DNA of 64,000 nt from Geodermatophilus poikilotrophus (GTDB taxonomy: Bacteria > Actinomycetota > Actinomycetes > Mycobacteriales > Geodermatophilaceae), in NCBI RefSeq assembly GCF_900111455.1, contig NZ_FOIE01000007.1:246959-310958 (forward strand), in the 5' to 3' direction. Below are positions 1-64,000 of the stretch, one piece after another. Positions within the stretch are counted from its first letter, which is position 1. Every line of letters begins with the position of its first letter. The notes under the pieces are model-generated. The model worked only from the letters and a program-made list of their open reading frames with translations. It made no database searches and was not told where the DNA came from. Position numbers and translations under genes: made by a program.

Positions 1-1056
1 CTGCGCCTGGCCGCGCTGGGGCCGGACGCACCGGTCATGCGGGCGCTGGCCTCGGGCCGGACGCTGACCGTCCCCGACGTGGGTGCCGCCGTCGGGCGCA
101 CCCTGCCCCCGGGCGAGGTCAGCGACGTGTTCTGGGCCCTCGATCCGCGGACGGCGGTGACGCTGCCGCTGGCAGCCCGCGGGCGGACGCTGGGCGCGCT
201 GAGCGTCTACCGCTCCGCCGGCCGGCTCGCCGCGGACGAGGACGACGTCGCCACCGCCCAGGAGGTCGCCGCGCGCGTCGCGCTGGCGCTCGACAACGCC
301 CGCCTCTACGAGCAGCAGCGCCGGCTGGCCGAGGGCCTGCAGCGCAGTCTGCTCAGTGCCCCGCCGGCGCCGGACTCCGCGGAGATCGTCGTCCGCTACC
401 GGCCGGCGATGGAGGTCGCCCAGGTCGGCGGCGACTGGTACGACGCCTTCGTCCAGCCGGCGGGGACGACGGTGCTGGTCATCGGGGACGTCGTCGGACA
501 CGACACCGAGGCCGCGGCGTCGATGGGGCAGCTGCGCGGGCTGCTGCGCGGCATCGCCTACCGGGACGGCGTCGGGCCGGCGCAGGTGCTCAGCGACCTC
601 GACCGCGCCGTGCAGGGGCTCGGCATGGCCACGATGGCGACCGCGGCCGTGGCCCGGGTCGAGCAGACACCCGAGCAGCGGGACGCCGGGCTGACCACGC
701 TGCGCTGGTCCAACGCCGGGCACCCACCGCCGCTGGTGCTGCACACCGACGGCCGGGTGCAGGCGCTGGGCGCCGAACGGCCGGACCTGATGCTGGGCGT
801 CGACCCGGCCGCGCGGCGCACCGAGAGCGTGGTCACCGTGCGCCGCGGGGCGACCCTGCTGCTCTACACCGACGGTCTGGTGGAGGGCCGCGACCTCCCG
901 CTCGACGAGGGCATCGGCCGGCTGCGCGCCGCGCTGGCCGAGCTCGGCGACCAGCCGCTGGAGCGGCTGTGCGACGCGGTCATCGAGCGGGTGCGCCCCG
1001 AACGGCTGCAGGACGACATCGCGCTGGTGGCGATCCGCCTCCACCCGCAGGGCTGA
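1..1056 (+). CDS. GAF/SpoIIE (PP2C-type) protein phosphatase, 5' end missing
   Basis: The reading frame is open from the first base, so the gene begins upstream of the window; 351 residues are visible. Residues 1-100 look like the end of a GAF sensor domain. Residues 110-350 are a SpoIIE/RsbU-type phosphatase domain that would dephosphorylate a STAS anti-sigma-factor antagonist. Metal-binding and core motifs are intact: GGDWYD, GDVVGHD, NAGHPPP, LLYTDGLVE and a terminal DDIALV. Family knowledge: such proteins convert an environmental or redox signal into release of a stress sigma factor. No partner gene is adjacent downstream. The phosphatase class is certain; the signal is unknown. Confidence 0.9.
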   Translation: MRLAALGPDAPVMRALASGRTLTVPDVGAAVGRTLPPGEVSDVFWALDPRTAVTLPLAARGRTLGALSVYRSAGRLAADEDDVATAQEVAARVALALDNARLYEQQRRLAEGLQRSLLSAPPAPDSAEIVVRYRPAMEVAQVGGDWYDAFVQPAGTTVLVIGDVVGHDTEAAASMGQLRGLLRGIAYRDGVGPAQVLSDLDRAVQGLGMATMATAAVARVEQTPEQRDAGLTTLRWSNAGHPPPLVLHTDGRVQALGAERPDLMLGVDPAARRTESVVTVRRGATLLLYTDGLVEGRDLPLDEGIGRLRAALAELGDQPLERLCDAVIERVRPERLQDDIALVAIRLHPQG

Positions 1057-1230
1057 GCGGACCCCTCCCGCCATCGAGGGACCCCGTCCTCCGCCCGGCT
1101 CGGGACGGACCGGCGGCGGCACCCTGCAGCGAGGCGTCCCCTCGCCGGCACCGCACCGGACCGACCGCCGGTCCCCGCCACCCGGCCGACCGCCCGTACC
1201 ACCGTGCACCGGTGTCTCGCACGGGCCTTA

Positions 1231-1250
1231 CTGCGAATGATTCTCGTTCT
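1231..1250 (+). promoter_or_regulatory. Putative Zur (Fur-family) operator
   Basis: The 264-bp gap before the zinc genes holds an AT-richer island with the 9-bp palindrome GAATGATTC (1235-1243). Aligned to the actinobacterial Zur consensus TGAAAATCATTTTCAT, the stretch starting at TGCGAATGATTC matches at about 11 of 16 positions. It lies about 70 bp before the lipoprotein start, the place expected for a repressor site, and the two downstream genes look zinc-related. The match is imperfect on the right half, so this is a candidate. Confidence 0.5.
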
Positions 1251-1320
1251 TGCTAGCGTCGGCGGCGTCCTCATCCCCTCCTGGAAGGAGTGGGCGGGCT
1301 CCGGCCCGCCCGTACCGACG

Positions 1321-2601
1321 ATGCCGCGCACCCCCACGCCTGCCCGCCCCCTGGCCGCCGCGGGCCTCGCCCTGCCGCTGTTGCTCACCGCCTGCGGCAC
1401 CGGCGGGAGCGGCGCGAGTGGCGCGTCCCCGTCCGCGCCCGCCGAGCCGACCCCGGCCTCCGACGTCCGGGAGGTGGCGGCGAGCAGCCCCCGGCTCGCG
1501 CTGACCCACGACGGCGGGGTGCGGGTCCTCGACGCGACCACCCTGGAGACCGTCGCGGACCTGCCGCTCGCCGGCTTCAACCGGCTCAACGCGGCCGGCG
1601 ACGGGCGGCACCTGCTGGTCAGCACGCAGGGCGGCTTCCGGGTCCTCGACGCGGGCACGTGGACCGAGCCGCACGGCGACCACGGCCACCACTACACGTC
1701 GGCGCCGCAGCTCACCGACGTCCTGCACCCCGCCGAGGAGCCGGGGCACGTCGTCGCCCACGACGGGCACACGGCCCTCTTCGACGACGGCACCGGCGAG
1801 GTCGTCGTCCTCGACAGCGACCGGGTGGCCGCGGGCGCCGACGGCGCGCGGCGGCTGACCACCCCCTCGCCGCACCACGGCGTCGCGGTCGCGCTCGGGG
1901 ACGGCACCCTGGTCGTGTCGGAGGGGACCGAGGACGAGCGCACCGGCATCCGGGTGCTCGACGCCGCCGGGGCGGAGGTCGCCTCCTCGGCCGGCTGCCC
2001 GGGCGTGCACGGCGAGGCGGTCGCCGCGGACGACGCCGTCGTCATCGGGTGCGAGGACGGCGCGCTGGTCCACGCCGGCGGGCAGGTCCGCGAGGTGCAG
2101 AGCCCCGACGCGTACGGCCGCATCGGCAACCAGGCCGGCAGCGCGTCCTCCGCCGTCGTGCTCGGCGACTACAAGACCGACCCCGACGCCGAGCTCGAGC
2201 GCCCCACCCGGGTCGCGCTGGTGGACACCCGGACGGCGCAGCTGCGGCTGGTCGACCTGCCGGCGTCCTACTCCTTCCGCTCCCTCGCCCGCGGGGAGGA
2301 CGGCGAGGCGCTGGTGCTGGGCACCGACGGCGCGCTGCACGTCATCGACCCCGAGTCGGGGACCCTCGAGCGCTCGGTCCCGGTCGTCGCGCCCTGGGAG
2401 GAGCCGCTGGAGTGGCAGCAGCCGCGCCCGGCTCTGCAGGTGCTGGACGGCACCGCGTACGTCACCGAGCCGGCGACCGGGCAGGTCCACGCGGTCGACG
2501 TCCTGACCGGCGAGGTGTGGCGCAGCGCCGACGTCGGCGTGGTGCCCAACGAGCTCGCCGGCGTGACCGGCGACGACACCGGCTCCGACCACGAGGACTG
2601 A
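1321..2601 (+). CDS. aztD: AztD-like zinc metallochaperone, secreted lipoprotein
   Basis: 426 residues. Residues 1-24 form a lipoprotein signal peptide (Pro/Arg n-region, AALGL-type hydrophobic core, lipobox LTAC), which fixes the start at the ATG at 1321 rather than an in-frame codon farther upstream. The rest has short WD/PQQ-like repeats (VRVLDATTLET, FRVLDAGTW, VALVDTRTAQL, LHVIDPESGTL, VHAVDVLTGEV), as in a beta-propeller. A histidine-rich loop HGDHGHHY at about residues 118-125 is a plausible metal site and resembles AztD, the periplasmic chaperone that hands zinc to AztC. The binding-protein gene follows after 46 bp with its own strong ribosome site. The ABC permease and ATPase (AztAB) are not next to it. 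Confidence 0.75.
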   Translation: MPRTPTPARPLAAAGLALPLLLTACGTGGSGASGASPSAPAEPTPASDVREVAASSPRLALTHDGGVRVLDATTLETVADLPLAGFNRLNAAGDGRHLLVSTQGGFRVLDAGTWTEPHGDHGHHYTSAPQLTDVLHPAEEPGHVVAHDGHTALFDDGTGEVVVLDSDRVAAGADGARRLTTPSPHHGVAVALGDGTLVVSEGTEDERTGIRVLDAAGAEVASSAGCPGVHGEAVAADDAVVIGCEDGALVHAGGQVREVQSPDAYGRIGNQAGSASSAVVLGDYKTDPDAELERPTRVALVDTRTAQLRLVDLPASYSFRSLARGEDGEALVLGTDGALHVIDPESGTLERSVPVVAPWEEPLEWQQPRPALQVLDGTAYVTEPATGQVHAVDVLTGEVWRSADVGVVPNELAGVTGDDTGSDHED

Positions 2602-2647
2602 CGCGACCGCCCCCGCCCCTGCCGCCGCCCTTCCCGGAGGAGCTCCC

Positions 2648-3574
2648 GTGCCCACCCGCCCCGCCCCGGTCCTCGCCCGCTGGGTCGCCGTCTGCTGTGC
2701 CGCCCTCGCTGCCGCGGCGTGCTCCGAGGGATCGGGCGGAGGCGGGGGCCGGGTGGAGGTCGTCGCCACCACCTATCCGCTGCAGTACGTCGTCGAGCGG
2801 ATCGGCGGCGCGCACGTGGCGGTCGAGGGGCTGGTCGGGACCGCGGGCGACGGTCACCGGGTCGAGCTCACGCCCCGGCAGGTCGGCCGGCTCGGGGAGG
2901 CCGACCTCGTCGTGCACGTCTCCGGCCTGCAGGCGTCCACCGATGCCGCGCTCGAGCCGCACGGCTCCGGGCACGTCGTCGACGCCGCCGACGTCGCCGG
3001 CCTGGCCGGCGCTCCGGGCCGCCCGCCGGGGGAGCAGGGGTCCCCTGCGCTCGACCCGCACTTCTGGCTCGATCCCGTGCGGCTGGCCTCGGTCGCCGAC
3101 CAGGTGGCCACCGAGCTCACGGAGGTCGACCCCGGGCACGCGGTCGACCACGCCGCCGCCTCGGAGGCCCTGCAGGCCGACCTGGCCGCGCTCGACGCGG
3201 CGTACCGGGAGGGTCTCGCCGGGTGCCGCGGGCGGACGCTGGTGACGTCGCACGAGGCGTTCGGTTACCTGGCCGAGCGCTACGGCCTGGTGCAGGTGGG
3301 CATCGCCGGTCTCGATCCCGCGGTCGAGCCCTCGCCGGCCCGCCTGCGCGACGTCGTCGAGGTGGTCGAGGGCCGCGACGTGCGGACGGTGTTCTTCGAG
3401 GTGTCGACCGGCCCCGGGCTCACCCGGGCGCTCGCCGACGACCTCGGCCTGCGCACCGGGGTGCTGGACCCGGTGGAGCGGGTGCCCGCGTCCGGCGAGG
3501 ACTACCTGAGCACCATGCGGGCCAACCTGCGGGCGCTCCAGGAGGGGCTGGACTGCGTGCCCGTCGGCGGCTGA
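2648..3574 (+). CDS. aztC: Zinc ABC transporter substrate-binding lipoprotein (AztC/ZnuA family)
   Basis: 308 residues starting at GTG 2648, preceded by CCCGGAGGAGCT, a strong ribosome site. It has a lipoprotein signal ending in AAAAC. It belongs to the cluster A-I metal-binding proteins: VVATTYPLQYVVERIGG at the N-terminus, GHRVELTP (the first His, in place of the usual PHDYEPTP), DPHFWLDP (second His), TSHEAFGYLAERYGL (third His) and a late VFFEV...LADDLGL segment. The long His/Asp-rich loop typical of ZnuA is short or absent, as in AztC, which depends on AztD. It would capture zinc outside the membrane and pass it to an unseen permease. The preceding gene and Zur-like box support zinc over manganese. 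Confidence 0.85.
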   Translation: MPTRPAPVLARWVAVCCAALAAAACSEGSGGGGGRVEVVATTYPLQYVVERIGGAHVAVEGLVGTAGDGHRVELTPRQVGRLGEADLVVHVSGLQASTDAALEPHGSGHVVDAADVAGLAGAPGRPPGEQGSPALDPHFWLDPVRLASVADQVATELTEVDPGHAVDHAAASEALQADLAALDAAYREGLAGCRGRTLVTSHEAFGYLAERYGLVQVGIAGLDPAVEPSPARLRDVVEVVEGRDVRTVFFEVSTGPGLTRALADDLGLRTGVLDPVERVPASGEDYLSTMRANLRALQEGLDCVPVGG

Positions 3575-3602
3575 GTCCCGCCGCGCGTCACCGACGACCC
3601 CC

Positions 3603-5936
3603 TCAGGTGCGCGGTTCGCGACCGACCGGCTGACTCGGCTCGTCGAGCAGCGGGGTCGGGTCCCGCAGCGGCGCGTGCACGGGAGCGGCGGTCGTGACCG
3701 ACAGCGGGGCGCCGTCCACGACGACGGTCACCGGCTCCTCGCCGCGCACCAGCGTGACCGTGGTGCCCTCCCGCGTCGTCTCGACGCGGAGCAGGCTGCC
3801 GCGCCAGGTGACGGAGTAGGCGGTCCGCGAGAGCGAGGACGGCAGCAGCGGCGCGATCTCCAGGTCCTCGGCGTCCTCCCGCAGGCCACCCAGGCCGGCG
3901 ACGAACGCCAGCCACGTCCCGCCCACGGCGGCCAGGTGCAGGCCGTTCGGGGTGTCACCCCGGACGTCACGCAGGTCCACGAGGGCGGCCTCCCGCAGGT
4001 AGCGCAGGGCGAGGTCGGGGTGCTGCGCCTGGGCGCACACGACGGCCTGGACGGCGGCCGAGAGCGAGGAGTCCCGGACGGTGCGCGCCTCGTAGTAGTC
4101 GACGTCGCGCGCCACCTCCTCCGCCGTGAACTCGTCGCGGCACCACCACAGCGCCTGGACCAGGTCGGCCTGCTTGAGCACCTGTCGCCGGTAGAAGTCG
4201 GCGTAGTGGTGGTGCTCCTGCACCGGGTAGTGGTCGCGCTCGTCCTCGAAGGGCCACTCCCGGTAGGTCGTGAAGTTGTCGTTCATCGGGTGCACGCGCA
4301 GGCGCTCGTCCCACGGGACGTGCACGGCGTCGGCCGCGGACCGCCAGGCGGCGGTCTCGGCGTCGTCCACGCCCAGCTCCGACGCGCGCTCCGGCAGCCT
4401 CTCGCACGCATCGGCGGCCCACCGGAGGTTGCGCCGGGCCATGAGGTTGGTGAAGACGTTGTCGTCGACGACCCCGGTGTACTCGTCCGGCCCGGTCATG
4501 CCGTAGAGGTGCCAGGCGCCGGCCGCGTCCTCGTGGCCCGCCGAGACCCACGACCGGGCCGTCTCGACGAGCACCGCGAGGCCACCGAGGGTGTCGAGGT
4601 CCCTGCCGGTGACGTTCTGGTGGAGCCAGAAGGCGCGCGCGATGTCGGCGTTGACGTGCATCGCGGCCGTGCTCGCCGGCCAGTACGCGGAGACCTCGCG
4701 GCCGCTGATCGTGCGCCACGCGAAGGACGCGCCCGCCAGACCCAGGGTCCGGGCCCGCTCCCGCGCGAGGTCGAGCGTGGCGGCGCGCCACCGCAGCAGC
4801 CGTGCCGCCGCGTCCGGGCGCAGCAGCGTGAGGGCGGGCACGACGAACCCCTCGACGTCCCAGAAGGTGTGGCCGCTGTACCCGATCCCGGTCAGTCCCT
4901 TGGCGCCGACGGGGGCACCGGAGATGCAGGCGGCGGAGGAGAACAGCTGGAAGACGGTGTAGCGCAGCGCCTGCTGCAGCTCGGGGTCGCCGTCGACCTC
5001 GACGTCCGCCGTCGCCCACAGCTCGTCGAGCGCGGCCCGCTGACCGGCGAGCAGACCCTCCCACCCGAGGTCGAAGGCGGAGCTCACGGCCCCCGACGCC
5101 TCGGCGAGGACGGAGTCGGACCCCGCGTCGTGCGACCAGCTGTACCCGACGACCTTGACGACCGTGACGCCCTCGCCGGGGCGCAGGTCGGCGGCGACCG
5201 TGGTGACGACGTGCTGCTCGTCGACGCGCGTGCTCACCCGCCCGCCGTCGACCTCGTGACCGACCGCGGCCGCGACCGTGATGCCCGACCGGCGGGTCCG
5301 TTCCACCAGGGCGCCACCGCTCGCGTTGCCGATCTGGGCGCGCGGCTCGAAGGCCTCGTCCAGGCACTCCGCGACGCGCGGGTCGTCGTTGTCCACGCCC
5401 GCGGGTGTGACCTCGCCGGCGGCCAGCTCGGACCGGACGACGACGTGCGCGGGCCGGTCCAGGACGCGCACCTCGTACCGCACCGCGCAGACCGACCGCT
5501 CCACCAGGGAGACCAGCCGCCGCGAGGACACCTCCACCGTCGTGCCCGACGGCGTCGCCCAGCGCACGCGGCGGTCGAGCGTGCCGGCGCGCAGGTCCAG
5601 CGTGCGTTCGTGGACGTCCAGCTCGAACTCGCGTAGGTCGAGCGGGACCCCGTCGACCAGCAGGCGCAGCGGCGTGCCGTCGGCGACGGTGAGCATCGCC
5701 TGCCCCACCTCGGGCTGCCCGTAGCCGCCCTCGGGATAGGACAGCGGGTGGGTCTCGTAGACCCCGGAGAGGTAGGTGCCGCGCATGCCGAAGGGCTCGA
5801 CCTCGTCGAGCGTCCCCCGGATCCCGACGTAGCCGTTGGAGAGGCTGAAGAGCGACTCGGCGACGGGCATCGTCCCGGGCTCCACGTGCGGCTCGCGCAC
5901 CAGCCAGGGGTCGACGTCCAGGGTGGGGGCGGTCAC
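3603..5936 (-). CDS. Glycoside hydrolase family 65 protein (disaccharide phosphorylase or hydrolase)
   Basis: 777 residues, the usual length for GH65. Order: N-terminal beta-sandwich (about 1-260, beginning PWLVREPHVEPGTMPVAES), helical linker, (alpha/alpha)6 barrel (about 310-680) and C-terminal beta domain. Barrel signatures include GIGYSGHTFWDVEGF, the GPDEY motif with the catalytic acid Glu at residue 485, and KQADLVQALWW. GH65 enzymes act on alpha-glucosides such as maltose, trehalose, kojibiose or nigerose, mostly by phosphorolysis. There is no neighbouring beta-phosphoglucomutase or sugar transporter to indicate the substrate. It is convergent with the zinc genes, 28 bp apart. Confidence 0.9.
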   Translation of the reverse strand: MTAPTLDVDPWLVREPHVEPGTMPVAESLFSLSNGYVGIRGTLDEVEPFGMRGTYLSGVYETHPLSYPEGGYGQPEVGQAMLTVADGTPLRLLVDGVPLDLREFELDVHERTLDLRAGTLDRRVRWATPSGTTVEVSSRRLVSLVERSVCAVRYEVRVLDRPAHVVVRSELAAGEVTPAGVDNDDPRVAECLDEAFEPRAQIGNASGGALVERTRRSGITVAAAVGHEVDGGRVSTRVDEQHVVTTVAADLRPGEGVTVVKVVGYSWSHDAGSDSVLAEASGAVSSAFDLGWEGLLAGQRAALDELWATADVEVDGDPELQQALRYTVFQLFSSAACISGAPVGAKGLTGIGYSGHTFWDVEGFVVPALTLLRPDAAARLLRWRAATLDLARERARTLGLAGASFAWRTISGREVSAYWPASTAAMHVNADIARAFWLHQNVTGRDLDTLGGLAVLVETARSWVSAGHEDAAGAWHLYGMTGPDEYTGVVDDNVFTNLMARRNLRWAADACERLPERASELGVDDAETAAWRSAADAVHVPWDERLRVHPMNDNFTTYREWPFEDERDHYPVQEHHHYADFYRRQVLKQADLVQALWWCRDEFTAEEVARDVDYYEARTVRDSSLSAAVQAVVCAQAQHPDLALRYLREAALVDLRDVRGDTPNGLHLAAVGGTWLAFVAGLGGLREDAEDLEIAPLLPSSLSRTAYSVTWRGSLLRVETTREGTTVTLVRGEEPVTVVVDGAPLSVTTAAPVHAPLRDPTPLLDEPSQPVGREPRT

Positions 5937-6076
5937 GCACGGTCCTCGCTCGCGTCGTCCGGCAACGGGACGGACGCCGAGGCCGGCGTCCCGTCCCCTG
6001 TCCTACCGGTCAGCACACCCCGACGCGATCCGGAGGGCGGTGCGGCAGTCGGCCCTCTCGCACAGCCCCTCCGCAG

Positions 6077-6128
6077 GTGGGAGGACCCCGTCCTCCTCCG
6101 AGGCGTGCGGGGGACGGGGTCCTCCCAC
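6077..6128. terminator. GC-rich hairpin, 17-bp perfect arms
   Basis: Arms GTGGGAGGACCCCGTCC (6077-6093) and its exact reverse complement (6112-6128) flank an 18-base loop that holds a small CCTC/GAGG stem. It lies just after the stop of the RsbW-like gene (minus strand) and before the GH65 gene, so an intrinsic, U-tract-free terminator is the likely role. The rest of the 216-bp gap shows nothing else. It shares sequence with other hairpins in the window. Confidence 0.7.
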
Positions 6129-6152
6129 GGTGCGGGGCGGAGGCGCCCTCCT

Positions 6153-6575
6153 TCAGGGCGCGAGCACGGCCCAGACGTGCTTGGCGCCGGCCGTGACGTA
6201 CCAGCCGTGGTCGGTGGCCAGCTCGGCGATCAGGTAGAGCCCGAGGCCGCCCTCGCTGGGGTCGCGGCCGACTGCGGGGGACGGCGGGGTGCCCGGGGCG
6301 CCGTCGCGGACCTCGATCAGCCAGGCGTCGGCGAGCGGGCGCACCGAGGCGCGGACCTGCCCGCCGCCGTGCCGCAGGGCGTTGGAGGCCATCTCGTCGA
6401 GGGCCAGCACCAGCCGGTCGCGCAGGTCGGACAGCTCCGGGGCGGCGAGGTGGGCCCGCACCTCGGCGCGGACGACGGGCAGCTCGGCCACGGACCCGAG
6501 GTCCCAGGCAAAGCGGTCGGGAGCCGCCGGCGGCCGTGCGGCCGGCCAGAGCGACCGGGCCGTGTCGCCTGTCAC
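6153..6575 (-). CDS. RsbW-like ATP-binding protein (HATPase_c anti-sigma/serine kinase type)
   Basis: 140 residues, a single GHKL ATPase domain. The N-box is LDEMASNALRHGGG, with Glu and Asn in place; a G1-type box EVRDGAPG and a G2 box SEGGLGLYLI follow. Single-domain proteins like this act either as anti-sigma factors that also phosphorylate a STAS antagonist or as regulators of SpoIIE phosphatases. No sigma factor or STAS gene is adjacent, so its partner must be elsewhere. The 274 bp upstream (6576-6849) hold no gene I can support; they contain short inverted repeats around 6688 and 6709. Confidence 0.85.
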   Translation of the reverse strand: MTGDTARSLWPAARPPAAPDRFAWDLGSVAELPVVRAEVRAHLAAPELSDLRDRLVLALDEMASNALRHGGGQVRASVRPLADAWLIEVRDGAPGTPPSPAVGRDPSEGGLGLYLIAELATDHGWYVTAGAKHVWAVLAP

Positions 6576-6849
6576 GCCGTGGTCCCCTCACGTGCTCGTT
6601 CCCGCCCGGAGGCGCACCCTGGCCCGCGCCCGGCGGGCGCGACCGATGACGGCCCGCGGGCGAGCCGAACACCTGCGTATCGACCTGTGGGGGCGACCCC
6701 AAACATCGTGAGACAGGTGTCACACAGAGTCACCCCGCGGATCGCACCCCGGGCGGCCACGGGGCCACGACCCCGCTCGCGGTGGGGGTCCCCACCTCCG
6801 GGAGCACTGCGGTGGCGACCACCCCGGCCGGCCGCCGGCGGTCCGACCG

Positions 6850-9548
<2,699 letters not shown>

Positions 9549-9552
<4 letters not shown>

Positions 9553-10895
9553 GCGGGGACCCTCCGCCGGCGCAGCCACCCGGGCAGGCAGACCAGCGCG
9601 GTGATCGTGACCGCCACGGCCAGACTCACCAGGGACGCCGACCAGCCGTTGGCCGGGTCGATGCCGAGGTCGGCCTGCCGGGCGGTCCACCACGCCGTCC
9701 AGCCCGCGCCGGGTCCGGCGAAGGAGGTCGGGAGCGTCAGCTGGTAGGCGAGGAAGCCCGCGACCCACGGCAGCAGGAACACCGGCCGGGCGGGAGCGGT
9801 GTCGGAGGTGTCCCACGCGCCGCGGGGAGTCGAGTGGTAGGCGACGACGAAGACGCCGACCAGCGGGACGAACACCGCGCCGATGAGGAAGAGGAACGGC
9901 TCGTAGGCGGCGATGTCGAAGGTCAGCGCGAGCAGCGTGGCGACCGCGCCGACGACGACGGCGAGCACCCGGCGGTCGGCCCGGGTGACGATGTTCTGCG
10001 CCGACACCGCGGTCGAGTAGACGTTGGCGAAGGCCTCGTCCAGCTCGACGGAGACCAGCACGAGCACGGCCAGGGCGCCCAGCGGGACGGCGAGCAGCGC
10101 GTCGATGACGTCGAACCCGGCGCTGCCGTAGGCGGCCAGCGCGACCACGCCCAGGGTGAACATCACGATGGTCGCCAGGCCGTAGCCGGCCGCCGCGCCG
10201 GTGAACGCCGCCCGGCCGCTGCGCACGTGCCGGGTGTAGTCGGCGACCAGCGGGAACCAGGAGATCGGCAGGGCGATGACGATGTCGGCCGCCGTCCAGA
10301 ACGACGTCGCCGCGCCCTCGGTGAGTGGCGGCAGCGGCTCGGCCAGCACGTTCACGAACAGGTAGACCAGGGCGGCCAGCGCCGCCCAGATCGCGTAGCG
10401 GGCGAGCACTCGGGCCACGCCGAGCGGGCGCAGCGCCATCGCGGTGGCCAGCACGCCCGCGGCCAGCACGAACGGCCAGCGGGGCGCGTCGAGCACCCGG
10501 GACGCCGCCTCGGCGATGATCACGATCTCGAAGGTCGCCCAGCCGATGCACTGCACCAGGTTGATCGCGGTGGGCAGGGCCGAGGCGTGCCGGCCGAGCA
10601 GCCCGCGCAGCAGCACCATCGTGGGCACCCGCTCGCGCGCGCCGGCCGCGGCACCCAGCCCGAGCAGCGTGGCCCCGACGACCGCGCCGACGACGATCGC
10701 GCCGAGCGTCGTCGACAGCGGCCGCCCGGGGAGGACGACGAAGACCGCGGCGACCGGCAGCAGCAGGCTGACGCCGAGGTTGGCCCACAGCCCGAAGGCG
10801 TCGCGCAGGCCGAGGACCGGGGCGGGGGCCTCGGTGAGGGTGAGCGGCGCGTCGCCGGAAGGCGCGCCGGTACGGACGTCGTCCGCCGTGCTCAT
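9549..10895 (-). CDS. cytX: CytX-like NCS1 permease, probable HMP (hydroxymethylpyrimidine) importer
   Basis: 448 residues with about 12 hydrophobic segments, a nucleobase:cation symporter-1 family protein. Family hallmarks: LWANLGVSLLLP near residue 36, NLVQCIGWATFE around 108-120, and ISWFPLVADYTRH in the middle. It is the first gene behind a TPP riboswitch and is coupled to thiO. CytX proteins under thiamin control are assigned to uptake of the HMP precursor, so the cell may salvage the pyrimidine while making the thiazole. Substrate assignment rests on this context. Confidence 0.9.
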
Positions 10896-10902
10896 GGTCG
10901 CT

Positions 10903-10994
10903 CCCTACGCCGGCATTACCCGGTCAGGTTCCAGCGGTCGGCGACGCGTCGGAGTCGCCCTCTCAGCCCGGTCCGCCCGAGCTCCCGCACATGG
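10903..10994 (-). ncRNA. TPP riboswitch (THI element)
   Basis: Read on the minus strand, the leader before cytX carries the conserved THI-box pieces in order: GCGGGAGC, the CTGAGAGGG core (10956-10964 region), a variable P3 extension rich in CGACGC, then CTGGAACCTGACCGGGTAAT and GCCGGCGTAGGGAG. The 3' end abuts the cytX start by a few bases, and GTAGGGAG can serve as the ribosome site, so control is probably translational: TPP binding hides the site. It would regulate all five genes to thiE/tenI but not the divergent tenA pair. Confidence 0.96.
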
Positions 10995-11066
10995 CGCTGC
11001 CCACCATAGGCCCACCCAACGGCACGCGCTGCGGTCCCTGCGACCCGGCCGCGTACGGTCGCCGCC

Positions 11067-11660
11067 GTGCCGGTCGCCGACCTCCTGCCCCGCCACCCCG
11101 ACCTCTGGCGGGGAGCGACCCGCCACCCGTTCCTGGACGCGGTGCGCGACGGGACGATCCCCGTCGCGGCCTTCGACACCTGGCTGGTGCAGGACGCCCG
11201 GTTCGTCGCCGACCTGCTGCGCTTCCAGGCCCGGCTGCTGGCCCGCGCGCCCCGGCCGGCGCAGGCGGTCCTGGCCGGCGGGCTGGTCGCGCTGGTCGAC
11301 GAGCTGGCCTGGTTCGAGGAGCAGGCCGCCGTCCGCGGGCTGGACCTCGCCGTCGCGGCGCGGCCGGCCACCGCCGCCTACGCGGAGCTGCTGGCGCGGC
11401 TCGACGCCGCCGACGTCGGGACGGCGCTGACCGCGCTGTGGGTCGTCGAGCGCACCTACCTCGACGCCTGGTCGGGGGCCTCGCCCGGGGCGCCGGAGTA
11501 CCGCCCGTTCGTCGAGCACTGGACGCTGCCGGGGTTCGCGCACTACGTCGCGGGCCTGGAGACGGCGGCGGACGGCGTCCCCGCGCCGGACGCCGACGCG
11601 GTGTTCACCGAGGTCGTCGCGGCGGAGACGGCCTTCTGGGACATGGCGGTGGCCGCATGA
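11067..11660 (+). CDS. TenA-family protein, cysteine-free paralog
   Basis: 197 residues beginning at GTG 11067. It aligns with the TenA/THI-4 helical bundle: HPFLDAVRDGTIPVAAFDTWLVQDARFV at the start, LVDELAWFEEQA mid-protein, ALWVVERTYLDAW, and an EHWTLPGFAHYV segment near the end. It contains no cysteine, so it cannot use the Cys nucleophile of classical thiaminase II and resembles TenA_E-type proteins. The next tenA overlaps by ATGA, so the two are likely made together. Function in HMP salvage is likely, but the exact reaction is open. Confidence 0.8.
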   Translation: MPVADLLPRHPDLWRGATRHPFLDAVRDGTIPVAAFDTWLVQDARFVADLLRFQARLLARAPRPAQAVLAGGLVALVDELAWFEEQAAVRGLDLAVAARPATAAYAELLARLDAADVGTALTALWVVERTYLDAWSGASPGAPEYRPFVEHWTLPGFAHYVAGLETAADGVPAPDADAVFTEVVAAETAFWDMAVAA

Positions 11661-12274
11661 CGCTCTCCACCGACCTCTGGACGGCGAACGCCGACCTGGC
11701 CGCCGAGGCGCTGGCGCACCCGTTCGTCGCGGGCGTCGGCGACGGCACGCTGCCACGGGCGGTCTTCGCCGGCTACGTCGCCCAGGACGCGTTCTTCCTC
11801 GAGTCCTTCGCCCGCGCCTACGCCGTCGGGATCGCGCACAGCCCCGACCGGGCGACCCTGGACACGTTCGCCGACCTGCTCGCCGGCGTCCGGGAGGAGC
11901 TCGCGCTGCACGCCGGCTACGCCGCGCGGTGGGGGATCGACCTCGTGGGGGTCGAGCCGCACCCGGCGACGCTGGCCTACACCGACTTCCTCATGTCGAC
12001 GGCGTTCCTGGGTGGGATCACGCTGACCGCTGCGGCGATGACCCCCTGCGTGCGGCTCTACGCGCACCTGGGCCGGTCGCTGTCGCCGGAGTCGGCCGGG
12101 GACTACGCCGAGTGGGTCACCACCTACGCCGACCCGGGGTTCGAGGAGCTGGCCGTCACGCTGGAGCGGCTGCTCGACCGGCACGCCGAGGACACCCCCG
12201 CCGTCCGGACGGCGTACCGCCGCGCGATGCAGCTGGAGGTCGGCTTCTTCGAGGCGGCCTGGCGCGGAGCCTGA
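11657..12274 (+). CDS. tenA: Aminopyrimidine aminohydrolase TenA (thiaminase II, Cys type)
   Basis: 205 residues. N-terminal HPFVAGVGDGTLPRAVFAGYVAQDAFFLESFARAY is the standard TenA opening with the substrate-contacting aspartate. The catalytic cysteine is seen in LTAAAMTPCVRLYAHLG, the counterpart of the ALLPCFWIY motif. The C-terminus has YADPGFEELAVTLERLLDR and a late Glu in MQLEVGFFEAAW. TenA hydrolyses aminomethyl-HMP from degraded thiamin to HMP for salvage, matching the HMP permease next door. It ends just before a GC hairpin. Confidence 0.9.
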   Translation: MTLSTDLWTANADLAAEALAHPFVAGVGDGTLPRAVFAGYVAQDAFFLESFARAYAVGIAHSPDRATLDTFADLLAGVREELALHAGYAARWGIDLVGVEPHPATLAYTDFLMSTAFLGGITLTAAAMTPCVRLYAHLGRSLSPESAGDYAEWVTTYADPGFEELAVTLERLLDRHAEDTPAVRTAYRRAMQLEVGFFEAAWRGA

Positions 12275-12285
12275 ACAAGGACCTC

Positions 12286-12331
12286 CCTCCCCCCGCTCCT
12301 CGCAGGCTCGCGGCGGGCCCCTGGGGGGAGG
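12286..12331 (+). terminator. GC-rich hairpin after tenA
   Basis: CCTCCCCCC (12286-12294) pairs with GGGGGGAGG (12323-12331). The outer sequence begins AAGGACC and ends GGCCGTTCC, the same edges as the hairpin after msrA. Likely terminator of the tenA pair. The remaining 95 bp to the next small gene repeat the loop words CTCGCGGCGGGCCCCTG. Confidence 0.6.
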
Positions 12332-12427
12332 CCGTTCCAGCACGTCACCGGGCTCGCGGCGGGCCCCTGCGGGGTGGCCGTGGGTTGCGGGGCACCCGGC
12401 GGCGGGCCGCGCTGGTTGACTGCCCGC

Positions 12428-12598
12428 ATGGTCGCGCCGATCCCCGAACCGGACCCGAGCATCGATCCGACCGAGCCGGTGCCCGATGATCCGGGCGAGC
12501 TGCTCCCCGACGCGCCGGAGCCGCTCCCGCCCCCGCCGATCGAGGCGACGCCGGACGACCCCGGCGGCGACCCGGGCGGCGTCCCGGAACCCGCCTGA
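12428..12598 (+). CDS. Small Pro/Asp/Glu-rich protein of unknown function
   Basis: 56 residues, starting MVAPIPEPDPSID and composed mostly of Pro, Asp and Glu in repeats such as PEPLPPPPIEATPDD and a GGDPGG tail. It is acidic and predicted disordered, with no cysteine or membrane segment. There is no good Shine-Dalgarno match, but the strong composition bias with no stop argues for a real small gene. I do not recognise the family. Confidence 0.45.
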   Translation: MVAPIPEPDPSIDPTEPVPDDPGELLPDAPEPLPPPPIEATPDDPGGDPGGVPEPA

Positions 12599-12650
12599 GG
12601 TCTGCCGGCTCGCGGCCTCCCTGCGGTGGGCCGCGGGGCAGCGGGGTCCG

Positions 12651-13943
12651 TCACCCGAGGACGAAGCCCAGCAGCAGGTGGCCGTTGAGGCCGATGATGA
12701 GCGCCGCGACCACCGCGCCGGCGACCGTGGTGACCCGGCGGTTCACCCAGCCGCCCATGAGGTCGCGCCGGCTGGTCAGCCACAGCAGCGGCACCAGTGC
12801 GAACGGGATGCCGAAGCTGAGCACCACCTGCGACCAGACCAGCGCGGTCGTCGGGTCGCCGCCCAGCACGAGCACCAGCAGGGCCGGGGCCAGGGTGATC
12901 AGCCGGCGGGCCAGCACGGGGATGTGCCGGCGCAGGAACCCGGCCATGACCACCTGGCCGGCGTGCGTGCCGACCGACGACGAGGCGAACCCCGAGGCCA
13001 GCAGCGCGAGCGCGAAGGCCAGCGAGGCTCCGGCACCGAGCTGGTCGCCGAGCCCGGCGTGCACGCCCTCCAGCGAGCTCGCGTCCTGGCCGCCGGTGAA
13101 CAGCTGCGCGGCGATGATCAGCATCGATGCGTTGACCAGCCCGGCCAGCCCCATGGCCAGCAGGACGTCGAGCCGCTGCGCCCGCAGCAGCCGGCGCCGT
13201 CCCTCGTGCGTGCGCCCGGCGGTGACGGCGTCGCCGTAGCGGCCCGGGGTGAGCGCGGAGTGCACGTAGATGACGTGCGGCATCACCGTCGCACCGAGGA
13301 TGCCGGCGGCCAGCACCAGGCTGTCCGGGCCCGCGAAGGAGGGCACCAGGCCGCCGGCCAGCCCGCCCATGTCGACACCCGAACCGACCAGCGTGTAGCC
13401 GAAGCCCAGGCCGATGACCAGCAGCAGTCCGGTGATGACCCGCTCGAAGGGCCGGTGCCCGCGGGACTGGGCGGCCAGCAGCACGAAGGCGACGACGGCG
13501 GTGATCAGCCCGCCGATGGGCAGCGGGACGCCGAACAGCAGGTTGAGCGCGACCGCGCCGCCGACGATCTCGGCCAGGTCGGTGGCGATCGCGACCGCCT
13601 CGGCCTGCAGCCACAGTCCCCGGGTGACCGGCTTCGGCAGCTGCTCGCGGCAGTTCGTGGCCAGGTCGCGGCCGGTGGCCAGGCCCAGCTTGGCGGTCAG
13701 CGACTGGATGAGCATCGCCATCAGGTTGGCCGCGACGATCACCCACAGCAGCGTGTAGCCGAAGGCGGCGCCGCCGGAGAAGTTGGTGGCGAAGTTGCCC
13801 GGGTCCACGTAGGCGACCGCGGCCACGAACGCCGGGCCCAGCAGCGGCCAGATCCGGCGCCGGCCGCTGACCTGCGGTGGTCGTCTCGGGGTGCCGACCA
13901 GCGTGGTGGGCAGGACGGCGGCCTCGGTCTTGGAGAGGTACAC
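12651..13943 (-). CDS. mntH: Nramp-family divalent metal transporter (MntH type)
   Basis: 430 residues with 10-11 hydrophobic segments. The first transmembrane helix carries DPGNFATNF, the metal-binding DPGN motif; MPHVIYVHSALT in the sixth region is the MPH motif. Both support proton-coupled Mn2+ (possibly Fe2+) import. The start MYLSKTEAAVL gives a normal-length N-terminus. A DtxR-family-like site lies about 100 bp upstream at 14044-14062. Confidence 0.95.
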   Translation of the reverse strand: MYLSKTEAAVLPTTLVGTPRRPPQVSGRRRIWPLLGPAFVAAVAYVDPGNFATNFSGGAAFGYTLLWVIVAANLMAMLIQSLTAKLGLATGRDLATNCREQLPKPVTRGLWLQAEAVAIATDLAEIVGGAVALNLLFGVPLPIGGLITAVVAFVLLAAQSRGHRPFERVITGLLLVIGLGFGYTLVGSGVDMGGLAGGLVPSFAGPDSLVLAAGILGATVMPHVIYVHSALTPGRYGDAVTAGRTHEGRRRLLRAQRLDVLLAMGLAGLVNASMLIIAAQLFTGGQDASSLEGVHAGLGDQLGAGASLAFALALLASGFASSSVGTHAGQVVMAGFLRRHIPVLARRLITLAPALLVLVLGGDPTTALVWSQVVLSFGIPFALVPLLWLTSRRDLMGGWVNRRVTTVAGAVVAALIIGLNGHLLLGFVLG

Positions 13944-14043
13944 GGCGGCCTCGCAGGAGCGGGTGGTCCCAGCGGGTGGGCGGTCGCTCCTGTCCTGCCC
14001 CCCGCCGGTGTCACACCGGGGCCAGCCCGTGGCCCCCGGGGGC

Positions 14044-14062
14044 CGAAGTGAGCCTCACCTAC
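14044..14062 (-). promoter_or_regulatory. Candidate DtxR/IdeR/MntR-type operator upstream of mntH
   Basis: On the minus strand the sequence GTAGGTGAGGCTCACTTCG matches the IdeR/DtxR consensus TTAGGTTAGGCTAACCTAA at about 12 of 19 positions, with a well-kept left half and centre (TAGGT, AGGCT). It lies about 100 bp before mntH and overlaps the last codons of the preceding gene. A metal-responsive repressor site before a manganese transporter would make sense. Sequence evidence alone is modest. Confidence 0.35.
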
Positions 14063-14771
14063 GCCGTACGGCCGTCACGAGTTCGTCGATCCGGCGGGCG
14101 TGCGCGCCGCGCCAGTAGACCCGGCCGCACGTCGGGCAGCGGGAGAAGTCGTCGAAGGTCCGGCGGGTGCCCGGCGGCAGCCGGTCGGCGACGTCGGCCT
14201 TCGGCACCGGCTCGAGCCGGCCCCCGCAGGCGGTGCACCGGGTCAGCGGGGCCAGGGGAGGCGTGAACCGGTCGAGGACGTCGGCCAGCTGGTCGTCCGG
14301 CCGGCTCCCGCGCACGAGCGCCCCGGGCACGCCCCGCCGCATCAGCAGGCCGCGGTCCTGGGTGAGCAGCACCCGGTCCTCGGCGACGGCCCGGGCGGCC
14401 AGATCGGGGTCGTCGGCGTCGCGGGACCAGGCGGCCTCGAGGCCCAGCAGCCGCAGCCGGCGGGCCAGCGTGCCCAGCCCGACGTCGAGCAGGAAGCCGC
14501 CGGGCGGCACCGGCTGCGGGCGCGGGACCGGGTCGACCTCCAGCACGGCGCCGGGGTAGGTGCGTGCCCACAGCGGCACGGGCTCGCCGTCCACCCGCAC
14601 GCCGCCCACCTCGGTCCGGGGCACCCCGGCCGCCTGGACGACGTGGGCGACCGTGGCGTCCGGGTCGTACCCGAGCCGCCGCTCGCCCGCCGCCCGATCC
14701 CGCGGGCGCAGCAGGAACGCCAGCTCGGGTGGCACCCGGACGGCGAGGGGCCGAGCGGACGGGAGGACCAC
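14055..14771 (-). CDS. Mut7-C RNase domain protein
   Basis: 238 residues. The first 85 are the ubiquitin-like Mut7-C companion domain (LGYDPDATVAHVVQAAGVP, VRVDGEPVPL, GAVLEVDP). Residues about 90-230 are the Mut7-C PIN-like RNase domain: FLLDVGLGTLARRLRLLG with the first Asp, RDADDPDLAARA, LLTQDRGLL, then a zinc ribbon with CTACGG and CPTCG pairs and VYWRGAH. It is predicted to cut RNA; the biological target is unknown. Length and domain order are typical. Confidence 0.88.
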   Translation of the reverse strand: MVLPSARPLAVRVPPELAFLLRPRDRAAGERRLGYDPDATVAHVVQAAGVPRTEVGGVRVDGEPVPLWARTYPGAVLEVDPVPRPQPVPPGGFLLDVGLGTLARRLRLLGLEAAWSRDADDPDLAARAVAEDRVLLTQDRGLLMRRGVPGALVRGSRPDDQLADVLDRFTPPLAPLTRCTACGGRLEPVPKADVADRLPPGTRRTFDDFSRCPTCGRVYWRGAHARRIDELVTAVRRR

Positions 14772-14802
14772 CGGTGTCCCCTACCCGATGGGTGGCGACA
14801 GA

Positions 14803-14820
14803 TGCTTGAAGCCTCAAGCA
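14803..14820. promoter_or_regulatory. Perfect palindrome (7-bp arms) before the VOC gene
   Basis: TGCTTGA (14803-14809), AGCC spacer, TCAAGCA (14814-14820). It is AT-rich for this genome and lies about 50 bp before the VOC-protein start. This is the size and shape of a MarR/TetR dimer site, so it is a plausible operator. The regulator is not identified; no regulator gene is adjacent. Confidence 0.5.
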
Positions 14821-14870
14821 AATGGGGGCACACTGGACGCCGTCGTCCTCGTCCTCCCAGGGAGCCCGCC

Positions 14871-15383
14871 GTGCCCGTCCAGCGCCTCAACCACGCCGTC
14901 CTCTACGTCCGCGACGTGGAGTGCAGCCTCGCCTTCTACCGCGACGTCCTCGGCTTCCGGGTCAAGACCGAGATCCCCGGTGCCGCGGTGTTCCTGCAGG
15001 CCGAGGGGTCGACCAACGACCACGACCTGGGCCTGTTCCGGGTGGGCGCCGCGGCCGGCGCCTCCGAGGCCGGCCGGCGCACCGTCGGCCTCTACCACCT
15101 GGCCTGGGAGGTCGACACGCTCGCCGAGCTGGCCCGCGTCCGCGACGCGCTGCTGCAGGCCGGCGCGCTGGTCGGGGCCTCGGACCACGTGACCACCAAG
15201 GCCCTCTACGCGCAGGACCCCGACGGCCTGGAGTTCGAGGTCTCCTGGCTGGTCCCGGCCGCGCTGATCACCCCGGAGCTCACCGAGGGCGCCCCGATGA
15301 CCGCCCCGCTGGACCTCGACCGCGAGATCGCCCGCTACGGCGCCGACACCCGCGGCGGCGTGGGGGTCTCCGTCCCTGCTTGA
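14871..15383 (+). CDS. VOC-family protein (glyoxalase/extradiol dioxygenase, CatE-like)
   Basis: 170 residues starting at GTG 14871. The protein opens RLNHAVLYVRDVECSLAFYRDVLGF, giving the first metal His, and continues with GLYHLAWEVDTLAELARVRDAL (second His) and ALYAQDPDGLEFEVSW (the Glu ligand). This is a two-motif VOC fold resembling CatE and bleomycin-resistance/glyoxalase proteins. A quinone- or catechol-related detoxification role is possible given the palindromic site upstream; substrate unknown. Confidence 0.85.
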   Translation: MPVQRLNHAVLYVRDVECSLAFYRDVLGFRVKTEIPGAAVFLQAEGSTNDHDLGLFRVGAAAGASEAGRRTVGLYHLAWEVDTLAELARVRDALLQAGALVGASDHVTTKALYAQDPDGLEFEVSWLVPAALITPELTEGAPMTAPLDLDREIARYGADTRGGVGVSVPA

Positions 15384-15406
15384 TCGTCCGGGGAGGATGG
15401 CTCCCC

Positions 15407-15955
15407 GTGGAACCGGTCGAGCTGACCACCGGCGAGCTGCGCCTGCGGCCCTGGCGGGAGGACGACGCCGACGAGGTCCTGGTCGTCCAGCAGGACCCGG
15501 AGATCCGGCTGTGGGCCGGAGGCGTGACCTCCCGGGAGGAGGCCGTTGCCCTGCTGCGGCGCCTCATGGGGCAGGAGGGCCGCGTCTCGTGGGCCGTCAC
15601 CGACGTGATCGGCGGCGAACTGCTGGGCTCGGTGTCCGTGCACTCCATCCGGCCGGCACAGGGCGACGCGCAGATCGGCTACTGGACCGTCCCCGCCGCT
15701 CGGGGTCGCGCGGTCGCCGCCCGGGCCGTGGACGCCGCCTGCCGGTGGGTCTTCGCGACCGTGCCGCTCGAGCGGGTCGAGCTGTGCCACGCCGTGGAGA
15801 ACGTCGCCTCCGGCCGGGTGGCGGAGAAGGCCGGCTTCACCCTGGAGGGGCGGCTGCGCCGCTCGTACCGCTACGGCGACGGGGTCCGGCACGACGAGCT
15901 GCTCTGGAGCCGGCTGGCCGACGACCCGGCGCCCGACCTCGGCAGCCGCTGCTGA
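15407..15955 (+). CDS. GNAT-family N-acetyltransferase (RimJ/RimL type)
   Basis: 182 residues from GTG 15407, preceded by GGGGAGG. The N-terminal TGELRLRPWREDDADEVL, central IGYWTVPAARGRAVAARAVDAACRWVF acetyl-CoA-binding region and C-terminal VENVASGRVAEKAGFTLEGRLRRSYRY are classical for the RimJ/RimL branch (ribosomal protein or small-molecule acetylation). The acceptor cannot be told from sequence. Confidence 0.88.
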   Translation: MEPVELTTGELRLRPWREDDADEVLVVQQDPEIRLWAGGVTSREEAVALLRRLMGQEGRVSWAVTDVIGGELLGSVSVHSIRPAQGDAQIGYWTVPAARGRAVAARAVDAACRWVFATVPLERVELCHAVENVASGRVAEKAGFTLEGRLRRSYRYGDGVRHDELLWSRLADDPAPDLGSRC

Positions 15956-16047
15956 CCGGCCGAGCCGTCGGGCTCGTCGAAGGCGTCGCGGATCCGGCGC
16001 TCTCCGCGCGAGGAGTGCGACTCCCTGCTCGCGCCGGCCGCCGGGGT

Positions 16048-16740
16048 TCAGAGCGGAACGGCGAGCTCGCGGCTGTCCAGGGCCGCGCGCAGGTCGGCGC
16101 GCCACGGTGCGAGCCCGGACCCGGCGAGGACGACGTCCCGCACGAACGCGTGCCACACCGGCGCCCGGCGCACCATGCTGTGCCCGCCGGCGATCGTGAA
16201 CCGGGCGATGTGCGCGCCGGCTCGCTGCGCGCGGACGGCGAAGTCGGCGGACAGCGCGGCCGGCACCCAGCGGTCGCCACGGCCGTGCAGGACGGCGACG
16301 GTCTGCCCGCGCAGGTGGCCCACCGGCTCGCTCGGCGGCGTCCACGGCGCCAGCGCGCAGACGGCGCGGACCGAGCGGTCGTCACCGGCGCGCAGCACCG
16401 CGCGGCCGCCCATGGAGTGGCCGACCAGCACCACCGGGACGTCGTCCCCGTGGCGTTCCCGCACCTGGTCGAGCGCCCACCGGACGTCGGCGTGCGCGTC
16501 GGCCGCCACCCCGTTCCAGCCGGCCACCCGGTAGCGCAGCAGGTAGGTGCCCACCCCCCGCTCGGCGGCGGAGGCGCGCACGAACTGCTCGATGGCACGC
16601 ATCCGCAGCAGCGACAACGCCCGCTCCTTGGGCGGTTGCACGCTGGCCACGGTGCCGCCGTGGCAGAAGACGGCGAGCGCCCGGGTCGGCCCCGCGGCCG
16701 GCTCGTGGTCCAGACCGGGGCGCCCGCCGCCGGTGGTCAC
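16048..16740 (-). CDS. Alpha/beta hydrolase
   Basis: 230 residues from GTG 16740, overlapping the stop of the upstream small gene (GTGA). The nucleophile elbow is VVLVGHSMGGRAV, an oxyanion segment ALAVFCHGG lies near the N-terminus, the acid is in VLHGRGDRWVP and the catalytic His in TIAGGHSMVRR. It is a lipase/esterase-like dienelactone-hydrolase-type fold with no lid domain apparent. It is coupled to a small membrane protein; substrate unknown. Confidence 0.82.
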   Translation of the reverse strand: MTTGGGRPGLDHEPAAGPTRALAVFCHGGTVASVQPPKERALSLLRMRAIEQFVRASAAERGVGTYLLRYRVAGWNGVAADAHADVRWALDQVRERHGDDVPVVLVGHSMGGRAVLRAGDDRSVRAVCALAPWTPPSEPVGHLRGQTVAVLHGRGDRWVPAALSADFAVRAQRAGAHIARFTIAGGHSMVRRAPVWHAFVRDVVLAGSGLAPWRADLRAALDSRELAVPL

Positions 16741-16946
16741 CGGCGGCGACGCCGGCGCCCGCCGCGGAGCGTCGCGCGGGCGCGATCGCCGAGGTCGCCG
16801 GCCTTGTACAGCGCCCGGCTCACCTGGGTGGACCCGGTGCGCCGCTCGAGGACCTGCGCGGCCCGGCGCAGCAGGCCGGTGGCGAGGGGGACGACGACGG
16901 TGAGCAGCAGCCAGGTGCGCAACCGGCTGGTCAGGAAGAGCCACAT
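16737..16946 (-). CDS. Small single-membrane-span protein with Arg-rich tail
   Basis: 69 residues. Residues 2-28 are hydrophobic (LRTWLLLTVVVPLATGLL), followed by a basic cytoplasmic part ending GGRRRRRR. It resembles short uncharacterised actinobacterial membrane proteins. It overlaps the start of the hydrolase gene, so the two are probably one transcript. No function proposed. Confidence 0.6.
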   Translation of the reverse strand: MWLFLTSRLRTWLLLTVVVPLATGLLRRAAQVLERRTGSTQVSRALYKAGDLGDRARATLRGGRRRRRR

Positions 16947-16982
16947 GATCGGCAGTCTGCCCTGCCGGGGTCGGCGGGGACC

Positions 16983-17999
16983 TCAGTCGGGGTCGGGCGC
17001 CAGGCGGACGACCATCTTGCCGACGTTGCCCCCGCGCAGCAGGTCCAGGAAGGCCGGCACCGCCTGCTCGATGCCCTCGTGGACGGTCTCCCGGACGACG
17101 AGGTCGCCCGAGCGCAGCCAGCCGGTGACGGTCTCGGTGAACTCCGGGCGCAGGTCGGCGTGGTCGCTGACCAGGAAGCCGCGCAGGGTGAGCCGCTTGC
17201 CGACCATCAGGCCCATGTTGCGCGGCCCCGGCGGCGGCTCGACGGCGTTGTAACCCGAGATGGAGCCGCACAGCGCAGCCCGCCCGTGCACCCGGAACGC
17301 GCCGATGGCGGCCTCCAGGTGCTCACCGCCGACGTTGTCGAAGAAGAGGTCGATCCCGTCGGGAGCGGCCTCGGCGAGCCCGCGCGCGACCCCGTCGCGG
17401 TAGCTGAAGGCGGCCGTGAAGCCCACCTCCCGCAGCCAGGCGACCTTCTCCGGCGACCCGGCGCTCCCGACCACGCCGGCGGCACCGCGCAGCCGCGCGA
17501 ACTGGCCGACCAGGCTGCCCACCGCGCCGGCGGCCCCGGAGACGAACACGTCGTCCCCCTCGCGGAAGGCGCCGACGCGGAAGAGCCCGGCGTACGCGGT
17601 CAGGCCCGGCATGCCGAGCACGCCGAGGTACCAGGACGGCGCGACGTCCTCCGCGGCCGGCAGCCGGGTCACCGCGGCGGCGTCCAGGACGGCGACCTCG
17701 CGCCAGGCGGCGTCGGTGAGGACGAGCGACCCCTCCGGCAGCTCCGGCGCGCGCGAGGCGACCACCCGGCCGACGGCGCCGCCCCTCATCACCTCGCCGA
17801 CCTCCCACGGCGGCGCGTAGGACGGCCCCGAGCGCATCCGGCCGCGCATGTACGGGTCGACCGACATCACGACCATGCGGACGACGACCTGGCCCTCGGC
17901 CGGCTCGGGGACCGGTACCTCGACCAGCCGGAAGTCCTCGGGGGTCGGCTCGCCGTGCGGCCGGGCCGCCAGGTGCCACTCGCGCGTCGTCGCAGCCAT
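16983..17999 (-). CDS. Zinc-independent NADP-dependent oxidoreductase (MDR, PTGR/CurA-like)
   Basis: 338 residues if started at ATG 17999 ([14 protein letters not shown]); an ATG 15 bp upstream is also possible. It has the MDR fold without zinc cysteines: [18 protein letters not shown] in the catalytic domain, the nucleotide site [37 protein letters not shown], and the RGFLVSDH segment typical of leukotriene B4 dehydrogenase/curcumin reductase proteins. It would reduce alpha,beta-unsaturated ketones with NADPH. No operon partner. Confidence 0.9.
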
Positions 18000-18066
18000 G
18001 CCCCGATCCTGCATCGGGCCTGGTCGGTCCGCCGGGTCGGTTGCGGACCCGGCCTACGCTCGGAGC

Positions 18067-18720
18067 ATGTTCTTCTCCCGGTCCAGGACCCAGCCGGTGG
18101 CAGTCGAGGACGCGCTGCCGGGCCGCCCGATGCCCCTGTCGAACGTCCCGGAGCTGCACGCGGTCAACGGCAACCGCATCCAGCCGCCGTTCCCCGACGG
18201 CATGCAGACCGCCGTCTTCGGGGCCGGGTGCTTCTGGGGCGTGGAGAAGGTGTTCTGGGAGCAGCCGGGCGTCTACTCGACCGCGGCCGGCTACGCCGGG
18301 GGCCACACGCCCAACCCGACCTACGAGGAGGTCTGCTCCGCGCAGACCGGCCACACCGAGGTCGTGCTGGTCGTCTTCGACCCGGCGGTGACCTCCTACG
18401 AGCAGCTGCTCAAGGTCTTCTGGGAGGACCACGACCCGACGCAGGGCATGCGCCAGGGCAACGACGTCGGCACCCAGTACCGCTCGGCGATCTACCACGC
18501 CTCGCCGGAGCAGGAGGCGGCCGCCCGCGCCAGCCGCGAGGCGTTCCAGCAGCGGCTGACCGCGGCCGGCTACGGCGAGATCACCACCGAGATCGCGCCG
18601 CTCGGCGACTTCTACTACGCCGAGGACTACCACCAGCAGTACCTGTACAAGGTGCCGAACGGCTACTGCCCGATCCACTCGACCGGCGTCTCCTGCCCGG
18701 TGGGCCTCTCGGGCGTCTGA
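18067..18720 (+). CDS. msrA: Peptide methionine sulfoxide reductase MsrA
   Basis: 217 residues. The catalytic motif GCFWG has its Cys at residue 55, followed by [23 protein letters not shown], and [19 protein letters not shown]. The C-terminal [14 protein letters not shown] supplies resolving cysteines. It reduces Met-S-sulfoxide in proteins and free methionine. The ~40-residue N-terminal extension is common in actinobacterial MsrA. Confidence 0.97.
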
Positions 18721-18727
18721 AGAAGGA

Positions 18728-18775
18728 CCACCCTTCCCCCCACGCCTCGCGAGCTCGGCGCGGGGGGAAGGGTGG
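18728..18775 (+). terminator. GC-rich hairpin after msrA, 14-bp perfect arms
   Basis: CCACCCTTCCCCCC (18728-18741) and GGGGGGAAGGGTGG (18762-18775) are exact complements around a 20-base loop containing TCGCGAGCTCGG. It starts 8 bp after the msrA stop. Edges AAGGACC and GGCCGTTCC match the hairpin after tenA. Likely intrinsic terminator without a U tract. Confidence 0.7.
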
Positions 18776-18807
18776 CCGTTCCGGTACCTCGCGGAGAGGG
18801 GGACTCC

Positions 18808-19935
18808 GTGGCCGACCTCGGGCTCCTCGAGCAGCTGCGGCGTGAGCCGGACGTCGAGGCGCCGGACCTGGTCGCCGTCGACGCCACCGACCGGTTGCTG
18901 CTCGACGAGGCGGCCGAGCTGCTCGCCGCGGCCGGGCCCGGTGGGGTCGCCGTCGTCGACGACTCCTACGGCGCGCTGACCCTGGGCGCGGTCGCCGCCG
19001 GGTCCCACGACGTGCGGGTGCACCAGGACCTGCTGGTCGGCGAGCTGGCCCTGGCCCGCAACGCCGAGCGCACCGGGCTGAGCGGCACGCACCGCTCGCT
19101 GCCGCTGGGCGCCGGGCTGGCGGACGGCGTCCGGCTCGTGCTGGCGAAGGCGCCGAAGTCGCTCGACGCGCTGCGCGAGCTCACCGAGGTGGTGGCCTCC
19201 TCGGCCGCGCCCGACGTCACGCTGCTGGTCGGCGGGCGGGTCAAGCACATGACCCACGCGATGAACGACGTCCTCGCCGTCGGGTTCGGCGAGGTGCACG
19301 CGACGCTGGCCCGGCAGAAGTCGCGGGTGCTGGTCGCTCGCGGGCCGCGGCCCGGTGTGGCGTCGACCTTCCCGCGCCGGCAGGAGCACCGCGACCTGGG
19401 GCTCGTCGTCTGCGCGCACGGCGCGGCGTTCGCCGGCACGAGGGTGGATGCCGGCACCCGCGCGCTGCTCGCCGCGCTGCCCCGGATGGCCCCGGACGCC
19501 CGCACGGCCCTGGACCTCGGCTGCGGAACCGGCGTGCTGGCCACCTCGCTCGCCCTCGCCCGGCCGGGGCTGACCGTGCTGGCCGGCGACCAGTCCGCGG
19601 CGGCGGTGGCCTCGGCCGTGCAGACCGCGGCGGCCAACGGAGTGGCCGACCGGGTGCGGGTGGTGCGGGACGACGCGGGGTCGAGCGTGCCGGACGCGAG
19701 CGTGGACCTCGTCGTCTGCAACCCGCCGTTCCACCTGGGCGCGGCCGTGGTCACCGGTGCGGCCGACCGGCTGTTCGCCGCGGCGGCGCGCGTGCTGCGG
19801 CCGGGCGGTGAGCTGTGGTGCGTCTACAACAACCGGCTGCCGCACCGTGCCGCGCTGCGCCGGCTGGTCGGTCCCACGCAGGTCGCCGCGTCCGACCGGC
19901 GCTTCACCGTCACGGTCTCCGCGAAGGACCCCTAG
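18808..19935 (+). CDS. RsmC/RlmG-like class I methyltransferase
   Basis: 375 residues from GTG 18808. It has two halves like RsmC: a degenerate N-terminal domain (about 1-190) and a catalytic domain with SAM motif [17 protein letters not shown], a DQSAAAV acidic second strand and the NPPFHLG motif, which marks N-methylation of a base or amide. It probably methylates guanine N2 in rRNA; the exact residue cannot be decided. It starts right after the msrA hairpin. Confidence 0.85.
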
Positions 19936-20014
19936 GAGGACCCTGGACGGGGCCGGCTCGCCCGGGCCCGAGGACCCTGGCCGGGGCGAGGTGCCCGGGC
20001 CACGGTCGGGTGGC

Positions 20015-21106
20015 ATGACGACGACCGAGACACCGCCCGTCGACGCCACCACCGCCCTGGCCGAGCGTCTCCTCGACGGGGTGATAGCCACCCTGGAGCT
20101 GGCCGCGGTCCACCTCGGCAGCGAGCTCGGCTGGTACCGGGCCCTGGCCGAGGCGCCCGCCACCGCCCCCGAGCTGGCGCAGCGCACCGGCACCGCACCG
20201 CGGTACGCCCGCGAGTGGCTGGAGCAGCAGGCCGTGGCCGGCCTCCTCACCGTGGACGACGAAGCAGCGGCCCCCGACGCGCGGCGCTACGCCCTCCCGG
20301 AGGCGCACCGCCCCGTCCTCGTCGACCGCGATGACCTCGCCTTCATGCCGCCGTTCGTGCACGCCGCGCTGGTCTTCGCCCGCAACGTCCCCCGGCTGCT
20401 GGAGGTCTACCGGACCGGCCAGGGGCTCTCCTGGGCGGAGATGGGCGACGCCCGCGACGCCCAGGCCGCCGCCAACCGTGCCTACTTCCTCGGTCCGATG
20501 GCGAGTCAGGACCTCGCCACCGTGCCCGAGATCGACGCGGCGCTGCGCGCCGGCGGCCGGGTCGCCGACGTCGGCTGCGGGATGGGCTGGTCGGCCATCG
20601 GCATCGCCCGCGCCTACCCGCAGGCCCGCGTCGACGGCTTCGACGTCGACGAGCCCTCGGTCGAGCAGGCGCGGCGCAACGCCGAGGAGGCCGGGGTCGC
20701 CGACCGGGTGCGGTTCACCACCGTGGACGCCGCGGCCGCGGGGGAGGACGGCGGGTACGACCTGGTGACCGCGTTCGAGTGCGTGCACGACCTCGCCGAC
20801 CCGGTGGCCGTGCTCGCCGCGATGCGCCGGATGGTGCGCCCGGGCGGCACCGTGCTGGTCGTCGACGAGAAGGTGGCCGAGCGGTTCACCGCTCCCGGCG
20901 ACGCGGTCGAGCGACTGATGTACGGCTACAGCCTCACCTGCTGTCTCCCCGACGGGCTGTCCACCCGGCCCTCGGCGGGCACCGGCACGGTGATGCGCCC
21001 GGCCACGCTGGAGAGCTACGCGGGCGAGGCCGGGTTCGCCGGGGTCGACGTCCTCCCCGTCGAGCACGACTTCTTCCGCTTCTACCGGCTGCGCGCCGCG
21101 GCGTGA
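20015..21106 (+). CDS. Class I SAM-dependent methyltransferase with N-terminal winged helix
   Basis: 363 residues. Residues 20-100 form a winged-helix dimerisation domain ([35 protein letters not shown]), and the SAM domain carries [32 protein letters not shown] and a late [17 protein letters not shown]. This is the layout of small-molecule methyltransferases annotated near transcription factors in actinobacteria. Substrate unknown. The 79-bp gap before it contains two copies of GAGGACCCTGG (19938 and 19970). Confidence 0.85.
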
Positions 21107-21237
21107 GGCCCGACCCGTACCGGAACGAGAAAGGACTCCACCCGGGTCCCGTTGCGCTGTAGCGGCTCCACTCCGCTGCCGAACAGGGGACAACGGTGCG
21201 CACCGAGCGCACCTCCCCCTCCCGCAGGAGTGCCGGC

Positions 21238-22824
21238 ATGGCGCGCAACCTCTGGTCCGACCGTCCCCTCGGCGTGAAGCTCGCGGCCCTCGTCGCCGCC
21301 GGCGCGGTGATCCTCGCGGTCTTCGCCGTGATCGCCATCCGGGCGCTGCAGAGCACCGAGACCACCGCGGGTGAGCTGCTCGCCAGTGCCGAGGTGACCG
21401 AGGACGTGCTCTCGGCCGACATGGTGCACGACGCCGTCCGCGGCGACGTGCTCCAGGCCCTGGTCAGCGGCGGGCAGGGCGACCTCTACCGCGGTGCGGT
21501 CACCGACCTGGCCGAGCACGACCAGGTCTTCCGCGACCTCCTCGCCGAGATCGCCGGGGACGACCTGGACCCGGAGATCGTCGCGGCGGCCGAGGAGGTG
21601 ACCCCGACCGTCGACGCGTACCTCGTCGCCGCCCGGCAGATCGTCACGACCGCCGGGCAGGACCCGGTGGCCGCGCAGGCGGCCTATCCGGCCTTCGGTC
21701 AGGCGTTCTCGGCGCTGGAGGACCAGCTGCCGGTGCTCGGGGACGCCGTGGCGGCGTTCGCGGAGGACGCGGTCGCGCACGCCGACCGTCAGCGCAGCAC
21801 CGCCATCTCCCTGGCCCTGGCGGTCGCGGTCGCGGGGGTGGTCGTGCTGGCCCTGCTCGGCTGGGTGGTCACCCGCTCGGTCGTGCGGCCGCTGCAGCGC
21901 GTCGGCGCGGTGCTGGCCGCCATGGCCGACGGCGACCTGCGCGGGGCCACCGGCGTGACCAGCCGGGACGAGGTGGGCCGGATGGCCGCCGCGCTGGAGG
22001 CATCGATGGGCACCGTGCGCGCCGTCCTCACCACGATCGGCGACACGACGTCGACCCTGGCGTCGGCGACCGAGGAGCTGTCCGTGACCGCCCAGGACAT
22101 GACCCGGCTGGCCGACGAGTCCTCGGTGCAGAGCGGCATCGTCGCCGACGCGGCGGGCCAGGTGTCGTCCAACGTGCAGACGGTGGCGGCCGGGTCGGAG
22201 GAGATGGGCGTCTCCATCCGCGAGATCGCCCAGAACGCCAGCGAGGTCGCCCGGGTGGCCGCCCAGGCGGTCGACGTCGCCGGCACCACCAACGCCACCG
22301 TCGCGAAGCTGGGGGAGTCCTCGCTGGAGATCGCCAGCGTGGTGAAGACCATCACCGCGATCGCCGAGCAGACCAACCTGCTCGCGCTCAACGCCACCAT
22401 CGAGGCCGCGCGCGCCGGCGAGGCCGGCAAGGGCTTCGCCGTCGTCGCCAACGAGGTCAAGGAGCTGGCCCAGGAGACGGCCAAGGCGACGCAGGACATC
22501 ACCGCCCGGGTCGAGGCCATCCAGGGCGACACCGAGGGCGCGGTGCGCGCGATCGGGGAGATCGCCCAGATCATCGGGCTCATCAACGACTCGCAGGGCA
22601 CCATCGCCGCCGCCGTGGAGGAGCAGACCGCCACCACGACCGAGATGAACCGCAACGTGGCCGAGGCAGCGCAGTCCGCCGGGCAGATCGCCGAGAACAT
22701 CAGCTCCGTCGCCGGTGCGGCCAACGCCACGACCCGCGCGATGACCGACGCGCGGACGGCGATGGACGAGGTGGCCCGGATGGCCTCGGCGCTCAGCGCG
22801 TCGGTGCAGCGCTTCCGCTACTGA
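21238..22824 (+). CDS. Methyl-accepting chemotaxis protein
   Basis: 528 residues from ATG 21238, which has AGGAG seven bases upstream; an in-frame GTG at 21196 is a weaker option. Layout: TM1 about 14-36, a helical extracellular domain of about 140 residues, TM2 about 182-205, HAMP, then the signalling helix. The hairpin tip region EIA...[19 protein letters not shown] (from about residue 376) and the adjacent [16 protein letters not shown] are near-invariant in MCPs. It binds CheA/CheW, so the cell is probably motile. No che genes are adjacent. Confidence 0.95.
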
Positions 22825-22950
22825 GCGGACCCCTCTGCCCCCGGTGCCGGACGTCTCGTGGGTCGGGACCTCGGGCTCGGCACCCGCGCGGCCGGTGGTG
22901 CTGGGAGGCCGGGGCTGGGCACCGGGCGGGACGGCGGGCAGGCTGGCCGC

Positions 22951-23454
22951 ATGAGGACCCCGAGCACCCTGCCGCCCGTCGTCCGCAGGGTGCTGCCCTG
23001 GCTGCTGCGCTGGTGGGCGGTGCAGGCCGTGCTCGCCGTCGTCGGCCGGCTGGTGGCCCGGCGCAAGGACGAGGGCGACGACAGCACCGCCGGCATCCGG
23101 CGGGTCGTCGCGCTCGGCGGGGTGGAGTTGCGGCCGGTCCACCCCGGGCTGTCGCGGGTGCGGCTGGACCTGCTGATGGCCGGGGCCCGGCTGGACCTCA
23201 CCGCCGTCCCGCACGTGCCGGGCGGGGTGGACCTCACCGTGCGGGCGCTCATGGGCGGGGTCGGGCTGACGGTGCCGGCCGGCTGGAAGGTGTGGTGGGA
23301 CTGCCGGGGCGTGGGTGGGGTCGGCTTCGCCCAGGACGACGGGCTGGTGCACACCGATGACGAGCGCGGCGCCGACCTGCGGGTGCACGCGGTCGTGCTC
23401 CTGGGCGGCATCGGCATCGAGGGCGCGCCGCAGGACGACAGCTGGGGCCGCTGA
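22951..23454 (+). CDS. LiaF-like C-terminal-domain membrane protein
   Basis: 167 residues with a short hydrophobic segment at 12-34 (PWLLRWWAVQAVLAVVG), then a beta-rich repeat region: VVALGGVELRPVHP, ARLDLTAVPHVPGGVDLTVRALMGGVGLTVPAGW, VHAVVLLGGIGIEG. The repeated GG-V-x-L pattern resembles the LiaF/cell-wall-active antibiotic response fold. No LiaRS-type genes are next to it. Role in envelope stress is a guess from the fold. Confidence 0.55.
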   Translation: MRTPSTLPPVVRRVLPWLLRWWAVQAVLAVVGRLVARRKDEGDDSTAGIRRVVALGGVELRPVHPGLSRVRLDLLMAGARLDLTAVPHVPGGVDLTVRALMGGVGLTVPAGWKVWWDCRGVGGVGFAQDDGLVHTDDERGADLRVHAVVLLGGIGIEGAPQDDSWGR

Positions 23455-23463
23455 CGCCGCCGA

Positions 23464-24363
23464 TCAGCAGAAGCCGGGGGTCCCCAGCCACGCGACCTCC
23501 GCGGGTGGGACGTCGTCGCGCAGCACGGTGCCCTCGATCAGCCCGTAGGGCCGGTCCGCGGCGGAGTAGACGACGTCGGGGTTGTCCAGCCCGAACGCCG
23601 AGAGGTCCTGCAGGACGTGGTGCCTGTTGGGCAGGGACAGCCGCACCTCGGCGACGTCGGGGCAGCGCTCCAGCACCGCCTCGCCCATCGCGTAGAGGGT
23701 CTGCTGCAGCGCCAGGGAGTGCGTGCCGGCGAAGGTCTCCAGCAGCGTCGTCCGGACGACGTCGTACGTCGCGTCCCAGTCCAGGTCGGTGCCCGTGCAG
23801 CGCCAGCGGGCGGTGACCGCGGTGGCCAGGATGCGCTCGCGGGTCTCGGCGAGGGTGGTGTACCGGTCGCGCGGGAAGCCCCGGAACTCCGAGCCGGTGG
23901 TCTTGAGGACGACGAGGTCGCGCAGCCCGGCGAGCACGTGCGCGTCGTCCCCGTCCACCGTGACCACCGCCGTCCGCACCTCGCCGCCGTCGCGGCGGAA
24001 GGCGTGCTCGTGCGGCTGCCCGCCGACGGCGATGCGGTCCCACCCGAACGAGTCGACCGCGACCCGGGCGCCGGTGATCCAGTCGTAGGCGCCGGCGAAG
24101 TGGCGGGCCAGTCGCAGGGCGAACGCCTCGGGTGACCCGACGCCGTCGCGGGCGAACGCGAACACGGTGTTCTTCTGGGTGTCGGTCGCCAGCACGTGCG
24201 CGTTGTCGCCCGCCGTGTGCGCGGCGGCGAAGTCCCCGCGCAGGCTGCTGCTGACGTCCAGGTCGACCAGGGTGTGCCGCGGGCTGCTGCGGTCGACCGC
24301 CACCACGCGGACCTCCGCCTTGCCGTACTGGTTGGGGCCGAGCCGGATCGCCATGCGCGGCAC
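23464..24363 (-). CDS. uox: Urate oxidase (uricase)
   Basis: 299 residues, cofactor-free T-fold tandem. It oxidises urate to 5-hydroxyisourate. Catalytic elements are seen: GKAEVRVV (Lys), LATDTQKNTVFAFA (Thr), LPNRHHV (His), plus the substrate loop TTGSEFRGFPRDRYTTL. Either of two Met codons (24363 or 24355) could start it. It is the last gene of the uraD-uraH-uox operon, 34 bp after uraH. Confidence 0.96.
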   Translation of the reverse strand: MPRMAIRLGPNQYGKAEVRVVAVDRSSPRHTLVDLDVSSSLRGDFAAAHTAGDNAHVLATDTQKNTVFAFARDGVGSPEAFALRLARHFAGAYDWITGARVAVDSFGWDRIAVGGQPHEHAFRRDGGEVRTAVVTVDGDDAHVLAGLRDLVVLKTTGSEFRGFPRDRYTTLAETRERILATAVTARWRCTGTDLDWDATYDVVRTTLLETFAGTHSLALQQTLYAMGEAVLERCPDVAEVRLSLPNRHHVLQDLSAFGLDNPDVVYSAADRPYGLIEGTVLRDDVPPAEVAWLGTPGFC

Positions 24364-24397
24364 TGTTGCACGTGGAACAGCGCGCCCGGCGGCGCCG

Positions 24398-24715
24398 CTA
24401 GCTGCCCCGGTAGGTCGAGTAGGCGAACGGCGCCAGCAGCAGCGGCACGTGGTGGTGCTCGGCGGGCTCGCGGACGTCGAAGGAGAGCACCACCTCGGGG
24501 TAGAAGGTGTCCCGCCCCTGCCCGGCGAACCACGGACCGGTGGCGAAGACCAGCCGGTGGGCGCACGGCGCGGTCGCCCCCTCGGCCAGCCGGCACCGGC
24601 CGTCGGTGTCGGTGACCCCCTCGGCCACCAGCTCGTCCCCGGCGAGGAGCCGGACGGTCATCCCCGCCGCCGGCCGGCCCAGCACGGAGTCCAGCACGTG
24701 CGTGGACACGCTCAC
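24398..24715 (-). CDS. uraH: 5-Hydroxyisourate hydrolase (transthyretin-like)
   Basis: 105 residues from GTG 24715, overlapping the uraD stop (GTGA). The N-terminal STHVLDSVLGRPA and C-terminal HHHVPLLLAPFAYSTYRGS signatures of HIU hydrolase are both complete, including the terminal Tyr-Arg-Gly-Ser. It acts immediately after uricase. Confidence 0.96.
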   Translation of the reverse strand: MSVSTHVLDSVLGRPAAGMTVRLLAGDELVAEGVTDTDGRCRLAEGATAPCAHRLVFATGPWFAGQGRDTFYPEVVLSFDVREPAEHHHVPLLLAPFAYSTYRGS

Positions 24716-25209
24716 GAGACGAGCTCCCGCACCCGCAGCGCGGTGATCTCGGCCAGCTGACCGGTGACCTCCGCCCGCTCGGTCTCCTCGTCGTTGCCCA
24801 GCCTCCGGCGCAGCTCGGCCAGCAGCTCCTCCGGTGAGCGGCCCGCCGCGCGGACGAGGAAGACCCGGCCGAAGCGCTCCTCGTACTCCCGGTTGCCCTC
24901 GGCCAGCGCGGTGCGCGTCGCGTCGTCCGCCGAGCCCACCGCGCTCTGCTCCCGGCGGGAGGCCGCCGCCTCGGGCGAGGACCCCCCGGGTCGGTCGCCG
25001 ATCCGGGGGTGCACGGCGATCGCCAGCTCGACCTCCTCCCACGGCAGGCCGCGGACGACGTCCTCGGCGCGGGCGACGAGCGCGTCGACGTCCGGGTAGG
25101 GCCGGCCGGCCACCACCTCGGCGGCGAACCGGGGTGCGGCGTTGCACGCTCGCAGGGCCTGGACGGCGCGGTCGGCGGGCTCGGCGTTGAAGTCGTCGAG
25201 GGCACCCAT
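24712..25209 (-). CDS. uraD: OHCU decarboxylase
   Basis: 165 residues. It decarboxylates 2-oxo-4-hydroxy-4-carboxy-5-ureidoimidazoline to S-allantoin, the third step. Signature sequences: FNAEPADRAVQALRACNAAPRF at the start, AVHPRIGDRPGG with the catalytic His, EYEERFGRVFLVRAAGRSPEELL, and LGNDEETE. The gene order uraD-uraH-uox gives the whole conversion of urate to allantoin. Allantoinase is not present here. Confidence 0.95.
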   Translation of the reverse strand: MGALDDFNAEPADRAVQALRACNAAPRFAAEVVAGRPYPDVDALVARAEDVVRGLPWEEVELAIAVHPRIGDRPGGSSPEAAASRREQSAVGSADDATRTALAEGNREYEERFGRVFLVRAAGRSPEELLAELRRRLGNDEETERAEVTGQLAEITALRVRELVS

Positions 25210-25275
25210 GCGACGAGGATGGCAGCCCGTCCGGCGGCCCCCGCGCGGGGACCACCGGCGTGGCAGGGTCGGGGG

Positions 25276-26556
25276 ATGCCGCTGCCGGAGGACGTCTACG
25301 CCGAGCTCGACCGGCGGCTGGCACCCGTCGACGCCGCCCGCGCCGCCGCCTTCCCCGGCGAGCGGACGACGCGGCAGCCGGTGCACACCTGCTACGTGCC
25401 CGCGGACGCCGTCGTCCCGGGCCTCGCCGCCGCCTGGGGCGCCGAGGCGCTGGCCGCGCTCGACGAGCACGGACTCCCCGACCTCGGCCTGGACGGCGGG
25501 CTGCTCGAGGAGGTGCTGCCGCGGGTGCGCGCCAAGCTCGCCGCCGAGCCGGTGGAGGACCTGCGGGTCGACGCCGAGGACGGCTACCGCGGCCCGCCCG
25601 GGCGGGAGGACGACGACGTCCGCCGGGCCGCCGCGGCCGTGGCCGGGGACCTCGCCGCGGGCAGCGCCCCACCGTCGGTCGGCATCCGGGCCAAGTCGCT
25701 GGAGGGTCCCACCCGGCGGCGCGGCGTCCGCTCCCTGGACCTCTTCCTCGGCGGCCTGTCCCCCGGTGACGTCGCCCCGCACGCGCGGGCGGCGACGGTC
25801 ACGCTGCCCAAGGTGACCGACGTCGAGCAGGTGCGGGCGTTCCTGCCGGTGCTGGACGCGCTGGAGGCCGAGCACGGCGTCGTCCTCGCCCTGGAGCTGC
25901 AGGTCGAGACCCCGCAGGCCGTCGTGGGTCCCGACGGCGCGGTGGCCGCCGCCCGGCTGGTGCACGCGGCCGGACCCCGGCTGACCGGTCTGCACTCCGG
26001 GACCTACGACTACAGCGCCGCCCTCGGCATCGCCGCGGCCCACCAGTCCTCCGACCACCCGGCGCTCGACCTCGCCAAGCAGCTCCTGCAGGTCGCCGTC
26101 GCCGGCACCGGGGCCGTGGCGGTCGACGGCTCGACCAACGTGCTGCCCGCGGGCGACCGCGACGCGGTGCACGCGGCCTGGCGGCTGCACGCCGGGCTGG
26201 TTCGCCACGCCCTGGAGCGCGGCCTCTACCAGGGCTGGGACCTGCACCCGGCCCAGCTGGTCACCCGCTACGCGGCCACCTACGCCTTCTTCCGCGCGGC
26301 GCTGCCCGCCGCGGCGGCCCGGCTGGCGGCCTACCTGGACCGGGTCGACGGCGGCGTCCTCGACGAGCCGGCCACCGCGAGGGCGCTGGCCACCGTCGTG
26401 CTGCGGGGGCTGGACTGCGGCGCGCTGGACGACGGCGAGGTGCGGACGGCCACCGGTGTCGGGCGCCCCGAGCTGGCGCGGCTGGCCGGGCGCAGCGCGC
26501 GGGTCGACACGTCCGCGACCGGCCCGGGCGACCCTCGACCTACCATCCCCTCGTGA
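25276..26556 (+). CDS. HpcH/HpaI aldolase-like protein (DUF6986-type), next to uricase genes
   Basis: 426 residues from ATG 25276, divergent from uraD with 66 bp between. Long N-terminal part with RVDAEDGYRGPPGREDDDVRRAA, then IRAKSLEGPTRRRGVRSLDLF, an aldolase barrel with LELQVETPQAVVG, GLHSGTYDYSAALGI and a Trp-Asp pair in YQGWDLHPAQLVTRYAATYAFF. The pattern fits the phosphoenolpyruvate/citrate-lyase-like aldolase superfamily, metal dependent. I recall such genes recurring beside ureide genes in actinobacteria but know no proven reaction. Its last four bases overlap the start of the next gene. Confidence 0.75.
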   Translation: MPLPEDVYAELDRRLAPVDAARAAAFPGERTTRQPVHTCYVPADAVVPGLAAAWGAEALAALDEHGLPDLGLDGGLLEEVLPRVRAKLAAEPVEDLRVDAEDGYRGPPGREDDDVRRAAAAVAGDLAAGSAPPSVGIRAKSLEGPTRRRGVRSLDLFLGGLSPGDVAPHARAATVTLPKVTDVEQVRAFLPVLDALEAEHGVVLALELQVETPQAVVGPDGAVAAARLVHAAGPRLTGLHSGTYDYSAALGIAAAHQSSDHPALDLAKQLLQVAVAGTGAVAVDGSTNVLPAGDRDAVHAAWRLHAGLVRHALERGLYQGWDLHPAQLVTRYAATYAFFRAALPAAAARLAAYLDRVDGGVLDEPATARALATVVLRGLDCGALDDGEVRTATGVGRPELARLAGRSARVDTSATGPGDPRPTIPS

Positions 26557-29500
26557 ACGACCAGGACCTCGGCGCGTCGCTGTTCGCCGGCGGCGGCGAG
26601 GTCGGCCGGGCGATGGCCGGGATCGACTGGGCGCAGACCCCGCTCGGCCCGCCGGAGCGGTGGCCCTCCGGGCTGCGGCACACCGTCCGGATCCTGCTCA
26701 CGTCGCGCTTCGCCATGTGGGCCGGCTGGGGCCCGGAGCTCGCCTTCTTCTACAACGACGCCTACCGGCACGACACGCTGCAGACCAAGCACCCCTGGGC
26801 GCTGGGCCGGCCGGCCTCCGAGGTGTGGGCCGAGATCTGGCCGGACATCGCGCCGCGCACCTCGGCGGTGCTCCACGACGGCACCGCCACCTGGGACGAG
26901 GACCTGCTGCTCTTCCTGGAGCGCAGCGGCTACCGGGAGGAGACGTACCACACCTTCTCCTACAGCCCCCTGCCCGACGACGACGGCGGCACCGGCGGCC
27001 TGCTCTGCGTGGTCACCGAGACCACCCAGCAGGTCGTGGGCGAGCGGCGGATGGCCACGCTGCGCGACCTCGCCGCAGCGCTCGGGGCCGCCCGCTCCGA
27101 GCAGACCGTGCTCGCCGCCGCCGGCGAGCAGCTCGCCCGCAACGACGTCGACCTGCCCTTCAGCGCCGTCTACCTGCTCGACGACGACGGGACCGCCCGG
27201 CTGGGCAGCGCGGCCGGCATCGAGCCCGGGTCGGCCGCACTGCCCCGGGTGCTGACCGCCGAGGACGACGCGGTGTGGCCGGTGGCGCGGCTCCTGGCCG
27301 GCGAGGACGTCGTGGTGGCGGACCTCGACCGCCGGTTCCCCGGCCTGCCGACCGGCGCCTGGGAGGTGCCCCCCGTCCAGGCGGCCGCGCTGCCGATCGC
27401 CTCGTCGTCCCAGGACCGCGGCCCGGTCGCCGGCTTCCTCGTGGTCGGCCTCAACCCGCACCGGCGCTGGGACGACGCCTACCGCGGCTTCCTCGGCCTG
27501 GTGGCCAACCAGCTCTCCGCCGCCCTCACCAACGCCGGCAGCTACGAGGCCGAGCGGCGCCGGGCCGAGGCGCTGGCCGAGCTGGACCGCGCCAAGACCG
27601 ACTTCTTCAGCAACGTCAGCCACGAGTTCCGCACCCCCTTGACGCTCATCGCCGGCCCGGTCGCCGAGCTGCGCGCCTCGCCGGTGGCCGCGTCGGACCC
27701 GCGGGTGCGCGAGGAGCTGGAGGTCATCGAGCGCAACGCCCAGCGGCTGGGCAAGCTGGTCAACACCCTGCTGGACTTCTCCCGCATCCAGGCCGGCCGC
27801 ATCGACGCCCGCTTCGAGCCCGTCGACCTCGCCGCCACCACCGCCGAGCTGGCCAGCGTCTTCCGCTCGGCCGTCGCCCGGGCGGGTCTGGAGTTCACCG
27901 TCGACTGCGGCCCGCTGGACGGGCCGGTGCGCGTCGACCGGGACATGTGGGAGAAGGTCGTCCTCAACCTGCTCTCCAACGCGCTGAAGTTCACCTTCAC
28001 CGGCGGCATCGCGGTGCGGCTGCGACAGGACGACGGCTGCGCGCGGCTGAGCGTCACCGACACCGGCACGGGCATCCCCGCCGACGAGCTGCCCCGGCTC
28101 TTCGAGCGGTTCCACCGGGTGGCCGACGCGCGCGGGCGGTCCGGCGAGGGCAGCGGGATCGGCCTGGCCATGGTGCGCGAGCTGGTCGGACTGCACGGCG
28201 GCACCATCGACGTCGACAGCGCCCCCGGCACCGGGACGACGTTCACCGTCACCGTGCCGATGGGCGCCGCCCACCTGCCTGCCGACCGGCTGGCCGAAAC
28301 CGCTCCCGACGCGCCCACCGTGTCCCCGGCCGCCGTCCCCTTCGTCACCGAGGCGCTGCGCTGGCTGCCGGACGGCGACGCCGCCGCCGAGCCGGCGCCG
28401 GCGAGCGCGGGTCCGGCGGTGGTCTCCGGCCGGGTGCTGGTCGCCGACGACAACGCCGACATGCGGGGGTACCTGCTGCGGCTGCTGGGGCCGCACTACG
28501 AGGTCCGGGCGGTCGCCGACGGCCGGCAGGCCCTCGACGCGGCGCTGGCCGACCCGCCGGACCTGGTCGTCAGCGACGTGATGATGCCCGAGCTGGACGG
28601 CATGGGCCTGCTGGCCGCGCTGCGCGCGGAGCCGCGCACCGCCCGGGTCCCGGTGGTGCTGCTGTCGGCGCGGGCCGGCGAGGAGGCCGCCGTCGAGGGC
28701 CTGGCGGCCGGGGCCGACGACTACCTGGTCAAGCCGTTCTCCGCGCAGGAGCTGCTCGCGCGGGTCCGCGCGCACCTGGAGCTGGGCCGGGCCCGGCGGG
28801 CCGCCGAGGAGCAGTTCACCGCGATGGCCGACCTGGCGCCGGCCCTCATCTGGGTCACCGACCCCGACGGACGACGGGTGTTCGTCAACCGCGGCTGGAC
28901 CGAGTTCACCGGCCGCCCGGCCCGCGAGGAGGTCGGGGACGGCTGGGAGCAGGGCCTGCACCCGGACGACCGGGACCGCTACGCCCAGGTCGTCGCCGCG
29001 GCGACCGCGCGCCGGGAGGGCTGGGAGGTCGACGTCCGGCTGCGCCGCGCCGACGGCACCTACCACTGGCTGCTGGAGCGGGCCGTGCCGATCGGGGGCC
29101 AGCCGACCGGGGCGGGCGAGACCCCCGCCGGCTACGTGGGCAGCTGCACCGACATCAACGCCCGGACCCGGGAGACGGCCCGGCAGACCCTGCTGGCCGA
29201 CGTCGGCACCGCGCTGGACCGGGAGACCACCGTCGACGGGCAGCTGGGTGCGCTGGCCCGGCTGCTCGTGGACAGGCGGCTCGCGGACCTCTGCACGGCC
29301 CGCGTGCTGGCGGACGACGGACGGCTGCGCTTCGCCGGGATCGCCGGGCTCCACGGTGCCGCCGAGGCCGCCGTGGCCGACCTCGACCCCGAGTCGGGGC
29401 TCGGCCCCGAGGTGGTGCGCACCGGCCGGACCGTGCTGCGGGCGCAGCTGCCCCAGGTGGCCCCCGACCGCCCGGAGGTCGCGGAGGTCCTGGCCGTCGG

Positions 29501-31679
29501 CCCAGGGATGGCGGTGCCACTGTCCGTCCGCGGCCGGGTCCTCGCCGTCCTCGGGCTCGCCCGGCGTCCGGACGCGCCGCCGTACGACGACGACGACCGG
29601 GTGCTCGTCGAGGAGGTCGCCGGCCGCGCCGCCCTGGCGGTGGACAACGCGCTGCTCCTCGCCGACGAGCGGGCGGCCGCACGACGGCTGGCCCTGCTGC
29701 AACGGGCGACCGCCGAGCTGTCCGCGGCGACCACCCCGCTGGAGGTCGCCCAGGTCGCCGGCGGCCACGTCCGCGCGCTCACCGGCCCGGACAGCCGCGT
29801 CGCGGTCTACGAGCTGGACCCGTCGCACCGGGCGCTGTCCGCGCTGGCTATCGCCGGCGGGAGCCCGGCCGGCCTGGAGGCCTGGCGGACGCTGCCGATG
29901 TCGGCCCCGCTGGTGGCCACGACCGCCGTCACCGAGCGCCGTCCGGTGTGGGTGGAGGACGTCGCCGCGCAGCCCCCGGCCCACCGCGAGCTCGCGCCGG
30001 AGCTGGCCGCGTCGGCGGCGGACTTCGGGCTCGCTGCGGTCGCGGCCCTGCCGCTGTCCGCGGCCGGGCGGGTGGTCGGCGTCCTGTCGATCGCCTGGCC
30101 CGAGGTGCAGCGGTTCTCGGCGACCGACCGGGCGGTGCTGCTCGCCGTCGCCGAGCAGTGCGCGCAGGCCCTCGACCGCGCCCGGCTCTACCGGGCCGAG
30201 CGGGGCATCGCCGAGACGCTGCAGCTGAGCCTGCTGCCGGCGCAGCTGCCCGCACTGGAACGGCTGGCGCTGGCGGCGCACTACCTGCCCGGCGCCGAGG
30301 GCACCCAGGCCGGCGGCGACTGGTACGACGTCGTCGAGCTGGCCGACCACCGGGTGGCGATCGCCGTCGGCGACGTCGTCGGGCAGGGTCCGGCCGCCGC
30401 CGCGGTCATGGGCCAGTTGCGCAGCGCGCTCTCGGCGGCCGTCCTGCAGGGCTGCGGGCCCGCGGAGGCGCTCGAGCTGCTCGACCGCTTCGCCGCCCGG
30501 CTGCCCGGCGCACTGGCCTCCACCGCCGCCTGCCTGGTCGTCGACGGCACGGCCGGCACGGTGCGGTGGGCCCGAGCCGGTCATCCGCCGGCCCTGCTGG
30601 TGACCTCCGACGGGGCGCAGCTGCTCGACGGTGCCGGCTCCGGCGCCGTCCTCGGCGCACCCGGCCGGCGCCCGTACACCGAGGGCACGGTCGAGATCAC
30701 CCCGGGTGCGACGTTGCTGCTCTACACCGACGGGCTGGTCGAGCGCCGCGGCGAGGTCCTCGACGACGGGCTGGAGCGGGTGCGCGCCGCCGCGGCCCGG
30801 CACGCCGCGGCCGACCCGGTCGGGTTGACCGGACGGCTGCTCGCCGAGGTCCTCGCCGGCGCCGACCAGCCCGACGACGTCGCGCTGATCGCCGCCCGGC
30901 TGCTGCCCGCCCCCCTGTCCGCCCGGCTGCCGGCCGACCCCCGGCGGCTGTCCGCGGTCCGGCGGGCCGTGACGGCGTGGACGGCGGCGGCCGGACTGCC
31001 CGACGACACCGCCGAGGACCTGCAGCTGGCGCTGGGTGAGGCGCTGGCCAACGCGGTGGAGCACGCCTACGCGGCGGCCGCCGCCGAGGGCGAGTGCAGC
31101 TACCGGGTGGCCCGCGAGGCCGACGGGAGCGTGCGGGTCGAGGTGCGCGACTCCGGCCTGTGGCGGCCACCGCCGGCCGACCGCGGCTACCGCGGCCGCG
31201 GCCTCGAGCTGATCAGCGCGCTGGCCACCGACGTCGAGGTGGTGCACGTCCCGGAGGTCGCGGGCACGACCGTCCGCTTCCGGGTGGCCCCCGCCGTCCC
31301 CGGCACCCCCGAGGTCCGTCCGCGGCGCGGCACGGTGGGTCCTCCCCTCGACGGGGGCGCCGTGGTGACCGTGCACGACGAGCCGGGCGGGCCGCGCCTG
31401 GAGGTGCACGGCGAGGTGGACCTGGCCACCGCGGGGCGGCTGCGGCGGCAGGTGCTCACCCGGCTCGAGCAGCTCGCCCCGGGGTCGGTCGCGACGCTCG
31501 ACCTCGGGCCGACCGGCTACCTGGCCAGCGCCGGCGTCGGGCTGGTGCTGGAGGCCGTCGCGCGGGCGCGGCGGGCCGGCGTCGAGCTGCGGGTGCTGGC
31601 CCGGCCCGGGACCCCGCCGGCGCGGATCCTCGCCCTGGCGGGGGTCGACGAGCAGGCCTGGGAGGGACTGCAGGCGTGA
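26553..31679 (+). CDS. 1708-residue PAS-GAF-His kinase-REC-PAS-GAF-GAF-SpoIIE-HATPase-STAS fusion
   Basis: Starts at GTG 26553 in a GTGA overlap with the aldolase gene. Domains in order, approximate: PAS 1-170; GAF 178-340; HisKA with FSNVSHEFRTPL, His at 357; HATPase with VLNLLSNALKF and GSGIGLAMVRELV to 570; receiver with LVVSDVMMPELDG, Asp at 675, and the conserved Lys in YLVKPFS, to 750; PAS/PAC 755-872; GAF 885-1030; GAF 1055-1205; SpoIIE phosphatase with GGDWYD near 1254, GDVVGQG, ARAGHPPALL and LLYTDGLVE to 1450; anti-sigma-type HATPase with LALGEALANAVEHAY; STAS 1605-1708 with LEVHGEVDLATAGRLR and GYLASAGVGLV. All catalytic residues look intact. The GDVVGQG replaces the usual GDVxGxG/H with little change. 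It is cytosolic; no membrane segments were seen. Confidence 0.93.
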   Translation: MNDQDLGASLFAGGGEVGRAMAGIDWAQTPLGPPERWPSGLRHTVRILLTSRFAMWAGWGPELAFFYNDAYRHDTLQTKHPWALGRPASEVWAEIWPDIAPRTSAVLHDGTATWDEDLLLFLERSGYREETYHTFSYSPLPDDDGGTGGLLCVVTETTQQVVGERRMATLRDLAAALGAARSEQTVLAAAGEQLARNDVDLPFSAVYLLDDDGTARLGSAAGIEPGSAALPRVLTAEDDAVWPVARLLAGEDVVVADLDRRFPGLPTGAWEVPPVQAAALPIASSSQDRGPVAGFLVVGLNPHRRWDDAYRGFLGLVANQLSAALTNAGSYEAERRRAEALAELDRAKTDFFSNVSHEFRTPLTLIAGPVAELRASPVAASDPRVREELEVIERNAQRLGKLVNTLLDFSRIQAGRIDARFEPVDLAATTAELASVFRSAVARAGLEFTVDCGPLDGPVRVDRDMWEKVVLNLLSNALKFTFTGGIAVRLRQDDGCARLSVTDTGTGIPADELPRLFERFHRVADARGRSGEGSGIGLAMVRELVGLHGGTIDVDSAPGTGTTFTVTVPMGAAHLPADRLAETAPDAPTVSPAAVPFVTEALRWLPDGDAAAEPAPASAGPAVVSGRVLVADDNADMRGYLLRLLGPHYEVRAVADGRQALDAALADPPDLVVSDVMMPELDGMGLLAALRAEPRTARVPVVLLSARAGEEAAVEGLAAGADDYLVKPFSAQELLARVRAHLELGRARRAAEEQFTAMADLAPALIWVTDPDGRRVFVNRGWTEFTGRPAREEVGDGWEQGLHPDDRDRYAQVVAAATARREGWEVDVRLRRADGTYHWLLERAVPIGGQPTGAGETPAGYVGSCTDINARTRETARQTLLADVGTALDRETTVDGQLGALARLLVDRRLADLCTARVLADDGRLRFAGIAGLHGAAEAAVADLDPESGLGPEVVRTGRTVLRAQLPQVAPDRPEVAEVLAVGPGMAVPLSVRGRVLAVLGLARRPDAPPYDDDDRVLVEEVAGRAALAVDNALLLADERAAARRLALLQRATAELSAATTPLEVAQVAGGHVRALTGPDSRVAVYELDPSHRALSALAIAGGSPAGLEAWRTLPMSAPLVATTAVTERRPVWVEDVAAQPPAHRELAPELAASAADFGLAAVAALPLSAAGRVVGVLSIAWPEVQRFSATDRAVLLAVAEQCAQALDRARLYRAERGIAETLQLSLLPAQLPALERLALAAHYLPGAEGTQAGGDWYDVVELADHRVAIAVGDVVGQGPAAAAVMGQLRSALSAAVLQGCGPAEALELLDRFAARLPGALASTAACLVVDGTAGTVRWARAGHPPALLVTSDGAQLLDGAGSGAVLGAPGRRPYTEGTVEITPGATLLLYTDGLVERRGEVLDDGLERVRAAAARHAAADPVGLTGRLLAEVLAGADQPDDVALIAARLLPAPLSARLPADPRRLSAVRRAVTAWTAAAGLPDDTAEDLQLALGEALANAVEHAYAAAAAEGECSYRVAREADGSVRVEVRDSGLWRPPPADRGYRGRGLELISALATDVEVVHVPEVAGTTVRFRVAPAVPGTPEVRPRRGTVGPPLDGGAVVTVHDEPGGPRLEVHGEVDLATAGRLRRQVLTRLEQLAPGSVATLDLGPTGYLASAGVGLVLEAVARARRAGVELRVLARPGTPPARILALAGVDEQAWEGLQA

Positions 31680-31715
31680 CGGCGCGCACAGTGGGCACCC
31701 CCTGGGTGATCGGGG

Positions 31716-32780
31716 GTGGGCGTGGACGAGGATGACGCGGCACCCGGCCTGAGCTCTCGGCCGGAGGGAGGACCGGACGAGGTGGACCGAGCGGTGGGCG
31801 AGGCCCGGGCGCCGCTGCCGCACCCGGGGAGCGGCGCGGGGTCCCCGGTCCCGTCGCGGCACTCCGCCGCGGTGGTGCGCGGGGAGGCCGACCTGCTGGC
31901 CGTGGCCCTGCCCTTCCTCGACGCCGGGCTGCGCGCCGGGGACGTCGTCGCGCTGACCTGCCCGCCCGACATCGCGGCGCTGCTCTGCGGCGAGCTCGGT
32001 GAGCGCGCCGGGCAGGTCCGCGACGACCCGCGGCTGAGCCTGCTCGGTGCCCGGGCGCCCGACGCGCTGGCCCACGCCCGGCGGACCGCCGAGCAGGCGG
32101 GGGACCGGCAGCTGCGCGTCCTCTCCCTCGTGGACTTCGGGCCCACCCCGGCCGGCTGGCGCGAGGGGGTGCGGTTCGAGTCGGCGGCCAACCGGGTCGT
32201 GCAGGACATGGCGGTCGACGCCCTGTGCCTCTACGACCGGCGCCGGCTGCCCGCGGAGGTCGTCGAGACCGCCGCCGCCACCCACCCGTTCCTGGTCGTC
32301 GACGGTGCCTGGGGGCCGAGCCCGGCCTACCGCGACCCGGTGGAGTACCTGCCCCGGCTGCCGTGGCCGCGGGAGCCGGTCCAGGACACCGCACCGGTGC
32401 TCGCCCTCGACGACGTCCCCACGCTGGTGGCGCTGCGTCACGCGATCGGCCGGGTCCTCGCCGCCCGGGTGCCCGACCGCGACCAGCGGGAGGACCTGCA
32501 CCTGGCCGCCGCCGAGGTCGCCGCCAACGCCTTCCGGCACGGCGTCCGCCCGGTGTCGGTGCGGATGTGGACCGACGGCGAGCGGCTGGTCTGCGCCATC
32601 ACCGACTGCGGGCACTCCTTCGGCGACCCGCTGGCCGGGTTCCGGCCCGCCCACGGCGCCGACCTCGCCCGTGGCGGCATGGGCCTGTGGCTGGCCCGCA
32701 AGCTCTGGGACTCCGTCGACCTGGTCCCCGGCCCCGAGGGGCTCACCGTCCGGCTCAGCACCCGCCTGCAGCCTGCTTGA
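31716..32780 (+). CDS. MEDS-HATPase regulator (RsbA-type anti-sigma regulatory protein)
   Basis: 354 residues from GTG 31716; GTG 31782, with GGAGGGAGG ten bases before it, may be the true start and removes a disordered 22-residue leader. Residues 45-210 are a MEDS sensor domain (RHSAAVVRGEADLLAVALPFLDAGL, VVALTCPP, PVEYLPRLPW). Residues 225-354 are an HATPase_c (LHLAAAEVAANAFRHG, ITDCGHSFGDPL, GGMGLWLARKLWD). MEDS proteins sense methanogen/methylotroph-type cofactors or other ligands and pass it to a sigma switch. It follows the fusion sensor by 36 bp. Confidence 0.88.
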   Translation: MGVDEDDAAPGLSSRPEGGPDEVDRAVGEARAPLPHPGSGAGSPVPSRHSAAVVRGEADLLAVALPFLDAGLRAGDVVALTCPPDIAALLCGELGERAGQVRDDPRLSLLGARAPDALAHARRTAEQAGDRQLRVLSLVDFGPTPAGWREGVRFESAANRVVQDMAVDALCLYDRRRLPAEVVETAAATHPFLVVDGAWGPSPAYRDPVEYLPRLPWPREPVQDTAPVLALDDVPTLVALRHAIGRVLAARVPDRDQREDLHLAAAEVAANAFRHGVRPVSVRMWTDGERLVCAITDCGHSFGDPLAGFRPAHGADLARGGMGLWLARKLWDSVDLVPGPEGLTVRLSTRLQPA

Positions 32781-32812
32781 CGCCGTCGATCTCTCACTGC
32801 TGAGGTACCGGC

Positions 32813-33307
32813 GTGGGGGACGCCGTCGACCAGATCCTGGCCCAGTGGGCCCGGGAGCGGCCCGACCTGGACTGCAGCCCGATGGGCGTCGTCGGGCGCA
32901 TCTCGCAGCTGCAGCGGGAGGTCTTCCTCGCCCAGCGCGCCACCTTCGCCCGCCACGGGCTCGACGTCCCCTCGTTCGACGTGCTGGCCGCGCTGCGCCG
33001 CGCCGGTGCCCCCTACCAGCTGACGCCCACCGCGCTGATGCGCACGGCGCTGGTCACCTCCGGTGCCATCACCCAGCGGCTGGACCGGCTGGAGGAGCGG
33101 GGGCTGATCACCCGCGAGCGCAGCGAGGCCGATGGGCGGGTCGTCGTCGTCACACTGACCGAGGCCGGCCGCGCGGCCCTGGACGCCGCGCTGCCCGACC
33201 ACCTGGAGACCGAGCGCCGGTTGCTGGCCGGCCTCGCCGACGACGACCTGGACGCCCTCGCCGGGCTGCTGCGCCGGCTGCTCGTCGCCCTGGGCCGCGT
33301 GCCCTGA
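32813..33307 (+). CDS. MarR-family transcriptional regulator
   Basis: 164 residues from GTG 32813. The wHTH is SFDVLAALRRAGAPYQLTPTALMRTALVTSGAITQRLDRLEERGLITRERSEADGRVVVVTLTEAGR with the wing DGR motif. No neighbouring gene is an obvious target. A 7-bp-arm hairpin follows the stop. Confidence 0.9.
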   Translation: MGDAVDQILAQWARERPDLDCSPMGVVGRISQLQREVFLAQRATFARHGLDVPSFDVLAALRRAGAPYQLTPTALMRTALVTSGAITQRLDRLEERGLITRERSEADGRVVVVTLTEAGRAALDAALPDHLETERRLLAGLADDDLDALAGLLRRLLVALGRVP

Positions 33308-33311
33308 CACG

Positions 33312-33328
33312 GCGGTCCTCCGGACCGC
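33312..33328 (+). terminator. Short hairpin after the MarR gene
   Basis: GCGGTCC (33312-33318), TCC loop, GGACCGC (33322-33328). Five bases after the stop codon. The rest of the 135-bp gap to the ligase gene, which ends from the other side, shows no gene. Confidence 0.5.
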
Positions 33329-33442
33329 ACCGCGGCCAGGTGCCGTCCCCCTGCTGCGTCGAGCCCTGCCCGGCACTCGATCGCGGGAGCCTGCGGCCCC
33401 CACTCCTCGCGCCGCCACCGCAGGGCGTCTCCGGTCGGCCGC

Positions 33443-34513
33443 TCAGGTCAGTGCGGGTACGTCGTCCGGGGCGAGGTCGGGGCGGACCCGCACGAAGCGC
33501 AGCGGGTGGCGGAAGACGCCGGCCTGCAGCGCGGCGTCCGCGCTGACCTCGACGACGACGTCCGGGCGGACGCGGGTCAGCGGCACCGACAGCCGGCCGC
33601 CGCCGAAGGCGCCGGTGCCGATCCGCTCCGGCCACGGGTGGTCCGGCCCGGCCGGGGTGAGGACGGCGGTCAGCTCGGCGGACTGCGCGGGCGACAGCGG
33701 GCTGGTCCGGCCGACGACGACCAGCTCGCCGTCCCGGTACCGCCCGGCCACGAGCTGGCTCGGCCGCTCCAGCGGTCCGATGACGCCGCCGGCGAGCACC
33801 TCGGTGGTCTCCCAGGACTTCACCTTCAGCCACTCCCGCCGGCCGGGCGCGTAGCGGGTCCCGGCGCCCTTGGCGACCAGCCCCTCCACCCCGGCGGGCC
33901 GGAAGTCGGCCGACCACTGCCGGGCCTCGGCGGGGTCGGCGGTGACCGGTGAGAGCTGCATCGGCGGGGCCCACCGGGCGGCGAGGTCCTCCAGCGCGGC
34001 CCGCCGCTCCCGCAGCCGGCGCGCGCGCAGGTCCGCGCCGCCCAGCGCCAGCAGGTCGAAGGCGACGTAGGAGGCGGGCGCGGCGGCGACCAGCGCACCG
34101 ATCCGGCCGGCGGTGGCGACCATCCGCTGCTGGAGCAGCCCGAAGTCCAGCCGGGAGCCGTTCCAGACGACGACCTCGCCGTCGAGCACCGTGCCCGCGG
34201 GCACCTGGGCCACGGCCGCGGCGACGACGTCCGGGAACCGGGAGGACAGGTCGCGGCCCTGCCGGGACCAGACCCGGGTCGTGCCGCCGGTGCGGACGAC
34301 GACCAGGCGGTAGCCGTCCCACTTGGGCTCGTAGAGCACCCCGCCGGGCAGCGCGTCGGCCCGCGGCAGGTCGCGCACCGGCTTGGCCAGCTCCACCGCG
34401 ACCGGGCCGGCCAGCTCGGGCGGCACGTCGGGCAGGCCGGGCACGGACAGCGGCACGACGGACAGCCTGGGGGCTGCCGGGCGCCCGCGCGGGTCGCTGA
34501 GCTGCCGGTTCAC
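33443..34513 (-). CDS. ligC: ATP-dependent DNA ligase (LigC-like)
   Basis: 356 residues from GTG 34513; GTG about 57 bp inward is an alternative. The adenylation domain has the active-site Lys at about residue 64 in LYEPKWDGYRLVV, TVLDGEVVVWNG, YVAFDLLALGG, GVEGLVAKGAGTRYAPGRREWLKVKSWET, and an OB-fold C-terminal region. It seals nicks with ATP; in actinobacteria this family supports base excision or short-patch repair. No Ku or polymerase partner is in the window. Confidence 0.9.
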   Translation of the reverse strand: MNRQLSDPRGRPAAPRLSVVPLSVPGLPDVPPELAGPVAVELAKPVRDLPRADALPGGVLYEPKWDGYRLVVVRTGGTTRVWSRQGRDLSSRFPDVVAAAVAQVPAGTVLDGEVVVWNGSRLDFGLLQQRMVATAGRIGALVAAAPASYVAFDLLALGGADLRARRLRERRAALEDLAARWAPPMQLSPVTADPAEARQWSADFRPAGVEGLVAKGAGTRYAPGRREWLKVKSWETTEVLAGGVIGPLERPSQLVAGRYRDGELVVVGRTSPLSPAQSAELTAVLTPAGPDHPWPERIGTGAFGGGRLSVPLTRVRPDVVVEVSADAALQAGVFRHPLRFVRVRPDLAPDDVPALT

Positions 34514-34619
34514 CCCTTCGGGGCACGTCGCCACGCTCCGCGAGGAGGCCGAGGTACCCGCACGAGCGGTGCCGGAGGTCAAGGCACGATCCGGCAACGG
34601 CGGGGTACCAAGGAGGGTG

Positions 34620-35108
34620 ATGACCGAGCGCAAGCCCCCGGGGATGTCCTTCGAGACCTGGATCGACCACCAGATCACCCAGGCGCAGGAGCGCGGGGCG
34701 TTCGAGGGGCTCGAGGGCACCGGCCGCCCGCTGCCCCGGCGGGACAGGGAGCAGACCAGCTACGAGTGGGCGCTGGAGTGGGCACGCCGCCAGCAGGCCG
34801 ACCCCAAGGACATGCTGCCGCCGGGCATGGCGCTGCGCCGCGAGCGCGAGGACCTGGCGCTGCGGGTGCCGCAGCTGCCCAGCGAGGCCGCGGTCCGGGC
34901 GACGGTGGCGGATCTCAACGCCCGGGTGGAGCAGCACTGGCGGCGTCCGCAGGACGGGCCGGACGCCGTCCCCGGGCTGGCCGACGAGGACGCCCTCGTG
35001 CGGCTCTGGCAGGCCACCCGCCCGCCGCCGTCCCTCCCCGAGCCGGTCGTCCCGCCGGCGCCCCCGCGGTCCCGCTGGTGGCACCGCCTCCGTTCGCCGC
35101 GGGCGTAG
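34620..35108 (+). CDS. DUF1992 (DnaJ-C28-like) domain protein
   Basis: 162 residues from ATG 34620, in an AGGAGGGTGATG context. The first 100 residues carry the conserved pattern MSFETWIDHQITQAQERGAFEGLEGTGRPLP, followed by an alpha-helical Arg/Ala-rich region and a proline-rich tail PPPSLPEPVVPPAPP. The function of the family is not known. It is divergent from the ligase. Confidence 0.82.
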   Translation: MTERKPPGMSFETWIDHQITQAQERGAFEGLEGTGRPLPRRDREQTSYEWALEWARRQQADPKDMLPPGMALRREREDLALRVPQLPSEAAVRATVADLNARVEQHWRRPQDGPDAVPGLADEDALVRLWQATRPPPSLPEPVVPPAPPRSRWWHRLRSPRA

Positions 35109-35170
35109 CCGCCGGTGCATCCCCGGGCAGCGGTCGGGTACGGCAGCGGCCCCGAGATGAGGAGGTCGCC

Positions 35171-35368
35171 ATGACCGAGGTACCGGGCACCGACCGCGAC
35201 GAGGCGCGCGAGAACGTCCTGCACGAGACGCCGCTGGTCCCCGAGGACGTCGACGACACCGACGACGACCCGCGCCACACCGACCACCCGACGAACCGGG
35301 GCGACGAGGGCGAGACCGGCGACGGGGCCAAGCCGCCGGCCGGGAGCACCGAGTTCGGCACCCGCTGA
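35171..35368 (+). CDS. Small acidic disordered protein
   Basis: 65 residues, very acidic (MTEVPGTDRDEARENVLHE, EDVDDTDDDPRHTDHP), no hydrophobic segment, no recognised family. Start ATG 35171 has GAGGAGGTCGCC just upstream. It probably shares a transcript with the DUF1992 gene 62 bp upstream. Real gene likely; function unknown. Confidence 0.6.
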   Translation: MTEVPGTDRDEARENVLHETPLVPEDVDDTDDDPRHTDHPTNRGDEGETGDGAKPPAGSTEFGTR

Positions 35369-35401
35369 GGGAGGACCCGCCGCCCCACCGTGGGAGGACC
35401 C

Positions 35402-35435
35402 GTCCTCCCCGCCCTTCGCCGGCTCAGGGGAGGAC
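35402..35435. terminator. GC hairpin after the small acidic gene
   Basis: GTCCTCCCC (35402-35410) and GGGGAGGAC (35427-35435), loop GCCCTTCGCCGGCTCA, of the hairpin family seen elsewhere in the window (loop words CCCTTCGCC and GGCTC recur after the LuxR gene near 37660). Confidence 0.6.
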
Positions 35436-35492
35436 CTGGGACGGGCCGCTGCAGCGGGGCCTCCGCACCGGACGTGGACCCGCGGCCGGGGA

Positions 35493-35522
35493 CCCGGGAG
35501 CCGGGGGCCCGGGAGCCGGGGG
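35493..35522. repeat. Exact tandem duplication of a 15-bp GC unit
   Basis: The unit CCCGGGAGCCGGGGG occurs twice, back to back, in the convergent gap between the small acidic gene and the PD40 gene. It may be a slippage product; no coding or regulatory role seen. Confidence 0.6.
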
Positions 35523-35560
35523 CCCACCCGCAGCGGTTCCCCCTGGCCGCTGCGGGTGGG
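35523..35560. terminator. Bidirectional terminator hairpin, 14-bp perfect arms
   Basis: CCCACCCGCAGCGG (35523-35536), loop TTCCCCCTGG, CCGCTGCGGGTGGG (35547-35560). It lies at the meeting point of convergent genes, 12 bp from the stop of the PD40 gene. Strongest stem in this gap. Confidence 0.7.
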
Positions 35561-35571
35561 GGTCCGGCGGG

Positions 35572-36483
35572 TCAGGGCCGGGGGTCGGGGAAGGTGTCGT
35601 CCGCCGTCCCCGGGGTCAGCTGACGCACGTCGGTCCCGTCACGGTCGACGAGCCAGGTGGTGGAGCGCGCCCCGTCGTGGGCCCAGAACGCGACCTGCCG
35701 GCCGTCCGCCGTCCACCGCGGGTACCAGTCGTCCCGGTCCGGCTCCCCGGTCAGGGGGCGTGCCGGCCCGCCGGTGGCACGCATCGTGGCCAGGTCCCGC
35801 TCGTCGGCGAGCAGGTCGAAGCGGCTGAACGCGATCGTCCGGCCGTCCGGCGAGTACTCCGGTGTGCTCTCGTCGACGTCCGGCGTGTCCGTCAGCTGCC
35901 GGATGCGCGAGCCGTCCGGGCGCATCCGGTGGAGGTCCGCGTCGTCCGCGGGCGGCATCACGGCGTAGACGAGGTACCGGCCGTCCGGTGACCAGGCGGG
36001 GGCGTTGTCGGTCACGAAGGGGTTGGTGGTCAGGCGCTGCAGCCGCGTGCCGTCGGCCGCCACCCGGTAGACCTCACCCTCCGGGTCGTCGCGGTTCGAC
36101 GTGAAGGCGAGGGTCCGGCCGTCCGGCGACCACGCGGGCGAGTCGTTCCGGACCTCCGCTCCGTCGGGTGTCGTCGCGGTGTCCGTCACCTGCACGAGGT
36201 CGGAACCGTCGGCGTCCACCACGAAGACCTCGGCGTTGCCGTCCCTGGTGCTGACGAAGGCGATCCGTCGGCCGTCCGGCGACCAGACCGGCTGGTCGTC
36301 CTCGACGTCGTTGTGGGTCAGCTGCCGGATGCGCCCGTCGGCCAGCAACCGGTAGACCTCGGCGTCCCCGTCGCGGTCGCTGCTGAAGACGAACGGGAGC
36401 GCCTCGCCGCCCGCCTGTGCCGGGACGGTGAGGAGAGGCACGACGCCGAGCGCCGACGCGAGCACGACGAGGGAGCGACGCAT
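35572..36483 (-). CDS. Secreted PD40 beta-propeller protein (TolB-like)
   Basis: 303 residues. Signal peptide MRRSLVVLASALGVVPLLTVPAQAGG, cleavage near 24-25. At least five PD40 repeats follow, each with the pattern PVWSPDGRRIAFVSTRDGNAEVFVVDADGSDL and variants with WSPDGR. Such propellers bind proteins or polymers outside the cell. No peptidase domain follows, and no Tol-Pal system is expected in an actinobacterium. The 240-bp gap upstream to the LuxR gene has no recognisable element. Confidence 0.85.
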   Translation of the reverse strand: MRRSLVVLASALGVVPLLTVPAQAGGEALPFVFSSDRDGDAEVYRLLADGRIRQLTHNDVEDDQPVWSPDGRRIAFVSTRDGNAEVFVVDADGSDLVQVTDTATTPDGAEVRNDSPAWSPDGRTLAFTSNRDDPEGEVYRVAADGTRLQRLTTNPFVTDNAPAWSPDGRYLVYAVMPPADDADLHRMRPDGSRIRQLTDTPDVDESTPEYSPDGRTIAFSRFDLLADERDLATMRATGGPARPLTGEPDRDDWYPRWTADGRQVAFWAHDGARSTTWLVDRDGTDVRQLTPGTADDTFPDPRP

Positions 36484-36725
36484 CCGGGATCACCTGCTCC
36501 GGTCCGGTCCGCGTCCCCCTCGGACCGGTGGGGACGCACCCGGCCGGTGCGGCCAGGTGGGGACGAGGGTGGCCCGTCGGGGCCGCGGGCGGATCGGGGC
36601 CGGCCCTGGTCCCGCCTCGGGGGTGGCCCCGGCTCTTGCCGTGGGCGGGCAGCCGTCCGCACACTGGTCGCAGGGCGCACCCGGGGGCACACCGTGGGTG
36701 ATGAACCCTGGTGCCTGGGGGGACG

Positions 36726-37646
36726 ATGGAGTCGCAGCGCCTGGTCGACGCGTCCCCGGTGCTGCGCCTGCGCCGGTGCCGCGAGTTCGTTCGGAGCCTC
36801 GACGAGGTCGAGGACTTCGCCGGTGTGCGGGACGTCGTGCTGCCGGGGTTGGCCGGACTGCTGGGGTCCCACCTGGCCGTCTACCACGAGGTCGACCGGC
36901 GGACCGGCCGGGAGGTGGCGCTCGGGTGGCCGGCCGAGACCTACCGCGCGGAGCTCCTGGGCGGCTACCCCTCGGTCATGGCGCAGCACCCGATCGTCGC
37001 CTACACCATGGCCCTGCCCGCCCTCGGCGAGCCGCTGCGCACCACGGACCTGGTCAGCCGGCGGGAGTGGCAGGCCAACGCCGTCTACCGCGAGGCGTAC
37101 CGCGAGCTGGGCGTCGACGACCAGATCGCCTTCGGCGCCACCGACCACGGGTCCGCCTTCAGCGGGATCAGCGTCGGTCGCTCCGCCCGGTCGTTCACCG
37201 ACTGGGAGCGCGACCTCGTCTCACTCGTGTCCCCGCACGTCGTGGCCGTGCTCCGGCACGCCCGGCGCTCCCCGGTGGAGGTGCCGGCGCTCCAGGTCGC
37301 CCCGCTCGTCGTCCCGGCGACCGTCGGCGGCCGGTCCGCTCCGGCCGGTGCCACCTCCGCAGTGCCGGCCGGTGCCGCCTCCGCCCGGCCGGCCGGTGTC
37401 GCCCTCACCCTGCCGGCCCCCCGGCGTGGGACGACCGGGGGCGACCCGCTGACCCCGCGGGAGCGTGAGGTGCTGCGGCTCATCGCCGAGGGCCGGTCGA
37501 ACCAGCGCATCGGCCGCGAGCTGTACCTCAGCCCCAAGACCGTGGAGACCCACGTCGCCGCGGTCTTCACCAAGCTGGGCCTGCCCCTCCACCCGGACGA
37601 CAACCGCCGTGTGCTGGCGGCGCTGGCCTGGCTGCGGGCGAACTGA
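36726..37646 (+). CDS. LuxR-family regulator with GAF-like N-terminus
   Basis: 306 residues from ATG 36726 (GGGGGGA just upstream), or 311 from GTG 36711. A GAF/PAS-like sensor half (about 30-170), a low-complexity linker rich in PAGA/RPAG repeats (about 215-235), then the HTH PLTPREREVLRLIAEGRSNQRIGRELYLSPKTVETHVAAVF. It is probably activated by a small-molecule or redox cue. No obvious target nearby. Confidence 0.85.
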   Translation: MESQRLVDASPVLRLRRCREFVRSLDEVEDFAGVRDVVLPGLAGLLGSHLAVYHEVDRRTGREVALGWPAETYRAELLGGYPSVMAQHPIVAYTMALPALGEPLRTTDLVSRREWQANAVYREAYRELGVDDQIAFGATDHGSAFSGISVGRSARSFTDWERDLVSLVSPHVVAVLRHARRSPVEVPALQVAPLVVPATVGGRSAPAGATSAVPAGAASARPAGVALTLPAPRRGTTGGDPLTPREREVLRLIAEGRSNQRIGRELYLSPKTVETHVAAVFTKLGLPLHPDDNRRVLAALAWLRAN

Positions 37647-37720
37647 GCAAGCGCCCCGTCCTCCCACCCTTCGCCAGCTCGAGGCGGGACCCTGCAGCGG
37701 GCCCGGAGCAGCGGGTCCCC

Positions 37721-39592
37721 TCAGAGCAGGTCGAACTCGTTGAACGCGGCGCCGCCGGACAGCCGCGCGTAGCCCGGCCCGCGGTCGAAGAACGGCTCGT
37801 CGCCGGTGCGCGCGTCCCGCACCTCCCGGCGGAGCCGGCCGGTCGCGGCCTCGTCGCAGGTGCCGTCGTCGGCCACGACGACGCCGTAGTCCTCGCGGGC
37901 CCCGGCAACGCTCACCTTCCGCCAGGCGACGTCGCGCAGCACCTCCTCGACCGGCCGGTCCAGCGGGTCGCCCCACCCGCCGCCGCCCGTCGTCCGGATG
38001 CGGACGACCGTGCCCGCCGCCAGGGGCTCGGCGTCGGCGAGCGCGTCGACGTCGTGCTCGTCCGGCCCGCCCGGGTCGACCGTGATCCGGAACGGGCGCC
38101 CGGCGCGGCCGCCGGCGACCCCCCAGCAGGACAGGATCGAGCGGTCGGCGATCGACATGAAGTGCGCGTCCCGCAGCACCCGGATGTGCTTCTCGTAGCC
38201 GCAGCCGCCCCGGTACCGGCCCGGCCCCCCGGAGTCCAGGGCCAGCCCCAGCCGCTCCACCCGCAGCGGGAAGCGGCTCTCGGTGAACTCGGTCGGCAGG
38301 TTCCGCGAGTCCGGGACGACGTGGATCGTGTCCTCGCCGTCGGCGTAGTACCGCCCGCCCGACCCGCCGCCGAGCACCTCGCGCATCAGGTAGGGCTCAC
38401 CGGCCTCGTCGACGCCGTACACGCCGGTGTAGCGGATCGTCTCCTGGTCGGCAGGCATCCGGCCGCCGGTCGCCTTGGCCAGCACGCCCGACAGGACGCC
38501 GAGCAGCCGCAGGATGACGAACGTCCGCGCGTTGGTCGGCGCGGGGAAGACCGGCGTGAGCAGCGTGCCCTTCTCCGGGAAGCGCATCTCGATCAGCGGC
38601 ACGACGCCCTCGTTGACGTCGAGCTGCGCCATCCGCTCCGGTGTCTCGGCGAGGTTGCGCAGGATCGGCGCCAGCCACTTCTTGAGGAAGTTGCCGTCGG
38701 CGTAGTCACCGCAGTGGTTGATCGGGCCCTTCGCCTGCGGCCCGGTGCCGGTGAAGTCGATGACCAGCGGGACGTCGGCCGTGCTGTCCATGGTCAGCGT
38801 GATCCGCTGGCGGTGCAGCTTCGGCGGCTCCACGCCGTCGTGCTCGGCGTAGTCCTCCCAGACGTAGGTGCCGTCGGGGATCTGCGACAGCACCTCCCGG
38901 CGGTACACCTCGGTGGAGTTGGCGAGGATGGCCTCGAAGCAGGCCTCCACGGCGGCCACCCCGTACCGCGCGAACAGCTCCCCGAGGCGACGCGCGCCGG
39001 CCAGGCAGGCCGAGCACTCGGCGTCGAGGTCGGCGGCCAGCGAGTCGGGCATCCGCGAGTTGCGGGTCATGATCGCCAGCGCCGCCTCGTTGCGGACGCC
39101 GCGGTCCCACAGCTTGATCGGCGGGACCATCAGCCCCTCCTCGTAGACCGAGGTGGCCGCCGACGGCATCGAGCCGGGCACCGCGCCGCCGATGTCGTCG
39201 TGGTGGCCGAACGCCTGCACGAAGGCGACGACCTCCGCCTGCGGACCGGCGGGGCCGTCCACCTCGGCGAACACCGGCACGGTGACGCACAGGTCGGGCA
39301 GGTGCCCGATGCCGCCCTCGGAGAGGTAGACGTCGTTGTGGAAGTAGACGTCGCCGACGTTCATCGTCTCGATCGGGTGGTCGCGCACCACCGGGTGCAC
39401 CAGTGCCGAGTACGAGCGACCGGTGAGCTTGCGCAGCTTCCGGTCGTGGATGCCGGCGCGGAAGTCGTGCGCGTCGCGGATCATCGGCGACCGCGACGTC
39501 CGGCCGATCGAGGTCTCCACCTCGCGCTCGATCGCGGCCAGCGTGCCGGCCACGATCTCGACGAGCACCGGGTCGGCGTCCGGAAGGCCCAT
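37721..39592 (-). CDS. hyuB: Hydantoinase B/oxoprolinase family protein
   Basis: 623 residues. N-terminal VEIVAGTLAAIEREVETSIGRTSRSPMIRDAHDF, metal-like VYFHNDVYLSEGGIGHLPDLCV, FGHHDDIGGAVPGSM, GGGSGGRY and GGCGYEKHIRVL are typical of the HyuB/acetone carboxylase subunit family. It forms a two-subunit ATP-dependent cyclic-amide hydrolase or carboxylase with HyuA, which is coupled by a 1-base TGATG overlap. The substrate (hydantoin, oxoproline, a lactam, or a ketone) cannot be decided. Confidence 0.9.
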   Translation of the reverse strand: MGLPDADPVLVEIVAGTLAAIEREVETSIGRTSRSPMIRDAHDFRAGIHDRKLRKLTGRSYSALVHPVVRDHPIETMNVGDVYFHNDVYLSEGGIGHLPDLCVTVPVFAEVDGPAGPQAEVVAFVQAFGHHDDIGGAVPGSMPSAATSVYEEGLMVPPIKLWDRGVRNEAALAIMTRNSRMPDSLAADLDAECSACLAGARRLGELFARYGVAAVEACFEAILANSTEVYRREVLSQIPDGTYVWEDYAEHDGVEPPKLHRQRITLTMDSTADVPLVIDFTGTGPQAKGPINHCGDYADGNFLKKWLAPILRNLAETPERMAQLDVNEGVVPLIEMRFPEKGTLLTPVFPAPTNARTFVILRLLGVLSGVLAKATGGRMPADQETIRYTGVYGVDEAGEPYLMREVLGGGSGGRYYADGEDTIHVVPDSRNLPTEFTESRFPLRVERLGLALDSGGPGRYRGGCGYEKHIRVLRDAHFMSIADRSILSCWGVAGGRAGRPFRITVDPGGPDEHDVDALADAEPLAAGTVVRIRTTGGGGWGDPLDRPVEEVLRDVAWRKVSVAGAREDYGVVVADDGTCDEAATGRLRREVRDARTGDEPFFDRGPGYARLSGGAAFNEFDLL

Positions 39593-41664
39593 CAGGCGTC
39601 CCTCTCGATCAGCAGGTTCCCGTGGCGGTCCACGGTCGCGTGGAAGCCGGGGTGCACCGGCACGGTCGAGCCGAACTCCTCGATGACGGCCGGTCCCGGC
39701 ACGACGTCACCGGGCGCCAGTCGCGGCCGGTCGTACGTCGGCGTCCCCACCCAGTCGCCGTCGAAGAAGACCGGCCGGGAGCCCGTGACGGCCCGGTCCG
39801 TCACGGGCCCGTCGGCCGGCGCGAGCTCCACCAGGTCCGGACGGCGGATCGGCCCGATCCCGCTCACCCGCAGGTTGACCCACTCGACGGCCTGGCGCGG
39901 GTCCTCGGCGAAGTCGTAGCCGTAGAGCACGCGGTGCGCGGCGTGGAAGCCCTCGCAGGCCTGGTCGACGGCTGCGGCGTCCAGGTCGCCGTCCGCTACC
40001 GGGACGCGCACCTCGAACGCCTGGCCCACGTAGCGCAGGTCGGCGCTGCGCTGCAGCCGCTGCCGGTCGCGGGAGAACCCCTCGCCGTCCAGCGCGGCCC
40101 GGGCGTCGTCCTCCAGCGAGGTGAACACCGACCGCACCCGGTCGAGGTCCAGGTCGGCGTGCCGGCTGATCGCCGTCTGCACGTGGTCGTTGCGGACGTC
40201 GACGGTCAGCAGGCCGAACGCGCTGAGGTTGCCCGGGTCCGGCGGGACGAGGGTGCGCGGCAGGCCGAGGACGTCCATCAGCCGGCAGGCCAGCAGCGAG
40301 CCGGAGCCGCCGAAGGTGGTCAGCGTGAAGTCGCGGACGTCGAGGCCCCGGGCGACGGTGACCTGGCGCAGCGCGTTGGCCTGGTTCCACGCGGAGATCT
40401 CCAGGATGCCGGTGGCGGTGCGCTCCAGGTCGAGGTCGAGCTCCTCGCCCAGCTGCTCCAGCCCGGCGCGGGCGGCGCCGACCGACAGCGGGATCTCCCC
40501 GCCGAGCAGGTGCGGCGGGATGCGGCCGAGCACCACGTGGGCGTCGGTGACGGTCGGCTCCGAGCCGCCGGACGGGTAGCAGATCGGCCCCGGGTCGGCG
40601 CCGGCCGAGCGGGGCCCGACCTTGAGCGTGCCCTCCGGTGACAGCCACGCGATCGAGCCGCCGCCCGCGCCCACGGTGACCACGTCGATCATCGGGATCT
40701 TCGAGGGGTAGGCGCCCACCGAGCCCTCGGTGGTGATCGCCGGCTCGCCGTCGACGACCACGGCGACGTCGGTGGAGGTGCCGCCGCCGTCGCAGGTGAG
40801 CACCCGGTCGAAGCCCGCCGCGCCGGCGACGAGGGCCGCGCCCAGCGCGCCGGCGGCCGGCCCGGACAGCACCGTGGTGATCGGCTGGTGCACGACCTCG
40901 GCGGCCGAGAGCACGCCGCCGTTGCTCTTCATCACGTAGAACGGCACGCCCGGCGCGATGCCGTCGAGCCCCTCCCGGATCGCCGTCACGTACGCGCCCA
41001 CCCGCGGCTTGACCGCCGCGTCGACCAGCGTGGTCACCGACCGCTCGTACTCCCGGTACTCGCGCAGCACCTGCGAGCTCGCGCTCACCACCGCGCCGGG
41101 GTGCTCCTCGCGCAGGATCTCCAGCACGCGGCGCTCGTGGGCGTCGTCCGCGTAGGAGTGCAGCAGGCAGACGCCGATCGTGCCGACCCCGGCGTCGCGG
41201 AAGAACCGGGCGGCGGCGCGGGCGTCCTCCTCGTCGAGGGGCCGCACCTCCTCGCCGCGGGAGCCGAGTCGGCCGCGCACGGTGCGCACCAGGTCGGCGG
41301 GGACGATCCGCGGCGGCTTGACCCAGAAGTAGCTGTTGCCGTACCCGTCGGGTACCGACTGGCGGGCGATCTCCAGCACCGACTCGTAGCCCTCGGTGGT
41401 GAGGAAGCCGATCCGGTCCAGCTCGCCCTCGAGCAGCTGGTTGGTCGCGACCGTCGTCCCGTGGCTGACGGCGGTCACCGCGCTGCCGTCGAGCCCGAGC
41501 AGGCCGAGCACCTTGCGGACGCCGGTGAGGAACCCCTCCGCGGGGTCGGCCGGGGTGGACGGCGTCTTGGTGGTCGTGGTCCGGCCGGTCGCCTCGTCCA
41601 CCGCGACGACGTCGGTGAAGGTCCCGCCGGTGTCGATGCCGATGCGGACTCGGCGCGGCTCCAT
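39592..41664 (-). CDS. hyuA: Hydantoinase A/oxoprolinase family protein
   Basis: 690 residues, ASKHA-fold ATPase subunit: N-terminal RRVRIGIDTGGTFTDVVAVDEATGR, AVSHGTTVATNQLLEG, LTCDGGGTSTDVAVV and VGAGGGSIAWL are the phosphate-binding and hinge segments. It works with HyuB. Neither regulator nor transporter sits in the same operon; a 40-bp gap separates it from the next gene. Confidence 0.92.
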   Translation of the reverse strand: MEPRRVRIGIDTGGTFTDVVAVDEATGRTTTTKTPSTPADPAEGFLTGVRKVLGLLGLDGSAVTAVSHGTTVATNQLLEGELDRIGFLTTEGYESVLEIARQSVPDGYGNSYFWVKPPRIVPADLVRTVRGRLGSRGEEVRPLDEEDARAAARFFRDAGVGTIGVCLLHSYADDAHERRVLEILREEHPGAVVSASSQVLREYREYERSVTTLVDAAVKPRVGAYVTAIREGLDGIAPGVPFYVMKSNGGVLSAAEVVHQPITTVLSGPAAGALGAALVAGAAGFDRVLTCDGGGTSTDVAVVVDGEPAITTEGSVGAYPSKIPMIDVVTVGAGGGSIAWLSPEGTLKVGPRSAGADPGPICYPSGGSEPTVTDAHVVLGRIPPHLLGGEIPLSVGAARAGLEQLGEELDLDLERTATGILEISAWNQANALRQVTVARGLDVRDFTLTTFGGSGSLLACRLMDVLGLPRTLVPPDPGNLSAFGLLTVDVRNDHVQTAISRHADLDLDRVRSVFTSLEDDARAALDGEGFSRDRQRLQRSADLRYVGQAFEVRVPVADGDLDAAAVDQACEGFHAAHRVLYGYDFAEDPRQAVEWVNLRVSGIGPIRRPDLVELAPADGPVTDRAVTGSRPVFFDGDWVGTPTYDRPRLAPGDVVPGPAVIEEFGSTVPVHPGFHATVDRHGNLLIERDA

Positions 41665-41704
41665 GCCCGGATACCTTAGGGCTGAGATACCGGCGGTGGA
41701 AGCG

Positions 41705-42073
41705 TCAGCCGGCCGCGACCGCGAGCGCGGTCGTGACCACGACCAGCGCGATGCTGACCGGGGTGAGCGCGAGGGCGGCCACCCGGACCGCGGGCAGCCG
41801 CCGGCGCCGCACGGCGAGGACCGCGAGGACGGAGCCGACGAGCAGCAGCACCCCCTGGCCGATCCAGCCGGCGGTCAGCCAGGCGCTCGTCGTCCCGCAC
41901 GGCGGGCACCCGGTCGAGGTGCAGCTGTAGGTGTTGGTGCAGTCGGTCATCACGCCGAAGCCGACACCGACGCTGCCGACGGTCGCGAGGAAGAGCACGA
42001 CGGCGAGGGCGACGCCGAGCGGCGTCCACACCGTCCACGGGCGGACGCCGGAGGCGTGCCCGGGCGGGGTCAT
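41705..42073 (-). CDS. Membrane protein of unknown function
   Basis: 122 residues with three hydrophobic stretches (about 17-41, 65-85 and 95-120). The extracytoplasmic loop TDCTNTYSCTSTGCPPCGTT holds four cysteines, suggesting disulfides. Family not recognised. Confidence 0.6.
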   Translation of the reverse strand: MTPPGHASGVRPWTVWTPLGVALAVVLFLATVGSVGVGFGVMTDCTNTYSCTSTGCPPCGTTSAWLTAGWIGQGVLLLVGSVLAVLAVRRRRLPAVRVAALALTPVSIALVVVTTALAVAAG

Positions 42074-42138
42074 GCGGGCAGCCTGCCAGGCCGGTGGGCC
42101 GCCGACCTGCGGGCCCGCCGGAGGACCTGTCGCCGGAG

Positions 42139-42339
42139 CTACTGCTCCCCGGTCCCGTCCTGGAGGGAGCCGGCCGAGCGGCCGGCGTCCTCGACCGCGG
42201 CGCCGGCGGGGTTCGGGCGTTCGACGTCGTCCGCCCCCGGGCGTTCGCCGTCGCCCGTGCCGGACTCGACGTCGCTGTCGTCGTCGAAGCCGCGCAGCGC
42301 GTCGTCCGGAGCCAGGAAGGCGTCGTCAGGACCGGTCAT
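42139..42339 (-). CDS. Small acidic protein
   Basis: 66 residues, rich in Asp, Glu, Gly and Pro with no hydrophobic segment (DALRGFDDDSDVESGTGDGE). Its start lies 10 bp after the stop of the AlkZ-like gene, so it may be cotranscribed. Function unknown. Confidence 0.5.
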   Translation of the reverse strand: MTGPDDAFLAPDDALRGFDDDSDVESGTGDGERPGADDVERPNPAGAAVEDAGRSAGSLQDGTGEQ

Positions 42340-42349
42340 GGCCTCTCCC

Positions 42350-43435
42350 TCAGTCGATGTGGACGTCCTTGAGCACTACCCCGCGGAAGGCGGCCAACCG
42401 CTCGGCGGCCGCCGTGACGACCTCCCGCGGCAGCGGGGTCCACAGCTGGACCGCCACGGTCAGCGTCGCGCCGGTCTTGCGCGGCCGCCAGGTGCCCGCG
42501 ACCTCGCCGTCCGCCAGCACCGCGCCGGGCCGGCCGAGGACCGGCCACAGCGCCTTGGCCCGGACCGGGTCGTCGACCAGCAGCGGCCGGTCGCGGGCCT
42601 GCAGGAAGAGGTCGAACGGGCCGAGCAGGAGGACCCCGGTCGCCGGTGGGACGTCCCCGATCCGGGCGGCGTCCTCGGCGAGCAGCCAGCGCCGCTCGCC
42701 GTCCACCGCGACCTCGACGGCGTCCTCCGGCCAGCGGGCCCGCACGTCCCCGACCGGCGCGTCGAGGTAGCCGGCGACCAGCTTGGGCGTGGCCGGGCCG
42801 AGCAGCCGCAGGTAGCCGCGGACGACGTCCAGGTGCGGCGGCACGGTGTCGGCGGGGACCAGGCCCGGGACCGGGCGCAGCACCGGCGGCGAGGTGCCCG
42901 GCTCCAGCTCCAGCCCGGCGCGCAGCGCGGCCAGCCGGAACGGCATCTCGTGCACGTGCCTGGCGTCGCACGGCCGGCAGAACCGCAGGTGGGGCTCCGG
43001 CAGGAGCTCGGTCAGCCGACCGGACACCTCGCCCTTGACCATGGGGGCGGTGACCACCGACCGCATGGTCGCGGCCACGGCGTCCAGCCCCTCGAGGTTG
43101 CCGATCCCCGCGGCCGCGAGCGGCTTGGCCGCGTCGTAGATGCGCTTGCCGGCGTCCGCGTCGGAGAACGGGGCGGTGGCCGCGGCGACCCCGGGCAGGT
43201 CGGCCCGCCGGTACAGGTGCGGGGCGCCGCGGATCGTCCACGCGGTGGCGAGCTGGTCGTCCGCCGGCGTGGGGACGCCGCGGAGCGCGAGCGCCCACCG
43301 CCCGCCGTCCGGGCCGGTGTCCTGCACGCCGATGTCGAGCACGGCGGTGTCGTCGGGCGTGCCGGCCTCGCGGTCCAGCTGCTGCCCGCGCACCCGGAAC
43401 GCGAGCACCTGCCCGCGCGTCACGGAGACTCCCAC
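42350..43435 (-). CDS. Winged-helix DNA-binding protein (AlkZ-like DNA glycosylase family)
   Basis: 361 residues from GTG 43435, with GGAGG nine bases upstream. Signatures: VTRGQVLAFRVRGQQLDR at the start, ALRGVPTPADDQLATAWTIRGAPHLYRR with conserved Trp/His, CRPCDARHVHEMPFRL, and LLGPFDLFLQARDRPLL near the end. These match proteins annotated as winged helix DNA-binding domain, related to AlkZ/YcaQ glycosylases that remove alkylated or crosslinked bases. The catalytic Q-rich site could not be confirmed. Confidence 0.8.
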   Translation of the reverse strand: MGVSVTRGQVLAFRVRGQQLDREAGTPDDTAVLDIGVQDTGPDGGRWALALRGVPTPADDQLATAWTIRGAPHLYRRADLPGVAAATAPFSDADAGKRIYDAAKPLAAAGIGNLEGLDAVAATMRSVVTAPMVKGEVSGRLTELLPEPHLRFCRPCDARHVHEMPFRLAALRAGLELEPGTSPPVLRPVPGLVPADTVPPHLDVVRGYLRLLGPATPKLVAGYLDAPVGDVRARWPEDAVEVAVDGERRWLLAEDAARIGDVPPATGVLLLGPFDLFLQARDRPLLVDDPVRAKALWPVLGRPGAVLADGEVAGTWRPRKTGATLTVAVQLWTPLPREVVTAAAERLAAFRGVVLKDVHID

Positions 43436-43460
43436 GGCCGCCACCCTCCGTCCTGGGCGG

Positions 43461-45794
43461 TCAGTCCACCAGGTCCAGCGCTGCGCCGACGATCGAGTCG
43501 GCGTCCAGGCCGTGGTGACGGTAGACGCTGGCCAGGTCACCGCTCTGCCCGAACGCGGTCACGCCGAGGTGGGTCCCGGGCACCCCGTTGACACCCGTCA
43601 GGAACGCCAGCGTGTGGGGGTGGCCGTCCAGGACGGTGACGAGCGGGGTGGCCCGGTCGCGCGGGAAGACCGTGTCGAGGACCCACGTCCCGGCGTCGTC
43701 GAGGCCCCGTCGTCCCTGCAGCGCGCGGAACAGCAGCCCGGGACTGGTCACGCAGACCACGTCGGCGCCGACCCCGAGCGCGTCGAGCCGGTCGGCGGCC
43801 GCCAGCGTCTCCGTCACGACGGCGCCCATGGTGACCAGCGTGACCGCCGGACGTCCGGCGCGGCGCAGCGCGTACGCCCCCGCGGTGACCTGCCGGCGGC
43901 GCCGTTCCCGGGCGGCGGGGTCGGTGGGGACGGCCGCGAGGGTCTGGTCGACCGGCCGGGTCGACAGCCGCAGGTAGGCCGAGCTGCCGCCGGGCCGCCC
44001 CAGCCGGGCGAGCGAGGCGAGCAGGCACCACTCGGTGTCCAGCACGAACGCCGGCTCGTAGGTCACGCAGCCGGGCTGCTCCAGCCCGATGGACGGCGTC
44101 TTGATCGACTGGTGCGCCCCGCCCTCGGGCGCGAGCGTGACGCCGGACGGCGTCCCGACCAGGATGGACTGGCCGCCCGCGTAGATGCCGAACGACCACG
44201 GCTCCAGTGCCCGCTCGACGAACGGGTCGTACATGACGCCGATCGGCAGCAGCGGCTGTCCCCAGCGGTTCCAGGTGGCGCCGAGCTCCCCCATGAGGCC
44301 GACCAGGTTGGTCTCGGCGATGCCCAGTTCGATGTGCTGGCCGCCGGGCTGCTCCCGCCAGTGCAGGATCGTCTCGGCGTCGTCGGCGAACCAGTCCGGT
44401 CGCTCGGCCGACGACCAGACGCCGACCTTGTTCACCCAGCCGCCCAGGTTGGTGCTGGAGCTGACGTCCGGGCTGACCGTGACGACGCGGCGGCCGGCCT
44501 CCGGAGCGGCCCGGTTCAGGTCGAGCAGCGCGCGGCCCAGCGCCGCCTGCGTCGTGGCGGTGCCGGTGGGGGTGCGGCCCAGGTCCGCCGGGACGGCCGG
44601 GACCTCGGCGGGGACCTCCTCGACGCGCCGCAGCCGGTCGGCGGCGTCGGCGAGCAGGCGGGCGGCCGCGCTGCCGGGCGGGGGGACCGCCCACGGGTCG
44701 GCGGGGTCCACGCCGAGGGAGTCGGCGAGCTGCCCGATCTGGGCCTCGGTCAGCAGCGCCGAGTGGTTCTGCGGGTGCCCCTCGGTGGCCAGCCCGTAGC
44801 CCTTCAGCGTGTAGGCCAGCACCACGGTGGGCCGCGTGTCGTCGATCTGCGCGAACGCCGACCGCAGGGCCGAGAGGTCGTGACCACCGAGGTTCCGCAC
44901 CGCGGCGCGCAGGTCGGCGTCGGGCACGTCCGCGACCAGCCGGGCGATCTCGGCCGCGCCGGGGCCGTCCCCGGGGAGCGCCTCCCGCAGCTGCGCGGCG
45001 GTGCGCCGGAGCATCCGCTGGTACTCGGGGTTGGTCATCTCGTCGATCCGGTCGCGCAGGTGCGCGCCGCCGGGACGGGCGAAGAGCTCCTCCAGCAGGC
45101 GCCCGTACTTGACGGTCAGCACCTGCCAGCCGGCCGCCGCGAACATGCCCTGCAGCCGGGTGGCGCCCATCATCGGGACGACGCGGTCCAGCGACTGCCG
45201 GTTGAGGTCCACCACCCAGACGACCTCGCCCAGCTCGGCGACCATCGGGTCGAGGACGGCCTCCCACACGGCACCCTCGTCGAGCTCGGCATCGCCGACC
45301 AGGGACCACTGGCGGCCGCTCGCGCCCACCTCGCCGGGGCCGAAGTGGGCGCCGACGTAGCGGCGGGCCAGCGCCCCCCAGATCGGCGCGGTGGCCCCGA
45401 TGCCGACCGATCCCGTCGAGTAGTCCGCCGGGACCGGGTCCTTGAGCCGGCTGGGGTAGCTCTGCAGCCCGCCGAACTCGCGCAGGCGGGGGAGGTGGGA
45501 CGCATCGAGCTGGCCCAGCAGGTACTCCAGCGCGTGCAGCACCGGCGAGGCGTGCGGCTTGACCGACACGCGGTCCTGCGCCGACAGCTGCTCCAGCCAG
45601 AGCGCGGTCATGATCGTGACCATCGAGGCGCTGGAGGCCTGGTGGCCGCCGACCTTGAGGCCCGTCGGGTTCGGGCGCAGCCGGTTGGCGTGGTCGACGA
45701 TGGAGGTGGCCAGCCAGAGCACCCGCTGCTCGATCTCCCGGAGTGCGCGGTCCTGCTCGCTGTCCTGGTGCGGCTGCGTCGCCGTCAGACTCAT
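43461..45794 (-). CDS. AceE-like (homodimeric pyruvate dehydrogenase E1 type) thiamin-dependent enzyme
   Basis: 777 residues from ATG 45794, with GAGCAGGGG just upstream. The thiamin-binding half has KVGGHQASSASMVTIMTALW, SVKPHASPVLHALEYLLGQLD, GGLQSYPSRLKDP, YSTGSVGIGATAPIWGALA and the TPP/Mg motif GDAELDEGAVWEAVLDP, ending at VVDLNRQSLD. The pyrimidine half has ELGIAETNLVGLMGELG and the transketolase C-domain. It is shorter than AceE (about 890-930), missing mostly the N-terminal region that docks to E2. No E2 or E3 gene is nearby, so a lipoate-independent 2-oxoacid or transketolase-type reaction is possible. Last gene of the catabolic operon. Confidence 0.85.
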   Translation of the reverse strand: MSLTATQPHQDSEQDRALREIEQRVLWLATSIVDHANRLRPNPTGLKVGGHQASSASMVTIMTALWLEQLSAQDRVSVKPHASPVLHALEYLLGQLDASHLPRLREFGGLQSYPSRLKDPVPADYSTGSVGIGATAPIWGALARRYVGAHFGPGEVGASGRQWSLVGDAELDEGAVWEAVLDPMVAELGEVVWVVDLNRQSLDRVVPMMGATRLQGMFAAAGWQVLTVKYGRLLEELFARPGGAHLRDRIDEMTNPEYQRMLRRTAAQLREALPGDGPGAAEIARLVADVPDADLRAAVRNLGGHDLSALRSAFAQIDDTRPTVVLAYTLKGYGLATEGHPQNHSALLTEAQIGQLADSLGVDPADPWAVPPPGSAAARLLADAADRLRRVEEVPAEVPAVPADLGRTPTGTATTQAALGRALLDLNRAAPEAGRRVVTVSPDVSSSTNLGGWVNKVGVWSSAERPDWFADDAETILHWREQPGGQHIELGIAETNLVGLMGELGATWNRWGQPLLPIGVMYDPFVERALEPWSFGIYAGGQSILVGTPSGVTLAPEGGAHQSIKTPSIGLEQPGCVTYEPAFVLDTEWCLLASLARLGRPGGSSAYLRLSTRPVDQTLAAVPTDPAARERRRRQVTAGAYALRRAGRPAVTLVTMGAVVTETLAAADRLDALGVGADVVCVTSPGLLFRALQGRRGLDDAGTWVLDTVFPRDRATPLVTVLDGHPHTLAFLTGVNGVPGTHLGVTAFGQSGDLASVYRHHGLDADSIVGAALDLVD

Positions 45795-45899
45795 CCCCTG
45801 CTCCTCGGTCGTGGCCGGAGGGCCCGCCGGACCCCTCGGGTCGAGCACACTGCCGGGCCGGCCGACCGGGCTGGTCGAGCACCGCGTGGCCCGCGCCCC

Positions 45900-45923
45900 G
45901 GACGGCCGGCCGACCGGCCGTCC
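45900..45923. terminator. GC hairpin inside the minus-strand operon
   Basis: GGACGGCCGG (45900-45909), CCGA loop, CCGGCCGTCC (45914-45923). It lies in the 151-bp gap between the FAD-oxidase stop and the AceE-like start, the largest gap in this operon. It could partly terminate transcription or mark a separately expressed end gene. Confidence 0.55.
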
Positions 45924-45945
45924 TGGGCGCCGGGCCGCGGTGGTC

Positions 45946-47313
45946 TCAGAGGACCTTGCCGGGGTTGAGGATCCCCAGCGGGTCGAAGACCGACTTGATC
46001 TGCTGCTGCAGGGCGTAGGACCGCTCGCCCAGCTCCGAGCGCAGCCAGGTCCGCTTGAGCAGCCCGACGCCGTGCTCCCCGGTGATGGTGCCGCCCAGGT
46101 CCAGGGCCAGCCGCATGATGGCGTCGAAGGCCCGCTGGGCCCGTTCGGCGGCGGCGTCGTCGCCCCGGTCGAACACCACCGTCGGGTGCATGTTCCCGTC
46201 GCCGATGTGACCGGGGCAGATGACGAACGTCCCGGTCGCGGCGGCGATCTGCTCCATGCCGGCCAGCAGGTCCACGAGCCGGGCGCGCGGCACGGCGACG
46301 TCGTCGATGAGCGTCGCGCCCAGTTCCTCGACCGCGGGGTTCACCAGCCGCCGGGCCTGCGTCAGCATGGCGGACTCGACGGCGTCCTCGGCGACGGCGA
46401 CCTCGCTCGCCCCGAGCTCCTCGCAGATCGCCCCCATGGCGGCCACGTCCGCCGCGGCGAGGGGACCCCGGTCGGACTGGGTGATGAGCATGGCCTCCGC
46501 GTCGACGGGCAGGCCCATGTCGCGGTAGGCCTGGACCGCCCGGATGGAGGGCTTGTCGAGGAACTCCATCATCGACGGGCGCATCCCGGACGCCATGATG
46601 CGGGTGACGGCCGTCATCGCGTCGGCGGTCTTGGCGAAGACCGCCGCCATGGTCAGCGCCGGCTCGGGTGCCGGACGCAGGGCCAGCGTCGCCTCCGTGA
46701 TGATGCCGAGCGTGCCCTCCGACCCGACGAGCAGACGGGTGAGGTCGTAGCCGGCCACGCCCTTGGCGGTGCGGCGCCCGACGCGGACCACCTCCCCGTC
46801 GGCGAGCACCACCTCCAGCCCGCGGACGAAGTCCGCCGTGACGCCGTACTTCACGCAGCACAGGCCGCCGGCGTTGGTGGCGAGGTTGCCGCCGATCGTC
46901 GACAGCTCCCAGGAGGAGGGGTCCGGCGGGTAGAACAGGCCGACCGCGGCCACGGCCCGGGACAGGTCGGCGTTGACCACCCCCGGCTCGACGATCGCGA
47001 CCTGGTCGACCTCGTCGATCTCCAGGATGCGGTCCATCCGCACCATCGAGACCAGCAGCGCGCCGTCGACGGCGTTCGCAGCGCCCGACAGCCCGGTCCG
47101 GGCGCCCTGGGGCACGACCGGCACCCGGTGCCGGCTGGCCCAGCGCATCACGGCCTGCACCTCGGCCGTGGTCGTGGGCCGGACGACGCCCAGCGGACGC
47201 CCGGCGGCGCACGAGCTGGCGCTGTCGTGCCGGTAGGCGTCGCTCGTCGCCTCGTCGGTGACGAGGGCGCCCTCGGGCAGCAGTGCCGCCAGCTCGGAGA
47301 TCGGTGCTGTCAC
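45946..47313 (-). CDS. FAD-linked oxidase (GlcD family D-2-hydroxyacid dehydrogenase)
   Basis: 455 residues. The PCMH FAD-binding domain carries RHRVPVVPQGARTGLSGAAN, PPDPSSWELSTIGGNLATNAGGLCCVKYGVT and VGSEGTLGIITEATLAL; the C-terminal domain has CPGHIGDGNMHPTVVFDR and GGTITGEHGVGLLKR, the metal/active-site His motifs of GlcD-type enzymes. It should oxidise a D-2-hydroxy acid to a 2-oxo acid, which fits feeding the AceE-like and DapA-like enzymes of the operon. No GlcE/GlcF partners are present, as in single-subunit types. Confidence 0.93.
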   Translation of the reverse strand: MTAPISELAALLPEGALVTDEATSDAYRHDSASSCAAGRPLGVVRPTTTAEVQAVMRWASRHRVPVVPQGARTGLSGAANAVDGALLVSMVRMDRILEIDEVDQVAIVEPGVVNADLSRAVAAVGLFYPPDPSSWELSTIGGNLATNAGGLCCVKYGVTADFVRGLEVVLADGEVVRVGRRTAKGVAGYDLTRLLVGSEGTLGIITEATLALRPAPEPALTMAAVFAKTADAMTAVTRIMASGMRPSMMEFLDKPSIRAVQAYRDMGLPVDAEAMLITQSDRGPLAAADVAAMGAICEELGASEVAVAEDAVESAMLTQARRLVNPAVEELGATLIDDVAVPRARLVDLLAGMEQIAAATGTFVICPGHIGDGNMHPTVVFDRGDDAAAERAQRAFDAIMRLALDLGGTITGEHGVGLLKRTWLRSELGERSYALQQQIKSVFDPLGILNPGKVL

Positions 47314-47368
47314 GGTCGTGCCTCTTCCTTCCGCGGCGTCCGTGCCCCGACGGCCCGGGGCGTCGTGG

Positions 47369-48136
47369 TCAGGCGCCGATCCGGGCGACGGCCGAGACGC
47401 CGAAGCGCGCGGCCACCATGTCCTTGATGCCCGCCGGGAAACCGACCATCGAGGCGCGGTGCGGCGCGGCCAGCTCGACCTGCGCCTTGCCGTCCCCGGC
47501 GAAGGCGGCGGTGCAGCGCTCGGGCTCGGCGTTGGCCAGCACGAGGATCGCGCCGGTGGCGCCGACCGCGCCGCCCATGGTCAGCACGGTCGTCGCACCC
47601 ACGTAGATGTCGCGGTCGAAGACCTCGAGCTCGTCGAGGAGCCGGCCGGCATCGCCGGAGGAGTCCTTGAGCCCGGTCACGGGCAGCTCCGGGAGCACCT
47701 CGACCGGGATGCCGGGGGAGGCGGCGAAGGGGAAGTGGTAGGCCAGCAGCGGCCGGTCGGCGGCGGCCTGCGCGACCCGCTCGTAGTAGGGCCGCGGGTC
47801 GGCCACCGCGGGCGGCGACAGCACCAGGGCGGCGTCGGCGCCGGCGTCGAAGGCCCGCGTGGTGAGGTCGGCGGCCTGGGCGCCCGTGGGTGCGCCGGTC
47901 CCGGCGAGCACCGGCACGTCCGCCGGCACGGCCCCCCGGACGGCGCTGATCAGCGCGCTGCGCTCGTCGGCGGACAGCGACATCGCCTCCCCGGTGGTGC
48001 CGGCGACCAGGACCGAGCGCATGCCCAGGTCCGTCAGCCGGACGGCGAGATCGGCGGTGGCGGTGGTGTCGAGGCGGCCGTCGTCGTCGAAGAGCGTGAC
48101 GAGGGCGACGCCGACACCGGTGAACAGCGGGGGCAT
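47369..48136 (-). CDS. DapA/NAL-family aldolase or dehydratase, short form
   Basis: 255 residues (usual 290-310). Strand 1 GVGVALVTLFDDDG, VAGTTGEAMSLSADE (the GTTGE motif), VLAGTGAP and LKDSSGDAGRL with the Schiff-base Lys are seen; LAYHFPF carries the Tyr of the proton relay in place of the usual YNxP. The C-terminal helices are shortened. Family members make or break 2-oxo acids such as KDG or 4-hydroxy-2-oxoglutarate through a Lys imine with pyruvate. In this operon a pyruvate-releasing aldolase is the likely role. The substrate is unassigned. Confidence 0.85.
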   Translation of the reverse strand: MPPLFTGVGVALVTLFDDDGRLDTTATADLAVRLTDLGMRSVLVAGTTGEAMSLSADERSALISAVRGAVPADVPVLAGTGAPTGAQAADLTTRAFDAGADAALVLSPPAVADPRPYYERVAQAAADRPLLAYHFPFAASPGIPVEVLPELPVTGLKDSSGDAGRLLDELEVFDRDIYVGATTVLTMGGAVGATGAILVLANAEPERCTAAFAGDGKAQVELAAPHRASMVGFPAGIKDMVAARFGVSAVARIGA

Positions 48137-48168
48137 GGGGTTCCTCTCGGGAGTGGGGGAGGACCGGT

Positions 48169-49074
48169 TCAGCCGGCGACCGTGGCGGGGGCGGCGGCCA
48201 GCTCCGGGGCCAGTTCGGACAGCAGCCGCAGGACCAGTTCCGCGCGCCGCACGCGCTCGCGGCCCAGGTTCTGGGCCATCGCGCCGATGTGCGCCCCCAC
48301 CGGGTAGATGTTGGGGGCGTTGCGCAGGCCGAGCTTGAGGTACACCGGGGCCGCCACGCGCACGACCTCGGGGACGTCGTAGAACCGGACGGCGCCGCCC
48401 TGGTCGTCGGGCACCTCGACGTACATGTCGATGGGCACCGTCGTCGCCGCCCGGATCTCGGCGATCTGCGCGACGGTCAGGTCCGTGGAGATGTTGAGGC
48501 TGGTCGCCCCGACCTCCTCGTACAGGGCGGCGGTCGGGCCGTTGGACAGCGGCATGAGCACCGACGTCTTCAGCACGAGGTCCTCGGGCATCCGGCCGTC
48601 GCGCTTCATCCGGCCCAGCAGCGCGAGGACGCCGAGGTCACCGATCAGCAGGCTCCGGACGCCGAGCCGCACCGCGCGCTCGGCGTCGCAGAGGGAGGCG
48701 GCCACGGCGGCGTTCCCGCGGGCGGCGGCGCCGACGGCCGCCGACACCTTGGTCTGGCCGCCGATGTCCCAGGAGCTGCGCGGACCGAGGAACAGGTTGA
48801 CCTCGACGTCGTGCTCGGCGCCGAGGGCGACCATCCGCTCGATCTCGGCGTCGGTCAGCATCATGACGCCGCTGCCCTGGGAGACGCGGTGCACCGGCAC
48901 GCCCCGGCGGTCGGCCTCGTCGAGGACGGCCGCCATGACGTCCGGGCCCTCGCAGCTCGGGATCTCGATCCGGTAGCGCGAGCCGTCGGGGAACCGGCCG
49001 GCCGAGTCGGCGCCGTCGGTGAGCACCGGGTGGCCCAGGCCGGCACAGAGGCTGTGGATGTGCTGCAGGGTCAT
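48169..49074 (-). CDS. U32-peptidase-like TIM-barrel protein
   Basis: 301 residues, coupled to the MaoC gene by ATGA. It begins RYRIEIPSCEGPDVMAAVLDEADRRGVPVHRVSQGSG, then TDAEIERMVALGAEHDVEVNLFLGPR, GVRSLLIGDLGVLALLG, a VLKTSVLMPLSNG patch, TTVPIDMYVEVPDDQGG and APVYLKLGLRNAPNIYP. This looks like the TIM-barrel part of U32 proteins, yet lacks the cysteine-rich C-terminal region of true U32 enzymes. In a metabolic operon it more likely acts on a small molecule than on peptides. I do not know a characterised member. Confidence 0.6.
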   Translation of the reverse strand: MTLQHIHSLCAGLGHPVLTDGADSAGRFPDGSRYRIEIPSCEGPDVMAAVLDEADRRGVPVHRVSQGSGVMMLTDAEIERMVALGAEHDVEVNLFLGPRSSWDIGGQTKVSAAVGAAARGNAAVAASLCDAERAVRLGVRSLLIGDLGVLALLGRMKRDGRMPEDLVLKTSVLMPLSNGPTAALYEEVGATSLNISTDLTVAQIAEIRAATTVPIDMYVEVPDDQGGAVRFYDVPEVVRVAAPVYLKLGLRNAPNIYPVGAHIGAMAQNLGRERVRRAELVLRLLSELAPELAAAPATVAG

Positions 49075-49475
49075 GACCGGCCCTCCGTGAGTGCGACCTC
49101 GGCCGTTCCGATGGTCGTCCGCGTCCCGTCCGCGCCCGCCGTCCAGACCTCGAGGACGACGCGGTCGCCGTCCCGGCCGGTGACCCGGGCTCCGCAGCTG
49201 ACCGGCTCGTCGCGGAAGTCCATGCCGCGGTAGCTCACGTCCAGGACGGTGATCCGGCCCCGGCCGGCGAACCACTCCTCGACCAGCCGGCCGAGCCAGG
49301 CGGTCTTGAGCAGCCCGTGCACCGCGAGCTCGCGGTGGCCGCGCTCCCGGGCGAAGGGGATGTCGTAGTGCATCTCGTAGAAGTCACCACTGGCGCCGGC
49401 GTACTGCACGAGGGTCCGCAGCGAGGCGGTCTCGGTCCGGACGAGCTCGTCGGGCTGCTGGTCGGGAGCGCTCAT
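49071..49475 (-). CDS. MaoC-like dehydratase (hotdog, C-terminal half type)
   Basis: 134 residues, single hotdog with YAGASGDFYEMHYDIPFARERGH, which carries the D/H hydratase-2 motif, and ELAVHGLLKTAWLGRLVEEWFAG. It pairs with the next protein, which resembles the N-terminal half, so a heterodimeric enoyl-CoA hydratase/dehydratase is likely. Stop and start overlap on both sides. Confidence 0.82.
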   Translation of the reverse strand: MSAPDQQPDELVRTETASLRTLVQYAGASGDFYEMHYDIPFARERGHRELAVHGLLKTAWLGRLVEEWFAGRGRITVLDVSYRGMDFRDEPVSCGARVTGRDGDRVVLEVWTAGADGTRTTIGTAEVALTEGRS

Positions 49476-49897
49476 CGCCGCACCCGCGTCCCGACGTGGC
49501 GGACCGCCAGCGTCCCGTCCGGCAGCCGGAACTCCGTGACGAAGGTGAGCAGGGCGAGGGTGCCCGACCGCCCGCTCTTCTCCTCCACCCCGGTGAAGGT
49601 CAGCTGCGAGGTCACCTCGTCGCCCAGCCGCAGCGGGCGGTGCACCTCGAACCGGTCGCCGCCGTTGATCCAGCCCAGGCCGTAGGCCAGCGCCTCCGGC
49701 ATGGTCGGGGGCTCGGTCAGGAAGCAGGCGGTGAGCGTGACCGGCACCTCGGTGCCGTCCTCGTCCGCGCCGATGGCCCGCCGGTAGTCCCGGAGGTGGC
49801 GCCGTTCGACGACGTCGACGCGCTCCGGTCCGGTCCAGCCGACCGCCGCCTGCAGCGCCTCCAGCGGGGTGGTCCCCCCGTCAGGCGTGTCCGTCAC
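49472..49897 (-). CDS. FAS1-like MaoC N-terminal-domain dehydratase
   Basis: 141 residues from GTG 49897. WTGPERVDVVERRHLRDYRRAIG, PPTMPEALAYGLGWINGGDRFEVHRPLRLGDEVTSQ and a terminal LPDGTLAVRHVGTRVRR match the FAS1-like N-terminal half found in bipartite MaoC hydratases (for example mesaconyl-CoA-type). It lacks the catalytic Asp/His of the partner, consistent with a supporting subunit. Its start lies inside the gntR 3' end by 17 bp. Confidence 0.8.
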   Translation of the reverse strand: MTDTPDGGTTPLEALQAAVGWTGPERVDVVERRHLRDYRRAIGADEDGTEVPVTLTACFLTEPPTMPEALAYGLGWINGGDRFEVHRPLRLGDEVTSQLTFTGVEEKSGRSGTLALLTFVTEFRLPDGTLAVRHVGTRVRR

Positions 49898-50651
49898 GCC
49901 GCACCGCCTCCTCTTCCTCACGGATCCGGGCGAACCACGCACGGGACTCGGGCGAGTGCCCTTCGGCGTCGTCCTCGATGCTCAGCAGGAACGTCCGCTG
50001 GCCGTGGTGGGCCAGCGTGTGCGCCATGCCCTCGACGTCGCCGGCCTCGACGAGGTCCATGAGCGGCCGGTGGCGGGCGGCGTCCTGGCGGGCGGTCTCG
50101 ATCCCGGCACGGGCCCGGCGGTTCATGGCCATGCACATGCGCAGCTGCAGCGACAGCGACCGGTAGACGTCCTCGAGCCGCCGGTGCCCGGCCAGTCCGA
50201 CGATCGCCAGGTGGAAGGCGAAGCTGCTCGCCACCACCCGCGGTGCGCCCTCCTCCGCGGCAGCGGCCTCGAGGTCGGCGAACGCCTGCCGCAGGCGGTC
50301 CAGCCGCTCCTGCGACCGGACGGGGACCCCCAGCCGGACGGCGATCTGCTCGATCTCCTCGCGCAGCGACACGATCTCGTAGATGTCGTGCGGCGTGACC
50401 GGTGCGACGACGGCGCCCTTGCGGGGCGTCTGCACGATGAGCCCCTCCTGCTCGAGCACCCGCATCGCCTCGCGCAGCGGAGGGCGGCTCACGCCCAGCT
50501 CCTCGGTCAGCCGGTTCTCGACCACCCGGTCCCCGGGCCTCAGGTGGCCGCTGAGGACCATCTCGCGGAGCGCCTCGGCGGCCAGGGCCGACATGCTCGG
50601 GGGTGCCGCGATGCGGCGCGCGGAGGACACGGGGTCCGGCACTGCCGTCAC
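49881..50651 (-). CDS. GntR-family regulator (FCD subfamily)
   Basis: 256 residues from GTG 50651, with GGAAGGGAGG upstream. The HTH is GHLRPGDRVVENRLTEELGVSRPPLREAMRVLEQEGLIVQTPRKGAVV; the FCD ligand domain follows with a metal-site pattern (EEIEQIAVRLG, SSFAFHLAIVGLAGHRRL, RHRPLMDLVEAGD, HTLAHHGQRTF). Ligands of this class are usually carboxylic acids. First gene of the minus arm, so it probably controls both arms of the locus. Confidence 0.92.
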   Translation of the reverse strand: MTAVPDPVSSARRIAAPPSMSALAAEALREMVLSGHLRPGDRVVENRLTEELGVSRPPLREAMRVLEQEGLIVQTPRKGAVVAPVTPHDIYEIVSLREEIEQIAVRLGVPVRSQERLDRLRQAFADLEAAAAEEGAPRVVASSFAFHLAIVGLAGHRRLEDVYRSLSLQLRMCMAMNRRARAGIETARQDAARHRPLMDLVEAGDVEGMAHTLAHHGQRTFLLSIEDDAEGHSPESRAWFARIREEEEAVRRDGHA

Positions 50652-50762
50652 GGTGTTCCTCCCTTCCTGGTCCCGGAGTGGTGCCGCTGCGCTGCGGTTC
50701 CTCGGTGTCGACGTGCCTTCGTAACGGTTGTGCCTGTGAGGCTTGTCATATCCGTCTGCCTT

Positions 50763-50772
50763 TTGTAGACAG
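50763..50772. promoter_or_regulatory. Candidate GntR/FCD operator in the divergent gap
   Basis: TTGTAGACAG resembles the FCD half-palindrome TTGTnnACAA at nine of ten positions. It sits in an AT-rich island (50740-50775) within the 184-bp gap between gntR and the CoA-transferase gene. A weak promoter match (TTGTCA at 50743) precedes it. Position makes it the best site for shared control of both arms. Confidence 0.5.
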
Positions 50773-50835
50773 TAGTCCATCCGCTGTGAGGTGCACCACC
50801 TCCGGCACCGCGAAATCTCGGAACGGAGGCTGCTG

Positions 50836-52101
50836 ATGGCGGTCGAACCGACAGGCCCGCTGGGCGGCGTCACGGTGCTCGAGGTGGGCGCCTTCATGGC
50901 CGCCCCCTTCGCCACGATGCAGCTCGCCGACCTCGGTGCCCGGGTCCTCAAGGTCGAGAACCCGACCGGCGGCGACCCGGTCCGGGCGACCGGCCCCTTC
51001 CTGGACGGCGAGAGCTCGCCGTTCGTGCGGCTCAACCGGAACAAGGAGTCGGTGGCCCTCGACCTGAAGTCCCCCGAGGGCAAGGAGGCGTTCCTGCGGC
51101 TGGCCGCGCGCGCCGACGTGCTGGTGGAGAACCTGCGGCCCGGCGCGATGCGCGGGCTCGGCTTCGGCTACGAGGCGATCCGCGAGGTCAACCCCCGGAT
51201 CGTCTACGCCTCGGCGTCCGGCTGGGGCCAGGACGGCCCGCTGGCCATGCTGCCGGGCCTCGACATCATGGCCCAGGCGCGCGGCGGGCTGATGAGCATC
51301 ACCGGCACGCCGGACGGCGACCCGGTCAAGATCGGCGTCCCGATCTGCGACCTGGTCTGCGCCCTGTACGTCGCGCTCGGGGTGACCGCCGCCCTCAAGG
51401 AGCGCGACCGCTCCGGCGAGGGCCAGTACCTGGACGTGTCCCTGCTGGAGAGCGGCGTCTCGTTCGCCATCTGGGAGGCCGGCAAGTACTTCGCGACCGG
51501 TGAGGTGGGTCGCCCGCTGGGGTCGGCGCACCAGAGCACGGCGCCCTACCAGGCGGTGCGGACCGCCGACGGCCACGTCACGGTCGGCGCCGTCACCCCG
51601 AAGACGTGGAAGGGGCTGTGCACGGCCCTGGGGCTCGAGGAGCTGCTCGACGACGAGCGCTACCAGGAGGCCTCCGCGCGGCACGGCCACCGGGACACCC
51701 TCATCCCGGCGATCGAGGCGGTCACCACCACCCGGACCACCGCCGAGGTGGTGTCCGCGCTCGACGAGGCGGGCGTGCCGTGCGCCCCGATCGCCGACTA
51801 CGGCCAGGTCTTCACCGACGACCACCTGGACCAGCGGGGCTACTTCTGGGACGCCCCCCACCCGACCCTCGGCCCGGTCCGCCAGCTCGGATCGCCGATG
51901 CGCCTGTCGCGCACCCCCGCCCGTCAGGACGGCGCCGGTCCCCAGCTGGGGACCGGGACCCGCGCGGCCCTGGAGTGGGCGGGGATCCCGCCCACCGAGA
52001 TCGACGCGCTCATCGAGTCCGGGGTCGCCGCCGACCCGGCCCACACCGTGGCGGCCACCCCCGACGTCACCCCGCTCCCCGCCGACGACCGACCCCTCTG
52101 A
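50836..52101 (+). CDS. Class III CoA transferase (CaiB/BaiF family)
   Basis: 421 residues from ATG 50836 (CGGAGG upstream). The family start is GGVTVLEVGAFMAAPFATMQLADLGARVLKVENPTGGDPVR, with LNRNKESVALDLKSPEGKEA, VLVENLRPGAMRGLGFGYEAI and the Asp-bearing GLDIMAQARGGLMSITGTPDG. It moves CoA between acids, so it would activate the imported substrate. First gene of the plus arm. Confidence 0.93.
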   Translation: MAVEPTGPLGGVTVLEVGAFMAAPFATMQLADLGARVLKVENPTGGDPVRATGPFLDGESSPFVRLNRNKESVALDLKSPEGKEAFLRLAARADVLVENLRPGAMRGLGFGYEAIREVNPRIVYASASGWGQDGPLAMLPGLDIMAQARGGLMSITGTPDGDPVKIGVPICDLVCALYVALGVTAALKERDRSGEGQYLDVSLLESGVSFAIWEAGKYFATGEVGRPLGSAHQSTAPYQAVRTADGHVTVGAVTPKTWKGLCTALGLEELLDDERYQEASARHGHRDTLIPAIEAVTTTRTTAEVVSALDEAGVPCAPIADYGQVFTDDHLDQRGYFWDAPHPTLGPVRQLGSPMRLSRTPARQDGAGPQLGTGTRAALEWAGIPPTEIDALIESGVAADPAHTVAATPDVTPLPADDRPL

Positions 52102-52112
52102 GGAGCCCTCCC

Positions 52113-52508
52113 ATGACCAGCACACTCGCACCCGGTGTCCAGGGCGTCCTGGAGCGCACCGTCGAGGTCGAGCACTGCACCCGCCGCGGTGGGTACGACA
52201 TCTTCTCGACGCCCAACCTGGTCCTCCTGCTGGAGGAGGCCGCGATCGAGGGCCTGGCCCCGCACCTGCGGGACGACCAGGCCAGCGTGGGCAGCAAGGT
52301 CGACGTCGCGCACATCGCCCCGACGCTGCGGGGCCAGACCGTGCGGGCGACCGCCACCGTGACCGAGGTCGACCGTCGCCGCGTCCTGTTCGACATCCGC
52401 GTCGAGGACGACGCGGAACTGATCGGCCACGGCACGCACGAACGGTTCGTCGTCGACCTGCCCTCGTTCGAGGGCCGGCTCGCCGCCAAGGCCGAGCAGC
52501 TCCGGTGA
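52113..52508 (+). CDS. FlK-like hotdog thioesterase
   Basis: 131 residues, starting 11 bp after the CoA transferase with AGGAGCCC upstream. FSTPNLVLLLEEAAIEGLAPHL, ASVGSKVDVAHIAPTLRG and a later beta-rich stretch match the fluoroacetyl-CoA thioesterase family, with the Thr, Glu and His seen in STP, LLEEA and VAHIAPT. It may release or proofread a CoA intermediate. Confidence 0.8.
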   Translation: MTSTLAPGVQGVLERTVEVEHCTRRGGYDIFSTPNLVLLLEEAAIEGLAPHLRDDQASVGSKVDVAHIAPTLRGQTVRATATVTEVDRRRVLFDIRVEDDAELIGHGTHERFVVDLPSFEGRLAAKAEQLR

Positions 52509-52549
52509 TCCCGCGCCACCCGATCCGCCCCAACCGACGAGGAGTTCCT

Positions 52550-53536
52550 GTGAAGCGCACGCGTTCGGCCGTCCTGGCCACGACCTCGGTCCTGGCCCTG
52601 TCCCTCGCCGCCTGCGGCGGTGGCGAGTCCGCCGGTGGCTCGTCGGCCGGCGGCGGTGGGTTCACGCCGCGCGGCGACGTCACGATGATCGTGCCGTTCG
52701 GCGCCGGAGGCGGCAGCGACCTCGCGGGCCGCGCGACCGCCACCATGATCGAGGCCGCGAACGGGGACGTGAACGTCAACGTGGAGAACCGCGAGGGTGG
52801 CTCCGGTGCCGTCGGCTACTCGAACTTCCTCGGTCAGGCCGGCGACGCGGAGACCCTGCTCGCCACCGAGACGGCGCTGCTGGCCCTGCCGATCAGCGGT
52901 GACGTCGAGTTCGACTACACCGACTTCACGCCGATCATGAAGCTGGGCGACGACTACACCCTCATGATCGTCAGTGCCGACAGCCCCTACCAGACCTGCC
53001 CCGACGTCGTCGAGGCGGCCAAGGCCGAGCGGATCACCGCCGGCATCAGCGGCATCACCGGGCTGGACAACATCGTCTTCACGCTCACCGAGCAGCAGAC
53101 CGGCGTCGAGTTCGACCGGGTGCCCTTCGAGTCCGGCGGCGAGCTGACCGCCGCCCTGCTCGGCGGCCAGATCGACATCGCCTCGCTCAACCCGGGCGAG
53201 ATCATCGGTCAGCTGGAGGCCGGCGAGGTCAAGGCGCTGTGCGCCTTCTCCGAGGAGCGCTACGCCGACTACGCGGAGCTGGCCGACATCCAGACGGCCA
53301 AGGAGCAGGGCATCGACGTCGCCTTCGCCCAGTTCCGCGGCGTGCTCGCGCCCGGCGGCATCGACGAGGCAGCCCGCCAGTTCTGGATCGAGACCATGCA
53401 GGCCGCCGTCGAGACCGACGAGTACCAGAAGTACATCGAGGAGAACTACCTGCAGGCCAACACCGCTGCCGGAGACGAGTTCGTCGAGTACCTCGAGGGC
53501 AACAACCAGCTGCTGAAGCAGGTCCTGGGCGGATGA
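52550..53536 (+). CDS. tctC: TctC-type solute-binding lipoprotein (TTT transporter)
   Basis: 328 residues from GTG 52550 (GAGGAGTT upstream). Lipoprotein signal with LSLAACGGG at 20-27. Core of the Bug/TctC family: VTMIVPFGAGGGSDLAGRATA, NREGGSGAVGY and late EYQKYIEENYL. It captures a carboxylate for the TctAB membrane pair. Confidence 0.93.
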   Translation: MKRTRSAVLATTSVLALSLAACGGGESAGGSSAGGGGFTPRGDVTMIVPFGAGGGSDLAGRATATMIEAANGDVNVNVENREGGSGAVGYSNFLGQAGDAETLLATETALLALPISGDVEFDYTDFTPIMKLGDDYTLMIVSADSPYQTCPDVVEAAKAERITAGISGITGLDNIVFTLTEQQTGVEFDRVPFESGGELTAALLGGQIDIASLNPGEIIGQLEAGEVKALCAFSEERYADYAELADIQTAKEQGIDVAFAQFRGVLAPGGIDEAARQFWIETMQAAVETDEYQKYIEENYLQANTAAGDEFVEYLEGNNQLLKQVLGG

Positions 53537-54198
53537 CCGCGCCAGCGGCCCGGCGGGGCATCGCGGTCGAGCAGGCCGTCGTGTACGGCCTGCTCACCGC
53601 CCTCGGCCTCGGCGCACTCGTCATGGCGCTCGACTACGGGCTCTTCCTCGAGGAGTCCCGCGTCGGGCCCGGCCTCGTGCCCGCTGTGGTCGGCGGCCTG
53701 ACCGCGCTCATCGCCGGCTGGGAGCTCATCGCGACCCTGCGCGGCCACCGGACCCCGCACGACCAGGGGCTGGCCGAGGTCGTCGCCGCCGCTGCCGTGG
53801 ACGCCCCCCGGGGCGGCGCCTCGTCGCAGAGCGCCGCCCCGGGGGGTCCCCCCTCCGGCAGCTCGGGGTCCATGTCCCCGGACGGCGGCCCGGTCCAGAT
53901 CCTCGGCTCCGGCCCGGGTCCGGACGACGTGGACATCTTCGGGCGCACGCCCGAGGACCGGAGCCGCCAGCTGTGGACGGTCAGCGCCGCGCTCGTCGTG
54001 GCGGCCCTGCTCGTCCCGCTGCTCGGGCTCCTCGGCTCGCTCTTCGTCCTGTCGGTGTTCGTCTCCGCGGTGGTGGAGCGGCGCGGCTGGGTGCCCTCCC
54101 TCGTCGTGTCGTTCCTGGCGGTCGCCGCCGTCTACGGCGTCTTCGTCGGGTTCCTGGGCGTGCCGCTGCCCACCGGGCTGATCGGCATCGGGGGCTGA
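53533..54198 (+). CDS. tctB: TctB-family small transporter subunit with unusual linker
   Basis: 221 residues, coupled to tctC by ATGA. Four hydrophobic segments at about 12-32, 42-62, 152-172 and 180-215. Between the second and third a low-complexity Gly/Ser/Pro/Ala stretch of about 35 residues (GGASSQSAAPGGPPSGSSG) followed by acidic GPGPDDVDIFGR lengthens the protein beyond the usual 140-180. Confidence 0.85.
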   Translation: MTAPAARRGIAVEQAVVYGLLTALGLGALVMALDYGLFLEESRVGPGLVPAVVGGLTALIAGWELIATLRGHRTPHDQGLAEVVAAAAVDAPRGGASSQSAAPGGPPSGSSGSMSPDGGPVQILGSGPGPDDVDIFGRTPEDRSRQLWTVSAALVVAALLVPLLGLLGSLFVLSVFVSAVVERRGWVPSLVVSFLAVAAVYGVFVGFLGVPLPTGLIGIGG

Positions 54199-54199
54199 C

Positions 54200-55738
54200 G
54201 TGCTCGACAACCTCGTCCTCGGCTTCTCGACCGCGCTGAGCTTCGAGAACCTGCTCTGGTGCTTCGTCGGCGTGCTGGTCGGCACCGTCATCGGCGTCCT
54301 GCCGGGTCTCGGGTCGACCACCGGCGTCGCGGTGCTGCTGCCGCTGACGCTCTCCCTCGAGCCGGTGACCGGCCTGATCATGCTGGCGGGCATCTACTAC
54401 GGCTCCCAGTACGGCGGGACCATCACCTCGGTCCTCATCTCCACGCCGGGCGAGGCGTCGAGCGTGGTCACCACGCTCGACGGCTACCAGATGGCACGGC
54501 AGGGGCGGGCGGGGGCGGCCCTGTCCATCGCGGCGATCGGGTCCTTCGTCGCGGCGATCATCTCGCTCGCCCTGCTCGTGGCGCTGGCGCCGCCCTTCGC
54601 GGAGTTCGCGCTGGACTTCGGTCCGCCGGAGATGCTGGCCGTGATGGTCCTCGGCCTCGCCACGATCGTCAGCTTCGCCGGCGACAACCGGAGGCTGGGG
54701 CTGCTCATGGCGCTGGTCGGGCTGCTGATCGCGACCGTCGGCGTCGACCCCGGCAGCGGCACGTCCCGGTTCACCTTCGGGTCCATCTACCTGCTCAGCG
54801 GCATCCCGTTCGTCGAGGTCATGATCGGCCTGTTCGCGGTGGGCGAGGTGCTGTACCAGATCCGGCAGGGCGCTGCGGCGCCGATCCGTGCCGGCTTCCG
54901 GGAGCTGATGATCAGCCGTGCGGACCTCCGCCGCTCCGGGGGCCCGATCCTGCGCGGCAGCTTCCTCGGCTTCGTCTTCGGCATCCTGCCCGGGGCCGGC
55001 TCGACGCTGGCCTCGTTCATGGCCTACGGCATCGAGAAGCGGGTCTCCAAGCGGGGCAAGGAGTTCGGCACGGGCGCGATCGAGGGCGTGGCCGCTCCGG
55101 AGGCGGCCAACAACGCGGCGGCCAACGCCAACTTCGTGCCGACCCTGACCCTCGGCATCCCGGGCGGTGCCACCACGGCCGTCCTCCTGGGGGCGTTCAT
55201 GATCTACGGCATCCAGCCGGGTCCGCTGCTGTTCGACGAGCAGCCCGACCTCGTCTGGGGCCTGCTGGCGTCCTTCTTCATCGGCAACGTGATCCTGCTG
55301 TTCCTCAACCTGCCGCTGGCCCCGGTGTTCGCCCAGCTGCTGCGCGTGCCCTACGGCTACATGTACCCGCTGATCCTGCTGACCAGCCTGGTCGGCGCGT
55401 ACTCCATCACCAACGGCATGTACAGCGTCTGGGTGGTGCTGGTCTTCGGCGTCATCGGCTACTTCATGAAGCGGCTGGACCTGCCCATGGCTCCGCTGGT
55501 CCTCGGCCTCGTGCTCGGCCCGTTGTTCGAGAAGGCGCTGGTCCAGACCTCGGCGATCGGCGACGGCAACCTGCTCGTCGTCTTCACCCGCCCGCTCGCG
55601 CTGGTGGTCCTGGCGATCGCCGTCCTCCAGCTCGCGGCGCCGAGCATCATGGCCCGGCTGCTGCGGCGCCGTGCCACCACCCGTTCCCGGCGGTCCGACC
55701 CCGCCGACAGCACCCCGGAGGGTTCCACCCGTGGATGA
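54200..55738 (+). CDS. tctA: TctA large transporter subunit
   Basis: 512 residues from GTG 54200, 10-12 membrane segments. Family motifs GVLPGLGSTTGVAVLLPLTLSLEP, GIYYGSQYGGTITSVLISTPGEASS, and FVTTLTLGIPG-type PTLTLGIPGGATTAVLLGA are complete. It drives Na+/H+-coupled uptake with TctB and TctC. Its end overlaps the next start by 8 bp. Confidence 0.96.
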   Translation: MLDNLVLGFSTALSFENLLWCFVGVLVGTVIGVLPGLGSTTGVAVLLPLTLSLEPVTGLIMLAGIYYGSQYGGTITSVLISTPGEASSVVTTLDGYQMARQGRAGAALSIAAIGSFVAAIISLALLVALAPPFAEFALDFGPPEMLAVMVLGLATIVSFAGDNRRLGLLMALVGLLIATVGVDPGSGTSRFTFGSIYLLSGIPFVEVMIGLFAVGEVLYQIRQGAAAPIRAGFRELMISRADLRRSGGPILRGSFLGFVFGILPGAGSTLASFMAYGIEKRVSKRGKEFGTGAIEGVAAPEAANNAAANANFVPTLTLGIPGGATTAVLLGAFMIYGIQPGPLLFDEQPDLVWGLLASFFIGNVILLFLNLPLAPVFAQLLRVPYGYMYPLILLTSLVGAYSITNGMYSVWVVLVFGVIGYFMKRLDLPMAPLVLGLVLGPLFEKALVQTSAIGDGNLLVVFTRPLALVVLAIAVLQLAAPSIMARLLRRRATTRSRRSDPADSTPEGSTRG

Positions 55739-56507
55739 ACCAGAGCTGCTCGTCACCCAGGACGGCGGCGTCCTGACCGTCACGTTCAACCGCCCCCGCC
55801 AGCGCAACGCGATGACCTGGGGGATGTACGAGGGTCTCCACGAGGCCTGCGAGAAGGCCGACGCCGATGACGACGTCCGGGTCCTCGTCCTCAAGGGGGC
55901 GGGGGACAAGGCGTTCGTGGCCGGCACGGACATCGGCCAGTTCGCCGACTTCCGGGAGGGTTCCGAGGGCGTCGCGTACGAGGAGAAGATCGCCCGGATC
56001 GTCAACCGGCTGGAGGACGTCGACGTCCCGACCGTCGCGGCCATCCGTGGGTTCTGCGTCGGAGGCGGCCTGGGCATCGCCTCGGTCTGCGACCTGCGGA
56101 TCGCCACTCCCTCGGCCCGCTTCGGCATCCCCATCGCGCGGACCCTGGGCAACTGCCTCTCGATGAACAACTACTCGCTCCTGCTGAACCACCTGGGCCC
56201 GGCCCGGACCCTGGACATGCTGCTGCGGGCGCGGCTGTTCACCGGCGAGGAGGCGGCAGCCGCCGGCTTCGTCGCCGAGCTGTGCGCCGAGGAGGACCTC
56301 GACACGGCCACGGACGCCGTCGTGACGACGCTGCTCGGGCACGCGCCGCTGAGCATGTGGGCGGCGAAGGAGGCGGTCCGCCGCATCCGCCGGGCCACCC
56401 TCCCCGACGGCGACGACATCGTCAGCCGGGTCTTCGCCAGCGAGGACTTCCACTCGGCGGTCGCCGCGTTCGCGACCAAGCAGCCCGTCGTCTGGCAGGG
56501 CCGGTGA
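55731..56507 (+). CDS. Enoyl-CoA hydratase/isomerase family protein
   Basis: 258 residues from GTG 55731. Crotonase core: [32 protein letters not shown] (oxyanion loop) and [20 protein letters not shown]; late [17 protein letters not shown]-like [28 protein letters not shown]. The CVGGG oxyanion segment is intact. Side chains that tell hydratase from isomerase could not be settled. Confidence 0.9.
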
Positions 56508-56589
56508 CGGACCCCTCCGCCACGGGGCGGGACCGGGTGGCGCCGCGGCCGGAGCCGGTCGCGGCCACGGAGGACGAGGAGGACGGCCG

Positions 56590-57489
56590 ATGACCCACGT
56601 GGTCCGCTACGAGTCGGAGGGGGTCGTGCTCGTCGGGGTCCTCGACGGCGGGGGCGTGCGTTCCGTGCCGGGGGTGGGGTCGATGGCCGGGCTGCTCGCC
56701 GGGGACCTCGCCACGGCCAGGTCCGCGGTCGAGGCCGCCGCCGGGCAGCCGGCCGTCCCGGTGGGGGACGTGCGGCTGCTCCCGCCGGTCGACGGGCTGA
56801 CCGAGGTCTGGGCCTCGGGCGTCACCTACGAGCGGTCGATGGACGCGCGCGTCGAGGAGAGCCAGGTCCAGGACGTCTACTCCCGGGTCTACGCGGCGGA
56901 CCGGCCCGAGCTGTTCTTCAAGTCCGCCGCCTGGCGGGTGGTCACCGACGGCGAGCCGATCGCCGTCCGGCCCGACTCCGCGGTGACGGTGCCCGAACCG
57001 GAGATCGCGGCCGTCGTCACGGCGACCGCCGAGGTGTTCGGGTACACCGTGTGCGACGACGTCTCCTCGCGGGACATCGAGGGCGAGAACCCGCTGTACC
57101 TGCCCCAGGCCAAGGTCTACGCCGGGAGCTGCGCCCTGGCTCCGGGGATCCGGCCCGCGTGGGAGGTGCCCGACCCGTCGGCGCTGGCCATCGAGCTCCG
57201 CGTGACCCGGGACGGTGCCACGGTGTTCGAGGGGTCGACGACGACGGCCCGGATGCACCGGTCGGTGGCCGACCTCGTCGCCCACCTCGTGGCGGCGCAG
57301 GACTTCCCGGCCGGAGCGGTGCTCTCCACCGGGACCGGGATCGTGCCGGGCCTGGACTTCACGCTGCTCGAGGGGGACGAGGTGCAGGTGACCGTCGAGC
57401 ACGTCGGGACCCTCACCAACCCCGTCGGCACGCTGGCGGCCGCGCGGGCGGCTGCCGCACGACGCGTGCCGCCCGGAGCCGTCCGATGA
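56590..57489 (+). CDS. FAH-superfamily protein, AraD1/KdaD-like
   Basis: 299 residues from ATG 56590. [50 protein letters not shown] (metal Glu pair) and [33 protein letters not shown] are hallmarks of the sugar-acid branch of the fumarylacetoacetate hydrolase family (2-keto-3-deoxy-D-arabinonate dehydratase and relatives). The 82 bp before it carry no gene. Last gene of the plus arm. Confidence 0.87.
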
Positions 57490-57543
57490 CGGCGTCCCCG
57501 GCGCGCCCGACGGCGCGACGCTGAGGTGAGGACACGCCGGTGA

Positions 57544-57567
57544 CCGTCCCCGCGAGCGCGGGGGCGG
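57544..57567. terminator. Convergent terminator hairpin after the FAH gene
   Basis: CCGTCCCCGC (57544-57553), GAGC loop, GCGGGGGCGG (57558-57567), with one T-G wobble. It lies between the FAH gene and the convergent DUF1707 gene. It resembles a type I-E CRISPR repeat by eye, but only one copy exists. Confidence 0.6.
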
Positions 57568-57600
57568 TTCCCGGCGTGCGGTGGCCGGGGGACGACGGCG

Positions 57601-58032
57601 TCAGCGCCTGGGCCGGCCGATGCCCACCACGTACAGGACGAGCAAGGCGGCACCGGGGACGCTCAACCAGATCCACCAGGGGTAGATGCCGCCCTCGCTG
57701 GTGACCGTCACCAGCCCCCACACCACCAGGTTCACCGCGGCGATGCTCGCCCAGACGATCGTCAGCACCCGCATCGCGGTGCCGGCGTCGTCGTCGGAGA
57801 ACCGCCGGCCCAGCGGCGGCGGGGCCGGCGGCTCGGGCGGCAGCTCGGGCAGGTCGCGGGTGACCCGCGACAGCTCGCCGCGGGTGCGGGCGGCCCAGGC
57901 CGACTGCACGCGGGTGTCGAACTCGTGCAGGTCGAGCTGGCCCGCGGCGACGGCGCGGCGCAGCCTCTCCTGGACGGCGGCCCGCTCGGGGTCCGACACG
58001 CGCAGCTCGTCGGGGTGCACCGGCTCGACCAC
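57601..58032 (-). CDS. DUF1707 domain membrane protein
   Basis: 143 residues from GTG 58032 (MVEPVHPDELRVSD). DUF1707 motif RVSDPERAAVQERLRRAVAAGQLDLHEFDTRVQSAWAARTRGEL is present; two hydrophobic segments follow (about 92-112 and 119-139). Widespread in actinobacteria; function unknown. The upstream 129 bp repeat CGGTGC/CTCCTGCGGTGC words. Confidence 0.75.
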   Translation of the reverse strand: MVEPVHPDELRVSDPERAAVQERLRRAVAAGQLDLHEFDTRVQSAWAARTRGELSRVTRDLPELPPEPPAPPPLGRRFSDDDAGTAMRVLTIVWASIAAVNLVVWGLVTVTSEGGIYPWWIWLSVPGAALLVLYVVGIGRPRR

Positions 58033-58160
58033 GTGCCGATCGTGGCACCGCGACCGGACGCCGTGGGCGGTGCGACGCGCGGTCCGACTCCTGCGGTGCC
58101 GTCGCCGCTCCTGCGGTGCTGCGGTGCCGCAGGAGCGCGCGGGAGACCGCGGGAGCGGAC

Positions 58161-58580
58161 TCACCCCTCGGCGAGCGTGCGCAGGATCCGGGCCAGCGCG
58201 GCGCGGTCGGCGGCGTCGAGGCGGGCGAACAGGTCGCGGTTGTCGGCGGCCCGGGCGGCGGCGATCTCCTGCTGGACCCGGCGTCCTCGGGCGGTCGGCG
58301 TGAGCACCACCGCCCGCCGGTCGGTCGGGTCCGGCGTGCGCTCGACCAGGCCGCGGGCCTGCAGCGCGTCGGCGACCTCGGTGGCCGAGCGCGGGGCGAT
58401 GTGCAGCGCCTCGGCCAGGTCGGACAGCCGCGTGCCGGCCCGGTCGGTGACGACGCGCAGCGCGCGGGCGTGGTGTGGCGAGAGGTCCCAGGGCGCCAGC
58501 GTGTCCCGCCACCGCCGGCGCTGCCCGCGGGCGGCCCGCACGAGCAGCTCGCCCAGCGCCTCGGCGTCGTCCTCCGGCAT
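58161..58580 (-). CDS. MarR-family repressor of the divergent ABC exporter
   Basis: 139 residues, wHTH WDLSPHHARALRVVTDRAGTRLSDLAEALHIAPRSATEVADALQARGLVERTPDPTDRRAVVLTPTARG with the DRR wing. It reads away from an ABC exporter gene, with a palindrome in the 63-bp gap, the usual arrangement for autoregulation and drug-inducible efflux. Confidence 0.92.
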   Translation of the reverse strand: MPEDDAEALGELLVRAARGQRRRWRDTLAPWDLSPHHARALRVVTDRAGTRLSDLAEALHIAPRSATEVADALQARGLVERTPDPTDRRAVVLTPTARGRRVQQEIAAARAADNRDLFARLDAADRAALARILRTLAEG

Positions 58581-58611
58581 GACGGGGATCCTACCGACGA
58601 CCGCCTGGTTG

Positions 58612-58624
58612 CCTCATGGTGAGG
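58612..58624. promoter_or_regulatory. Palindrome in the MarR-exporter divergent gap
   Basis: CCTCA (58612-58616), TGG, TGAGG (58620-58624). The word GCCTCA appears again at 58627. Likely MarR operator that would block both promoters. Confidence 0.5.
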
Positions 58625-58643
58625 TAGCCTCAGTATCGAGGAG

Positions 58644-60488
58644 GTGGTCGCCATCGACGACACCAGAGGACCGGGCGGCGGCGGGCGCCCGGGGCGCACC
58701 GCCGACCCGGCCGACCGCGCCCAGCTCGAGCGCCACCCGGTGCCGCTGCGCCGGGTGACCGCGCTGTTCGCCCCCTACCGCTGGCAGGTCGCCACGGTCG
58801 TGGGTCTCATCGTCGCCTCGTCCCTGGTGGCGCTGGCGACGCCGTTCCTGGTCCGGCTGGTCATCGACGAGGCCCTGCCCCGCGAGGACGTGCGCCTGCT
58901 CGTCCGGGCGGTCCTGGGGATGCTCGCCGTCGCCGCCACCACCGCCGTCCTCGGCGTGGTGCAGACCTGGCTGTCGACGACCGTCGGCCAGCGGGTCATG
59001 CACGGCCTGCGGACGGCGGTCTTCACCCACCTGCAACGGCAGTCGCTCGGCTTCTTCACCCGCACGCGCGGCGGGGAGGTGCAGTCGCGGCTCACCCACG
59101 ACATCGCCGGCATGCAGTCGGTGGTGACCTCGACGGCGACGTCGCTGGCGGCCAACGCCACCACGGTGGTCGGCACGGTGGCGGCGATGGTGGCGCTGTC
59201 CTGGCGGCTGTCGCTGCTCTCGCTGGTCGTCCTGCCGCCCGCCGTGCTGCTGACCCGCAAGGTCGCCCGGATGCGCCGCACGGTCACCGCGCAGCGCCAG
59301 CGGCACCTCGCCGACATGCACGCGCAGGTCGAGGAGGGGCTGTCGGTCAGCGGTGTGCTGCTGGGCAAGACCCTCGGTGCCGGGCCCGCCCAGTCGCGCC
59401 GCTTCGCCGACACGTCGGCCGACCTCGTCGGCCTCGAGGTGCGCGCGCAGCTGGCCGGGCGTTGGCGGATGGCCACGATGAGCATCGTCTTCGCCGGCAT
59501 CCCGGCGCTGATCTACCTGGCCGCGGGCCTGCCGGCGACCTCCGGCGGCATGACGATCGGCACGCTGGTCGCCTTCACCGCGCTGCAGGGCACGCTGTTC
59601 CGCCCGCTCATGGGCCTGCTGGACGTCGGCGTGCAGGTCACCGCCTCGATGGCGCTGTTCAGCCGGGTGTTCGAGTACCTCGACCTGCCGGTGGAGGTCG
59701 ACGACCCGGCCGATCCGGTGCCGCTGGATCCGGCGGACGTGCGCGGCGAGGTGCGGCTGGAGGGCGTCTCCTTCACCTACCCCGACGGCCACCGGCCGGC
59801 GCTGGACGGCGTGGACCTGACCGTCCCCGCCGGGACGGCGCTGGCGCTGGTGGGGGAGACCGGCTCGGGCAAGAGCACGCTGGCCTCGCTGGTCGCCCGC
59901 CTGGCCGACCCGACCGCCGGCCGGGTGACCGTCGACGGCGTCGACCTGCGCGACCTCTCGCTGGCCACGCTGTCGCGGGTGGTCGGCGTCGTCGCGCAGG
60001 AGACCTACCTGCTGCACACGACCGTGCGGGAGAACCTGCGGCACGCCCGGCCCGACGCGACCGACGCCGAGATGGAGGACGCCGCGCGCCGGGCCCAGGT
60101 CCACGACGTGGTCGCCGCGCTGCCCGACGGCTACGACACCGTCGTCGGCGCCCGCGGGCACCGCTTCTCCGGCGGCGAGAAGCAGCGGCTGGCCATCGCC
60201 CGCACGCTGCTGCGCGACCCGCGGGTGCTGGTGCTCGACGAGGCCACCAGCGCGCTGGACACCGGCACCGAGCGGGCCGTGCAGGCCGCCCTCGACGAGG
60301 CCAGCCGGGGCCGGACGACGATCACCATCGCCCACCGGCTGTCGACCGTGCGGCACGCCGACCGGATCGCCGTCCTGGACGCCGGCCGGGTGGCCGAGAG
60401 CGGCGCCCACGACGAGCTGGTCGCCCGCGGCGGCCGGTACGCCGCGCTGGTGGCCGCCGGCGACCGGGACGTGCCGGTGGCGGCCTAG
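58644..60488 (+). CDS. ABC exporter (fused permease-ATPase, MDR type)
   Basis: 614 residues from GTG 58644. Six membrane segments (about 45-315), then the ATPase: Walker A ALVGETGSGKSTLASL, signature RFSGGEKQRLAIARTL, Walker B VLVLDEATSALD, H-loop TIAHRLSTVRHADR. Half-transporter, so it works as a homodimer or with an unseen partner. Controlled most likely by the divergent MarR. Confidence 0.95.
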   Translation: MVAIDDTRGPGGGGRPGRTADPADRAQLERHPVPLRRVTALFAPYRWQVATVVGLIVASSLVALATPFLVRLVIDEALPREDVRLLVRAVLGMLAVAATTAVLGVVQTWLSTTVGQRVMHGLRTAVFTHLQRQSLGFFTRTRGGEVQSRLTHDIAGMQSVVTSTATSLAANATTVVGTVAAMVALSWRLSLLSLVVLPPAVLLTRKVARMRRTVTAQRQRHLADMHAQVEEGLSVSGVLLGKTLGAGPAQSRRFADTSADLVGLEVRAQLAGRWRMATMSIVFAGIPALIYLAAGLPATSGGMTIGTLVAFTALQGTLFRPLMGLLDVGVQVTASMALFSRVFEYLDLPVEVDDPADPVPLDPADVRGEVRLEGVSFTYPDGHRPALDGVDLTVPAGTALALVGETGSGKSTLASLVARLADPTAGRVTVDGVDLRDLSLATLSRVVGVVAQETYLLHTTVRENLRHARPDATDAEMEDAARRAQVHDVVAALPDGYDTVVGARGHRFSGGEKQRLAIARTLLRDPRVLVLDEATSALDTGTERAVQAALDEASRGRTTITIAHRLSTVRHADRIAVLDAGRVAESGAHDELVARGGRYAALVAAGDRDVPVAA

Positions 60489-60628
60489 GGCCTGGGCTCC
60501 CACAGGCCGTCCAGCGCGGGGAACACGGCGAACAGCAGCAGCGCCGCCGCGGCGAGGACCAGCAGGAGCGCCGTCGTCCCCCGCACTGCGTGCGAGCCGG
60601 GCAGGTGGCGCCAGATCCAGGCGTACAC
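60485..60628 (-). CDS. 47-residue membrane protein coupled to the sortase gene
   Basis: This gene falls below most length cut-offs: GTG 60628 to TAG 60485. It starts MYAWIWRHLPGS, has a hydrophobic helix ALLLVLAAAALLLFAVFPAL (about 20-39) and ends GLWEPRP. Its start is 3 bp after the sortase stop, and its last bases overlap the end of the convergent exporter gene. Small proteins of this layout occur next to class E sortases in actinobacteria as far as I recall. Role unknown; it might tether or regulate the sortase. Confidence 0.7.
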   Translation of the reverse strand: MYAWIWRHLPGSHAVRGTTALLLVLAAAALLLFAVFPALDGLWEPRP

Positions 60629-60631
60629 GGC

Positions 60632-61288
60632 TCAGACCTCCTCGAGGGCCGCGGGGCCGTCCGGGGCCTCGGCCTTGCCGACCGAGGTCTCGAGCTCGCC
60701 GTGGACGACGAGCCGCTCGCGGGTGGAGAACTTGGGGTGGCAGGTGGTCATCGTCAGGAAGGCGCCGGTCGCCTCGCCGTTGGCCGCTCCGCCCGGAGTG
60801 GGGGCGACGACGCTGCTCTGGCTCGGGTCGACGACGGTCGTCGTCGTCACCCGGTAGACGTGCCAGGCGTCCACGGTCTCCACGACGACGGGGTCGCCCG
60901 GCCGGAGGACGTCCAGGGCGATGAACGGGCTGCCGCGGCCGACGCGGTGGCCGGCCATGGCGAAGTTGCCCCGTTCGCCGGGCATCGCCGAACCGGCGTA
61001 GTGGCCGGGGCCGTCCTCGAGCTCGTCCGGGTCGGTCCCCTCGACCACGGCGCGGGTCCAGTCCTCGCCGAAGCGCGGGACGTGGACGAAGGCGAAGGCC
61101 TGCCCGGAGTCGGGCTCCGCGTCGGGCGTGCCGGACGTCCAGTCCTCGCGGAGCTCCTCGGCCACCTGGTCCTGGGCCCGGTCGCTCCAGAGGTCGGTCA
61201 CCCACACCTCGTAGACCACGAAGAGGAGCAGCACCGCGCCGGCGGTGACCGCGAGCTCGGAGAGCCCGCGCAGGATCGTGCGGGTCAT
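60632..61288 (-). CDS. Class E sortase
   Basis: 218 residues, one N-terminal membrane segment (about 12-31). Catalytic residues are present: His114 in FAMAGHRVG, Cys183 in FLTMTTCHPKF, and Arg190 in STRERL. The TxTTC signature plus the His and Arg spacing fit class E. It attaches proteins bearing a C-terminal sorting signal to the peptidoglycan. It lies 67 bp after a gene for such a protein. Confidence 0.93.
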   Translation of the reverse strand: MTRTILRGLSELAVTAGAVLLLFVVYEVWVTDLWSDRAQDQVAEELREDWTSGTPDAEPDSGQAFAFVHVPRFGEDWTRAVVEGTDPDELEDGPGHYAGSAMPGERGNFAMAGHRVGRGSPFIALDVLRPGDPVVVETVDAWHVYRVTTTTVVDPSQSSVVAPTPGGAANGEATGAFLTMTTCHPKFSTRERLVVHGELETSVGKAEAPDGPAALEEV

Positions 61289-61355
61289 CGGTCCCCCTGT
61301 CCGATGGCGCGTCCCGCCCGCCGGGTGCCGACGGGCGGGACGCGGGAGGTCACGG

Positions 61356-62519
61356 TCAGGACGCCGAGCCGGCCCTGCGGCGACGGCTCAGCAGCAGCCC
61401 GGCGCTCCCGCCGGCGAGGACCAGTCCGCCGACCGCGGCCAGGCCCAGGACGTCGGCACCGGTGTCGGGCAGCGGGGTGCCGTACTCGGTCGGCGCGGGC
61501 GGGTCCGTGGGGTCGGTCGCCGGGACGACGACCTGGCGGCTGGCCGTGGTGGACGCGCCGTCGTCGTCGGTGACGGTCAGCGTGACGGTGTAGGTGCCGG
61601 GGGCGGCGTACTCGTGCACCACCTGCTGGCCGGTGGCGGGCGCCGAGCCGTCGCCGAAGCTCCACGTGAAACCGGTGACCGCGCCGTCGCTGTCGGCCGA
61701 CCCGGCCGCGGAGAAGGTGAAGGTCGTGCCGGTGCCGGTGGCCGTGACGGCGGCGATCGGCGCCTGGTTGGCCGGGTCGCCACCCGGGGTGCCACCCGTG
61801 TCGCCGCCCGGGGTGCCACCCGTGTCGCCACCGGGGTCGCCGCCCGGGTCGGTGCCCGCGCCGGAGCCGAACCGGAAGTCGTTGCAGCCGAAGGTCAGGC
61901 CGTGGACCACGACGTCAGCGCCCGGCTGGTAGAGGAGCTGGAAGCCGAGGCTGGTCACCGTCGCGTCGGGGTAGACGGCGCTGATCTCGACGAGGGTGGC
62001 CTCCTGGCTGCTCTCGGAGTCGAGCTCGGCCAGCGGGCCCAGCGCGCTCCACCACAGGTCGGCCGGCTCGCCGGCCTCCGGCTCCCAGTACACGAGGATG
62101 GCCTGGGCGGGGTCGTCGCCCGCGGGCCCGTCGAGGTCGACGTACAGCTCGTACGTCGGGTGGTTGCCGACGGGCTGGCCCGGGGCGAGCGTGGTGTCGA
62201 GGTCGACGTTGGACTGCGCCGTGGCGTCGGCCAGCGGGATCTCGAGCCCGTCCATGAAGTAGGAGGCGTAGGCGGCGCTGCGCGGGTCGTCCTCGGCCGA
62301 CGGCATCGTGAGGCGCAGCCCGTCCGTCCGCATCTCCGCGGTCGCCCCCTCGCCCACGCCGGTGAGCGCCCCGGTGAAGGCCCCCTCGAGCCCGGCCAGG
62401 TCGAGCGGGGTGACCCCGCAGCCGCTCGCCGAGGCGATCCCCGGTGCGACCGTGCCGAGCACGGCGAAGGAGCCGAGACCCAGTGCTCCTGCGGCGATCA
62501 GGCTGGTGGTGCGCTTCAT
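61356..62519 (-). CDS. PKD-domain surface protein with LPDTG sorting signal
   Basis: 387 residues. Signal peptide MKRTTSLIAAGALGLGSFAVLG..ASA, about 1-32. A central beta-rich domain (about 33-235) with a few cysteines, a repeat linker TGGTPGGD in three copies (about 240-262), a PKD domain (ADSDGAVTGFTWSFGDGS, YAAPGTYTVTLTVTDDDG), then LPDTG at 350-354, a hydrophobic helix and RRRR. It is anchored to the cell wall by a sortase; the linker repeats are periodic at DNA level. Substrate of the adjacent sortase by context. Confidence 0.88.
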   Translation of the reverse strand: MKRTTSLIAAGALGLGSFAVLGTVAPGIASASGCGVTPLDLAGLEGAFTGALTGVGEGATAEMRTDGLRLTMPSAEDDPRSAAYASYFMDGLEIPLADATAQSNVDLDTTLAPGQPVGNHPTYELYVDLDGPAGDDPAQAILVYWEPEAGEPADLWWSALGPLAELDSESSQEATLVEISAVYPDATVTSLGFQLLYQPGADVVVHGLTFGCNDFRFGSGAGTDPGGDPGGDTGGTPGGDTGGTPGGDPANQAPIAAVTATGTGTTFTFSAAGSADSDGAVTGFTWSFGDGSAPATGQQVVHEYAAPGTYTVTLTVTDDDGASTTASRQVVVPATDPTDPPAPTEYGTPLPDTGADVLGLAAVGGLVLAGGSAGLLLSRRRRAGSAS

Positions 62520-62818
62520 GACAACCCCCGTTGTCCGGTGGACGTGCGAGGGCGGGTGAGCCCGGCCCCCGTCGAGCTGGACCGACACTGACCGCCGGGC
62601 GAGGGGGAGGACACCCCCCGTTGACGCCGACCGCCCCTCCCCAGGGCTGGGGGCCGTCCGCCGCGCCGTCACGCATGGTCATCGAAGCCGATACTCTCCG
62701 GGGTCGTCGCTCCCCCTGGTCCGGGGGTTGACCGCGACGCCGATGAGGACCGGGCACGCGGGCCGTCCTACGAGCAGAGGCCGCCGGCCGGGGCGGCCGG
62801 GAACCGAGGAGGACCATC
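62520..62818. other. Divergent promoter region without a gene
   Basis: About 300 bp between the surface-protein gene and the RibD-C gene. No reading frame with gene-like composition; no clear hairpin. It should hold two outward promoters. The only AT-richer spot is around 62680-62700. Confidence 0.5.
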
Positions 62819-63457
62819 GTGCGACCGCTCGTCGTCACCGAGTTCACGACGCTCGACGGGGTCGTGCAGGCCCCGGGTGGTCCCGACGAGGACACCTCCG
62901 GCGGCTTCCCGCACGGCGGCTGGCTGGTGCCCTTCTTCGACGACACCCTCGGGGCGCAGATGGACGCCTGGTTCGCCGGCGTCGAGGACTTCCTGCTCGG
63001 CCGTGGGACCTACGAGATCTTCGCCGCGGCCTGGCCCCAGGCGCCGACCGAGGACGACCCGGTCGCCGAGGCGCTGAACACCCGCACCAAGCACGTCGCC
63101 TCCCGCACGCTGACCGCGCTCGACTGGTCCGGCGCGCGGCTGCTGGAGGGGGACGTCGTCGACGCGGTGCGCGCACTCACGGCAGCCGACGGCGGGGAGC
63201 TGCAGGTGCACGGCTCGCCCGGCCTGGTGCAGACGCTGCTGCGCGCGGACCTGGTCGACGAGCTGCGCCTGGTCGTGGCGCCGGTGGTGCTCGGCGAGGG
63301 CAAGCGGCTGTTCGGCGACGGCGCGATCCCGCGGTCATGGCGGCTGACCGCGTCGGCGGCCACGCCGACCGGCGTGCTGCTGTGCACCTACCGCCGGGGC
63401 GGCGAGGTGGAGACCGGCGCGATGGGCGCCGAGTACGAGGACGCCGTCAGCGGCTGA
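62819..63457 (+). CDS. RibD C-terminal (dihydrofolate reductase-like) protein
   Basis: 212 residues from GTG 62819 (GAGGAGGACC upstream). Fold markers VVTEFTTLDGVVQAPGGPDED, FLLGRGTYEIFAAAWP, KHVASRTL, LQVHGSPGLVQTLLRADLVDELRLVVAPVVLGEGKRLF and a C-terminal TGVLLCTYRRGG. It is an NADPH-dependent reductase-like protein of unknown substrate. It overlaps the convergent EAL gene by 11 bp. Confidence 0.9.
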   Translation: MRPLVVTEFTTLDGVVQAPGGPDEDTSGGFPHGGWLVPFFDDTLGAQMDAWFAGVEDFLLGRGTYEIFAAAWPQAPTEDDPVAEALNTRTKHVASRTLTALDWSGARLLEGDVVDAVRALTAADGGELQVHGSPGLVQTLLRADLVDELRLVVAPVVLGEGKRLFGDGAIPRSWRLTASAATPTGVLLCTYRRGGEVETGAMGAEYEDAVSG

Positions 63458-64000
63458 GGGCGGGCTGCGCGGCGACCGCGGGCCGCGGCACCAGCGGGGC
63501 CAGCGCCTCGGGCGGGCCCGGCCGGCCGAAGTGCCAGCCCTGGCCGTGGTCGACGCCCAGCGACCGCAGCGCCGTGGCGTCCTCGGCGGTCTCCACGCCC
63601 TCGGCGACCACCCGGGCGCCGGAGCCGTGCGCGAAGGTGGTCAGCGAGCCGACCAGCGTGGCGAGCACCCGGTCGGTGGCCACCCCGGCGGCGATGCTGC
63701 GGTCGAGCTTGATGACGTCCGGGGCGGTCACCACGATGTGCCGCAGGCTCGAGAAGCCGGCACCGACGTCGTCGATCGCCAGCCGCAGCCCGGCCTTACG
63801 GAACGGGGCCAGGGCGGCGGACAGGCGGTCGTAGTCCTCCACCGCGTCGTGCTCGGTGAGCTCCAGGACCACGCGGTCCAGCGGCAGCCGTCCCAGCAGC
63901 TCGGCGAACCCAGGGGTGAGCACGGTGGCGGGCGAGACATTCAGGGCGATGTAGCCGTCGACCCGGTCGAGGTGCTCGGCGGCGCGCGCCAGGGCCTGCA
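63447..64000 (-). CDS. EAL-domain c-di-GMP phosphodiesterase, N-terminal part missing
   Basis: The frame is open to the window edge, so the 5' end lies beyond. The visible 184 residues contain NVSPATVLTPGFAELL, VVLELTEHDAVEDY, LAIDDVGAGFSSLRHI (usual DDFGxGYSSL), VIKLDRSIA and VVAEGVETAEDATALRSLGVDHGQGWHFGRP. The catalytic Asp pair and Glu look present. The EAL motif itself would be farther upstream. The C-terminal tail is Pro/Ala rich. Confidence 0.9.
   Translation of the reverse strand, partial: QALARAAEHLDRVDGYIALNVSPATVLTPGFAELLGRLPLDRVVLELTEHDAVEDYDRLSAALAPFRKAGLRLAIDDVGAGFSSLRHIVVTAPDVIKLDRSIAAGVATDRVLATLVGSLTTFAHGSGARVVAEGVETAEDATALRSLGVDHGQGWHFGRPGPPEALAPLVPRPAVAAQPALSR

Follow-up and report, generated by a model that had tools for sequence, protein, structure and literature searches.

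A conserved protein of Geodermatophilus poikilotrophus that joins a hybrid histidine kinase to SpoIIE phosphatase, RsbW-type kinase and STAS domains

Introduction

Rv1364c of Mycobacterium tuberculosis is a protein of about 650 residues, and CrsR of Shewanella has a receiver domain. Rv1364c carries PAS, phosphatase, kinase and STAS domains in one protein, and is reported to phosphorylate and dephosphorylate its own STAS domain at Ser600 and to interact with SigF in vitro (PMC10950880). In HsbR of Pseudomonas a receiver, a PP2C phosphatase and a kinase/anti-sigma domain share one chain, which controls RpoS and a STAS antagonist; receiver phosphorylation is said to favour the phosphatase (PMC6482189). 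CrsR, which binds RpoS, combines a phosphatase with an anti-sigma domain (PMC6482189). In the RsfSR system of Mycobacterium smegmatis, a histidine kinase acts on a receiver-PP2C phosphatase, which in turn acts on the STAS antagonist RsfB; RsfR that had been preincubated with RsfS and ATP dephosphorylated RsfB more slowly (PMC10950880). Campylobacterota have bifunctional PP2C/serine kinase fusions with an N-terminal receiver and a proposed STAS target (PMC9239204), and SypE of Vibrio fischeri is a dual serine kinase and phosphatase for the STAS protein SypA (PMC8256260). Coiled-coil linkers connect PPM phosphatases to PAS, GAF or receiver domains and pass the signals on (PMC12143880).

Here we describe a gene from Geodermatophilus poikilotrophus, located in a 64,000-nucleotide stretch of DNA (the window), whose product (the window protein) has the domain order PAS-GAF-HisKA-HATPase-REC-PAS-GAF-GAF-SpoIIE-HATPase_c_2-STAS in one chain. 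It is a new and conserved combination of known modules. As in Rv1364c, SpoIIE, HATPase_c_2 and STAS domains follow one another in that order in a single chain, with an acceptor serine in the STAS domain, and Rv1364c (3ke6) is the best PDB match to the SpoIIE-HATPase part (residues 1230-1574, 345 residues, E 1.4e-46). SypE differs from the window protein in domain order and in the position of its receiver. Unlike the window protein, Rv1364c has no histidine kinase or receiver among the domains listed for it (PMC10950880). Like HsbR and CrsR, the window protein unites receiver, SpoIIE and HATPase domains in a single chain, and it may work as they do, yet we do not class it as one of them: the histidine kinase and the STAS antagonists HsbA and CrsA are described as separate there, whereas both are fused here (PMC6482189). 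RsfSR, as described, consists of two proteins plus a separate RsfB and RsbW, and has neither a fused kinase nor a fused STAS domain (PMC10950880); the Campylobacterota fusions also differ from the window protein in having a separate histidine kinase and a separate STAS protein (PMC9239204), and the SypE-SypA pair in its separate STAS protein (PMC8256260). A first-pass annotation of the gene held that such parts are normally three to five separate proteins, which is too strong given the multi-domain Rv1364c and HsbR (PMC10950880, PMC6482189). Among the open-access literature matches listed, we recognised no description of a protein in which SpoIIE, HATPase and STAS domains are joined to a hybrid histidine kinase.

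Results

The gene for this hybrid sensor kinase/SpoIIE phosphatase/HATPase/STAS protein, identified by its frame and its Pfam matches, occupies 26553-31679 on the forward strand, as do all the features given below unless marked otherwise. It starts with GTG, is open throughout and encodes 1708 residues, and the stop-to-stop frame around it (25770-31679) has GC fractions of 0.84, 0.58 and 0.92 at the three codon positions, a coding-type pattern. An antisense frame of 2107 codons (26331-32654, reverse strand) is also open across the whole gene, an expected by-product of the very high GC content. HisKA, HATPase_c, REC, second PAS, GAF, SpoIIE, HATPase_c_2 and STAS_2 matches each exceed the curated Pfam cut-off, and the two first domains were obtained by searching the N-terminal part separately. 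These are the N-terminal PAS domain at 26751-27035 (residues 67-161; PAS_4, E 2.3e-6) and the first GAF domain at 27090-27527 (GAF_2, E 3.1e-8). They are followed by HisKA at 27591-27797 (residues 347-415), the HATPase_c domain of the histidine kinase at 27936-28262 (residues 462-570) and the receiver at 28434-28769 (residues 628-739). The second sensor region comprises a PAS domain at 28833-29168 (PAS_4/PAS_3, residues 761-872), a second GAF domain at 29307-29648 (GAF_3, best stretch 919-1032) and a third at 29736-30176 (GAF_2, best stretch 1062-1208). A linker (residues 1209-1240; 30177-30272) leads to the SpoIIE-type PPM/PP2C phosphatase at 30318-30902, which takes in Asp1256 ahead of the Pfam match at residues 1265-1450. 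The HATPase_c_2 domain of the RsbW/anti-sigma kinase type lies at 30927-31283 (residues 1459-1577) and the STAS antagonist domain at 31398-31649 (STAS_2, residues 1616-1699).

In a scan of the genome collection the best 80 matches were kept, giving 78 loci, so that the locus counts below do not measure prevalence. The nearest relative among the matches listed is from Geodermatophilus obscurus (L021), with 93% identity in the best segment. Twenty-nine of the listed loci encode the chain with its STAS domain (class A): 18 from Geodermatophilaceae, 6 from Actinomycetospora and 5 from Pseudonocardia. In one of them, L024, the contig ends before the STAS domain, and this locus is excluded from the STAS and RsbA counts. 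All 11 domain blocks were found in one frame by single-sequence search in 25 of the 29, while one or more sensor blocks were undetected in L037, L045 and L083. A further 20 listed loci encode the same chain without STAS (class B), and these are mycobacterial (14), from Actinomadura (3) or from Streptomyces, Catenulispora and Kutzneria (1 each); as in the window protein, hybrid kinase, REC, sensors, SpoIIE and HATPase_c_2 form one chain in the three that were scanned with Pfam, and in contrast to it their STAS is separate. L050 (Kutzneria sp. 744) was excluded from class B, having the front and a downstream STAS-like frame and no SpoIIE in the main frame. The other 28 listed loci have the PAS-GAF-HK-REC front with no SpoIIE match in the same frame, and 24 of these have a second histidine-kinase block. 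Since the front is common to loci with and without SpoIIE, it is a widely distributed module whose outputs can be exchanged. A quick tree built from the front half places 29 of 30 class-A rows in one group (support 89) and 19 of 20 class-B rows in another (support 100); the rows of L083 and Kutzneria are long and their placement is unsure.

Across samples of decreasing relatedness, all 16 genomes sampled from the genus, own genome included, have the SpoIIE-HATPase-STAS part, 15 of them within a single frame of 1693 codons or more and the remaining one split across contig ends. The part was present in 10 of 38 genomes and 3 of 12 genera in the family sample (E 1e-100). The class sample gave 1 genome of 98, the own genome, at E 1e-75; with this strict cut-off, and no more than 17 candidates scored in any genome, class B would be missed. 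The great length of the gene, and the long antisense frame as a sign of permissive GC-rich DNA, might suggest that a sequencing error or misassembly had produced a false fusion or a chance frame. Against this stand the class-A type frames in 29 of the listed loci, the recurrence of the back part in all of the genus sample, and dN/dS values (Nei-Gojobori, four close pairs) below 1 in every block of all four pairs. We reject an artefact on these grounds and consider its probability negligible.

The key residues of the histidine kinase and receiver are present (H357; N476; D632/D633, D675, S705, K727), with phospho-acceptors His357 (codon 27621-27623) and Asp675 (codon 28575-28577), so the protein has the HisKA histidine, HATPase boxes, receiver aspartate, acid pocket and lysine of a hybrid histidine kinase. 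Also present are D1256, D1274, D1393 and D1441/D1442 in SpoIIE, which we take to be the metal-binding aspartates of this SpoIIE/PPM phosphatase, E1496, N1500 and D1533 in HATPase_c_2, and the STAS acceptor S1659 (codon 31527-31529); the roles of all these residues, from H357 to S1659, are those that we presume for the window protein. In PDB alignments S1659 coincides with the phosphoserine of SpoIIAA, Ser58, which is present as Ser in structure 1th8 and replaced by Ala in 1tid. The preceding position is Ala in the window protein, as against Asp in SpoIIAA and Gly in the solved antagonist RsfB, and across the fused STAS rows it is Ala or Pro, with Ser in one row and never Asp. Every class-A row that extends far enough (30 rows including the window protein, one of which ends before HATPase_c_2) retains the HisKA histidine, the acid pocket, aspartate and lysine of the receiver, the Asp motifs of SpoIIE and the N box of HATPase_c_2. 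Apart from the absent STAS domain, acceptor and catalytic motifs are likewise kept in the 20 class-B rows. Pfam and the residue check thus confirm the domain set, with apparent active residues, that the first-pass annotation had listed. It had named two findings that would count against a switch, and both were looked for. The phosphorylatable STAS residue is in place, Ser1659 being unchanged in each of the 29 rows that extend into the domain, and the HATPase_c_2 appears intact, with the Glu and Asn of the N box, the Asp-x-Gly of G1 and the Gly of G2 kept in 29 class-A rows (window protein included) and 20 class-B rows. A degenerate STAS domain and a dead HATPase are accordingly rejected, at the level of sequence, and the window protein is probably a working one.

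Constraint differs between blocks. The linker between the third GAF domain and SpoIIE has the lowest dN/dS of all (0 to 0.11), with 10 of its 32 columns invariant, and is under strong constraint; by analogy with the linkers of other PPM phosphatases we propose it as a coiled-coil or switch element. SpoIIE has values of 0.06 to 0.17, and HisKA is low in three of the four pairs. Higher values are seen in HATPase_c_2 (0.26 to 0.51), in STAS (0.39 to 0.47), and in PAS1, GAF1, GAF2 and the variable linkers. Mean identities are 0.81 for HisKA, 0.84 for REC and 0.74 for SpoIIE, compared with 0.67 for HATPase_c_2 and 0.53 for STAS. Only 5 of 95 STAS columns are invariant over 29 rows (residues 1623, 1659, 1660, 1661 and 1691).

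The front sensor appears to have a different history in some Geodermatophilus rows, as read from percent identities. Over sensor residues 1-340, L043 and the window protein are 45% identical; over the rest the values are 89% (345-745), 79% (746-1040), 90% (1041-1240), 91% (1241-1577) and 80% (STAS), with the break near residues 320-345, just ahead of His357. The L043 sensor is 63% identical to that of L034, which in turn differs from L040 (57% in the sensor, 89% in HK-REC). Over 171 pairs from 19 Geodermatophilaceae rows, the median drop in identity from HK-REC to sensor is 0.11, and among the 22 pairs listed with the largest drops every one involves L043 or L034. Compared with L026 and L039, the window protein shows a further fall in identity, located in GAF2. 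The PAS-GAF sensors of L043, L034 and L040 look as though input modules had been exchanged naturally between related Geodermatophilus species where the sensor meets the kinase; rapid divergence of the sensor is the alternative. Such an exchange, placed just before the phospho-histidine, supports input through the histidine kinase.

A separate STAS frame lies directly downstream in all 20 listed class-B loci, its match beginning 27-65 nt beyond the final sense codon of the main frame, and each has an acceptor-type serine by eye. Additional STAS matches are found upstream (14, in 12 of the 20 loci) and further downstream (4). Since the training set of the STAS profile comprised the fused domains plus five free-STAS clusters taken from these loci, matches to the five clusters hold by construction; the remaining class-B matches do not. 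A STAS partner is common to both classes, and fusion is one solution and no requirement. In a STAS tree of little resolution (69 rows, 105 columns), the fused domains form their own group (96/91) and are not nested in the class-B downstream STAS, so direct descent of the fused form from the latter is unsupported. Split and fused forms are thus equivalent in place, and identity as the same gene goes beyond this evidence. An internal start that would yield free STAS from the same mRNA is also unsupported in the 29 rows examined: a candidate GTG (valine), 18 codons before the end of the examined stretch, occurs in 18 rows, a Shine-Dalgarno-like match precedes it in one row only (L032), and the surrounding linker is variable.

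Directly downstream, starting 36 nt after the gene, is an RsbA-family gene with a MEDS sensor and HATPase_c_2 (31716-32780), identified by NCBIfam NF041045 (222.8 bits, cut-off 210), Pfam and synteny. Each of the 17 readable Geodermatophilaceae loci among the matches listed has a gene of this type as its next gene downstream, and the product is therefore a likely trans partner in this family. MEDS matches occur upstream in 2 of 5 Pseudonocardia loci, with none in the fetched flank of the other 3 or of the 6 Actinomycetospora loci, and in 1 of 20 class-B loci (L061, weak). Two genes join MEDS to a STAS-like end: L048:3089-3940, near a class-A gene, as judged by eye, and L061:7480-8580 (reverse strand), near a class-B gene, from weak profile matches. 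A gene of about 277 codons that follows RsbA in 8 loci has the right size for a sigma factor and was rejected as one, being NAD(P)-binding and NmrA-like by eye. No sigma factor was found among the nine scanned window neighbours, and none of the 8 own-genome matches to the SigB/F/G model, one of them above cut-off, lies on the window contig.

In the own genome as a whole, partner-switch parts are numerous: the RsbA model has 21 matches (4 above cut-off), and of 51 own-genome matches found in a separate scan, 18, window gene included, reach the SpoIIE region. The above-cut-off SigF-type gene, on another contig, adjoins an Rv1364c-like protein and a frame that we call RsbW-like by eye and from its position, the RsbA model matching it weakly (E 5.1e-5). 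In this locus (L105:3117-6780) the Rv1364c-like protein is divergent from the RsbW-like and sigF frames, the latter with a long acidic N-terminal extension. The Rv1364c-like protein (L105:3117-4973) has SpoIIE, HATPase_c_2 and STAS in one chain, as has the window protein, and differs in lacking the histidine kinase-receiver part. In another paralogue (L106:2333-5185) a PAS-GAF-HK-REC front is fused to a HATPase_c_2-like end with no phosphatase or STAS match; judged by its domains, it reads as a hybrid kinase with an anti-sigma-like end.

Genes around the loci were called from codon-position GC, which missed some of them. Upstream of the window gene, a DUF6986 gene (25276-26556) overlaps the GTG start by 4 nt; its adjacency is not general in relatives, and it is probably outside the system. 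It belongs with uricase and OHCU decarboxylase genes to what is probably a urate breakdown cluster (23467-26556). Genes of the DNA-repair type lie near the system in two lineages, an example in the window being 33446-34720 (reverse strand). Of the 18 Geodermatophilaceae loci, 16 have an ATP-dependent DNA ligase gene some 1.7 to 3.2 kb downstream (the flanks of L021 and L024 being short), and 5 of the 20 class-B loci (L051, L054, L058, L060, L064) have a LigD primase-polymerase gene that is convergent to the system. Three proteins of this kind were confirmed with Pfam, and their proximity could be chance. In seven class-B loci (L054, L055, L058, L060, L062, L064, L067) a gene of upstream cluster c7, PAS plus ANTAR by eye, adjoins the upstream STAS gene.

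Discussion

The reading that we favour, with moderate confidence, is a partner switch driven by a phosphorelay, in which an Rv1364c-like phosphatase-kinase-STAS unit stands under an on-board hybrid histidine kinase. The known parts (Rv1364c, RsfR, HsbR and PPM linkers), together with the conserved linker, make relay gating the best reading. The switch is further supported by the retained acceptor and catalytic motifs, the invariance of Ser1659 in a variable domain, the match to Rv1364c, the separate STAS frame beside each class-B chain, the sensors that look exchanged and the RsbA neighbour. The exchangeable PAS-GAF sensor would set autophosphorylation of His357, and the phosphate would pass to Asp675 of the on-board receiver. 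Receiver state and the PAS-GAF-GAF sensors would then act through helical linkers on the SpoIIE phosphatase. This enzyme and the RsbW-like HATPase would have opposing effects on the phosphorylation of Ser1659 in the attached STAS domain. Dephosphorylated STAS would bind a HATPase anti-sigma module, either its own (across a dimer) or that of the neighbouring RsbA protein, and a sigma factor or other target would be freed. The phosphotransfers, the sign of the gating and the target are what we infer for the window protein. Receiver phosphorylation has opposite effects in RsfR and HsbR, so no sign can be assigned here, and with some 500 residues between REC and SpoIIE the gating may be loose. Also counting against this reading are the Ala or Pro where SpoIIAA has Asp ahead of the serine, the lower mean identities of HATPase_c_2 and STAS, the lack of a sigma gene among the scanned neighbours and the separate grouping of the fused STAS domains.

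Several other arrangements of the same parts have to be weighed. The receiver may serve as a phosphate sink or kinase feedback without gating anything, the second PAS and two GAF domains controlling the phosphatase directly, as is suggested by the attached receiver of Bacillus cereus RsbK, termed inhibitory in the title of a study (PMC4574943), and by several own-genome matches that span the GAF-SpoIIE part of the query alone (e.g. L003, L011). Such an arrangement fits poorly with HisKA, HATPase_c and REC being among the most conserved blocks, with a front sensor that looks exchanged at the HisKA boundary while the remaining chain is kept, and with RsfSR, where receiver phosphorylation is reported to change PP2C activity (PMC10950880), and we regard it as unlikely. 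Less probable still is that SpoIIE and HATPase_c_2 act mainly on STAS proteins made elsewhere, the attached domain being a dock or scaffold. The separate STAS of every class-B locus, the further upstream STAS in 12 of them and the wealth of partner-switch parts in the own genome speak for it, but a mere dock need not retain an acceptor serine, and the invariance of Ser1659 and the Ala-Gly that follows it, in a domain most of which is variable, counts against it.

The alternative that we rate highest, though still below even, is that the on-board HATPase is a kinase only and that the downstream RsbA protein is the true anti-sigma factor, with the fused STAS domain as its antagonist. The constant RsbA gene of the readable Geodermatophilaceae loci and the upstream MEDS match in two Pseudonocardia loci agree with this; the Actinomycetospora and the other three Pseudonocardia loci, with no MEDS in the flank, and class B, with its single weak match, do not, although a partner there could be unlinked. 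The same evidence bears on the first-pass proposal of a self-contained switch. Its core, a phosphatase-kinase-STAS unit under receiver control, appears well founded as far as sequence can tell. The one-protein circuit is the weaker part, given the separate STAS in class B, the RsbA neighbour, and a window contig on which neither the scanned neighbours nor the SigB/F/G matches supply a sigma factor, the one match above cut-off having an RsbW-like frame and an Rv1364c-like protein beside it, and a fully self-contained circuit is probably not the case. That one chain holds the complete circuit, with sensing, His-Asp relay and serine switch on its own antagonist, the aspartate setting the serine within a dimer and front sensors exchanged as plug-ins between species, is a doubtful prospect, a little less probable than the RsbA arrangement.

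If the switch is relay-gated, as we favour, His-Asp relay and Ser/Thr partner switching would be joined in one molecule at fixed stoichiometry, and receiver control of a PPM phosphatase through PAS/GAF linkers could be measured with one purified protein. Ready-made comparisons are offered by STAS domains that are either separate or fused and by sensors that have diverged in nature. The Geodermatophilaceae are known as stress-tolerant bacteria, and this protein may show how the stress response is wired in the family.
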